39,192 nucleotides of DNA from assembly GCA_900258555.1 (NCBI GenBank), contig LT984854.1:47715-86906 (forward strand), written 5' to 3'. Positions 1-39,192 of the stretch are shown here, piece after piece; position 1 is the first letter of the stretch; each line of letters opens with the position of its first letter. The position numbers and the translations under genes are program-made. Under the pieces are notes generated by a model. The model saw only the letters and a program-made list of their open reading frames with translations, was not told where the DNA came from and searched no databases. This stretch comes from an uncultured Desulfobacterium sp. (GTDB lineage Bacteria > Desulfobacterota > DSM-4660 > Desulfatiglandales > Desulfatiglandaceae).

Positions 1-557
1 GATCTCTATCCGAGAAGAAAACCAGCGGCATTCCAGGTCATCAATGCATGACCACAACATATTGGGGTCACCCACACAAATGTGCGATGCCCCAAGATTT
101 TGTTTATCATTTTCTCTTCTTTCGTGGACGCGTCGCAATCCCTTTTAATATCAGGTCCCATGCACCCAGTTTCAAGAATAAACAGACTCAGTTGTATTCA
201 AGGGAAACAAATATAACGAGAAAATATCCGAACTTCCAATCTGCATGAAATCTTCTGGAATACTCAAAATTCTGCACTTGCAACTTAAATCAACCAGTTA
301 AAAAAATCGGACCCTTCGAAATTTTCGGATATAAAAAAGTTTTTTCATCAATTTCCTGTCCTTGGTAAGGGGTGAAAATGATTCGGTATCTATGCCCACG
401 CGTAGCAGGATGTCTTATTCTCGGTCAATAAATCGCCAAGACGCTCCAAGAAATTATAAAACAGTCCTCTCTATCGGAAAAGATTTCCTGCCGGTTAATA
501 CCACGATCGATTACGTGATTTAAGACGCCTGGGGCATCCGTCCCCCAGCCCACAACA
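1..557. other. non-coding left edge
   Basis: I see no convincing gene here. The only sizeable open frame (48-248, plus) has no ribosome binding site, no recognisable motif and composition like the flanks. The stretch is AT-rich with homopolymer A and T runs around 300-350. A short hairpin, CTGGGG at 529-534 pairing with CCCCAG at 543-548, lies just past the stop of the exporter gene on the minus strand, but no T run follows it, so it is at best a weak terminator. Confidence 0.5.
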
Positions 558-1406
558 CTACAAAGACGATAAAAATATTTTTATCCCAACAATGCCCAGC
601 GCTATCGCCAAACTTCGAATAATCCAGCGCCCCTTAACTGCATCTGACAACCGGGCGCCAACTTGAGCACCCAGCAATACGCCAATTGCGAGAGCAACCG
701 TCTGATGTACACCTTGAGAAAAGGTTCCGGTTGCAATGTGAACCACCGTACCAGTCAACGCCATGATCGCCAGAACAAAATGTGAAGTGGCCGTAGCAAT
801 GTGGACAGGAAAGCCCAGGAGATAACAAAGTGCTGGCACATGAATAATACCGCCCCCAATACCCAAAAAGCTGGAAATGTAGCCGACAGCCACGCTTATC
901 GCGACTCCAAGCATATAATTGAAGGAATATTTGTACTCTGTTCCGTGTGCATCCACTAGGCGGCGCGACACGCAGTACCGACTTAAATGAGAAGATTCAC
1001 ATGTGCTCACACCATGACGGGGTTTAACGCTGAGAAAAACAGCGGCAACGATCAACAAAAAGCCGAAAATGAAATCAAATAGCCGACGCGGAACAAAAGA
1101 TGTGTTAATGGCACCCAAGACGGCCCCTGGTATGGTCCCTAACGCAAACAAAACTCCCGATCGATAGTCTATGCGCTTCATCAGCCCGTATGCCTCCGAA
1201 CCGGAAAGTGCATTAAAAAAAACAACTGCCAGCGATATACTGGTCAGCAGGTTTGCGCTCTGGTCTGGATAAAGCAAGAGTAAGACCGGCATTAATACAA
1301 ATCCACCGCCTGCCCCTATAAGTGTCCCATAGGTTCCGACTACGAATCCTAAGACTATCAGGCCAAAATAGTGTTCAACGCCGGCAACGCTCACTGGTAT
1401 TGTCAT
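558..1406 (-). CDS. TauE/SafE family membrane exporter
   Basis: Inner-membrane permease of the TauE/SafE (DUF81) family, whose members export sulfite, sulfoacetate or related organosulfonates; the substrate here is not known. About eight hydrophobic segments are visible. The two half-repeats each carry the family's glycine-rich motif: GAGGG near residue 25 and GIGGG near residue 180, each followed by a Pro. A charged cytoplasmic stretch around residues 130-160 separates the halves. The ATG at 1406 is chosen over the frame's upstream start at 1514 because an AGGGGGTG ribosome binding site sits just before it and the protein then begins like the family, giving 282 residues. Arginine codons are CGN-rich, unlike the AGG-rich genes further right, which may hint at acquisition. 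The neighbour upstream on the same strand is a small membrane protein 132 bp away. Confidence 0.85.
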   Translation of the reverse strand: MTIPVSVAGVEHYFGLIVLGFVVGTYGTLIGAGGGFVLMPVLLLLYPDQSANLLTSISLAVVFFNALSGSEAYGLMKRIDYRSGVLFALGTIPGAVLGAINTSFVPRRLFDFIFGFLLIVAAVFLSVKPRHGVSTCESSHLSRYCVSRRLVDAHGTEYKYSFNYMLGVAISVAVGYISSFLGIGGGIIHVPALCYLLGFPVHIATATSHFVLAIMALTGTVVHIATGTFSQGVHQTVALAIGVLLGAQVGARLSDAVKGRWIIRSLAIALGIVGIKIFLSSL

Positions 1407-1538
1407 TTCACCCCCTTTTCCCCGCCACACTATCAACTGATTGGAACAAAAATGCAACACCTGCCATGCTGTGGAGAAGAAGTAATAAGTACCCAATGTG
1501 CCCCGATCGTGCATGGCGCGGGTTGTAACTACTCCTCT

Positions 1539-1781
1539 TTATCCGATGATCTGCAAAGCCACATAGGGAACAACGTTGAAAACAAGAAAAACAATTTTGA
1601 ACAACCCAAGGAACGAGTAAATGACCACGTTAAAGGTTTCTCGGGGAACGGGAAACCATTTACTCTGGATGCGATACATTAAATCCGGGGCAACCATGGT
1701 GAAAAATGTCCACAGAATCAAGACGCAGCCATTTAGGATTGTGCACCACATGAAGAACCTTATGAGCGTCTGGATGTTCAT
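1539..1781 (-). CDS. small membrane protein, DUF6868-like
   Basis: Predicted 80-residue inner-membrane protein of unknown function that resembles the DUF6868 group of small proteins. It has two hydrophobic segments (about residues 5-30 and 50-75) joined by a short loop containing Lys-Trp-Phe-Pro and Arg-Glu-Thr-Phe-Asn, which I recall as conserved in that group. The ATG at 1781 is preferred to the ATG at 1826 because a strong GGAGGA ribosome binding site lies 6 nt upstream of it, whereas the upstream extension is only charged residues without a site. It is co-directional with the TauE/SafE exporter downstream, so the two could be co-transcribed. Family assignment is by pattern memory; function is unassigned. 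Confidence 0.7.
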   Translation of the reverse strand: MNIQTLIRFFMWCTILNGCVLILWTFFTMVAPDLMYRIQSKWFPVPRETFNVVIYSFLGLFKIVFLVFNVVPYVALQIIG

Positions 1782-1973
1782 GATCTTCCTCCTTATCTTT
1801 GTGTTTTTCTGACCGATCAAAAGCAAAGATTGTTCTGGCTGTCATAAATTCTTTTGTTGGGTTTAAAAATTAAGAATAAGCAGAATCAGTTATAAAAAAA
1901 GCCTTTCCATCACTGCAGGCCTTTCACAAGGCCGGAAGCGCCGCCTCCACGTTAGGTGCGCCAGTCAGTCTTG

Positions 1974-2891
1974 TTAGAAAGTCCCACCGACTCGGGCTTT
2001 TATGATATGAGGCATCCTAAGGGTTCGCAGGCCATCGGTTCGCCCGGAAAAGTAGCGAGCATTTGCCTCCTCTGGCCCAAAATCCGAGACAGACGCAAAG
2101 CCTATATCCATTAGTTTTTCAGCCAAAATATCCGGATCGAACTGATTCAGCCATGGCTCCCCCCTGGCTGCAGCACTAGCCTTAAAGATTGCAAGCAGTT
2201 GCCGGTCCTCTTCATTCAACAGTGAGTCCAGAACCGTATATTCGAAAACAACTTCGCTACCTTCAGCTAAGGCTGAAATTTCTTGCAGATTTTTGAATAC
2301 GGCATCTTCTGTAAGGTATTGTGTAACGCCCAACCAGGAGAAAAATGCGGGCTTATTTATTGCATAATCTCCTGCTTTTAAGCATTCGGTGAGACTCTTT
2401 GTTTCAAAATCTATCGGTAAAAATTTAAGATTGGGCGGAGGTGCAATATTAAGAGCCTGCATTCGCTGCCGTTTCCACTGCTGGGTAGCTGGGTGGTCAA
2501 TTTCATAGATATCTAATACCTGATGAAGGTCTGGCCTGCGTAATGCAAACGAGTCAAGGCCGGTTCCAAGTATTACATATTGGCTGATCCCAGCTTCGAG
2601 CGCTTTTTCAAGTTCGTCCTCAGTATATCGGTGTCGCATTACGGCAAAAGCCCGATAGGACATTATCATGTTTTTGGCTATCAGGGGAGTTGTGCGACTT
2701 ATCGCTTCTGCCATTTGTGCTTCCAACGCAGACCTCAGTGTTGCCTCATCATCAAATCCGCTTAAGCCCAAGGCGAAATTGTCTTGGAGGATTTTCGGGT
2801 CATCATCAACAAGAAGGTGAGCAGCACGGGTCATCGCCGCTGCTGAAGCAGACCAACTCGGACATTTCTCTTCCATAGTATTACTACTCAT
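1974..2891 (-). CDS. class I SAM-dependent methyltransferase, LCMT/TIGR00027 type
   Basis: Putative SAM-dependent O-methyltransferase of the leucine carboxyl methyltransferase-like family (PF04072/TIGR00027), 305 residues, close to the family's usual length. Evidence: the N-terminal stretch with an Arg-Ala-Ala-His element, the conserved region with Met-Arg-His-Arg-Tyr, then the SAM-binding strand-loop Leu-Gly-Thr-Gly-Leu-Asp-Ser-Phe near residue 110, and a Tyr-Glu-Ile-Asp-His acidic SAM-ribose motif about 20 residues later. A Trp-Leu-Gly-Val-Thr-Gln-Tyr-Leu motif typical of the family follows near residue 188. Such enzymes in bacteria often methylate polyketides or small carboxylates, but the substrate cannot be read from sequence. 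The start at 2891 lacks a clear Shine-Dalgarno; an in-frame ATG five codons on is equally possible. It stands alone between non-coding stretches. Confidence 0.85.
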   Translation of the reverse strand: MSSNTMEEKCPSWSASAAAMTRAAHLLVDDDPKILQDNFALGLSGFDDEATLRSALEAQMAEAISRTTPLIAKNMIMSYRAFAVMRHRYTEDELEKALEAGISQYVILGTGLDSFALRRPDLHQVLDIYEIDHPATQQWKRQRMQALNIAPPPNLKFLPIDFETKSLTECLKAGDYAINKPAFFSWLGVTQYLTEDAVFKNLQEISALAEGSEVVFEYTVLDSLLNEEDRQLLAIFKASAAARGEPWLNQFDPDILAEKLMDIGFASVSDFGPEEANARYFSGRTDGLRTLRMPHIIKARVGGTF

Positions 2892-2961
2892 TTTTAAGTT
2901 GTTACGAACACATACCAGAAAACATAAGTTTCGAGAAAGTGAAGGTTAGGAATGTTAACAC

Positions 2962-2994
2962 GCAGTTTCAGTCGTCCTTACCGGCTGAAACTGC
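2962..2994. repeat. 10-bp perfect hairpin between methyltransferase and toxin genes
   Basis: GCAGTTTCAG at 2962-2971 pairs perfectly with CTGAAACTGC at 2985-2994 around a 13-nt loop. A second imperfect stem follows at 3046-3076 (CCGCTT pairing with AAGCGG, with an inner AGTCG/CGACT). The 200 bp between the methyltransferase start and the toxin stop hold no gene. No T run follows either hairpin, so neither is a canonical intrinsic terminator. Confidence 0.6.
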
Positions 2995-3092
2995 ATCTTG
3001 TCTCTGCAATTGAATTTTAAAAGAGCGCTGCCACCGCTGCCATTCCGCTTCAGTCGTTCATCGACTACAAGCGGCTCGTTGGGCAAAAGCAA

Positions 3093-3377
3093 CTATGGTT
3101 CCTTGGGAAGCTGTGCACTATGCCAAACTGCAACAATCCAGACCTCGTTATCTTTCACTCTGTAAAAGAAGCGATATGGAGATATGATTACCTCACGAAA
3201 GGGAAGTTCTGGAAACTCCGGTATGACCCTTCCAGATTCAGGAAATTCCTCAAGCCTGCGTAAAGCTTTTTCAGCTCGTTCACGAAAACGTTTCGCAGCA
3301 GAAGGTTTATCGCGTTTGATGAAGGACAATCCTGATAAGAACTGAGCTCTGGCAGATGGGGTAAAGCGAACTTTCAC
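3093..3377 (-). CDS. RelE/ParE superfamily toxin
   Basis: Toxin of a type II toxin-antitoxin module, 94 residues, the normal size for RelE/ParE proteins. The N-terminus begins with a beta strand and a Phe-Thr-Pro-Ser-Ala element, then a helical hairpin rich in Arg/Lys, then the central Gly-Arg-Val-Ile-Pro-Glu-Phe segment, a Phe-Arg-Glu-Val strand, Pro-Tyr-Arg-Phe-Phe-Tyr-Arg-Val, and a final strand ending in Val-Trp-His-Ser. This order matches ParE/RelE folds. Whether it targets gyrase (ParE-like) or ribosome-bound mRNA (RelE-like) cannot be settled by eye; the absence of an obvious RelE catalytic triad leans toward ParE. Its start overlaps the last base of the antitoxin stop, the usual translational coupling. 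Confidence 0.9.
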   Translation of the reverse strand: MKVRFTPSARAQFLSGLSFIKRDKPSAAKRFRERAEKALRRLEEFPESGRVIPEFPELPFREVIISPYRFFYRVKDNEVWIVAVWHSAQLPKEP

Positions 3378-3655
3378 TATCGTTTCTCGTTCAAAATTAG
3401 ATCGGCTTCCGCAAGGACAGTTTCAAGATCGTAGCCTTCGCCAATTTCTATTTCCCTCTCTCCTTTGGCTAAAAGACGCAGTAGTTCTTTGTCGTGTTCA
3501 GATTGTTCGAATGTTTCAACGCTTTGCATAACTGCAGCGGCCCGGCCACGCTGGGTAATAATTAGGGGTTCTTTTGATTCTTTTAGTTTTTTTAGAATGT
3601 TAGCAGCATCCTGCCTTAAATCGCTAACAGGAATAATATTCATTAACTTTCCCAT
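3377..3655 (-). CDS. Phd/YefM family antitoxin
   Basis: Antitoxin partner of the adjacent RelE/ParE toxin, 92 residues. The N-terminal half is a Phd/YefM DNA-binding domain: Ile-Ile-Pro-Val-Ser-Asp-Leu-Arg near residue 10, then the Glu-Pro-Leu-Ile-Ile-Thr-Gln-Arg-Gly-Arg-Ala-Ala-Ala-Val segment characteristic of the family. The C-terminal half is acidic and helical and would thread over the toxin. The first ATG (3655) has an AGGAGG site 6 nt upstream; a second ATG four codons later is too far from that site. The gene sits upstream of the toxin, the common order. The pair is probably autoregulated through the operator at 3671-3686. Confidence 0.9.
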   Translation of the reverse strand: MGKLMNIIPVSDLRQDAANILKKLKESKEPLIITQRGRAAAVMQSVETFEQSEHDKELLRLLAKGEREIEIGEGYDLETVLAEADLILNEKR

Positions 3656-3670
3656 AAGACACCTCCTATC

Positions 3671-3686
3671 GTACTTTTAACCGTAC
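3671..3686 (-). promoter_or_regulatory. candidate toxin-antitoxin operator
   Basis: Two GTAC palindromes (3671-3674 and 3683-3686) lie just upstream of the antitoxin ribosome binding site, with centres exactly 12 bp apart. The Escherichia coli YefM-YoeB complex is known to bind two TGTACA-type palindromes with 12-bp centre-to-centre spacing, so this arrangement fits autorepression by the Phd/YefM-type antitoxin encoded here. Only the GTAC cores are conserved, not the full hexamers. Seen in sequence: the two cores and spacing; the role is inferred. Confidence 0.5.
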
Positions 3687-3806
3687 TGCTAAATGCGACC
3701 TAAGGCAAGGATTTTTGACATTTTATCGAAAATAACAACGGATTATGCCGTTTTCTCTCAGCTTTAAACGATTCAAAAGGGCCTGTAGTAATATTAAGGG
3801 TGTGGT

Positions 3807-4226
3807 TCATTCTGTTTTATCGTAAGAACGGCTTCTTTTGACCAAGAAATAGCCCGCGGTCAGCGCAATAATAATGGAGGCGATCCCGATCAGACTCAGG
3901 CTGTCCACCTCCCTCAGGTCTAAGATGATCACCTTACGGGCAATAGCTATGATTGCCACTGATATAACGATCTCGTAATGGGGTTGGTCCTGGGTTATGT
4001 AAGTCTTCATTATTGTCTCAAGAAGTTCAATACCAATCAAAACCAACATGAAGAACCCGAAAATATTAAGCAGTTGGCCGACACTGAAAATGACATATGG
4101 AGGGGTTACAATATCTTTGAGGATGAGCCAGCCAAGATCGAGCGTGGCAAGTCCCAAAACGATAGCCATCATAACCATGAGGGCTTGAATCATTGTCCTT
4201 TCAATCTTTTTTAGAATAGGAAACAT
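3807..4226 (-). CDS. PsiE-like integral membrane protein
   Basis: Small inner-membrane protein of the phosphate-starvation-inducible PsiE family (PF06146), 139 residues, typical for the family. Four hydrophobic segments are visible at roughly residues 12-36, 45-70, 83-100 and 108-128. Family hallmarks are the Ile-Glu-Leu-Leu-Glu-Thr element at the end of the second segment followed by a short Lys-Thr-Tyr loop, and the Ala-Arg-Lys-Val-Ile-Ile-Leu-Asp stretch before the last segment. Biochemical function is unknown in the family. An AGGGAGAG site precedes the ATG at 4226. No Pho box was recognised, and no phosphate genes lie nearby, so induction by phosphate starvation is not supported here. 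Confidence 0.8.
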   Translation of the reverse strand: MFPILKKIERTMIQALMVMMAIVLGLATLDLGWLILKDIVTPPYVIFSVGQLLNIFGFFMLVLIGIELLETIMKTYITQDQPHYEIVISVAIIAIARKVIILDLREVDSLSLIGIASIIIALTAGYFLVKRSRSYDKTE

Positions 4227-4307
4227 ATTGGTCTCTCTCCCTCAATAACAAAAAACGTCAGTAAATAGATGCTTCGTAGCCCTGAAATGAAATATTAGAA
4301 AGCATAA

Positions 4308-4724
4308 TTACGGATCTACTGATCGTGGGAGCACCGGCTTGATATCAACTACGGGCGTTCCGTCAATTGCTTCGATCGGCCCCACTTTTAGTCTATTCCC
4401 GGCGATTTCCAGAACCTTGACCCGGTGCAAGCCCAGTGGATTCGGTCTATCGGGAGACCTTGTATTAAAGACACCTGTCAGAGGCATGTTCTTGTCCCCG
4501 CGAGGGTGCACCTTCAATTTGTCGCGATGAGCTTTGTGAAACCATGTGACAACTATAAGTTCATTACCCTCCGCAATCCCTTCAAGGCCCTCTGCAACCG
4601 CCGGATTCACTTCAAGCCATGCATCGGGTGCGCCTTCGTTTCCTTGGTGAGGTGCTTCCCTGCGACTTGCCAGTTCGGAGCGTATTACTCCGATGGCTAC
4701 AATCGAACAGCTTGTTTCAATCAT
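4308..4724 (-). CDS. trmO: TrmO/TsaA-type tRNA methyltransferase
   Basis: Predicted tRNA (N6-threonylcarbamoyladenosine-37-N6) methyltransferase of the TsaA/UPF0066 family, which methylates t6A at position 37 of ACY-decoding tRNAs using SAM. The protein is 138 residues, matching the compact single-domain form that lacks the C-terminal extension of the E. coli enzyme. Motifs: the N-terminal Ile-Gly-Val-Ile-Arg-Ser, a Glu-Gly-Leu-Glu-Gly-Ile element, Val-Val-Thr-Trp-Phe-His-Lys-Ala, and the signature Gly-Val-Phe-Asn-Thr-Arg-Ser-Pro-Asp-Arg-Pro-Asn-Pro-Leu-Gly. An AAGGA site is 7 nt before the ATG. Some compact members act on other substrates, so the tRNA role is by family only. Confidence 0.85.
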   Translation of the reverse strand: MIETSCSIVAIGVIRSELASRREAPHQGNEGAPDAWLEVNPAVAEGLEGIAEGNELIVVTWFHKAHRDKLKVHPRGDKNMPLTGVFNTRSPDRPNPLGLHRVKVLEIAGNRLKVGPIEAIDGTPVVDIKPVLPRSVDP

Positions 4725-4796
4725 ATCTATTTCCTTTGCGATAACTGCCTTTGCCCCTTCGTCGCCATGGCTTGAGCCCTATTTTTGTGCAGGCCC

Positions 4797-5732
4797 TCAG
4801 CGCATGAAAATCAGGCGTGGTCTGATCCTGGGATCAAGACGTGTCAGGCCTGCTTTTTTCGCCGCCTCAACAGCATCTATGTATTCTCCTGCTGTCAGAC
4901 GACGGTTGATCATTTCGTCCTCATGGGCCGCGCCGCACGGCCTGTATTGATCCATCACATTGACATAGGTGTTTTTGGAGATCTCTGTTGCAAGAAAATC
5001 CATGATTTTTTCCGTCCCGGCCACATTGTTGGGCATCACAAGGTGCCTGACAAGCAGCCCTTTTATGGCGATGCCATCTCTGTCCAGCACGAGATCTCCC
5101 ACCTGCCGGTGCATCTCCCTGATCGCCTCAATCGCCCTCATCCTGTAGTCATCTGTATTACAAAACCTTTTTGCCGAAGTGTCATCCCAGAACTTGAAGT
5201 CTGGCATGTAGATGTCAAAGACCCCGTCCAGGAGGGCCAGTGTCTCTTTGCTGTCGTATCCTCCGCAATTGTATACAAGGGGGATGTCGAGCCCCTGCTC
5301 TACGGCCGGAATCAAGGCCTCAACAATCTGGGGCGCAACATGGGTAGGGGTGACAAAATTTATGTTGTGGCATCCCCTCTGTTGCAGATGGATCATCATC
5401 GAGGCCATCTCATCGGCAGTGATCTCCTCGCCTTCGGCAAGGTGACTGATCTCATAGTTTTGGCAAAAGCTGCATAATAGATTACATGATGAAATAAAGA
5501 TGGTCCCGGAGCCATGTGTACCCACCAGGGGGTCTTCTTCGCCGAAGTGGGCATTAAAGCTTGCCACCCTGGCCCGTCTTCCTGTGCTGCAAAAGCCGGT
5601 CTCTCCGGCCAGGCGGTCTGCACCGCACTGTCTGGGGCAGAGACGGCACGGAGATATCAGTTCAAGAAGGGATTTAACCCTGGCAGCCAGCTCACCTTTG
5701 CGGTAGAGTCTCAGATAGGAAGGCTCTGTCAT
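4797..5732 (-). CDS. radical SAM protein, PflX/COG1313 type
   Basis: Radical SAM protein related to pyruvate formate-lyase activating enzymes (COG1313, PflX-like), 311 residues. An N-terminal Cys-rich element (Cys-Arg-Leu-Cys-Pro-Arg-Gln-Cys-Gly, about residues 30-38, and a further Cys at about 48) precedes the radical SAM cluster motif CxxxCxxC (Cys-Asn-Leu-Leu-Cys-Ser-Phe-Cys) around residues 83-90, which binds the catalytic 4Fe-4S cluster. A Tyr-Asn-Cys-Gly-Gly-Tyr-Asp motif follows. No glycyl radical enzyme is encoded nearby, so the partner or substrate is unknown. An intrinsic terminator lies immediately upstream, separating it from the Bax-inhibitor gene, so it probably has its own promoter. 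Length and motif order fit the family well. Confidence 0.88.
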   Translation of the reverse strand: MTEPSYLRLYRKGELAARVKSLLELISPCRLCPRQCGADRLAGETGFCSTGRRARVASFNAHFGEEDPLVGTHGSGTIFISSCNLLCSFCQNYEISHLAEGEEITADEMASMMIHLQQRGCHNINFVTPTHVAPQIVEALIPAVEQGLDIPLVYNCGGYDSKETLALLDGVFDIYMPDFKFWDDTSAKRFCNTDDYRMRAIEAIREMHRQVGDLVLDRDGIAIKGLLVRHLVMPNNVAGTEKIMDFLATEISKNTYVNVMDQYRPCGAAHEDEMINRRLTAGEYIDAVEAAKKAGLTRLDPRIRPRLIFMR

Positions 5733-5743
5733 GCCTGGACCTC

Positions 5744-5786
5744 AAAAAAAATCCCCCTGACAGGCTGTAATGTCTGGCAGGGGGAT
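5744..5786 (-). terminator. intrinsic terminator after the Bax-inhibitor gene
   Basis: Read on the minus strand, a 13-bp stem with one mismatch (arms at about 5774-5786 and 5751-5763) is followed directly by eight T residues (5744-5751). It lies 43 bp after the stop of the Bax inhibitor-1 gene and just before the radical SAM gene, so it should end transcription of the former. Confidence 0.85.
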
Positions 5787-5829
5787 GGGATGTCAAAGAT
5801 GGGCGAAAAGAAAAAATAAGACCTTTTGT

Positions 5830-6531
5830 CTATTCCCTGCTCTGCCCGAATATCCTCAGGAGCATCAGGAAAAGGTTGATAAAGTCAAGATAGAGGGAAA
5901 GGGCGCCAAGGATCGCCCCTTTTCTTACTACGCCTGCCTCAAGGTCGGCCGGCTGGGTAAGGGCCATGTTTTTAAGCTTCTGTGTGTCGTAGGCCGTGAG
6001 CCCGACAAATATGATCACGCCCAGGTAGCCGATGACGTAGTGCATGGTGCTGCTTCCGATAAAGATATTGACAACCGAGGCGATTATGATGCCGATCAGG
6101 CCCATCATGCAGAATCCCGCAATAGAGGTCAGATCCCTTTTTGTTGTCCAGCCATAGACACTGCATCCGGCGAAGGTACCTGCGCAGATAAAGAATGTGC
6201 TTGAGATCGAAGACTGCGTATAGACAAGAAATATGGGCGAAAGCATTGCCCCCATAAGAGATGAATACAGGACAAAAAGGCCGGTTGCGGTCCCTGCACT
6301 GATCCTGTTGACCATCCCGCTTATGGAGACCACAAGTCCGATGGTGCCGATGATAAGGACGATCTGGGCCAGCGGCGAAACGACCAGTCTGAGCATGGCC
6401 TCATTATTTGCCACATAAAATGCCACAAACCCGGTCAGCGCAAGCCCGATTGCCATCCAGTTATAAACGCTCCTAACGAAGCTATTGACCATAACCTCTG
6501 CACGCGGTCTTGATATCGAATAGTTATTCAT
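5830..6531 (-). CDS. Bax inhibitor-1/YccA family membrane protein
   Basis: Seven-transmembrane protein of the BI-1/TMBIM family, 233 residues, the standard bacterial length. Bacterial members include the calcium-leak channel BsYetJ and the FtsH-interacting YccA. Visible hallmarks are the N-terminal Phe-Val-Arg-Ser-Val-Tyr-Asn-Trp-Met motif, six to seven hydrophobic helices, the Thr-Ala-Tyr-Asp-Thr-Gln segment, which carries the Asp of the pH sensor, and the C-terminal Tyr-Leu-Asp-Phe-Ile-Asn-Leu-Phe-Leu stretch with its second conserved Asp. A GGAGG site is 6 nt from the ATG. It is divergent from the PFKFB-like gene, and the two promoters appear to interlock (6593-6627). Function in this organism is unknown. 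Confidence 0.92.
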   Translation of the reverse strand: MNNYSISRPRAEVMVNSFVRSVYNWMAIGLALTGFVAFYVANNEAMLRLVVSPLAQIVLIIGTIGLVVSISGMVNRISAGTATGLFVLYSSLMGAMLSPIFLVYTQSSISSTFFICAGTFAGCSVYGWTTKRDLTSIAGFCMMGLIGIIIASVVNIFIGSSTMHYVIGYLGVIIFVGLTAYDTQKLKNMALTQPADLEAGVVRKGAILGALSLYLDFINLFLMLLRIFGQSRE

Positions 6532-6592
6532 TTCTTACCTCCTTAGATAAAACTGATAGATTTAGTTGTCGCAGATAATCTGATTTTTTACT

Positions 6593-6620
6593 ATTATAAT
6601 TGCTACCAACAAAAGTTCAA
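6593..6620 (-). promoter_or_regulatory. sigma-70 type promoter for the Bax-inhibitor gene
   Basis: On the minus strand, TTGAAC (6620-6615) and a perfect TATAAT (6598-6593) are separated by 16 bp and lie about 60 bp upstream of the ATG at 6531. It overlaps the opposing promoter at 6600-6627. Confidence 0.6.
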
Positions 6621-6627
6621 GTATAAT
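6600..6627 (+). promoter_or_regulatory. sigma-70 type promoter for the PFKFB-like gene
   Basis: TTGCTA (6600-6605) and a perfect TATAAT (6622-6627) with 16-bp spacing, about 90 bp upstream of the ATG at 6718. It overlaps the divergent promoter over most of its length, so the two should compete for RNA polymerase. Confidence 0.6.
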
Positions 6628-6717
6628 GATGCCTTCTTTGCCTGACCGGTCGTGGTGCCCTTCTTACTACCAAGACATAGATAAGGAGTACGATTTAAGA
6701 GGCTGTAACGTCATATC

Positions 6718-7935
6718 ATGAAAAACAAGAAACTTTACATCGTTATGGTGGGGCTCCCTGCCAGGGGAAAGTCCACTATCGCCAGAAAGTTGAAGGAAAA
6801 TCTGGAAAAAGACAATGTCAGGACGAGGATCTTTAATAACGGTGATCTGAGGAGGAGGCTTTCCGGAGAAGAGACTTGGAGACCTGAGTTTTATGACCCG
6901 AAAAACAAAGAGGGAGTTGCCCTGAGAGAAAAGATCGCCATGATCAATATAAACGGCGCAAAAAAGTATCTGGGAGGCAATGGCCAGGTCGCCATCCTCG
7001 ATGCGACAAATGTCAGTCAGGCCAGAAGAGAAAAAATAATCGCCCTCCTGGATGACCACCCGCAACTGTTCATTGAATGTATCAACGATGATGAGGATAT
7101 TCTGGAGGCGAGTATTCTTAGAAAAGTTTCTCTTTCTGAATTCAATAGATTGGATAAACATACGGCGATCAGTGTCTTCAAGCAGCGGATCCGCTATTAT
7201 CAGCAAATATATAGCCATCTTAAAAATGAAAGAAATTTTGTAAAACTCCACTCCCTGCATAACCAGATTCTGGAGGAAGAGATAAGGGACAATATCCCAT
7301 TTTACAGCAGGATCAGAGACTTTATTGTCACTGATACGGTCAAGAATCTGTTTTTGATCAGACATGGCGAGACCTTCTTCAACCTGGAGGACAGAATAGG
7401 GGGCGACTCCGGTCTTACGGAAAAGGGAAACGCCCAGGCCAAGGCCCTTGCCCAACATTTTAAGACCAGGAAAATACCCTATATCTTTACCAGCAAGATG
7501 AAAAGGACCATCCAGACCGCTAATCCTATAAAACGGCTGCAGAAAGACTGCGCTATCATCGCCCTTAAAGAGTTCGACGAAATTGACAGCGGTGTCTGTG
7601 AATGCATGAGCTATGAAGAGATCCGCAGGGAAATGCCCGAAGTATATTCCAGGAGAAAACAGGATAAATACAATTATATTTATCCTGATGGAGAAGGCTA
7701 TGTGTCCATGAAAAAGAGGATAGATATGGGCATCAAAAAGGCCATTTATCTGGCCAGCAACTCCCAAAACATCATGATTGTCGGACATCAGGCGGTAAAC
7801 AGGATGATCCTCTCACATTTTCTTTACAGGCGTACCGAGGATGTGCCCTATATTTATATACCTCAGGACAAGTACTACCATATCATTGCCACCCAGGACA
7901 AAAAGCTCTTCCAGTTGAGGAGATACAAGGATTAA
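6718..7935 (+). CDS. bifunctional 6-phosphofructo-2-kinase/fructose-2,6-bisphosphatase homologue
   Basis: Homologue of the eukaryotic PFK-2/FBPase-2 (PFKFB) enzyme that makes and breaks fructose 2,6-bisphosphate, the allosteric regulator of glycolysis. Kinase domain: P-loop Gly-Leu-Pro-Ala-Arg-Gly-Lys-Ser (residues 12-19), Phe-Asn-Asn-Gly-Asp with Arg-Arg (39-47), Phe-Tyr-Asp-Pro (58-61), and Asp-Ala-Thr-Asn (95-98), all matching PFKFB rather than generic kinases. Phosphatase domain of the histidine phosphatase superfamily: Arg-His-Gly-Glu (215-218, phospho-acceptor His216), Arg-Ile-Gly-Gly-Asp (226-230), Glu288 in Glu-Ile-Asp-Ser-Gly-Val-Cys-Glu, a Gln-Asp-Lys-Tyr...Tyr-Pro substrate loop (315-323), and second His357 in Gly-His-Gln-Ala-Val. 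The 405-residue length lacks the N- and C-terminal regulatory extensions of animal isoforms. No glycolysis gene is adjacent. The P-loop so close to the ATG fixes the start. Confidence 0.9.
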   Translation: MKNKKLYIVMVGLPARGKSTIARKLKENLEKDNVRTRIFNNGDLRRRLSGEETWRPEFYDPKNKEGVALREKIAMININGAKKYLGGNGQVAILDATNVSQARREKIIALLDDHPQLFIECINDDEDILEASILRKVSLSEFNRLDKHTAISVFKQRIRYYQQIYSHLKNERNFVKLHSLHNQILEEEIRDNIPFYSRIRDFIVTDTVKNLFLIRHGETFFNLEDRIGGDSGLTEKGNAQAKALAQHFKTRKIPYIFTSKMKRTIQTANPIKRLQKDCAIIALKEFDEIDSGVCECMSYEEIRREMPEVYSRRKQDKYNYIYPDGEGYVSMKKRIDMGIKKAIYLASNSQNIMIVGHQAVNRMILSHFLYRRTEDVPYIYIPQDKYYHIIATQDKKLFQLRRYKD

Positions 7936-8042
7936 CCCTTTGAATTATTTTATCCTTGAAATAAGTACCACGATTAAGTTAACTTTCTGGCCGCTGAAAC
8001 TTTACAAAATTGGCTGAGACTTTATTATTAAGGAGTCTGTTG

Positions 8043-8804
8043 ATGAAGATTGCCGTAAGTGGAAAGGGCGGTGTTGGGAAGACCACCTTTGCCTCCTTTT
8101 TAATCAGGGCACTTGCCCTTTCGGGCAAGAAGGTCTTGGCCATTGACGCGGACCCTGACGCCAATCTGGCCCAGGCCCTTGGCGTAAAGGGCGCCGAAAA
8201 TATTGTCCCCATTTCACAGATGAAGGAGTTGATCGAGGAAAGGACCGAGGCCAAAATAGGTTCTATGGGCGCCTTTTTCAAACTCAACCCAAAGGTGGAT
8301 GACCTGCCCGAAAAGTTGTCTGTGGTGGTGGACGGTGTCAAGGTTATGGTGATGGGGGGTGTAAAAAAGGGTGGATCAGGTTGCATCTGCCCGGAGAGCA
8401 CCCTTTTGAAGACCCTCGTAAGCCACATAGTGCTTGCACGGGATGAGGCGGTGGTGTTGGATATGGAGGCTGGTCTTGAACACCTGGGCCGCGCAACGGC
8501 AATGTCTGTTGATGAGCTCGTGGTAGTGGTTGAGCCCGGAAGACGCAGTGTGGAGACCGCGTACCAGATCAGAAAACTTGCAAAAGATATCGGGGTCAAG
8601 AAACTGAGTTTTGTCGGCAACAAGATCAGGACGGAAAAAGACAGGGAGTTTCTTATAGAGCAGATGCCGGATTTTGTATTCCTGGGCTTTCTCCCTTACA
8701 GGACAAGTATCATTGAAGCGGACCTGGATGGTATGGCACCTTTTGAAAAGGACACTGAGACCCTTGAGCTGGTAAAGGGGATGCTCGAACATTTTGGGGT
8801 ATGA
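8043..8804 (+). CDS. cooC: CooC-type nickel-insertion ATPase
   Basis: P-loop ATPase of the MinD/SIMIBI class resembling CooC, the maturation factor that helps load nickel into carbon monoxide dehydrogenase. The ATG at 8043 is chosen because AAGGAG precedes it and the protein then starts directly with the beta strand of the P-loop, Gly-Lys-Gly-Gly-Val-Gly-Lys-Thr-Thr (residues 7-15); 253 residues. A Gly-Cys-Ile-Cys-Pro-Glu motif near residues 115-120 corresponds to the Cys-X-Cys metal-binding site at the CooC dimer interface. An Asp-Met-Glu-Ala-Gly switch motif and Gly-Asn-Lys nucleotide-base motif follow. No CODH subunit lies in the window, so the target must be encoded elsewhere; a related CooC-like role with another metalloenzyme is possible. 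Confidence 0.85.
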   Translation: MKIAVSGKGGVGKTTFASFLIRALALSGKKVLAIDADPDANLAQALGVKGAENIVPISQMKELIEERTEAKIGSMGAFFKLNPKVDDLPEKLSVVVDGVKVMVMGGVKKGGSGCICPESTLLKTLVSHIVLARDEAVVLDMEAGLEHLGRATAMSVDELVVVVEPGRRSVETAYQIRKLAKDIGVKKLSFVGNKIRTEKDREFLIEQMPDFVFLGFLPYRTSIIEADLDGMAPFEKDTETLELVKGMLEHFGV

Positions 8805-8808
8805 AAAC

Positions 8809-9094
8809 GTAACTTCTCAATTCAATAAATGCGTGTGCGAGCGGGCAGGGTGTTGGGGGTCTGTTTTGAAATGGCGCATATCTTTTAGTCATTCCATGCA
8901 ACGGCAGCATTAGCCCGAAATTTTATCCGAACAGCCCCAAAGGACAGTGCCCGCTTGAGAGATGGCCTTCTCTGCCTGTTCGGCCATTATTCAGGATAAC
9001 GGGGACGTTGCAGTAGCACCGAAAAAATTATGCGCCCTATCAAGACAGGCCCCCACGCACTGCCCGCTCGCACCTGGGCTTATTGAGAAATTAC
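8809..9094. mobile_element. 286-bp long imperfect palindrome, MITE-like
   Basis: The whole gap between cooC and serC is one large inverted repeat. The ends, 8809-8821 and 9082-9094, are 13-bp inverted repeats with one mismatch. Inside them the arms continue to pair with small indels: a 14-bp block around 8835-8848 matches the complement of 9060-9073, GGCGCATA near 8873 pairs with its complement near 9032, TGCAACG near 8897 pairs near 9006, and CCGAACAG (8928-8935) pairs with CTGTTCGG (8976-8983). The unpaired apex is about 8937-8973. There is no open frame of note. It begins 4 bp after the cooC stop. Size and symmetry suggest a non-autonomous miniature inverted-repeat element; no transposase is present, and a target duplication is not obvious. 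Confidence 0.75.
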
Positions 9095-9124
9095 ATGAAA
9101 ACCATTTAACCTGGAGAAATAATT

Positions 9125-10210
9125 ATGGGAAAAAGAATTCACAATTTTAACGCCGGGCCTGCGGCCCTGCCATTGCCTGTGTTGGAAAAGATCAGGGAAG
9201 AGTTATTGGATTTTAAGGGCTCCGGCATGTCCATACTCGAGGTCAGCCACCGTTCCAAGTGGTTTGACGATGTAATAAATGATGCAGTGGAAAGGACCAA
9301 GAGGATACTTAATCTCGGAGACGACTTCCATGTCCTTTTTATCCAGGGCGGCGCCAGCATGCAGTTTTGCATGGTCCCTATGAACCTTTGCATAGAGGGA
9401 AAACCCGCAGATTACATAAATACAGGTACATGGGCGACAAAGGCCATTAAAGAGGCCAAGGTCCTCAAAAAGGACGTCCGAGTTATTGCTTCGTCCGAGG
9501 ACAAGAATTTTTCTTACATACCAAAGGACTATAAGATAAGCGCGGATAGTGCTTATCTGCATTTTACCTCCAATAACACAATTAAAGGCACCCAGTGGCG
9601 CGAACTCCCACAGGTAAAAGATGTCCCGCTGGTAAGCGATATGTCTTCCGATTTCATGAGCAGGCCTTTTGACGTCAGGCCTTTTGGTTTGATCTACGCA
9701 GGGGCACAGAAAAATATCGGGCCTGCCGGCACCTGCATGGTGATCGTTCGAAAAGACATGCTTAAGCGGACCCCTGGAGATCTGCCCGCCATGTTGAAAT
9801 ACACCACATTTGCCGATAACAACTCCATGTACAATACGCCATCGTGCTTCAGCATTTATGTAATAGCATTGGTTCTGAAATGGCTTGAAGAAACAATAGG
9901 CGGGCTTGAAAAGATGGCCCAGATCAATCGTCAAAAGGGCGATGTGATATACGGCTTCATTGATAAATCCGATTTCTACAAGGGTACTGCGGAAAAGGAT
10001 AGCCGCTCCCTGATGAATGTGACATTCAGGCTCCCCACAGAGGACCTTGAAAAGAAATTTATAGCAGAGGCGACGGATAACAGGCTTGGGGGGCTGAAAG
10101 GGCACCGTTCGGTCGGGGGGTGTCGCGCCTCCATTTATAACGCCACCGGCCTGGATGCGGTAAAGACCTTGACAGAGTTTATGGCAGAATTTGAGAGGAA
10201 GGCCGGATAA
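9125..10210 (+). CDS. serC: phosphoserine aminotransferase
   Basis: PLP-dependent class V aminotransferase that converts 3-phosphohydroxypyruvate and glutamate to phosphoserine and 2-oxoglutarate, the second step of serine synthesis. It is 361 residues, exactly typical. Evidence: the N-terminal Asn-Phe-Asn-Ala-Gly-Pro-Ala-Ala-Leu-Pro, the Gly-Gly-Ala-Ser-Met-Gln-Phe phosphate-binding loop (residues 75-81), Ser-Asp-Met-Ser-Ser-Asp (171-176), and the PLP lysine Lys196 in Gly-Ala-Gln-Lys-Asn-Ile-Gly-Pro-Ala-Gly. The C-terminus carries the Gly-His-Arg-Ser-Val-Gly-Gly-Cys-Arg-Ala-Ser motif that binds substrate. GGAG lies about 8 nt before the ATG. asnS follows 12 bp later, so they are probably one transcript. 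The palindromic element upstream leaves only about 30 bp for a private promoter. Confidence 0.97.
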   Translation: MGKRIHNFNAGPAALPLPVLEKIREELLDFKGSGMSILEVSHRSKWFDDVINDAVERTKRILNLGDDFHVLFIQGGASMQFCMVPMNLCIEGKPADYINTGTWATKAIKEAKVLKKDVRVIASSEDKNFSYIPKDYKISADSAYLHFTSNNTIKGTQWRELPQVKDVPLVSDMSSDFMSRPFDVRPFGLIYAGAQKNIGPAGTCMVIVRKDMLKRTPGDLPAMLKYTTFADNNSMYNTPSCFSIYVIALVLKWLEETIGGLEKMAQINRQKGDVIYGFIDKSDFYKGTAEKDSRSLMNVTFRLPTEDLEKKFIAEATDNRLGGLKGHRSVGGCRASIYNATGLDAVKTLTEFMAEFERKAG

Positions 10211-10222
10211 AAGGGGTAAGTA

Positions 10223-11617
10223 GTGTTAAAACGCACCAGGATTGTTGAAATCCTTTCTTCTGAAAATCTTAACGGTCGCTTTGTTGTCATGGGCTGGGTC
10301 AGGACAAAGAGGGACTCCAAGGGCGGGTTTTCCTTTATAGAGATAAACGACGGCTCATGCATCAAAAACCTCCAGGTTATCGCGGCCCAGGGGCTTTCCA
10401 ATTACAAAGATCAGGTCCTCAAGATCCAGACCGGCTGTTCCGTAAAGGTGGAGGGTATACTTAAACCCTCTCCAGCCAAGGGTCAGAGCGTGGAACTCCA
10501 CGCAGAGGATATCACGGTCTTTGGTTGGGCAGACCCAGATGTCTACCCCCTCCAGAAAAAGAGGCATTCCTTTGAATTTCTGCGGACTATCGCCCACCTG
10601 CGTCCGAGGACAAACACCTTCGGCGCAGTGGCCAGGCTCAGAAATGCCCTGAGCTGCGCCATACACACATTTTTTCAGGAAAGGGGTTTTTTATACATCC
10701 ACACCCCCATAATCACCGGTAGCGATTGCGAGGGCGCAGGGGAGATGTTCAGGGTGACCACCCTTGACCTGGGTAACATCCCTGAAAAGGAAGGCAAGAC
10801 CGATTTTTCCCGGGATTTTTTCGGCACGGCAGCCAACCTTACTGTAAGCGGTCAGCTTGAGGCGGAGATCTACGCCCTTGCAATGGGAGATGTCTACACA
10901 TTCGGACCTACCTTCAGGGCGGAAAATTCCAATACATCCCGCCACCTGGCTGAATTCTGGATGATTGAGCCGGAGATGGCCTTCTGTGATCTGGAGGGAG
11001 ATGCCGCGCTCGCCCGGGATTTTCTCAAATATGTATTCGCCTATGTTCTTGAGCATTGCCCGGATGACATGGCCTTTTTTAACCAGTTCATTGATTCCTC
11101 TGTAATAGAGACGATGGAAAAACTGATCTTGCAGGACTTTGAATATCTCACATATTCAGAAGGCATAAGACTCCTGTCAGAATCCAAGGAGAAGTTTGAG
11201 TTTCCAGTATCCTGGGGTGTTGATTTACAATCCGAGCATGAAAGATACCTCTGTGAAAAGGTCTTTAACAAGCCGATCATACTGGTTGATTACCCTAAAG
11301 AGATCAAGGCCTTTTACATGAAGCTAAATGACGATCAAAAGACCGTCCGGGCAATGGATGTGCTTGTACCAAGGATAGGCGAGATAATAGGCGGAAGCCA
11401 GCGTGAGGACGATTACGACCTGCTTGTTCAAAGGATAAAAGGGGCGAACCTGAACCCCGATGACTACTGGTGGTATCTGGAGCTGAGGAAATTCGGTTCA
11501 ACCCCCCATGCAGGATTCGGCCTGGGATTCGAACGGCTGATTCAGTTTGTCACTGGGCTAACCAATATCCGGGATGTAATACCCTTTCCGAGGACACCCG
11601 GAAATGTCAGTTTTTAA
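10223..11617 (+). CDS. asnS: asparagine-tRNA ligase
   Basis: Class IIb aminoacyl-tRNA synthetase charging tRNA-Asn with asparagine; cytoplasmic, 464 residues, typical for bacterial AsnS. An N-terminal OB-fold anticodon-binding domain (about residues 1-105) is followed by the catalytic core with motif 2, [11 protein letters not shown] (about 230-240), and motif 3 near the end, Gly-Phe-Gly-Leu-Gly-Phe-Glu-Arg-Leu, followed by Arg-Asp-Val-Ile-Pro-Phe-Pro-Arg. The C-terminal Pro-Gly-Asn-Val-Ser-Phe is typical of AsnS rather than AspS. Translation starts at GTG (10223) with AAGGGG 8 nt upstream. A gene for AsnS means Asn-tRNA can be made directly, without obligatory amidotransferase rescue. Confidence 0.97.
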
Positions 11618-11865
11618 TTTTCTTGTGCTTTCAATGACAATCGTGCTTCAAAACAATTATTTGGGTTTGACATAGTTAAAAATGTCGGATAAGTTTCCGA
11701 CGGTGTTATTGAATTCAGGAATCTACTTGTTCAGCAGGCGATATCAGCTCATCCCAATATACCAAAACCGCAGAGGCTGGGAGGTAAAATTTTTGTCTGC
11801 TAATGGCCTTCCTCATATTCTTTCGACAAAACTTAATAGAAAAAACAAGCCTGGGGAAATAAGTT
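11618..11865. other. intergenic region before the CheX-like gene
   Basis: No convincing gene. A plus-strand open frame (11682-11894) overlaps the CheX-like start, has no ribosome binding site and no recognisable motif. TTGACA at 11667-11672 could be a -35 box for the cheX-like/REC-STAS pair, but the best -10 17 bp away (TAAGTT) is poor. No terminator hairpin was seen after asnS. Confidence 0.4.
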
Positions 11866-12351
11866 ATGGTCGATATCTATTCTCTGGATTTTAAGAGATT
11901 CGTTGCCAGGGCTACCAATGATATTTTCGATACAATGCTTTCTTTGAAGATAAATATAAGCGATGTATCAACAGAGACAATTATTGAAAAAACCAGGATT
12001 GTCGGCTCAGTGGGTTTTGCGGGAGAAGTGATGGGGTGCATGAATATCCACGTAGGCTATACATTTGCCAAGGTCATCGCCGGCGCCATGCTTGGAGAAG
12101 AGCCAGAAGCCATAGAGGAAGAGGGCATCCTTGATGTGGTCGGCGAATTGAGCAATATGATCGGTGGAGATGTCAAATCAAGACTTTGCGATGCGGGCAT
12201 GACATGCAGTTTATCAATTCCCACCACAACAAGTGGAAGCGACTTTACTATCGAAACGCAAGGCTGGGTCAGGCATGAAAGTCTGGCTATCCACAGTGAT
12301 CAGTATGTCGCCATCGTAGAGGTGTATGTGAAATTAAATAATTCAAAGTGA
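11866..12351 (+). CDS. CheX-like chemotaxis phosphatase
   Basis: Protein of the CheC/CheX/FliY phosphatase family, 161 residues, CheX-sized. CheX dephosphorylates CheY-P. The active-site signature D/S-X3-E-X2-N-X~22-P is present: Asp-Val-Val-Gly-Glu-Leu-Ser-Asn around residues 88-95 followed 21 residues later by Pro. Only one such signature is visible, as in CheX. A Gly-Phe-Ala-Gly-Glu-Val-Met-Gly-Cys-Met-Asn-Ile strand near residues 50-61 fits the fold. The next gene, 15 bp downstream, encodes a receiver-domain protein, which is the natural candidate substrate. Start at 11866 preceded by GGGGAAA. Confidence 0.85.
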   Translation: MVDIYSLDFKRFVARATNDIFDTMLSLKINISDVSTETIIEKTRIVGSVGFAGEVMGCMNIHVGYTFAKVIAGAMLGEEPEAIEEEGILDVVGELSNMIGGDVKSRLCDAGMTCSLSIPTTTSGSDFTIETQGWVRHESLAIHSDQYVAIVEVYVKLNNSK

Positions 12352-12366
12352 TTCTGGAGGACAGTA

Positions 12367-13110
12367 ATGGCACTAAAAGTTCTGACAGTTGATGATAGCA
12401 AGACAATTAGGATGATTGTGAAAAAGGCCTTTAGTCCTTATGACTGCGAACTTTTTGAGGCGGAAAACGGCATTGAGGGACTGAGCTTGGCTTCACGTGA
12501 AAAGCCTGACCTGATTGTGCTCGACATCACCATGCCCGTTATGACCGGGACCGAAATGCTGGAAAAATTGAAGGCTGACCCGCTTCTCAAGGGTATTCCG
12601 GTAATCATGCTTACTGCAGAGTCCGGAAGAGACAATGTGATGCAGATAGTCAAAATGGGTGTGAAAGACTATATGGTGAAACCTTTTAAGGGTGAGCAAT
12701 TAATAGAAAGGATCCAAAAAATATTCAAGTTGGAGGAAAAATCGGAAGGGAAAGAAGAGGTTGACACCTCCAAGCTTTATTTTTCTTCTGATGGCGACTG
12801 TATGGTCCTTACCCTTCCGGCAAAGATATCAAGGCCTGTTAGTTCCGATATCGAAGGTCACCTGGGAAACCAACTAAAAGAAATGCTTGACGCAGGGCAG
12901 AGAAAATTCATTATGGATCTGCGCAAGGTGGCGGAAATAAATATCTCCCTTATCAAACTTATCCTTCATGTGGTGCAAACCTGCCAGAAATCCAATGTCA
13001 CTGTCCGCTCTGTGGGGACAGTGACTCTGAGCGATGGGCTGAAGGAATTTTCAGAGACAAGCGACCTTACGGTGGAGACATCCATAGAGGCGGCAAAGGC
13101 CACATTTTAG
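12367..13110 (+). CDS. response regulator with C-terminal STAS-like domain
   Basis: Two-domain signalling protein, 247 residues. Residues 1-122 form a CheY-like receiver: acidic pair Asp9/Asp10, phospho-acceptor Asp53 in Val-Leu-Asp-Ile-Thr-Met-Pro, Thr83 and Lys105 in Val-Lys-Pro-Phe. A charged linker (about 123-138) leads to a STAS-like domain (about 139-247) with the pattern Phe-Ile-Met-Asp-Leu-Arg-Lys-Val-Ala-Glu-Ile-Asn. At the position where anti-anti-sigma factors carry Asp-Ser-Ser/Thr-Gly there is Asn-Ile-Ser-Leu, so the normal phospho-serine loop appears altered. GGAGG lies 7 nt before the ATG. Pairing with a CheX-like phosphatase suggests a small phospho-switch, output unknown. Confidence 0.85.
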   Translation: MALKVLTVDDSKTIRMIVKKAFSPYDCELFEAENGIEGLSLASREKPDLIVLDITMPVMTGTEMLEKLKADPLLKGIPVIMLTAESGRDNVMQIVKMGVKDYMVKPFKGEQLIERIQKIFKLEEKSEGKEEVDTSKLYFSSDGDCMVLTLPAKISRPVSSDIEGHLGNQLKEMLDAGQRKFIMDLRKVAEINISLIKLILHVVQTCQKSNVTVRSVGTVTLSDGLKEFSETSDLTVETSIEAAKATF

Positions 13111-13145
13111 GCGAAGACAAGCCGTTAGCCAACATCTGACGGCCT

Positions 13146-13289
13146 AGGATCCTGTCCGAGAATGCCCTTTTCCCCAAACTCTTTGTTATGCCCTAAAAAA
13201 TTATCCTCAACATATCAACCATATGCCTCCGGTAATTTTTCGGGCATGCCTCAATTTTGGAAAAAATTGCTATTCTCGGACAGCCTCCT
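13146..13289. mobile_element. 144-bp palindromic element overlapping the rfaE2 stop
   Basis: A near full-length palindrome. The 12-bp sequence CTGTCCGAGAAT at 13152-13163 is matched exactly by its complement at 13272-13283, and an outer AGGA (13146-13149) is matched by TCCT (13286-13289). Inward the arms keep pairing imperfectly: ATGCCC near 13188 pairs with GGGCAT near 13248, AAAAATTA near 13196 pairs near 13236, and CATAT pairs with ATATG at the apex around 13218-13226. The right end covers the last codons and stop of rfaE2 (Glu-Ala-Val-Arg-Glu-stop). It sits between convergent genes and could also act as a bidirectional terminator. Confidence 0.75.
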
Positions 13290-13776
13290 GACTACAAAGC
13301 GCCAGGATCTTTGCTATTGTCCCTGATGTAGAAAACCCCTTGACAAAGGCTATGGTCTTTACCTCTCCACCAGCCGCCCTGACAACATCAGAGCCTATAA
13401 TATCCTTTTCCAACCAATCACCACCCTTTACCAGAATATCTGGAAGAAGATATTCTATAACCCTAAAGGGATTATCCTCGTCAAAGATCACTACAGTATC
13501 AACAAATTGAAGAGAGGCAACCAGCTCTGCACGCACTTGCTCCTCATATACAGGCCTTTTTGGACCTTTTATCGCCCTGACGGATCGGTCGCTGTTTACC
13601 GCTACAATCAGATGATCCCCCAGTTGACGTGACAGTTGTAGATAACGGGTATGCCCCGGATGGAGCAGGTCGAAACATCCATTTGTAAATACAACCTTCC
13701 CACCGGAGGTCCTGACCTCTTCACGGGTATTTTTCGCCTCTTGCAGACCCTTTATCTTGGAGATATATGATTTCAT
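13270..13776 (-). CDS. rfaE2: D-glycero-beta-D-manno-heptose 1-phosphate adenylyltransferase
   Basis: Cytidylyltransferase-superfamily enzyme equal to the C-terminal half of HldE. It transfers AMP from ATP to heptose-1-phosphate in ADP-heptose synthesis for the LPS inner core. Evidence: Phe-Thr-Asn-Gly-Cys-Phe-Asp-Leu-Leu-His-Pro-Gly-His with the HxGH nucleotide-binding motif (about residues 30-42), Ala-Val-Asn-Ser-Asp-Arg-Ser-Val, Lys-Gly-Gly-Asp-Trp, and a C-terminal Phe-Ser-Thr-Ser-Gly-Thr-Ile signature. Stand-alone form of 168 residues, so the kinase half must be separate. The last five codons and stop come from the palindromic element at 13146-13289. Upstream on the same strand lies comF, 109 bp away. 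Confidence 0.93.
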   Translation of the reverse strand: MKSYISKIKGLQEAKNTREEVRTSGGKVVFTNGCFDLLHPGHTRYLQLSRQLGDHLIVAVNSDRSVRAIKGPKRPVYEEQVRAELVASLQFVDTVVIFDEDNPFRVIEYLLPDILVKGGDWLEKDIIGSDVVRAAGGEVKTIAFVKGFSTSGTIAKILALCSQEAVRE

Positions 13777-13794
13777 GACCGCTCCGTGAAAAAG

Positions 13795-13836
13795 ATTAAG
13801 AAGTTAAGGTAGTTGAAAGAGTTGAAGAAGTTAAAA
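13795..13836. repeat. short degenerate tandem repeat
   Basis: GTTAAG/GTTGAA-type 5-9 bp units recur about six times (AAGTTAAGG, AGTTGAAAG, AGTTGAAG, AAGTTAAAA) between comF and rfaE2. It encodes a low-complexity open frame that I do not believe is a gene. Confidence 0.6.
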
Positions 13837-13885
13837 CAGTTCCCGCAGTGGAGGGCTAGGACCTTATAATGTTTTCGTTTACCAG

Positions 13886-14623
13886 TCAAATAAAGACGCT
13901 TCTGTCGCCGGCCTTTGCCAGAATTAGACAAAAAACCTCCCTGCTCCCTGACCTCATCAGCACCCGGGCGCATTCATTCAGCGTATTGCCGGTGGTTGAC
14001 ACATCATCTACAAGCAATATGGTTTTATCCTCCACTACTGAAGGGTCTTTAACCTTAAAAGCACCTCGAACATTTCTTTTCCTTTCGTCTTTTTTCAGGC
14101 CGGCCTGAGGCGCTGTATATCTCGCCCTCCTCAAGGTCAAAAAATCAAGCTCCGCCTTAAGATGTGAGGCCACGCGCCTGGCAAGGAGAAGCCCCTGGTT
14201 ATAGCCCCTTTCCCGCAACCTTTTTGGGTGTAACGGCACGGGCATAATCAGGAGATTACCAGACCCTATTGAAATACCCTCAGCATACTCAGCCATCAGT
14301 CTGCCCAGGGACTCGGACAGATAGGTCTTTGCCCTGTACTTAAACTGGTGTATGGCTTTTACAACGGTGCCCCTGTAATGAAATGCGGCAAAGGCAGACC
14401 GATAAGCCGGCCGATCTCTCAGGCAGTCCTCACACAGGTGATCCCCTTGCGCCTCCGACGCAAAGGGAGTACTGCATACAGTGCATATGGGTGAGGAGAG
14501 CTTGGCAAAACCAGCATAACAGTCCTTGCAAAAAGGGCCTGTTTCAGCACGGTCAATAAAGCCGTGACAGACATGGCATCTGGGAGGGTAAATAATATCA
14601 ATAAGTTTATCCAGTATGGTCAT
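13886..14623 (-). CDS. ComF family phosphoribosyltransferase-like protein
   Basis: ComF/GntX family, 245 residues, typical length. ComF is needed for DNA uptake during competence in Gram-positives; in other bacteria its role is less clear. The N-terminal zinc-binding region has paired cysteines (Cys-His-Val-Cys near 15-18, Cys-Lys-Asp-Cys near 32-35, Cys-Thr-Val-Cys near 46-49 and Cys-Glu-Asp-Cys near 62-65). The C-terminal PRTase domain has the PRPP motif Ile-Leu-Leu-Val-Asp-Asp-Val-Ser-Thr-Thr-Gly-Asn-Thr (about 205-217) and the Arg-Gly-Tyr-Asn-Gln motif earlier. Gene lies 42 bp after the YkgJ-like gene and probably shares its transcript. Confidence 0.92.
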   Translation of the reverse strand: MTILDKLIDIIYPPRCHVCHGFIDRAETGPFCKDCYAGFAKLSSPICTVCSTPFASEAQGDHLCEDCLRDRPAYRSAFAAFHYRGTVVKAIHQFKYRAKTYLSESLGRLMAEYAEGISIGSGNLLIMPVPLHPKRLRERGYNQGLLLARRVASHLKAELDFLTLRRARYTAPQAGLKKDERKRNVRGAFKVKDPSVVEDKTILLVDDVSTTGNTLNECARVLMRSGSREVFCLILAKAGDRSVFI

Positions 14624-14665
14624 TTTACGAAATTTTTCGAAAATCCAGGGCTAGTTGAAGCAGGG

Positions 14666-15061
14666 TTATTTACCTGTTCTCATTACCGATGAGAGCCTCC
14701 TTGCCTGTCTTACAAACTCCTCAAACGGGCAATTGGTGTTTATCCCCGGGCATGCCTCCTTTGCCAGTTCCCAGTTGTCCCTGTCATTTACAATTGCCGG
14801 AAAAAAGGGCCAAAGGCAGCACCTGTCAGGTTTTACAGGGTGTATTAGACAGCTTTTTTCCTTGGAATAATAGCGACAGAATCCATCGTCTCCGGTCCTG
14901 ATATAAAGGCGGCCATTTCTTTTCTCACAGGAGGCCGTTAAAAACTCTTCGGATGTAAGGCCGAGAAAGGCAGAGATCCTCTTTACCTCTTCATCGCTTA
15001 CAGAGATACCGCCTTCTCCATAGCAACACTCTCCGCAGGTTTGACACTCAAAGGCCTTCAT
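14666..15061 (-). CDS. YkgJ-type cysteine cluster protein
   Basis: Member of the YkgJ/UPF0153 (CxxCxxCC) family, 131 residues, thought to bind Zn or an Fe-S cluster through conserved cysteines; biochemical role unknown. The N-terminus shows Phe-Glu-Cys-Gln-Thr-Cys-Gly-Glu-Cys-Cys, then Asp-Gly-Phe-Cys-Arg-Tyr-Tyr, Ser-Cys-Leu-Ile-His-Pro-Val-Lys-Pro-Asp-Arg-Cys-Cys-Leu-Trp-Pro, the core signature of the family. It overlaps the stop of the helicase-exonuclease gene by 4 nt (ATGA), meaning coupled translation with that gene. Confidence 0.9.
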   Translation of the reverse strand: MKAFECQTCGECCYGEGGISVSDEEVKRISAFLGLTSEEFLTASCEKRNGRLYIRTGDDGFCRYYSKEKSCLIHPVKPDRCCLWPFFPAIVNDRDNWELAKEACPGINTNCPFEEFVRQARRLSSVMRTGK

Positions 15062-17988
15062 TGCATTTCATGCTCCAAGGATCTCATAATACTATCCAGT
15101 TTCCAGTCAACCAGCAGCCTGAGTCTCCTGCCGCCCTTCTTTTCCCTGTAGATCAGACAGCCGTTTGCAAGCCCGTATTCAAATAGGTCCCGTGTCAGCG
15201 CCACATCTTTTTGGCAGTACTCGGCCAGTTTTTCCATCTCTCCCTCCCGAAACCATTGAACCGCCATAAGACCATCAGCAGACTTTTCCATATTAAGGGT
15301 CTCTTTGGCCAAATGGTCGAGGGACAAACGGAAGCCCACCAGCTTAAAGACCTCTTCCAGGATGTCAAATGTGGGAAGGGCGTTAAGATTCTTGCTGGTG
15401 TATGCACCAAGCACACTGTAGTCAAACCTTTTGATATTAAAACCCACTATCAGTTGGGCGCGTTCCAGGTGGGCGATCAGAGAGTCAATATCGTCTTCCC
15501 GATATATAAAAAAACGACCCTCAAGGCTGTCATAGACCACTGCCACAGCTACCTTCATAAGGTGCGTGTTACTCCATCCGCCCACCTCTTGGGCTAGTTT
15601 CTGTGTCTCAATATCAAGGACTAGCCACCGTGGACCATCCTTTTGTTCCTGTTCAGTATCTTCCTCGACTGTAAACTGTTCCTCTTGTTCTGTCCCGGCA
15701 GAGATCTCGCTTAAGGGGATATACCCCAAAAGTCCCTCTAGTATCAACAGGGCGGACTTCTTATCCAGAGGCTTGTTTCCGGAACCGCACTTGGGTGAAT
15801 GGATGCACGAGGGGCAGCCGTCTTCACATTCACAGGATCTTACATGATTCAATGTCTTTTCGAGCAGTTCCAGGATGATCTCAAAGCCGTGCTGGGCAAG
15901 ACCCACACCCCCTGGATAGCCATCATATATAAAAATTGCGCCCTTACCCACCTGGGGGTGAAAGGGATAGCAGATGCCCCCGATATCGTTTCTGTCGCAG
16001 AGGGCAAATAGCGGGAAAACGCCTATGGCCGCATGCTCAATGGCGTGTATGCCGCCCATGAAGTGAAGACCTTTTTTTTCAACAAAAGATTTTAAAACAG
16101 GCTCTATCTCCACCCACAGTCCCCTTGTCTCAAAGGTCTGCTGCGGCAGTTCCAGCGGAAAGACCCCCAGGAGTTCCTGTCCGGTCAGGCCCCGCTTTTC
16201 ATAGCCTGTCACTGTCTCTGTAACCTTTAACTCCCCCTCCCGGACCAGAAACTGCGCTCTCGGCCTGCTTCGATGTACCTTTATTATTTCCGTCTCTTTT
16301 TCTGTCCTCACCCTGGTAAAATAATCAGGCTCAGAGACGTGGACCACGATGTCCTTCTTCTCCAAAATAAGTGCCTCAACCGCATATTGTCTTGCTCGAT
16401 GGAGGTAGATGGCCCCTGGGTGACATTCCTTAAACGCCCTGTTTTCGTCAATGGTCCCGATGGCCTGACCTGTTTCTTTTTCAAATATGGTATAGGTCTG
16501 ACCGGCGGAGCGAATGTTTACATGAAGATGCGGATTTCGGCCAGGCGACATCCAGGCAAGAGGTTCATCCGCGGTCCTCACCAAAGCGCCCTGACCTTCA
16601 AGTTGCTCCAGATGCGCTGTCAAATCCTTGGGCCAGTACTTTCGATCTTCAAGGGTGATAGGGACCTCGGCAGCCGCACACGGAAGATGTGCCTTTACCA
16701 CATAGGGATTATCAGGGTCCAGGACGGCGGCCTCAAAGGACCTGCCAAAAAAGTCATCCGGATTTTTGACAAAGTATTGGTCCAGGGCGTCCGGCTTTGC
16801 CATCAGAACGATCATGGATTCCCTTCCGGCCCTTCCCACCCTGCCGCCCCTCTGCCAGGTGTTTATGACCGTGCCGGGGTAGCCCACCAGCAGACAGATA
16901 TCCAGGTAACCGATATCAATTCCCATCTCGAGTGCGCTTGTCGTAACCACCCCCAATAGATCACCGCTTGCGAGCCTTTGCTCTATCTGTCTTCTCTCCT
17001 CGGGCATGAAGCCGGCGCGGTATGAACTTATCTTTTTCTTCAGCTCCGGCGACAGCCGGGACACCCAGACATGGATCAACTCCGTCACCTTTCTGGACTG
17101 GGTGAATACAATGGTGCGATAACCCTTGCGAATACAGTCAACAAAGAGCCTGGCCGCGGAAAAATTAGTGCTTGCCTCAGGGTTTAGGAACAGAAAATGC
17201 TGGCCTGCCCTGGGAGCACCCATTGATTGGACAACCTGAAGCCTCTCCCCAATCAGGACCTCACCGAATTCTTCCGGGTTCTTAACTGTAGCCGATAACA
17301 AGATAAACCTCGGGCTTGATCCGTATTGAACGCACAGTCTCTTAAGCCTTCGAATGATCTGATTAAGGTGCGAGCCCAGGATTCCCCGATAGGTATGGAC
17401 CTCGTCCAAAATAACAAATCTAAGGTTCTTGAGCAGCATCTCCCAGCCCTGATGAAAGGACAGTATCCCCCGGTGGAGCATATCAGGGTTGGTAAAAAGG
17501 ATCTGAGGCATGCGGCTCTTGATCTGCTTTCGTTTGTAAGGGGTAGTATCGCCATCATATATTTCAGCCCGGATCCTCGGTCCCTCCATAAGCTTCAGCC
17601 ACATGGAAAGTCCCTTTAACTGGTCCTGCTCCAGGGCCTTTAAGGGGAAAATATACAACGCCCTGGAATCCCTGTTCCTTATAATCTCTTCAATCACAGC
17701 AAGGTTGTAAATAAGGCTTTTGCCGCTTGCCGTGGGAGTGGCCACAATCACATTTGAGCCCTGTCTTATCCAGGCGATTGCCTCTGACTGATGGCTGTAA
17801 AGCCGGGTAAGTCCGAGTCGCCCCATGGTCTTTAAGATATCAGGATGAAAATCCGGCAGTTCCCCATAAAAAGGCTCTTTTGGGGGGATGTATCTGTGAT
17901 GGACAAAGGCATCGCCAAAGTCGGGGTGGTTTTTTAGAAATCCAATATAATCGGAGAGATTCACCTGCGGGCTCTTTTGCCTGCCCAA
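15058..17988 (-). CDS. MrfA-like helicase fused to MrfB/YprB-like 3'-5' exonuclease
   Basis: Large fusion protein, 976 residues. Residues about 50-450 form a superfamily 2 helicase: motif I Ala-Thr-Pro-Thr-Ala-Ser-Gly-Lys-Ser (83-91), DEVH box (195-198), Ser-Ala-Thr (232-234), motif VI Gln-Arg-Gly-Gly-Arg-Val-Gly-Arg-Ala-Gly-Arg (379-389). The MrfA-type C-terminal domain (DUF1998) ends with a cysteine cluster at 719, 721, 725, 728 and 734. After an acidic linker (about 764-784), residues 785-950 form a DEDDy exonuclease with Asp792/Glu794, Asp856, Tyr924 and Asp928. In Bacillus subtilis MrfA and MrfB are separate proteins that repair mitomycin C damage. The frame's start is TTG (17988) without a clear ribosome site; GTG eight codons later is an alternative. 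First gene of the 17988-13270 gene string. Confidence 0.93.
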   Translation of the reverse strand: MGRQKSPQVNLSDYIGFLKNHPDFGDAFVHHRYIPPKEPFYGELPDFHPDILKTMGRLGLTRLYSHQSEAIAWIRQGSNVIVATPTASGKSLIYNLAVIEEIIRNRDSRALYIFPLKALEQDQLKGLSMWLKLMEGPRIRAEIYDGDTTPYKRKQIKSRMPQILFTNPDMLHRGILSFHQGWEMLLKNLRFVILDEVHTYRGILGSHLNQIIRRLKRLCVQYGSSPRFILLSATVKNPEEFGEVLIGERLQVVQSMGAPRAGQHFLFLNPEASTNFSAARLFVDCIRKGYRTIVFTQSRKVTELIHVWVSRLSPELKKKISSYRAGFMPEERRQIEQRLASGDLLGVVTTSALEMGIDIGYLDICLLVGYPGTVINTWQRGGRVGRAGRESMIVLMAKPDALDQYFVKNPDDFFGRSFEAAVLDPDNPYVVKAHLPCAAAEVPITLEDRKYWPKDLTAHLEQLEGQGALVRTADEPLAWMSPGRNPHLHVNIRSAGQTYTIFEKETGQAIGTIDENRAFKECHPGAIYLHRARQYAVEALILEKKDIVVHVSEPDYFTRVRTEKETEIIKVHRSRPRAQFLVREGELKVTETVTGYEKRGLTGQELLGVFPLELPQQTFETRGLWVEIEPVLKSFVEKKGLHFMGGIHAIEHAAIGVFPLFALCDRNDIGGICYPFHPQVGKGAIFIYDGYPGGVGLAQHGFEIILELLEKTLNHVRSCECEDGCPSCIHSPKCGSGNKPLDKKSALLILEGLLGYIPLSEISAGTEQEEQFTVEEDTEQEQKDGPRWLVLDIETQKLAQEVGGWSNTHLMKVAVAVVYDSLEGRFFIYREDDIDSLIAHLERAQLIVGFNIKRFDYSVLGAYTSKNLNALPTFDILEEVFKLVGFRLSLDHLAKETLNMEKSADGLMAVQWFREGEMEKLAEYCQKDVALTRDLFEYGLANGCLIYREKKGGRRLRLLVDWKLDSIMRSLEHEMQ

Positions 17989-18188
17989 ATCTTATACAGG
18001 CGCGTTTGTAATTGATATTGCTGAGGAGGGGTTTTATCACATCCGGCATATATACTCAATGTATTGCGGCCCTTTCATTTTCATTTGATCATAAATATGG
18101 AATCTGATTTACCCCAAGGCCATTGAATTCTCAATTATATTTAATAAAATCAATTGCTTTTAAATGGAAGCCGGAAAAATTTTTTCTA

Positions 18189-18215
18189 TAAAGAATACCG
18201 GAAAAATGCCGATAG
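18189..18215 (+). promoter_or_regulatory. sigma-28 (FliA) promoter for motAB
   Basis: TAAA (18189-18192), exactly 15 bp, then GCCGATAG (18208-18215). This matches the flagellar sigma-28 consensus TAAA-N15-GCCGATAA at all but the last base. It lies 60 bp upstream of the motA ATG. Confidence 0.8.
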
Positions 18216-18275
18216 ATTTGTTAAATATTACACCACCCGTCTGCACTCTTAAAGCGGACAACCCTGGATCAGTAT

Positions 18276-19037
18276 ATGGATATAGCTACAATCGGCGGTT
18301 TAGTTATTGGCATGGGCGCAGTCGCTGTCTCCTTTCTCATAGACGGGGGACAGTTGGGGGCCATTGTCCGGCCGATGCCGATGTTGCTCGTAATCGGCGG
18401 GACTATCGGTGCTTCAATCATCACAACATCTGCAAAGACCCTCCGGTCTGTTCCAAGTATGCTCCGCGCCGCCTTCTCCAAAGAGCCGGAAGACCCCCTT
18501 GTCACCATTGACAAACTTGTCAAGATGTCTGAAAAGGCCCGCCATGACGGGATATTGCGTCTTGAAGATGATCTCTATGGCATCAAAGATCCCTTTTTCA
18601 AAAAGGCGGTCCAACTTGTTGTTGATGGTGTTGAACCAGATGTCCTCAAGACCATACTTGAGACCGAAATCGCCTGTATTGAGGATCGCCACAGAAAGGG
18701 GATAATCCTGTTGGAAAAAATGGGTGGATTTTCCCCGACCCTTGGGATCATAGGAACGGTCCTTGGACTTATCCATACACTTACAAGCGCCAGCGCCGAG
18801 CACATGGCCGAGGCGATTGCAGGCGCATTCATAGCTACACTATGGGGCGTTGCTCTTGCCAACCTGTGCTATCTGCCTTTGAGCGATAAACTGAGGCTGC
18901 GCCATGAGGAGGAATTGGCAACGCTCGATCTGATCATGGAAGGAATAATGTCAATCAGGTCCGGCGACAATTCACTGATGGTCCGCAGTAAACTGCTTTC
19001 ATTCGTAGCCCCAAAGCTAAGAGGGGGTATGATCTGA
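18276..19037 (+). CDS. motA: flagellar motor stator protein MotA
   Basis: Stator subunit of the flagellar motor, inner membrane, forming with MotB the ion channel that turns the rotor. 253 residues, MotA/PomA size. Features: start Met-Asp-Ile-Ala-Thr-Ile-Gly-Gly-Leu typical of PomA/MotP-type proteins, two N-terminal membrane segments (about 3-20 and 30-50), a cytoplasmic domain with charged residues for rotor contact (about 55-150), and two C-terminal segments (about 152-172 and 185-205). The Gly-Gly-Phe-Ser-Pro-Thr-Leu-Gly-Ile-Ile-Gly-Thr-Val-Leu-Gly motif marks the third segment. Proton versus sodium specificity cannot be decided. Expressed from the sigma-28 promoter at 18189 and translationally coupled to motB. 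Confidence 0.95.
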   Translation: MDIATIGGLVIGMGAVAVSFLIDGGQLGAIVRPMPMLLVIGGTIGASIITTSAKTLRSVPSMLRAAFSKEPEDPLVTIDKLVKMSEKARHDGILRLEDDLYGIKDPFFKKAVQLVVDGVEPDVLKTILETEIACIEDRHRKGIILLEKMGGFSPTLGIIGTVLGLIHTLTSASAEHMAEAIAGAFIATLWGVALANLCYLPLSDKLRLRHEEELATLDLIMEGIMSIRSGDNSLMVRSKLLSFVAPKLRGGMI

Positions 19038-19777
19038 TGGCCATGGCTCGGCGCATTAGAAGGGATGACAAGAAAAACCTCGACAGGTGGCTGCTCACCT
19101 ATGCAGACCTGATCACTTTGCTTCTGGCCTTCTTTGTCGTGATGTATTCCCTGTCCAGGGTGGATGCAAAGAAATTCGGAAAGATACAGGAGGCCTTGTC
19201 CGGCATCTTAAACGGAGGCCCCGCTGCAATCAGTGAGGGGAAAAAGGCGATTCCATTACCCGACAGCGGAGATGCCCTGAATTTTGTCAAACTGCAATCC
19301 GTGGGCGAGGCGATTAAGGAGGGGGCAAAAGAGGTGGAAAAAGATACACTTATCAATACAGAAATCGCCGAACGAGGGCTTATTATACACATTATGGAGC
19401 AGGCCCTTTTCAAATCCGGCTCGGCAGAATTGGGGCCGGAGGCGCGTGTCGTCCTTGACCTTATGGCCCGGAAACTAAAAGATATGTCCAATCACATACG
19501 CATCGAGGGTCACACCGATAATCACCCTATACACACGGCCAAGTATCCTTCCAACTGGGAGTTGTCTTCCGACCGGTCCACACAGGTGCTGAGATATCTT
19601 ACTGAGACCCATAACTTTGATCCAAGAAAGATGTCCGCGCTGGGATTCGGAGAGTTCCGTCCGATCGCCGACAATGACGCTGACGACAACAGGGCCAAGA
19701 ACCGCCGGGTTGACATTGTTGTCCTTACAGAGCAAATGTCCGCTGCTGAGCCCAGTTCCCAACACTATCAGCAATAA
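19037..19777 (+). CDS. motB: flagellar motor stator protein MotB
   Basis: Partner of MotA, 246 residues. After a short basic N-terminus comes one membrane helix (about 20-42) containing Thr-Tyr-Ala-Asp-Leu-Ile-Thr-Leu, whose Asp is the essential ion-binding residue. A periplasmic linker with plug-like region follows, then an OmpA/MotB peptidoglycan-binding domain (about 120-235) with Ile-Glu-Gly-His-Thr-Asp-Asn, Asn-Trp-Glu-Leu-Ser-Ser-Asp-Arg and Asn-Arg-Arg-Val-Asp-Ile. The ATG shares its A with the motA TGA. A second ATG two codons later is possible. No flagellar structural genes lie nearby, so the pair is a detached member of the flagellar regulon. Confidence 0.95.
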   Translation: MAMARRIRRDDKKNLDRWLLTYADLITLLLAFFVVMYSLSRVDAKKFGKIQEALSGILNGGPAAISEGKKAIPLPDSGDALNFVKLQSVGEAIKEGAKEVEKDTLINTEIAERGLIIHIMEQALFKSGSAELGPEARVVLDLMARKLKDMSNHIRIEGHTDNHPIHTAKYPSNWELSSDRSTQVLRYLTETHNFDPRKMSALGFGEFRPIADNDADDNRAKNRRVDIVVLTEQMSAAEPSSQHYQQ

Positions 19778-19851
19778 CATCGTGACGATAAGCTGGTAGT
19801 TTAACCTTATAGTGATGAATAATCATGTTTAGCATTATGGGCTCTTCGGTT

Positions 19852-20406
19852 TCAGGGATTCTTTTTTTTAAAAATTATTGAAGGTCTTGCCTGCCTGGCA
19901 AATGTGAAGCCCTTGGCCTGTATGGTGAGGCCGTATTTCTCTTTAAGTTTATCCATGGGCCCCACATCCAGTGCCCTTGTGGGGCAGGCCCCGACACAAA
20001 TGGGCTTCCTGCCTTCCTCCCAGCGTTCAAGGCATAGGTCGCATTTCTGCATCCTGTCGTCTTTACCCCCGCCGAATTGGGGTGCCCCGTAGGGGCATGC
20101 GTCCTTACAGGCCCCGCAGGCCGATTCCCCCAGACAGACGTCACGGTCCACCACCACGACCCCGTCTGTTTCCCTCTTGTTTATGGCCTCCACCGGGCAA
20201 TCCTTCATGCACGGAGGGTCTTCGCAATGGTAACACGCCGACATGAGATAGGAGACCGACACATTCGGAAATCTTCCTTCCTCCAGTTCGTTCACCCTGA
20301 TCCAGTGGGCTGATCCGGCCTGTATGTCGTGCCAGTCCTTGCAAGCCACACAGCAGGTATAACATCCCACACAACGCGTCTGATCAAAATAGAATCCCAG
20401 TTGCAC
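19852..20406 (-). CDS. DmsB-type four-cluster ferredoxin subunit
   Basis: Electron-transfer subunit of a molybdopterin oxidoreductase of the DMSO reductase family, 184 residues. Four Cys groups for four 4Fe-4S clusters are intact: Cys-Val-Gly-Cys-Tyr-Thr-Cys-Cys-Val-Ala-Cys (12-22), Cys-Tyr-His-Cys...Cys-Met-Lys-Asp-Cys-Pro (58-71), Cys-Leu-Gly...Cys-Gly-Ala-Cys-Lys-Asp-Ala-Cys-Pro, and Cys-Asp-Leu-Cys...Cys-Val-Gly-Ala-Cys-Pro. Start is GTG at 20406. No intact catalytic or membrane-anchor subunit is next to it: only a stump of the catalytic gene remains upstream, overlapping this start. It may now be orphaned or may serve another enzyme. Confidence 0.9.
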   Translation of the reverse strand: MQLGFYFDQTRCVGCYTCCVACKDWHDIQAGSAHWIRVNELEEGRFPNVSVSYLMSACYHCEDPPCMKDCPVEAINKRETDGVVVVDRDVCLGESACGACKDACPYGAPQFGGGKDDRMQKCDLCLERWEEGRKPICVGACPTRALDVGPMDKLKEKYGLTIQAKGFTFARQARPSIIFKKKNP

Positions 20407-20569
20407 GGCCCCTGAGGCATGCTCGAAGCTGAGGTTCTTCGCCGCAGTCTGTCTCGATTCGGGTGATTACCCCGTCCTTAACATGCACGTTCAACAGACA
20501 CGATCCACCGCAGTGGCTCGCGCACATGGTGGTAACCACCGATTCTCCAGAAGTATTTGAAGTAACCAT
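20384..20569 (-). pseudogene. N-terminal stump of a molybdopterin oxidoreductase catalytic subunit
   Basis: The 61-codon frame encodes only the start of a DmsA-like catalytic subunit: an N-terminal 4Fe-4S motif beginning Cys-Ala-Ser-His-Cys-Gly-Gly-Ser-Cys-Leu-Leu-Asn, then Val-His-Val-Lys-Asp-Gly-Val-Ile-Thr-Arg-Ile-Glu-Thr-Asp, and Gln-Leu-Arg-Ala-Cys-Leu-Arg-Gly-Arg-Ala, where the fourth cluster Cys lies. Family members are about 700-800 residues long. Homology stops at Arg-Ala, exactly where the sequence becomes the GTG start of the ferredoxin subunit (20406); four out-of-family residues and a stop follow. A single in-place deletion of nearly the whole gene is the simplest reading. A ribosome site (GGGAT) and ATG remain. 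Confidence 0.8.
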
Positions 20570-20975
20570 GAGGTCATCCCTTTCCCTTAAATCCCTGTTG
20601 ACTGGCTCTTCACGGGATCTATAAATTTGAGCCTAATCCAAATTTTGAGCGAATCCATCCGTTTTGAAACAGGCTTTGAGTTAACCCCGGCTTTGTGGTT
20701 AATGGCATTGACGTCCAAGTTTACTATGCCAAAGATATAGAGGGGATGGCAATACTGAAGGAACGACAACCCTATGAAATCAGCCCGCCAACCTCTTATT
20801 AGGGAATACGGCTAAGAGACTTCAGCAATAACCGGCGCGGCAAGTGTTGTGGATGGCGGGATTACCGCATTTATGAATATTTCCAGCCATAAACCCTTTT
20901 CAGGGGCGTAGGATGTGGGGGATTAGGGCCAAAGCTCACTCAAAAGGAGCCATGACCCCGTCATATCCTTTCGAA
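20570..20975. other. non-coding gap upstream of the stump
   Basis: No gene recognised on either strand. Open frames here are short (60 codons or fewer), lack ribosome sites and show no motif. A run of about 40 plus-strand codons ending near 20802 has coding-like composition but no start or family resemblance; it could be decayed gene debris, which would fit the neighbouring deletion. Confidence 0.4.
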
Positions 20976-21413
20976 CTATTTAACCTCAATCACGCCTTCT
21001 GTCTTTACTGAGGGTTTGCCTTCCATATCCAGAGTATATTTGAACACCCCCGGACTGGTAAAATACATGCTTGCAGTTTTTCCGCGAGTTAAATAATCGG
21101 TCAAATAGCATTCTTCACCCACTGCCAAACCAAAACCCGCGTTAGCGTCCAACGTAAGTTTACATTCTTTCACGTTCTCCCGGAAGCTGACCCTCACTTT
21201 ATCGTTCCGGACCCAGTTCATGAACACCACACAACTGCCTGGAGGAACAGTTATTTTATCGGGGGTAATTATAATGCGGTCGGCGGTCCCAGCTTTTTCC
21301 GATGTGATACTCACGACCTGACATGTCTCTGCAAAGGCCAGGGCTCGGCCCAGAAACAGGACAGCACCAAACAAAACCAAAATTCCCATTGATGTGACAA
21401 AAAACTTTTTCAT
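20976..21413 (-). CDS. secreted beta-rich protein, cupredoxin-like
   Basis: Exported protein of unknown function, 145 residues. The second ATG (21413) is chosen because AGGAGG lies 8 nt upstream of it and only 2 nt from the first ATG (21419). A signal peptide is clear: Met-Lys-Lys, then a hydrophobic core to about residue 25, with a likely cut after Ala-Phe-Ala. The mature part is rich in beta strands with a Thr-Val-Pro-Pro-Gly-Ser-Cys-Val-Val-Phe pattern and a closing Pro-Gly-Val-Phe-Lys-Tyr-Thr-Leu, reminiscent of cupredoxins, but no His ligands are present, so copper binding is doubtful. Three mature cysteines besides the first are visible. It lies after the molybdenum hydroxylase operon but behind a terminator, so it is probably its own unit. 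Confidence 0.75.
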   Translation of the reverse strand: MKKFFVTSMGILVLFGAVLFLGRALAFAETCQVVSITSEKAGTADRIIITPDKITVPPGSCVVFMNWVRNDKVRVSFRENVKECKLTLDANAGFGLAVGEECYLTDYLTRGKTASMYFTSPGVFKYTLDMEGKPSVKTEGVIEVK

Positions 21414-21450
21414 GTTCATAACCTCCTCTTTTTTTATGATGTTTTTGAAA

Positions 21451-21501
21451 ATCTGACTTCTAATCAGATATTACTCTAAAACCTTCTGCATTTTAAATCA
21501 A
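21451..21501 (-). promoter_or_regulatory. possible promoter and operator of the secreted protein gene
   Basis: On the minus strand TTGATT (21501-21496), 17 bp, TAGAGT (21478-21473) forms a moderate sigma-70 promoter. Just downstream, ATCTGA (21451-21456) and TCAGAT (21464-21469) form a 6-bp inverted repeat with 7-bp spacer near the expected transcription start, a possible repressor site. Confidence 0.35.
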
Positions 21502-21536
21502 CTTTAATGAGCTTAACTTGAATTAGTATAGTATGT

Positions 21537-21564
21537 AAAAAATCTTTAGAGTCTGACTCTAAAG
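21537..21564 (-). terminator. intrinsic terminator after the molybdenum hydroxylase operon
   Basis: A perfect 9-bp stem (CTTTAGAGT at 21544-21552 and ACTCTAAAG at 21556-21564) with a 3-nt loop is followed on the minus strand by ATTTTTT (21543-21537). It separates the large-subunit gene from the secreted-protein gene. The 150 bp from here to the large-subunit stop (21715) hold nothing else that I recognise. Confidence 0.85.
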
Positions 21565-21714
21565 GCAACCGTTATATGATCCTGACCGCAGCATCCCCTA
21601 GTCCCATATATGGTAACCTTTACCCTTAATATTCTATGTCTTTGAAAATCACGATACAGGCATATATCAGGTTTTTGAACCGATTGATATCCTGAGGTAT
21701 GGGCCGGTATCACC

Positions 21715-24009
21715 CTATTTCTTGTTTGCCGCTTCTCTTTTCAAGCTGAACAGAACCCTTTCCGGGGTCAGCGGCAGTTCCCTGATTCGAACGCCGACGG
21801 CATCGTGGATCGCATTGGCGATGGCGGCAGCGGGCAACAATACCGGCGGATTCCCGACCCCTCTGGCCCCATAAGGGCCGTTAGGTGTTTTTGTTTCTGT
21901 AACAGCGATCCGGATTTTCGGCTGATTTATGGCAAACGGCATTTTATAGTCTATCAGGTTCGGATTGGTGACCCTTCCACCGTCGAAAACAACTTCTTCC
22001 CACAGGGCATAGCCGAGACCCATCATGATCCCGCCCTGGATCTGTCCTTCCGTTCCCAATGGGTTTATCATTCGTCCCGCATCATGACAAGAGTATATAT
22101 TCTCGACACGGACCATGCCTGTGTCCCTATCCACGCTTACCTCCACCACCTGACAGGCATATGTGTGGGCCGGTGTGGCAGGATACGGGTTTCCTTCCAC
22201 CTTTTCATAGGCATACGCCTGAAAAGGCGCAAGAACAGTGCTTTTTCCCATAGGGGCGCCGCCTTGGAAGAAATAGGAACCCATGGCCAACTCCAGCAAA
22301 CTGATGGCCTTTTCGGGGTTATCCCGGTCTCGGATCATCTGCCCGACCAGTTCCAGGTTTTCAGCAGGGCTTTCCAGCATGGCTGCCGCACCACTGAAAA
22401 GCTGCACCTTTAAATCCCTTGCCGCCTCAATCACCGCATTTCCCATATTAAAGGTGACCCGGTCCCCGAATGTGCCTGTATCATAGGGAGCCGTATCCGT
22501 GTCACCGACGGTAACGGCAATCTGATCGGCAGGTATGTCCATCTCCTGCGCCAGTATTTGCGCCAGCACAGTGCTTGATCCCTGCCCGTGGTCAATGGCA
22601 CCTATTACCAGATGAAGGCTGCCGTCTTCACTCAGCTTGACCAAGGCTGACGATGTCATGCCGACGAGTTCGTACTGGCAGCAGCAAAGTCCCCACCCAC
22701 GGTTTTTACTCTTTTTCCTCTGCTTCCAGTTACTGATTTTGGCGACACTGTTTAAGGCCTCTTGTATGCCCACCGCCTCCATACGTTGTCCGGTTGCGCT
22801 TGTATCCCCATCGGAGATCAGATTCTTAATTCGAAAATCAAGGGGATCCAGGTTCAACTCCCTTGCAATACGGTCCATGTGGGATTCACAGGCAAAACCG
22901 GCCTGGACGCCCCCAGGGCCTCTCATGAAGGAAAAATTCATCTTATTAGTGTAGACACTGAGACTGTCTATCTTGAAATGGGGCGTCCGGTAGGGACCCA
23001 GGATGGTGTTGGCCCCCAAAGCCGCCACACCGGGCCCATGACCGGCATATCCTCCGGTATCAAACAGGAGACGGGCTTCACGGGTGACAATCTTCCCGTC
23101 CTTTTTTACACCTGTCTTCAGGTGGATCACGCAACCGTGCCGGGCTGAGGTGTAGGTCATCATTTCAGATCGAGTCAATTGCATTTTCACAGGTTTCCCC
23201 GTCATCCTTGCCAGAAGCGCACAGAAGTGCTCCACAGTGATATCCGTTTTTCCGCCGAATCCCCCCCCCACTTCCGTGCCGATGACCCGAATCCGGTTGA
23301 GGGGCAACCCCATGATCTCCCCCAGGGCCATCCGGATCGCAAATATTGCCTGGGTGGATGTCCAAATCTCCAGACGTCCGTTCGAATCAAACCGGGCCGT
23401 GACGGCATGCGGTTCGATGAAGCCATGGTGTTGGACAGGAGTGGAAAACCGATCTTCGAAAATCAGATCAGACTCCCGCCATCCCTGCTCCGGATCTCCT
23501 CCGGAGATCTTTGTCTGCCCGCATACATTTCCGTATCGTATGAGACCAGGCATGGCGCAGGCATAAGCCTCAGCGCCTTCATGGATCAAAGGTGCCCCGG
23601 GGCCAAGCGCCTCTTCAGGATCAAACACGGGTTTCAGCTCTTCATATTCCACCTGAATCAATTCAGCGGCTTCCTCGGCAATCTCCCGTTTGGTAGCGGC
23701 CACCACGGCAAGTGGTTCGCCCATAAAACGGGCCTTGTCGCCTGCCAGTACGGGGGTGTCTTTCACCATCAAGCCCCAGCATACCTGGGGGACATCTTTA
23801 GCGGTAAGAATAGTCTTCACACCGCTGAGTTTTTCCGCTTTTTCCGTATCCACATGGACTATCCTGGCGTGAGGATAGGGGCTTGCCAGGAATTTCGCAT
23901 GGAGCATACCAGGCATTTTTATATCCGGGCCATATACCGCATCACCGCATGCCTTGCGCCGCCCGTCCACTCTGGCAAAGGGCCGGCCGATTATCTCATT
24001 TTTTGCCAT
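21715..24009 (-). CDS. xanthine dehydrogenase family molybdopterin-binding large subunit
   Basis: Large (CoxL-like) subunit of a molybdenum hydroxylase, 764 residues from the ATG at 24009, which has an AAGGAGGA site; the frame's ATG at 24135 would only add unrelated residues read from the small-subunit gene. Family marks: Gly-Arg-Pro-Phe-Ala-Arg-Val-Asp-Gly at the N-terminus, Val-Gly-Gly-Gly-Phe-Gly-Gly-Lys (Moco loop), Phe-Met-Arg-Gly-Pro-Gly-Gly-Val-Gln (second Moco loop, not the Cys-Ser-Phe-Arg loop of true CO dehydrogenase), and Gly-Gln-Gly-Ser-Ser-Thr. At residue 720 the motif that should read Val-Gly-Glu-Pro-Pro reads Val-Gly-Asn-Pro-Pro: the catalytic Glu is Asn (codon AAT, 21852-21850). 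The substrate is unknown. Overlaps the small-subunit stop by 14 bp. Confidence 0.93.
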   Translation of the reverse strand: MAKNEIIGRPFARVDGRRKACGDAVYGPDIKMPGMLHAKFLASPYPHARIVHVDTEKAEKLSGVKTILTAKDVPQVCWGLMVKDTPVLAGDKARFMGEPLAVVAATKREIAEEAAELIQVEYEELKPVFDPEEALGPGAPLIHEGAEAYACAMPGLIRYGNVCGQTKISGGDPEQGWRESDLIFEDRFSTPVQHHGFIEPHAVTARFDSNGRLEIWTSTQAIFAIRMALGEIMGLPLNRIRVIGTEVGGGFGGKTDITVEHFCALLARMTGKPVKMQLTRSEMMTYTSARHGCVIHLKTGVKKDGKIVTREARLLFDTGGYAGHGPGVAALGANTILGPYRTPHFKIDSLSVYTNKMNFSFMRGPGGVQAGFACESHMDRIARELNLDPLDFRIKNLISDGDTSATGQRMEAVGIQEALNSVAKISNWKQRKKSKNRGWGLCCCQYELVGMTSSALVKLSEDGSLHLVIGAIDHGQGSSTVLAQILAQEMDIPADQIAVTVGDTDTAPYDTGTFGDRVTFNMGNAVIEAARDLKVQLFSGAAAMLESPAENLELVGQMIRDRDNPEKAISLLELAMGSYFFQGGAPMGKSTVLAPFQAYAYEKVEGNPYPATPAHTYACQVVEVSVDRDTGMVRVENIYSCHDAGRMINPLGTEGQIQGGIMMGLGYALWEEVVFDGGRVTNPNLIDYKMPFAINQPKIRIAVTETKTPNGPYGARGVGNPPVLLPAAAIANAIHDAVGVRIRELPLTPERVLFSLKREAANKK

Positions 24010-24484
24010 GACGTCCTCCTTGTAGCGGCCTGACCGAGGAAACCGCATCGATAATTTTCTGATATCCAGTGCACCTGCAAAAATTTCCCGAAAGGTACAT
24101 CCGGATATCATCCCCGGACGGATTCGGATTTTCATCCAAAAGGGCCTTTGAGGTTAATATCATTCCGGGCGTGCAATAGCCGCATTGGATGGCCCAGTTT
24201 TCAACAAATGCCTCCTGCAATGGATGGAGGGCGCCGTCTTGGGCCAGTCCTTCAATGGTTAGGATCTTTCTACCTTCCGCCTGCAAGGCCAACACCAGGC
24301 AGGACTTTATTGCCATGCCATCCATCAACACCGTGCAGGCGCCGCAGGCACCGCTGTCGCAACCTGTTTTGGTTCCGGTAAGGTTGAGATGATCACGAAT
24401 AACATCCTGCAACGTCTCTCCGGCATTTACTTCCAGCATATAGTCTATGCCATTGACCGTCAGACAGAGTTTATACTTTTTCAT
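23996..24484 (-). CDS. molybdenum hydroxylase [2Fe-2S] small subunit
   Basis: CoxS-like iron-sulfur subunit, 162 residues, typical. The N-terminal plant-ferredoxin-type cluster is Gly-Cys-Asp-Ser-Gly-Ala-Cys-Gly-Ala-Cys (about 41-50) with its last Cys near 62, and the helical C-terminal domain holds the second cluster: Gln-Cys-Gly-Tyr-Cys-Thr-Pro-Gly (about 100-107) and Asn-Phe-Cys-Arg-Cys-Thr-Gly-Tyr-Gln (about 134-142). All eight ligands are present, so electron transfer from Moco to FAD should be intact. Only 2 bp separate it from the FAD subunit stop upstream, and it overlaps the large subunit. Confidence 0.95.
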   Translation of the reverse strand: MKKYKLCLTVNGIDYMLEVNAGETLQDVIRDHLNLTGTKTGCDSGACGACTVLMDGMAIKSCLVLALQAEGRKILTIEGLAQDGALHPLQEAFVENWAIQCGYCTPGMILTSKALLDENPNPSGDDIRMYLSGNFCRCTGYQKIIDAVSSVRPLQGGRHGKK

Positions 24485-24486
24485 GC

Positions 24487-25353
24487 CTATTTCCTCCTGC
24501 CACTTGAGGCCGCCTTTAGGGCTCTTTGGATAAAGACCTCTATCAACTCTTTTTTATATTCAGCAGATCCTTGAAGATCGGAAACAGGACTGATTTCTTC
24601 TCTTGCCTTTTTGCCGGCCTCTGCAATTGTCTTGCCTGTAACGACTTTTCCCCTGATCACCGCCTCTGCATTTTTGGCCCGTATGGGAACGGGGCCAACA
24701 GCCCCCACGCACAAGCGGATTTCCTTGCAGGTGTCGGTGTCATGGTCTTTTAAAATAAAGGTTCCAACGCCTATGATGGCGGTATCAACGCCTCGGCTGC
24801 TATGTTTGATGTATATGGCATGGCCGAGATCAGGCAAAAGTGGTATGTCTATTTCCGCAAGGACCTCATCCGGCCGTATCGCTGTCTCAAAAAAATCCTT
24901 AAAGAAATTTTCCACAGACATTGTCCGTGCCCCTGTCGCGCTTATGAGCTTCAGCTTGGCCCCCAGCGCCATGAGCGCAGGGGCCACATCACCTGCAGGA
25001 TCGGCATGGCAGAGATTTCCTCCAAGTGTTCCCAGGTTTCTGATCTGAACAGAGGCCAGTTGCTTTTCCATGTCCGCCAGAATCGGCAGATGTTCACGGA
25101 TGAGTGGATCTGTTTCTAGTTGGCGATGAGTGGTGAGGGCGCCGATCTTTAGCGTATTTTTTGTTTTTCTTATAAATTTCAGATCAGCGACTCGGCTGAT
25201 ATCAATAAGAAGGCCGGGCCGGGCCAGACGTTGCCTGAGCAGTGGTACCAAGGATTGGCCTCCGGCGAGGATCTTTGCCTTGTCTCCGTATTTCTTCAAA
25301 CAATCGGTTACCTCGGTAACTGATGCCGCTCGAATATACCGCATGTCTTTCAT
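24487..25353 (-). CDS. molybdenum hydroxylase FAD-binding subunit
   Basis: CoxM-like flavin subunit, 288 residues. FAD-binding motifs are present: Ala-Gly-Gly-Gln-Ser-Leu-Val-Pro-Leu (about 31-39) and Asn-Leu-Gly-Thr-Leu-Gly-Gly-Asn-Leu-Cys-His-Ala-Asp-Pro (about 110-123). The C-terminal CO_deh_flav_C domain follows with Gly-Ala-Val-Gly-Pro-Val-Pro near residue 215. It passes electrons from the Fe-S clusters to an acceptor. Its ATG overlaps the stop of the coxG-like gene by 4 nt. Confidence 0.95.
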   Translation of the reverse strand: MKDMRYIRAASVTEVTDCLKKYGDKAKILAGGQSLVPLLRQRLARPGLLIDISRVADLKFIRKTKNTLKIGALTTHRQLETDPLIREHLPILADMEKQLASVQIRNLGTLGGNLCHADPAGDVAPALMALGAKLKLISATGARTMSVENFFKDFFETAIRPDEVLAEIDIPLLPDLGHAIYIKHSSRGVDTAIIGVGTFILKDHDTDTCKEIRLCVGAVGPVPIRAKNAEAVIRGKVVTGKTIAEAGKKAREEISPVSDLQGSAEYKKELIEVFIQRALKAASSGRRK

Positions 25354-25811
25354 TGTTTCCTTTCCTCATGTTTTAGGATGTCGCTTAATGAGGCCAAAAA
25401 ATTCTTCTCCATTTCTTTGGCCTTGGCCCTGAATATCCTCTCCCCGAAGGTGGCAATTTTTCCGCTGATGGAAAGATTGGAAGTATAGGTCAACCGGGTC
25501 CTGTCGGGATTGATTTCCTCCAGGGCCAGTTGATTTTCCTGCGTAAACCGCCCTGTATGGAACCGGTCCCGTCCTTGCATCTTTGAAACCAGGCGCACGG
25601 GAGGCTGCATTTCGACGATCGTCAACACAACGTCGAACCTCGCCTTTATAGGCCCGATCTTTACCTTTACGGTTCCTTTGAATTCCCCGTTGCTTTGGAC
25701 AGAAACAGATTCACACCCGGGGATACAATTTTTGAGGCATGCCGGGTCAAGAAGTTTTTCCCATACTTCTTTTACCGGGCCATCCAAGGTAATCGATGAT
25801 TCTATGATCAT
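25350..25811 (-). CDS. CoxG-like SRPBCC protein
   Basis: Carbon monoxide dehydrogenase subunit G family, 153 residues, SRPBCC fold. In aerobic CO oxidisers CoxG recruits the enzyme to the membrane; homologues accompany many other molybdenum hydroxylases. Evidence: Ile-Thr-Leu-Asp-Gly-Pro-Val-Lys-Glu-Val-Trp near the start, Leu-Lys-Asn-Cys-Ile-Pro-Gly-Cys (about 30-37), Gly-Thr-Val-Lys-Val-Lys-Ile-Gly-Pro-Ile-Lys-Ala, and Ser-Gly-Lys-Ile-Ala-Thr-Phe-Gly-Glu-Arg-Ile. First gene of the operon; the order G-M-S-L points to one transcript from the promoter at 25983-26011. Confidence 0.92.
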   Translation of the reverse strand: MIIESSITLDGPVKEVWEKLLDPACLKNCIPGCESVSVQSNGEFKGTVKVKIGPIKARFDVVLTIVEMQPPVRLVSKMQGRDRFHTGRFTQENQLALEEINPDRTRLTYTSNLSISGKIATFGERIFRAKAKEMEKNFLASLSDILKHEERKQ

Positions 25812-25941
25812 GGCGGTTGATCTTTTGGATGGGTACAGGTGTAAATGTGTTGTTAGAGTTCAGCGCCTTGAAAGCGGGTCAGTCCGCTGTGTCTCTTTTT
25901 AGAACCCCGCATATTTGAGAGTCGCTCTGTAGAAAAGGCAG

Positions 25942-26012
25942 CTTGACACACAGGTAATAAGAACTCGCATTCTTAGGAAAAAAGTATAGGAAGACACGCC
26001 TCGTGTGTCAAG
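25942..26012. promoter_or_regulatory. inverted repeat flanking the coxG promoter
   Basis: CTTGACACAC at 25942-25951 is matched perfectly by GTGTGTCAAG at 26003-26012. The distal arm contains the -35 box and the proximal arm lies about 30 bp after the -10 box. A smaller repeat GACAC-N7-GTGTC (25993-26009) sits between -35 and -10. A regulator binding either site would block the promoter; the regulator is unknown. Confidence 0.45.
25983..26011 (-). promoter_or_regulatory. strong sigma-70 promoter of the cox-like operon
   Basis: Minus strand: perfect TTGACA (26011-26006), 17-bp spacer, TATACT (25988-25983), five of six matches to TATAAT. It points at coxG, leaving a leader of about 165 nt. Confidence 0.7.
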
Positions 26013-26210
26013 GCAAAATGGCATTCGCCATATTGTGTACAGAATGAAGTTGAAACAAGGAAATCATATATCTCACGACTAATAAAAAAAATGAAAGAAC
26101 AAACCGGGATACTTAACTATCGACAACATGATATTGAGAGGACTAACATTATAATCAATATTGCGATGGGGTCTAAGGCTGGTTGGTGGGTGTAACTGCT
26201 TGGTTTCAAT

Positions 26211-26287
26211 TGGTGGGCCGTGCGAGAGTCGAACTCACGACCAACGGATTAAAAGTCCGCTGCTCTACCGAACTGAGCTAACGGCCC
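26211..26287 (-). tRNA. tRNA-Lys (UUU)
   Basis: A full cloverleaf on the minus strand, 77 nt including encoded CCA (26213-26211). Acceptor GGGCCGT (26287-26281) pairs with ACGGCCC; the D arm is GCTC/GAGC, the anticodon stem GCGGA/TCCGT encloses loop CTTTTAA with anticodon TTT, the T arm GTGAG/CTCGC encloses TTCGACT. Discriminator base A. Confidence 0.97.
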
Positions 26288-26303
26288 ACTATCAATAGCG
26301 ACT

Positions 26304-26332
26304 TTTCTACCACCATCGGGTATTGTTGTCAA
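26304..26332 (-). promoter_or_regulatory. promoter of tRNA-Lys
   Basis: TTGACA (26332-26327), 17-bp spacer, TAGAAA (26309-26304) on the minus strand; the -10 ends 16 bp before the mature tRNA 5' end, a normal distance for a short 5' leader. Confidence 0.6.
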
Positions 26333-26361
26333 AACATTTCTAGGCTTTTTAAACACAGAAA

Positions 26362-26871
26362 TTAATAGCCATTTGCACAATCAGTATGTAAGTTAAGCCA
26401 CTTACGAAGGGACTGCTCAACAATCCAGCCGGAGAAAAGCTCCCTGCCCGCCACTGTCATAAACTGATGTGCCTTTGTCTGCCCCAGTAAATTCATCAGC
26501 CTGGGGCAGAGATAGTTTACACAAAAGAAATATCTTGCAATGAGTTTACAGCCGGTATTTCCAAGAAACAGACAGTGGCCGGCGATCTCCCGTGATTCAG
26601 GGAGTTCCACTCCCATGAGGAGATTGATTAAAATGAGCATAGTGTCATACCATCCTTCCACATCCTGCATGCAGCAGCTTCCGTGCCCTTGCCCGGCGCA
26701 GTCGGAGCAGGTTGCTGCGATGTCGGCATGTTGCATCATCCGGATTGTGCGGCCGATGTCTTCTTTGTATACTTCTATCTGATTGACGATTATCTCATCA
26801 TCCAGGATGCGCTCACCATAGAGGGAATAAAGCCCTCTGGCGCTGTCAATCAGCCTGTTGATGTCGGCCAC
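26362..26871 (-). CDS. cysteine-rich protein, YkgJ-like variant, unknown function
   Basis: I do not recognise a named family with confidence. The 169-residue protein has a helical N-terminal half and a spaced cysteine cluster: Cys-Ser-Asp-Cys (55-58), Cys-Cys (67-68), Cys in Gly-His-Cys-Leu-Phe-Leu (about 99), Gly-Cys-Lys-Leu-Ile-Ala-Arg (about 107), Phe-Phe-Cys-Val-Asn-Tyr-Leu-Cys-Pro (116-122). The order CxxC, CC, C-x-F-L, GC-x-L-x3-R, C-x5-C resembles the YkgJ cluster, but with longer gaps. It starts with GTG at 26871 sharing a base with the hisD stop (TAGTG), so it is translated with hisD. A metal or Fe-S binding role is inferred only. Confidence 0.7.
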   Translation of the reverse strand: MADINRLIDSARGLYSLYGERILDDEIIVNQIEVYKEDIGRTIRMMQHADIAATCSDCAGQGHGSCCMQDVEGWYDTMLILINLLMGVELPESREIAGHCLFLGNTGCKLIARYFFCVNYLCPRLMNLLGQTKAHQFMTVAGRELFSGWIVEQSLRKWLNLHTDCANGY

Positions 26872-28163
26872 TATTTAAATCTTTCCCTTATGGTCCTTGC
26901 GTGAAGGGGCAGGCCCTCTGCCTCGGCCAGCGTGATAACAGTATCCTTCAGGCCCGCAAGACCCTCTTTACTCAGATACTGAAATGTCGGCTTTTTGATG
27001 AAGTCATCCACTGATAGTCCTGAAAACATCCGTGCACACTGGCCTGTGGGCAATACGTGATTGGTGCCCGAGGCATAGTCTCCCACAGGGACGGGCGCAT
27101 AGGGACCAAGAAATATGGAGCCCGCGTGTTTTATGCTGTTTAGGGTAATAAACGGGTCTTTTGTCAGGACCTGGAGGTGTTCCGCCGCATATTCATTTGT
27201 AAATGCGATGGCCTGATCCATGTCTTTCGCCACCAGAACATAGGAGTGCTTGGAAAGGGAGGATTCAAGGATCTCCTTTCTGGCGAGCGTGGCGAATTCC
27301 CTCTCGATGATATCGCAAACCTGCCGGGCAAGTTGTTCAGAGGTTGTGACCAGCACGGCCGCGGAATCCGGGTCATGTTCCACCTGGGATAGAAAATCTA
27401 TTGCAATCAGATTGGGATTTCCGCTTTCGTCAGCAAGAATAAGCGCCTCGCTGGGACCTGCCGGTGAATCAATATCCACCTGACCGTAAACCAGCATCTT
27501 TGCCGCGGTCACATATTTGTTTCCCGGGCCTACGATCTTGTGGACCCTCGGCATGGTCTTTGTTCCATAGGCAAGCCCTGCAACGCCCCATGGGCCGCCC
27601 ACCTTGAATATGCGGTCACATCCGGCAATATCCGCCGCCACCAGGGTCGCCGGGTTTGCCGTCATCCCCTTGCCCGGCGGTGTGATGGCCACCACCTGGC
27701 CCACGCCCGCAACCTTTGCCGGAAGCACGGTCATCAGAATGGAGCTGGGATAAACTGCAGTGCCCCCGGGGATGTAACAGCCTACGATATCCATGGGTCT
27801 TGTAACGCGGCCTGCAAGGATGCCCTTACGCACCTCAATGGACCACATCTCGCGTTCGATCTGGGCGCGGTGGAATTTGATGATGTTCCGGGCCGCTGCC
27901 TTGAGGCATTCGGTTACACTGGGGTCAATCTGATTATAAGCAGCCTTGATCTCTTCAGGTGTCGCCTCCAGATCAGCAGGTGTAATGTCTGTTTTGTGCT
28001 TTTTGTAGTGTTCCAGGGTAACGTCATCTCCCCTGCTCTTTACATCAGCCACAATCTTTCGGACATCTTCATAAATGGAAGAGATATCTTCCATGGACCT
28101 TTCCATGATAGCCTTGTATTGTTCCGGTCCAAGGCTGTCTATCTTTTCTGGTTTGAGTAGCAT
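26871..28163 (-). CDS. hisD: histidinol dehydrogenase
   Basis: Zinc-dependent NAD enzyme for the last two steps of histidine synthesis, L-histidinol to L-histidine, 430 residues, normal length. Signatures: Gly-Cys-Tyr-Ile-Pro-Gly-Gly-Thr-Ala-Val-Tyr-Pro-Ser (about 130-142), the Ile-Val-Gly-Pro-Gly-Asn-Lys-Tyr-Val NAD segment, Asp-Ser-Pro-Ala-Gly-Pro-Ser-Glu, the metal/catalytic Gln-Val-Glu-His-Asp-Pro, and Glu-His-Leu. AAAGGAGG lies 5 nt from the ATG. No other his genes are adjacent; its partner downstream is the cysteine-cluster gene, with overlapping stop/start. Confidence 0.97.
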   Translation of the reverse strand: MLLKPEKIDSLGPEQYKAIMERSMEDISSIYEDVRKIVADVKSRGDDVTLEHYKKHKTDITPADLEATPEEIKAAYNQIDPSVTECLKAAARNIIKFHRAQIEREMWSIEVRKGILAGRVTRPMDIVGCYIPGGTAVYPSSILMTVLPAKVAGVGQVVAITPPGKGMTANPATLVAADIAGCDRIFKVGGPWGVAGLAYGTKTMPRVHKIVGPGNKYVTAAKMLVYGQVDIDSPAGPSEALILADESGNPNLIAIDFLSQVEHDPDSAAVLVTTSEQLARQVCDIIEREFATLARKEILESSLSKHSYVLVAKDMDQAIAFTNEYAAEHLQVLTKDPFITLNSIKHAGSIFLGPYAPVPVGDYASGTNHVLPTGQCARMFSGLSVDDFIKKPTFQYLSKEGLAGLKDTVITLAEAEGLPLHARTIRERFK

Positions 28164-28215
28164 TATGTCCTCCTTTTCTTCTATGTATCCACTTGCCGTA
28201 ACCAGCAGTAATGGC

Positions 28216-29199
28216 TCAGGGCATAGGCCTTGTCATCAGTGCGTCTTGGTTTTGTTGCTGATGAAATCTGGGGTGAATGGTCATTCTCCTTGAGCAGGCG
28301 CTTGTCAGCCAGACATAGTCAGCGCTTTCCCTTGCCAGTGTTGTTTGCCCCTCAATCGGCGTCAGCATAATGGTTGCCATTTTGGCGGGCTGCCTCTTTA
28401 TTGTCCTGTCAGGTATCCCGAATTTGTTTACTATATGACCGTTTCCGACAAAGACAACCACGGGCATTTGGGCATTTTTTATAGATTGCGCAATGTTTTC
28501 TGCCATTGTATCTTCCCAGACGCACTGGGCCTGATAAAAATTATCGAAATTCTTCAAATGCTTATGCGCCTCTTGATCAAATACTTCAGCCAGATAGTTG
28601 CGGTGTCTTTCATGGCTGAGGTCTATTTCTCCTGCCAGCTTGGACCTCTCATCGGCGCTGAGGCTGTCAAGCCCGGATCTGGCCACCTTTCTGACTATGC
28701 CGTTTTGTGCGTTGATGGCAAGGATCTTGCCCCCTTTGTCTTTCACTTCAAGGACCAGGGGCCGGTAAAGGCTGTAGTCAAAGGACCATTGGTTATCCCA
28801 ATCTACGGCATCAAGAAATTCCCCTTCTGTAATCTCCCCTGCCAGGTATCGGTCAATGGCTGGCTGCTGCATCTTCTGGAAACACTCCATTGCAACCGTA
28901 AGAGGGCCGCGCCGGGCGATCAATGCCTGTAAGATCTGGACCTGAATAAGGTGATGTTCCGGGTTGTCGTGCACCTCTCCGATGAAGATCAGATCAGAGG
29001 ATTCGATCCGTGCGATCATCTGCTCAAATGACAGGGTCTCGCCTGTTTCCATCTTGATGATCCGGCCGATGGAAAAATGACGGGACATCCCATCAATTTT
29101 AGCCAATGGCGGCATATTATGCCTCATAATGGAACAGCCTCCGGTAACTGCCAGCAGCGCAAGGACAAGGCAGAGACCCAGGCTTGATTTCATTGACAT
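28216..29199 (-). CDS. ChaN-family haem-binding lipoprotein
   Basis: Protein of the ChaN/PF04187 family, whose Campylobacter member is an iron-regulated, haem-binding outer-membrane lipoprotein. 327 residues from the ATG at 29199, chosen because AAGGAG is 9 nt upstream; a longer frame to 29253 exists. N-terminus: Lys then a hydrophobic segment ending Leu-Ala-Val-Thr-Gly-Gly-Cys, a plausible but not ideal lipobox. Family motifs: Phe-Ile-Gly-Glu-Val-His-Asp-Asn-Pro-Glu-His-His (about 75-86), Ala-Met-Glu-Cys-Phe (about 106-110), and Val-Val-Phe-Val-Gly-Asn-Gly-His (about 255-262). Divergent from uvrC, whose ATG is 68 bp away. Confidence 0.85.
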   Translation of the reverse strand: MSMKSSLGLCLVLALLAVTGGCSIMRHNMPPLAKIDGMSRHFSIGRIIKMETGETLSFEQMIARIESSDLIFIGEVHDNPEHHLIQVQILQALIARRGPLTVAMECFQKMQQPAIDRYLAGEITEGEFLDAVDWDNQWSFDYSLYRPLVLEVKDKGGKILAINAQNGIVRKVARSGLDSLSADERSKLAGEIDLSHERHRNYLAEVFDQEAHKHLKNFDNFYQAQCVWEDTMAENIAQSIKNAQMPVVVFVGNGHIVNKFGIPDRTIKRQPAKMATIMLTPIEGQTTLARESADYVWLTSACSRRMTIHPRFHQQQNQDALMTRPMP

Positions 29200-29267
29200 A
29201 GGTGTATCTCCTTGACTGGGGCAATCAATATCATTTACTGTTTTATTGCGCAACCAAATTAGACTTC

Positions 29268-31097
29268 ATGGATCAATCGCCTCATCTAAAGTATGAACTG
29301 GAACCTGAAAGGCTCAGGCAGGTATTGCCGGATAGCCCCGGGGTGTATTGTTTCAGGGACAGTGCAGACAAGGTCATCTATGTGGGTAAGGCCAAGGATC
29401 TGAAAAAAAGGGTGCTGTCCTATTTCAGGCCCGATGAATACCTTGCGGACAAGACCATCCTGATGATGAAGAGGGCAAATTCTCTTGATTTTATTATCAC
29501 CTCCACTGAACAGGAGGCGTTCATCCTGGAGAGCAGCCTGATTAAAAGGCACCTGCCCCGGTACAATGTAATCCTTAGGGATGACAAGCAATACCCTTGT
29601 CTCAAACTGGATATCAATGAGCCCTATCCCAGGTTACGGATTGTAAGAAGGATCAAAAAGGACGGTGCCGTTTATTTCGGGCCTTTTCCGTCGGCTGGTG
29701 CGCTCAGGAGCACTCATAATATAATAGACAGGGTATTTAAACTCAGAAAGTGCCTTGATCAAGGGCTCCCCAGACGCACGAGGCCGTGCCTGAATTTTCA
29801 GATGGGCCGGTGTCTGGGACCTTGCACCAATGATGTCCCTGTAGAAAAATATCAGGAGATTGTAAGACAGGTCAGGCTTTTTCTCGATGGCCGCAACACG
29901 GAATTGATCTCCCAGCTTAATAGCGAGATGAAAGAGGCATCAGAGAGCCTGGACTTTGAAAGGGCTGCCGGGATAAGGGATCAGATCAGGGACATAGAAA
30001 AGACCGTGGAACGGCAGCATGTGGTCTCCTCCAAACTGGAGGACAAGGATGTAATAGGGCTCTCGCAGAGGTCGGATCAGTATCAGGTGGCGGGCCTGTT
30101 TGTAAGAAAGGGATATGTGGTGGGGAGCCGCAATTACTATCTCCGGAATCAGGGCGGAAGCCCCTCTGAGGTGATGGAGTCCTTTTTAAAGCAGTATTAT
30201 TCCAATGGGCCGCTTATACCGGGGCAAATATTAATATCAGAACCGATTGAAGACCTGGATGCCATATCAAATTGGCTCTGCGGCCTTGCAGGGAAAAAGG
30301 TCGTCATCCACAGGCCGCACAGGGGCGAAGGCTTGAGGCTTCTGCAGATGGCAATCGCCAATGCCGAAAGGCTCTTGGCCGGCCGTATGGAGTCAGGTGA
30401 CGAGACCCTTCTCAGCCAGGTTCAGCAGTGGCTGAAACTTTCAAGGCCGCCAAGGAGCATTGAGGGATTAGATATCTCAAACATCCACGGGGATGAGGCG
30501 GTGGGCGCTGTCGTCAGCTTTGTGGACGGCCTGCCATATAGGCAGGGATACAGAAACTACAGGATCAGGGCGATCGAGGGCATTGACGACTACGGGATGA
30601 TGACGGAACTGGTCCAAAGGAGAATGGGTAAGGGGGAGCCGCCCGATCTTTTTCTGGTGGATGGAGGCAGAGGGCACCTTTCATGTGTAAAGGCCGTGCT
30701 GGACCGTCTTGGGGATGAGGCCGGCCCTGATGTGGTCTCAATTGCCAAGCCAGATGAAGGCAGGGGCGAGAAGTATGACAAGATATATCTGCCGGACAGA
30801 AAAAATCCCCTGGCCCTGTCTTCAGATCACCCGGTGCTCCTTCTTTTGATGAGAATAAGGGATGAGGCACACAGGAGGGCTGTGTCATACCACAGGAAAC
30901 TGAGGTCTAAGGGGCGGGCAGCATCAGAGCTGGATCAGATCCCGGGGATAGGGCCAAAAAAAAGGAATGCGCTTCTCAAGCGCTTTGGAAGTATTGCCGA
31001 AGTTGAAAAGGCAGGAATTGATAAGCTGAAGGAAGTGCCGGGCATATCGCAATCACTTGCAGAGGCGGTCCTTTCATATTTCAAAAAGCCGGGATAA
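29268..31097 (+). CDS. uvrC: UvrABC excinuclease subunit C
   Basis: Nucleotide excision repair nuclease making both incisions around a lesion after UvrA-UvrB loading. The ATG at 29268 gives 609 residues, the family norm; the open frame reaches a GTG at 29202, but that extension overlaps the divergent lipoprotein gene and has no family match. Domains: GIY-YIG nuclease (about 15-95: Gly-Val-Tyr...Val-Ile-Tyr-Val-Gly-Lys-Ala), a Cys-rich segment near 150, UVR motif (about 205-240), RNase H-like nuclease (about 380-530) with Gly-Leu-Asp-Ile-Ser and Val-Asp-Gly-Gly, and two helix-hairpin-helix motifs at the end (Ile-Pro-Gly-Ile-Gly, Val-Pro-Gly-Ile-Ser). The final codons lie in the inverted-repeat element. 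Confidence 0.97.
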   Translation: MDQSPHLKYELEPERLRQVLPDSPGVYCFRDSADKVIYVGKAKDLKKRVLSYFRPDEYLADKTILMMKRANSLDFIITSTEQEAFILESSLIKRHLPRYNVILRDDKQYPCLKLDINEPYPRLRIVRRIKKDGAVYFGPFPSAGALRSTHNIIDRVFKLRKCLDQGLPRRTRPCLNFQMGRCLGPCTNDVPVEKYQEIVRQVRLFLDGRNTELISQLNSEMKEASESLDFERAAGIRDQIRDIEKTVERQHVVSSKLEDKDVIGLSQRSDQYQVAGLFVRKGYVVGSRNYYLRNQGGSPSEVMESFLKQYYSNGPLIPGQILISEPIEDLDAISNWLCGLAGKKVVIHRPHRGEGLRLLQMAIANAERLLAGRMESGDETLLSQVQQWLKLSRPPRSIEGLDISNIHGDEAVGAVVSFVDGLPYRQGYRNYRIRAIEGIDDYGMMTELVQRRMGKGEPPDLFLVDGGRGHLSCVKAVLDRLGDEAGPDVVSIAKPDEGRGEKYDKIYLPDRKNPLALSSDHPVLLLLMRIRDEAHRRAVSYHRKLRSKGRAASELDQIPGIGPKKRNALLKRFGSIAEVEKAGIDKLKEVPGISQSLAEAVLSYFKKPG

Positions 31098-31338
31098 CCG
31101 GGGGCTGAGTGGGGGCATTTTGCATGTTTGCATATTTGTGTGTCACTCCGAACACACGGCGGCTTTATACGCAACTCTTCCTCGGAAGACTCAACAGGCT
31201 TGTCGACCGCGCGTAAAAAGTCTTTTCCGCCTGTACGGTTATTGAAATTACGGGTGCGTGCAGTTATTGACTGCTGGTATCGGTGATGCAAACATGCAAA
31301 ATGCCCCCACTCAGCCCCCGGTTATCCCGGTTTTTTGA
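31081..31338. mobile_element. 258-bp element with 53-bp inverted repeats
   Basis: The arms 31081-31133 and 31286-31338 are exact inverted copies but for one base (31088/31331); 45 bp (31089-31133 and 31286-31330) are perfect. The interior (31134-31285) is not a copy of itself but has small stems: GTGTG-N10-CACAC (31138-31157), CTTCC-TC-GGAAG near 31176, GCAGT-N5-ACTGC (31260-31274). The left arm contains the last uvrC codons and TAA (31095-31097). No transposase or sizeable frame. Near-identity of the arms suggests recent insertion or active conservation. Confidence 0.8.
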
Positions 31339-31491
31339 GAAGTTGCTTCTTCAGCCCTTAAATTCTTGATTTTTCAGGCGCGAAGTTCTTTAATGCCATC
31401 GGATTCCAATGGAATATTTTCAGCAACAACTAAGAAGCCAGCGGTCAGGAGCCAGAATTCAGGCCAGACCATGAGAGACGGGAAATAAATC
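31339..31491. other. secA leader region
   Basis: About 150 bp between the inverted-repeat element and secA. AACTTCTCAA-type sequence just outside the element (complement of 31335-31344) resembles the terminus of the element at 8809. I saw no convincing promoter and no secM-like or SecA-regulating leader peptide. Confidence 0.4.
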
Positions 31492-34338
31492 ATGCTTGGA
31501 AAGATAATAAAGGGTATTTTCAAGAGCAAGAATGAACGGGAGCTTAGGCAGATGGCCCCGTTGGTGGATAAGATCAACTCCCTGGAGCCGGCTTTCAAGG
31601 CCCTTTCAGATGAACAGTTACGGGCCAAGACCCTTGAATTTAAGGAGAGGTTATCAAAAGAAGAGGCACTGGATGATCTTCTCCCTGAGGCTTTTGCCGC
31701 CGTGAGGGAGGCATCTGTCAGGGTGCTCGGCATGCGGCACTTTGATGTCCAGATCATCGGCGGGATAGTGCTCCATAAGGGAAAGATTGCAGAAATGAAG
31801 ACCGGCGAAGGAAAGACCCTGGCAGCGACCCTTCCATTATACTTGAATGCCCTGACAGGTCGGGGCGCTCATCTTGTTACGGTCAACGATTATCTGGCCC
31901 AGCGCGACGCCAAATGGATGGGGGGGATCTATAATGCCCTCGGTCTGTCCGTGGGTGTGATCGTTCATGGGTTGAGCGATTCCGAGCGCAAGGCCGCATA
32001 CGGCTGTGATATCACCTATGGCACAAACAACGAATTCGGCTTCGACTACCTCCGTGACAACATGAAATTCAACAGCGCTGATTTTGTCCAGAGGGATTTT
32101 CACTATGCCATTGTTGACGAGGTTGACAGTATCCTGATTGACGAGGCAAGGACCCCGCTGATCATCAGTGGCCCGGTGGAGCACAGCAAAGACAAAATCT
32201 ACGAGGAGGTAAAGCCCGCGGTCATCAGCCTGAGAAAAAAGCAGAGCACGGTGATACGATCACTCTTGAGCGAGGCCGAAAAGAATCTTGGGGAAGACGG
32301 GGACAGCGAAAAGGCAATTGAACTGCTGCTCCAGATCAAGAGGGGAGACCCGAAGAACCACATCTACCTGGATATATTGTCGAAGAATCAGAGGCTCAAA
32401 AAAGATATAGAAAGGCTTGAGAGCATGCTGAGCGCCCAGAAGCAGCTCCATGAACTGGATCAGATACTTTACTGCGTTATTGATGAGCGCAGCAATTCCG
32501 TGGAGCTTACGGAACAGGGGCTTCAGGTGCCTGCAAGCGTTGGCCTCGGGGATTTTGTCCTTCCTGACGTTGATGAAGAAAGCCATGTGATCAGGGAAGA
32601 TCCCCAATTGTCCGATACGGAAAAAGACCAAGAACTCAGCGAGGTTGAGGCCAGATACCAGAGGATCTCAGATCTCCTGCACGCCACCCAGCAGCTCATA
32701 AAGGCCTATTGGCTCTTTGAGAAGGATGTCCAGTATGTGGTAAAAGATGGGGAGGTGATGATTGTAGATGAATTCACCGGCCGTATGATGCCCGGAAGGC
32801 GTTGGAGCGACGGGCTTCACCAGGCGGTGGAGGCCAAGGAAGGTGTAAAAGTGGCGGGTGAGAATCAGACCCTTGCCACAGTCACATTTCAGAACTTTTT
32901 CCGCATGTATGAAAAGCTTGCAGGCATGACCGGAACCGCGGATACAGAGGCCGCGGAGTTTAACAACATCTACAAACTCGATGTGGTTGTAATCCCGACC
33001 AACAAGGAGATGATCCGTGTAGACAATCCTGATGTGATCTATCAGACGGAGAGGGAAAAATTCAAGGCCGTGGTCGAGGAGATAAAAAATCTCTATGACA
33101 GGGGTCAGCCGGTGCTGGTGGGGACGATCACCATTGAAAAGTCCGAGATGTTGAGCAAGATGCTGAAGCGTGCGGGGATCCCTCATTCTGTCTTAAACGC
33201 CAAACACCACCAGAAAGAGGCGGAGATCGTGGCCATGGCGGGCCAGGAAAAGACTGTCACCATATCCACCAACATGGCGGGTCGAGGAACCGACATTGTA
33301 CTGGGAGAAGGCGTGCGGGAACTGGGGGGACTTCATATCCTTGGCACGGAAAGGCATGAGAGCAGGCGCATAGACAACCAGTTGCGGGGACGATCCGGAA
33401 GACAGGGCGATCCGGGCTCATCCCGTTTTTATCTCTCTTTGGAGGATGACCTTTTGAGGATATTCGGATCTGAAAGGATCTCATCCATCATGGGCCGCCT
33501 TGGCATGGAGGAAGGGGAGCCCATAGAACACAGGCTCGTCAGCCGCGCCATAGAAAACGCACAGAAAAAGGTGGAGGCCCACAACTTTGATATCCGCAAA
33601 CACCTGATTGAATATGACGATGTGATGAACAAACACAGGGAGGTGATATATTCCCTGAGAAAAGAGGTATTGTCCGGTGAGGGGATAGACAAGATCGTGG
33701 GCAATATGATCTCTGAAAGGGTGGAGGCCCTTGTCGGACAATATACAGATCCAAAGGCCCATCCAGAGGACTGGGATATCCAGGGCCTGACAGACGGATA
33801 TCTCAGACAGTTCGGTGTAAGACCCAGGATCGGCCCTCAGGATGTGGAAGACTTTGATCGCCTGAAGGTGGAAGACCTTGGCGATATGCTTGAGCAACAG
33901 GCGCAAACCGCATATGCTGAAAAGGAGAAAATGTTCGGCAAGAAGGAGCTGGACCAGATAGAGCGTTTTATCATCCTCCAGATCATTGATGATCAGTGGA
34001 CCGCACATCTACAGGACATGGATCACATGAAGGGAGGCATAGGCCTTCGGGGCTATGGTCAGCTCGATCCTTTGAAGGAATACCAAAAAGAGGGCTTTGC
34101 ACTCTTTGAAGGGATGATGGAACGTATCAGCACCGAGAGTTTAAGAATGCTCTTCCGGATACAACTGGCTAAGCGGCCGCAGGAAGAGGTCCCGGCCAGA
34201 AAGAGACAAAACCTTCAGTTAAGTCACGGAGGAGGTCCTGTTACCGTGCGCCGCAGTGAAAAAAAGGTGGGGAGGAACGAGCCATGCCCGTGCGGGAGCG
34301 GGAAAAAGTACAAAAAGTGTTGCGGGGCTGCGGCGTGA
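31492..34338 (+). CDS. secA: protein translocase ATPase SecA
   Basis: Motor ATPase driving preproteins through SecYEG, 948 residues. Walker A Met-Lys-Thr-Gly-Glu-Gly-Lys-Thr-Leu (about 102-110), DEAD-like [16 protein letters not shown] (about 207-222), [13 protein letters not shown], Met-Ala-Gly-Arg-Gly-Thr-Asp-Ile, and [13 protein letters not shown]. The C-terminal SecB/lipid zinc motif [13 protein letters not shown] is present. Compared with E. coli SecA there is an insert of about 80 charged, helical residues around 240-320, in nucleotide-binding domain 1 before the cross-linking domain, known in several phyla. Confidence 0.98.
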
Positions 34339-34340
34339 AG

Positions 34341-34388
34341 GCGGGTTGCGGATTGCGAGTTACGAGTCGCGGGTTACGAGTTGTGAGG
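34341..34388. repeat. short tandem-like repeat before argJ
   Basis: Degenerate units of GGGTTGCGGATTGCG and GAGTTACGAGTCGC type alternate over about 48 bp between secA and argJ; GAGTTACGAG and GGGTTACGAG are 10-mers differing by one base. No hairpin terminator was found here. Confidence 0.6.
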
Positions 34389-34397
34389 CTGTAGACG

Positions 34398-35591
34398 ATG
34401 GATTCTCAAAATATTGTTATGGCGAAGGGCTTCAAGGCCTCAGCTGCTGCTGCGGGTCTTAAGAAAAACAAGGGCCTGGACATTTCTCTGATTTACTCTG
34501 AATGCGATGCGACAGCAGCGGGTGTGTTTACAACAAACAAGGTAAAGGCCGCCCCTGTGCTTTTGACCAGGGAGAATATCTCATCCGGACGCGCCAGGGC
34601 CATTATTGCAAACGCTGGTAACGCCAATGCCTGCACGGGCCAGGCAGGCCTTGAAAACGCAAGGACCACCGTAAGGCTTGTAGCAGACGGTCTTGGTTTA
34701 CGACCGGAAGATATCCTTGTCGCTTCAACCGGTGTGATAGGAAAGCCCCTTGACATGGACCTTGTATCAGCGGCAATCCCCAAATTGATAGGGTCTCTTT
34801 CAGCAGATGGGCTGACATCCGCAGCCACTGCTATCATGACAACCGATTCATTTCTTAAATTCAGTCAATATGATGGACATGCAGGAGGAAGCCCCTTTTG
34901 CATTCAGGGAATAGCCAAAGGTGCCGGCATGATCATGCCCGACATGGCCACCATGCTATGCTTCATTATCAGTGATATCGCTGTTGAGGCGGATGATCTC
35001 AAAAAGGCCCTTCATAATTCTGTTGAAAGGACATTCAACAGGATAACTGTAGATGGTGACACCAGCACCAACGATATGGTCCTGGTCCTGGCAAACGGGA
35101 CGGCCGGAAACGGTCGCTTGTCTCAACAGGATTTTGGCAAATTTCAGTCAGGTCTTACGCAGGTGATGGGAGAGCTTGCCCGCATGATTGCCAAAGACGG
35201 GGAGGGCGCATCAAAACTGGTGGATCTTCAAATTAAAGGCGCAATGAGTGCCGAAGACGCAATAAACGCTGCAAGGACAGTGGCCAATTCAAGTCTGGTC
35301 AAGACCGCATTTTACGGCCAGGACCCCAACTGGGGCAGGATCATGGCCGCCCTGGGTAGATCAGGAATTGTAATGGATGAGGCCAGTGTGGACATCTGGG
35401 TCAATGATATACAGATCGTCTCAAACGGCCTGGGGCTGGGTGTAGAAGTTGAAAGGAGGGCCGCTGAGATGATGACACTGGATAAATTCACAGTCACGGT
35501 TGATCTCAAACAGGGCCGATATGAGGATAAGGTTGTAACATGCGATCTTACCCATGATTATGTCTCCATCAATGCGGATTATCGCACATAA
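34398..35591 (+). CDS. argJ: bifunctional ornithine acetyltransferase/N-acetylglutamate synthase
   Basis: Arginine biosynthesis enzyme of the acetyl-recycling pathway, moving acetyl from N-acetylornithine to glutamate. 397 residues. ArgJ is made as a precursor that cuts itself: the site Lys-Gly-Ala-Gly-Met-Ile-Met-Pro-Asp-Met-Ala-Thr-Met-Leu is intact, with cleavage expected between Ala184 and nucleophile Thr185. Further signatures: Ala-Asn-Ala-Gly-Asn-Ala-Asn-Ala (71-78), Ser-Thr-Gly-Val-Ile-Gly (110-115), Val-Asp-Gly-Asp-Thr-Ser-Thr-Asn-Asp (about 218-226), Asp-Pro-Asn-Trp-Gly-Arg (about 309-314). GAGG precedes the ATG. Whether it is mono- or bifunctional cannot be told from sequence. Confidence 0.96.
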   Translation: MDSQNIVMAKGFKASAAAAGLKKNKGLDISLIYSECDATAAGVFTTNKVKAAPVLLTRENISSGRARAIIANAGNANACTGQAGLENARTTVRLVADGLGLRPEDILVASTGVIGKPLDMDLVSAAIPKLIGSLSADGLTSAATAIMTTDSFLKFSQYDGHAGGSPFCIQGIAKGAGMIMPDMATMLCFIISDIAVEADDLKKALHNSVERTFNRITVDGDTSTNDMVLVLANGTAGNGRLSQQDFGKFQSGLTQVMGELARMIAKDGEGASKLVDLQIKGAMSAEDAINAARTVANSSLVKTAFYGQDPNWGRIMAALGRSGIVMDEASVDIWVNDIQIVSNGLGLGVEVERRAAEMMTLDKFTVTVDLKQGRYEDKVVTCDLTHDYVSINADYRT

Positions 35592-35617
35592 ATCACGCCG
35601 TACCTCAGGAGCAAGCG

Positions 35618-36694
35618 ATGTTCACAGTCATAATGACAGGGGGATCAGGCACCCGTTTCTGGCCTGTCAGCCGTCAGCGCAGGCCCAAGCAGTTTCTTAA
35701 CATTACAGGCACTGGTCCCATGGTGGTTGAGACCTGTAACAGGCTTAAGCCCGTTTCAAGGGACGAGGAGATGATCCTCGTCCTTGGCGAGCAACACCTT
35801 GAGGAGGCAAAAGGCCTGTTTTCCGGCCGCAAGGTCCATATGCTGGCTGAACCGATCGGGAGAAATACCGCCCCGTGCATCGGTCTGGGCGCATTATATG
35901 CGAGACACATGGGTTGTAAAGGATCTGTTGCGTTTCTGCCAGCTGATCATTACATCGGAAACCCCGAGGCATTCTTAAAGGCCTTAAGCGCAGCAGGGAG
36001 GCTTGCAGAGCAGGGGGGGATTGTAACATTAGGTATTGTGCCCAGCAGGCCTGAGACAGGCTATGGTTATATACGCAGGACAGACACTTGCTCGGATGCA
36101 GGGGGCGTTACCGCATATGATGTCTCTGGTTTTTATGAGAAGCCGGATCTTAATACCGCCCTGGGCTACCTGGGGACCGGAGAATTTTACTGGAATGCCG
36201 GCATATTTGTTGCAACCGCAGACACCATCATTGAGGAAATTAATAAACTCCTTCCCGATCTGTACCAAGGTCTTCTCAGACTGGAAAAGGCCATGGGCAC
36301 AGACCGGTTTGATACAGAGTTTAAGGCCGTTTACCAGGGGCTTAAAGGCATTTCATTTGACTACGGTATAATGGAGAAGACAAAACAGATGATGTCTGTT
36401 ATCCCCTGCGAGTGCGGGTGGAGTGATGTGGGCTCATGGGCCTCTGTCTATGAATTGAGATCAGCAGAATTTGACGCAAACAAAAATCTGACGGAGGGAC
36501 AGGCGATTATGATTGATTGTGAGGGGAGCCTGGTATCCGGCAACGGCAGCAGGCTTGTCGCCTGTCTGGGCCTTAAGGATTGTCTTATTGTTGACACCCA
36601 TGATGCGTTACTGGTCACACACCTTGACAGATCACAGGACATTCGCAGGATCGTAGATCTTTTAAAACAGAATAAGAGAGATGAGCTGCTATGA
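35618..36694 (+). CDS. manC: mannose-1-phosphate guanylyltransferase
   Basis: Makes GDP-mannose from mannose-1-phosphate and GTP for LPS or exopolysaccharide. 358 residues, the single-domain form without the C-terminal phosphomannose isomerase half of bifunctional ManC/AlgA. Motifs: Gly-Gly-Ser-Gly-Thr-Arg-Phe-Trp-Pro-Val-Ser-Arg (8-19) with Lys-Gln-Phe (25-27), Pro-Ile-Gly-Arg-Asn-Thr-Ala-Pro, Phe-Leu-Pro-Ala-Asp-His-Tyr-Ile, Phe-Tyr-Glu-Lys-Pro-Asp and Tyr-Trp-Asn-Ala-Gly-Ile-Phe. AGGAG lies 6 nt before the ATG. The 3' end overlaps the phosphomannomutase start by 4 nt, so the two steps toward GDP-mannose are co-translated. Confidence 0.95.
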   Translation: MFTVIMTGGSGTRFWPVSRQRRPKQFLNITGTGPMVVETCNRLKPVSRDEEMILVLGEQHLEEAKGLFSGRKVHMLAEPIGRNTAPCIGLGALYARHMGCKGSVAFLPADHYIGNPEAFLKALSAAGRLAEQGGIVTLGIVPSRPETGYGYIRRTDTCSDAGGVTAYDVSGFYEKPDLNTALGYLGTGEFYWNAGIFVATADTIIEEINKLLPDLYQGLLRLEKAMGTDRFDTEFKAVYQGLKGISFDYGIMEKTKQMMSVIPCECGWSDVGSWASVYELRSAEFDANKNLTEGQAIMIDCEGSLVSGNGSRLVACLGLKDCLIVDTHDALLVTHLDRSQDIRRIVDLLKQNKRDELL

Positions 36695-38040
36695 AATCAC
36701 ACATATTCAGAGAATATGACATCCGGGGGATATTCCCTGATGAACTTAACAGCGACACCGTACACAGCCTGGGTCTTGCCATAGGAACCTATTACAGGGA
36801 CAAGGGGGCGAAAAGGGTAGCTGTCGGCCGCGACTGTAGACTAAGTTCCCCGGAACTTTCAAAAGGCCTCATTAGCGGTCTGACAGAAGCAGGTGTAAGT
36901 GTTATTGACATCGGCATGGCGCCGACTCCCCTGCTCTACTTTTCCATCCACAACCTGGATGTAGACGGCGGCATTCAGGTTACAGGCAGCCATAACCCTC
37001 CCGAATTTAACGGACTGAAGATCTGCCTGGGTAAAGGCTCTGTATACGGAGAAGAAATTCAGAAGATAAGAAAGATTAATGAATCCTCTGTCTTCAGCTC
37101 AGGTGATGGTCAGGTTGAAACTGCTGATATCAAACCTCTCTATATTGAATATCTGGGTCGTAACATTTCAGCAGGCCCAATGAAAAGCCGTGTTGTTTTA
37201 GATGCAGGAAACGGCGTGGGAGGGCTTGTGGCATGTGATATATACAAAAACATGGGCTTCGAGGTCGTGCCTCTGTTCTGTGAGCCTGACGGGAGCTTTC
37301 CCAATCACCACCCTGACCCCACCATCCCGGAAAACCTGAAAACCCTGATATCCAGTGTGAGGGATGAAGGCGCAGAGCTGGGTATCGCATTTGACGGCGA
37401 TGCGGACAGGATCGGGGTGGTTGATAAACAGGGCAAAATCATATGGGGCGATCAGTTGATGATAATATTTTCAAGGGACCTTTTATCACGGCATCCGGGT
37501 GCTGCAATCATAGGCGAGGTCAAGTGCTCCCAGGTCCTCTATGATGATATCGAGGCCCATGGAGGCAGGGCCATAATGTGGAAGGCGGGCCATTCCCTTA
37601 TCAAGAGCAAGATGAAAGAGGAACATGCCCTGCTTGCAGGAGAGATGAGCGGGCATTTGTTTTTTGGAGAGAGATACTTCGGCTTTGATGATGCGATTTA
37701 CGCCGGCGCAAGGCTCCTTGAGATAGTCTCAAACACAGGAAAGACGCCTGGAGAACTCTTGTCAGACATGCCGGAAATGGTAAACACCCCTGAAATCCGG
37801 ATGGACTGCCCTGAGGAGAGAAAATTTGAGATTGTATCCCGTCTGGTCAATGAATTCAAAAAGGACTACAGGGTAATTGATGTAGACGGGGCAAGGGTGA
37901 TTCTTGATGGAGGCTGGGGCCTGGTAAGGGCGTCCAACACCCAGCCCGTGCTGGTCCTGCGTTTCGAGGCGACGGATCAAACCCGGCTCGATCAGATAAG
38001 AAAGATATTCATGAAAAAGCTGGAATGGATTCGCGGCTGA
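36691..38040 (+). CDS. phosphomannomutase/phosphoglucomutase
   Basis: Alpha-D-phosphohexomutase of the AlgC/ManB class, 449 residues, interconverting mannose-6-P and mannose-1-P (often also glucose phosphates). Four-domain motifs: N-terminal Arg-Glu-Tyr-Asp-Ile-Arg-Gly, catalytic Ser loop Thr-Gly-Ser-His-Asn-Pro-Pro-Glu-Phe-Asn-Gly (about 96-106), metal loop Asp-Gly-Asp-Ala-Asp-Arg-Ile-Gly (about 236-243), sugar-binding Gly-Glu-Met-Ser-Gly-His (about 318-323), and a phosphate-binding loop Arg-Ala-Ser-Asn-Thr-Gln-Pro near the C-terminus. Supplies the substrate for the adjacent guanylyltransferase. Confidence 0.95.
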   Translation: MKSHIFREYDIRGIFPDELNSDTVHSLGLAIGTYYRDKGAKRVAVGRDCRLSSPELSKGLISGLTEAGVSVIDIGMAPTPLLYFSIHNLDVDGGIQVTGSHNPPEFNGLKICLGKGSVYGEEIQKIRKINESSVFSSGDGQVETADIKPLYIEYLGRNISAGPMKSRVVLDAGNGVGGLVACDIYKNMGFEVVPLFCEPDGSFPNHHPDPTIPENLKTLISSVRDEGAELGIAFDGDADRIGVVDKQGKIIWGDQLMIIFSRDLLSRHPGAAIIGEVKCSQVLYDDIEAHGGRAIMWKAGHSLIKSKMKEEHALLAGEMSGHLFFGERYFGFDDAIYAGARLLEIVSNTGKTPGELLSDMPEMVNTPEIRMDCPEERKFEIVSRLVNEFKKDYRVIDVDGARVILDGGWGLVRASNTQPVLVLRFEATDQTRLDQIRKIFMKKLEWIRG

Positions 38041-38186
38041 ATCAAGAGTTTTTCTACAATGGTGACGTCCTTGAAATCCTCAAACAATATTATTAAATGC
38101 AAAGTTTTTTATTCGGATATTGAGGAGTTCTGTTATTCCGCATCAATTGAGCGGATGCGGGAACCGGATGATGGCATTTTTTCTTA
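38041..38186. other. gap between phosphomannomutase and CRISPR array
   Basis: No gene. A 7-bp stem, CCGCATC (38138-38144) with GATGCGG (38154-38160), is followed 15 bp later by TTTTTT (38177-38182); this is a possible but non-canonical terminator. This side should be the trailer end of the array. Confidence 0.5.
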
Positions 38187-39192
38187 CGGTTCACCCCCAC
38201 GTGCGTGGGGACAATAATCCGACTTTTGGGGAGAGGTGGACAAGAGGCGGTTCACCCCCACGTGCGTGGGGACAATAAACCTTGTCAAGCAATTGGTGTT
38301 TAATTGAGCGGTTCACCCCCACGTGCGTGGGGACAATTTTGGGCCGACAACTAATGTCCCCCCGGGCGTCGGTTCACCCCCACGTGCGTGGGGACAATTC
38401 CGCCTCATCCACCATGATCAGCCGCCTGTGCGGTTCACCCCCACGTGCGTGGGGACAATACATGACCAGGAAGGGCCTGATCTTTGACGGCCGGTTCACC
38501 CCCACGTGCGTGGGGACAATAAAATCCTATCCATTATGGACAAATATGTATCCGGTTCACCCCCACGTGCGTGGGGACAATAAAATCCTATCCATTATGG
38601 ACAAATATGTATCCGGTTCACCCCCACGTGCGTGGGGACAATATTAAGCTCATATTGGAGTTGGGCGACTCTGCCGGTTCACCCCCACGTGCGTGGGGAC
38701 AATACCTCACCAACTAGACTGCCGTACATATCTATCGGTTCACCCCCACGTGCGTGGGGACAATATAGACAATATGGGTGCAGGTGTGAAGACTGCCTGG
38801 TTCACCCCCACGTGCGTGGGGACAATGACTTGTCTGTCAACAGGAGCATCAGTAAAATCGGTTCACCCCCACGTGCGTGGGGACAATAAAATCCATTTAA
38901 AGCCATATAAAGACCTTCTCGGTTCACCCCCACGTGCGTGGGGACAATTGCGGGTTTGATATGCTGAATTTTACCACCGGCGGTTCACCCCCACGTGCGT
39001 GGGGACAATTCTGCTCAAGATCCTTTTTGCTCATGGTGATCCGGTTCACCCCCACGTGCGTGGGGACAATAACAGGAGGGGGCTTACGACCCTGGCCCCC
39101 TTCGGTTCACCCCCACGTGCGTGGGGACAATCCACGGGTGGGCATGCGGTCGCAGACAAGTGTCGGTTCACCCCCACGTGCGTGGGGACAAT
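38187..39192 (-). CRISPR. type I-E-like CRISPR array, 17 repeats, truncated by window end
   Basis: Seventeen 29-bp repeats start at 38187, 38248, 38309, 38370, 38431, 38492, 38553, 38614, 38675, 38736, 38798, 38859, 38920, 38981, 39042, 39103 and 39164, enclosing 16 spacers. Period is 61 bp (32-bp spacers) except for one 33-bp spacer (38765-38797). The repeats are identical apart from the first base of the one at 38798. Read on the minus strand the repeat has a CCCCACG/CGTGGGG hairpin and ends in GTGAACCG, matching the type I-E pattern (the E. coli repeat ends ATAAACCG), so transcription should run leftward with leader and probably cas genes beyond 39192. Spacers 38521-38552 and 38582-38613 are identical. 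Open frames translated across the repeats are artefacts. Confidence 0.97.

Follow-up and report, generated by a model that had tools for sequence, protein, structure and literature searches.

The gene at positions 6718–7935 of the window, the whole stretch of 39,192 nucleotides analysed here, probably encodes a bifunctional 6-phosphofructo-2-kinase/fructose-2,6-bisphosphatase (PFK-2/FBPase-2), as judged from its sequence and predicted structure, and it belongs to a bacterial family that is strongly tied to class I fructose-1,6-bisphosphatase (FBPase-1). The open reading frame starts with ATG on the forward strand and encodes a protein of 405 amino acids followed by a stop; we refer to it as the PFKFB gene after its eukaryotic counterparts, the enzymes that in animals and plants both form and break down fructose-2,6-bisphosphate, a switch molecule of sugar catabolism, and it is present as a single copy in the genome. 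The features discussed below are as follows.

6697–6702, + strand: possible ribosome-binding site AAGAGG (weak), 15 bases before the ATG, proposed from reading the sequence alone
6718–7935, + strand: bacterial PFK-2/FBPase-2 homologue, identified by the open reading frame, Pfam, whole-length PFKFB matches and purifying selection
6721–7299, + strand: predicted 6PF2K kinase domain, residues 2–194 (Pfam 137.3 bits, cut-off 27; kinase-domain model)
6751–6774, + strand: P-loop GLPARGKS, residues 12–19 (G12, L13, P14, G17 and K18 invariant in 56 homologues)
7000–7011, + strand: DATN motif, residues 95–98, containing the counterparts of Asp124 and Thr126 of PFKFB3 (D95 in 56/56 homologues, T97 in 52/56)
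7348–7902, + strand: predicted FBPase-2-type histidine phosphatase domain, residues 211–395 (His_Phos_1 132.7 bits, cut-off 21.7; model)
7360–7371, + strand: RHGE catalytic motif, residues 215–218, H216 being the predicted phosphohistidine (R215 and H216 in 56/56)
7660–7671, + strand: QDKY substrate loop, residues 315–318 (K317 invariant)
7786–7788, + strand: H357, second catalytic histidine (56/56)

The domain order found with Pfam, an N-terminal 6PF2K domain followed by a C-terminal His_Phos_1 domain, is that of the eukaryotic enzymes, and both scores lie well above the curated cut-offs, so that the profile comparison proposed in the preliminary description came out in its favour. When solved structures were searched, the top twelve matches were all mammalian PFKFB proteins aligned over the whole length (E 2e-63 to 3e-60, ~218 bits), followed by the isolated rat FBPase-2 domain with 127 bits and by other histidine phosphatases with 52 bits or less, which places the C-terminal half nearer to FBPase-2 than to the remaining branch-1 phosphatases. 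CobC (alpha-ribazole phosphatase), phosphoserine phosphatase and dPGM, all of histidine phosphatase branch 1, have the fold and the RHG motif in common with this half, but they score much lower (52 against 127 bits) and below the NCBIfam cut-offs, and they possess no kinase half; the NCBIfam search of the complete protein yielded sub-threshold matches alone.

Structure prediction gave a similar picture. A separate model of the kinase half (pLDDT 91.9) superimposes on PFKFB with an rmsd of 1.5 Å over 200 residues and a Z score of 28.9, the next fold being APS kinase with a Z score of 15.4, and the phosphatase half of the full-length model matches the rat liver FBPase-2 domain with an rmsd of 2.0 Å over 188 residues. 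The full-length model, built from a 56-sequence alignment (mean pLDDT 89.6, pTM 0.84), aligns as a monomer with PFKFB chains over ~390 residues with Z scores of 30–32 and an overall rmsd of ~17 Å, and the two halves are therefore placed differently in the model than in the PFKFB crystals; this altered placement may be real or may be a modelling effect. The score gaps and the specific residues described below rule out a generic P-loop ATPase or a generic histidine phosphatase, and the earlier statement that the similarity goes far beyond the generic is borne out by both sequence and fold, which group the protein with PFKFB and away from unrelated ATPases.

The residues expected of both active sites are present, with the motifs and numbers originally reported (GLPARGKS 12–19, DATN 95–98, H216, E288, H357, QDKY 315–318) all proving correct. 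In the crystal study of PFKFB3 (PMC3177832) the fructose-6-phosphate pocket is surrounded by Thr48, Arg74, Arg75, Arg98, Asp124, Thr126, Arg132, Arg189 and Tyr193, which align, in this order, to S19, R45, R46, R70, D95, T97, R103, R157 and Y161 of the window protein, so that the substrate contacts on which the preliminary description depended are present by alignment. Conservation was scored over 56 bacterial homologues: R45, R46, R70, D95, R103, R157 and Y161 are identical in all of them, T97 is retained in 52, and position 19 is either Ser or Thr. K136 is likewise invariant, the aligned lysine of PFKFB3 being residue 169 in a count one above the numbering of PMC3177832. In the phosphatase half, R215, H216, E288, Y299, R313, K317, Y328, H357 and R362 do not vary, nor does R263, which is a serine in PFKFB3.

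The gene is under purifying selection: compared with L026, the closest relative at 86% identity, dN is 0.075 and dS 1.1. The possibility that the other strand is the coding one was considered and rejected, as the antisense open reading frame of 373 amino acids at 6667–7788 is broken by stops in relatives.

From these data we infer the substrate, both activities, the presence of the metabolite in the organism and its target. The N-terminal half would phosphorylate fructose-6-phosphate at its 2-position with ATP as the donor, and the C-terminal half would remove this phosphate again via a phosphohistidine on H216, with E288 acting as the acid and H357 as the partner. One possibility to be weighed is that a single half is active in vivo, making the protein mainly a kinase or mainly a phosphatase, as is the case for several one-sided yeast isoforms (PMC9721465); the fact that neither half shows any variation in its catalytic residues across the 56 homologues argues against it, and we regard it as distinctly unlikely. 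Another is that this is a paralogue, a kinase/phosphatase couple of the PFKFB fold turned to some other sugar phosphate. Identity to human PFKFB3 is just 37% in the alignment, Q358, which lies beside the second catalytic histidine and is Gln in the window protein and in PFKFB3, is replaced by Arg in 36 of the 56 homologues, and A15 and R16 of the P-loop vary in some of them, all of which would suit such a change of substrate. The retention of the pocket residues of PMC3177832, seven of them without exception, speaks against it and makes this reading very unlikely. The preferred reading thus remains a true PFKFB-type bifunctional protein with intact active sites, and this part of the original interpretation stands.

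The gene is common among sulfate-reducing bacteria and their relatives. A strong PFKFB match was found in 42 of the 297 genomes sampled from the phylum (E <1e-29; the next match, at 1e-8, is clearly set apart) and in 38 of 61 genomes of a set of relatives, the window genome included. Carriers in the named scan comprise Desulfobacterales, Desulfovibrionales, Syntrophales and Desulfatiglandales-type records, plus Scalindua and Brocadiaceae, the anammox planctomycetes being represented by L054, L057, L058 and L059. In a quick tree (SH-aLRT support only) the copies from planctomycetes cluster in a single supported group nested among deltaproteobacterial rows, and among 246 planctomycete genomes sampled a true match was found in none but the Scalindua genome used as the centre; nesting and scarcity together suggest a single transfer into anammox bacteria. 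Many of the labels reading "Myxococcota" in this tree belong to records titled "Deltaproteobacteria bacterium" and probably do not denote Myxococcota, and the sole eukaryotic sequence sits on a very long branch. By these comparisons the bacterial family is old and mostly vertically inherited, with one apparent transfer. A phage or mobile-element origin was rejected, as no whole-length match occurs in the plasmid, phage or IMG/VR collections, and a PFKFB-like match is absent among the listed viral predicted structures.

Fructose-2,6-bisphosphate inhibits fructose-1,6-bisphosphatase in some eukaryotic cells, and the bacterial gene co-occurs closely with the class I form of this enzyme. In the phylum sample class I FBPase is present in 42/42 carriers and in 128/255 non-carriers, which corresponds to p 1e-11 when counted by genome and to ~0.007 when nine families are roughly counted instead, in both cases ignoring ancestry; in the relatives set a strong class I FBPase match occurs in 37/38 carriers and 3/23 non-carriers (p 6e-12, again ignoring ancestry), and the co-occurrence is confounded by ancestry. 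The two genes are also neighbours in many genomes: in the relatives set, FBPase-1 precedes the PFKFB gene by 2.1–6.2 kb in the same orientation in 23 of 38 carriers, spanning 20 genera and 2 families, and in 18 named loci it lies upstream at a distance of three to six genes. The conserved block consists of class I FBPase on the plus strand, then genes on the opposite strand for an HgdB-like protein, a metallophosphatase, a radical SAM protein (activating-enzyme-like) and a Bax1-inhibitor-like membrane protein, and then PFKFB on the plus strand; it was observed in the upstream flanks of L028, L029, L032, L034, L035, L037, L038, L040, L042–L044, L046, L048–L051, L061 and L072. In the window genome FBPase-1 and the PFKFB gene are 1.0 Mb apart, and the Bax1-inhibitor-like and radical SAM genes still adjoin the PFKFB gene. 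Since the genes between FBPase-1 and PFKFB are conserved as well, and two of them are kept in the window without FBPase-1, the linkage may be passively inherited synteny, which is a fair alternative for the gene order and less so for the co-occurrence.

On the proposed mechanism, fructose-2,6-bisphosphate would most likely restrain class I fructose-1,6-bisphosphatase, and the PFKFB and FBPase-1 pair would decide which way carbon flows at the level of fructose-6-phosphate. The preliminary description had instead pointed, as a possibility, to a pyrophosphate-dependent phosphofructokinase (PPi-PFK), and a phosphofructokinase as the main target, whether of the PPi type or either of two longer ones, has to be considered. 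The window genome does contain three genes of the PFK family, of which one carries the motifs GGDDT/PKTMDND, which we take to be the PPi-type pair, going by positions 104 and 124 in E. coli, and the two longer ones carry GGDGT/PKTIDND; furthermore, plant PPi-PFK is activated by fructose-2,6-bisphosphate. Against this, a PPi-PFK orthologue is found in 31/38 carriers and 13/23 non-carriers (Fisher p 0.04), 89% of the genomes sampled from the phylum have PFK-family genes regardless, and one carrier, G302 (95% complete), is missing from the set with a PFK match at E 1e-20. Because PPi-PFK tracks the PFKFB gene so weakly and class I FBPase tracks it almost perfectly, FBPase-1 is the better candidate, and the target originally suggested is not upheld. 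We consider a phosphofructokinase unlikely as the main target and give FBPase-1 about an even chance of being it.

The presence of PFKFB in bacteria is under-appreciated but already on record. According to the passage of PMC9721465 that cites Rider et al. 2004, fructose-2,6-bisphosphate occurs in almost all eukaryotes, and bacteria are without it except for Desulfovibrio desulfuricans; a 2026 preprint (PMC12873801) nevertheless calls the regulation of PFK by this metabolite eukaryote-specific. Given that attribution and the commonness of the family in Desulfobacterota, the novelty implied by the preliminary description does not hold. Our search of the open-access literature found no paper on how widely the bacterial family is distributed or on its tie to FBPase-1; these two points are new, and the novelty is modest.

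D. desulfuricans, as cited in PMC9721465, represents a bacterial lineage in common with these genes, and Desulfovibrionaceae homologues fall in one family with the window protein, but the lineage of the window is another one, its nearest named relative (L026) being a Desulfobacteraceae record. With the eukaryotic PFKFB1–4 (rat testis 1BIF, human PFKFB3 2AXN) the protein has in common the domain order, the folds of the two halves, the fructose-6-phosphate pocket, the catalytic triad and the substrate loop; it differs in having only a few residues before the kinase core rather than a long N-terminal regulatory extension, in having no long C-terminal tail, in the predicted placement of the halves and in Arg 263.

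A conserved bacterial family with intact sites and a tie to FBPase-1 makes the claim of eukaryote-specificity directly testable and bears on the origin of the eukaryotic switch. Many sulfate reducers, syntrophs and anammox bacteria make sugars from small carbon compounds, and the findings, if true, hint at how gluconeogenesis is controlled in these organisms. It is conceivable, though we put it forward tentatively, that throughout the bacterial clade fructose-2,6-bisphosphate serves natively as a second messenger directed at FBPase-1, made by enzymes lacking the regulatory tails of eukaryotes, and that this system may have ties to whatever gave rise to the eukaryotic one.

An operon reading of the immediate surroundings was rejected, as the genes at 5830–6531 (− strand) and 8010–8804 (+ strand) offer no functional link to the PFKFB gene; the latter, directly downstream, encodes a MinD/ParA/NifH-like P-loop ATPase for which no equivalog model was reached. 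Elsewhere in the window, abutting genes for a ParE-type toxin and a Phd/YefM-type antitoxin lie at 3093–3655 (− strand), and a large DEAD/DEAH helicase at 15058–17988 (− strand) resembles TIGR03817 with 725 bits, under the cut-off of that model. A molybdenum hydroxylase cluster occupies 21715–25811 (− strand) and comprises the large, Fe-S and FAD subunits together with a CoxG-like protein, the large and Fe-S subunits scoring below the equivalog cut-offs.
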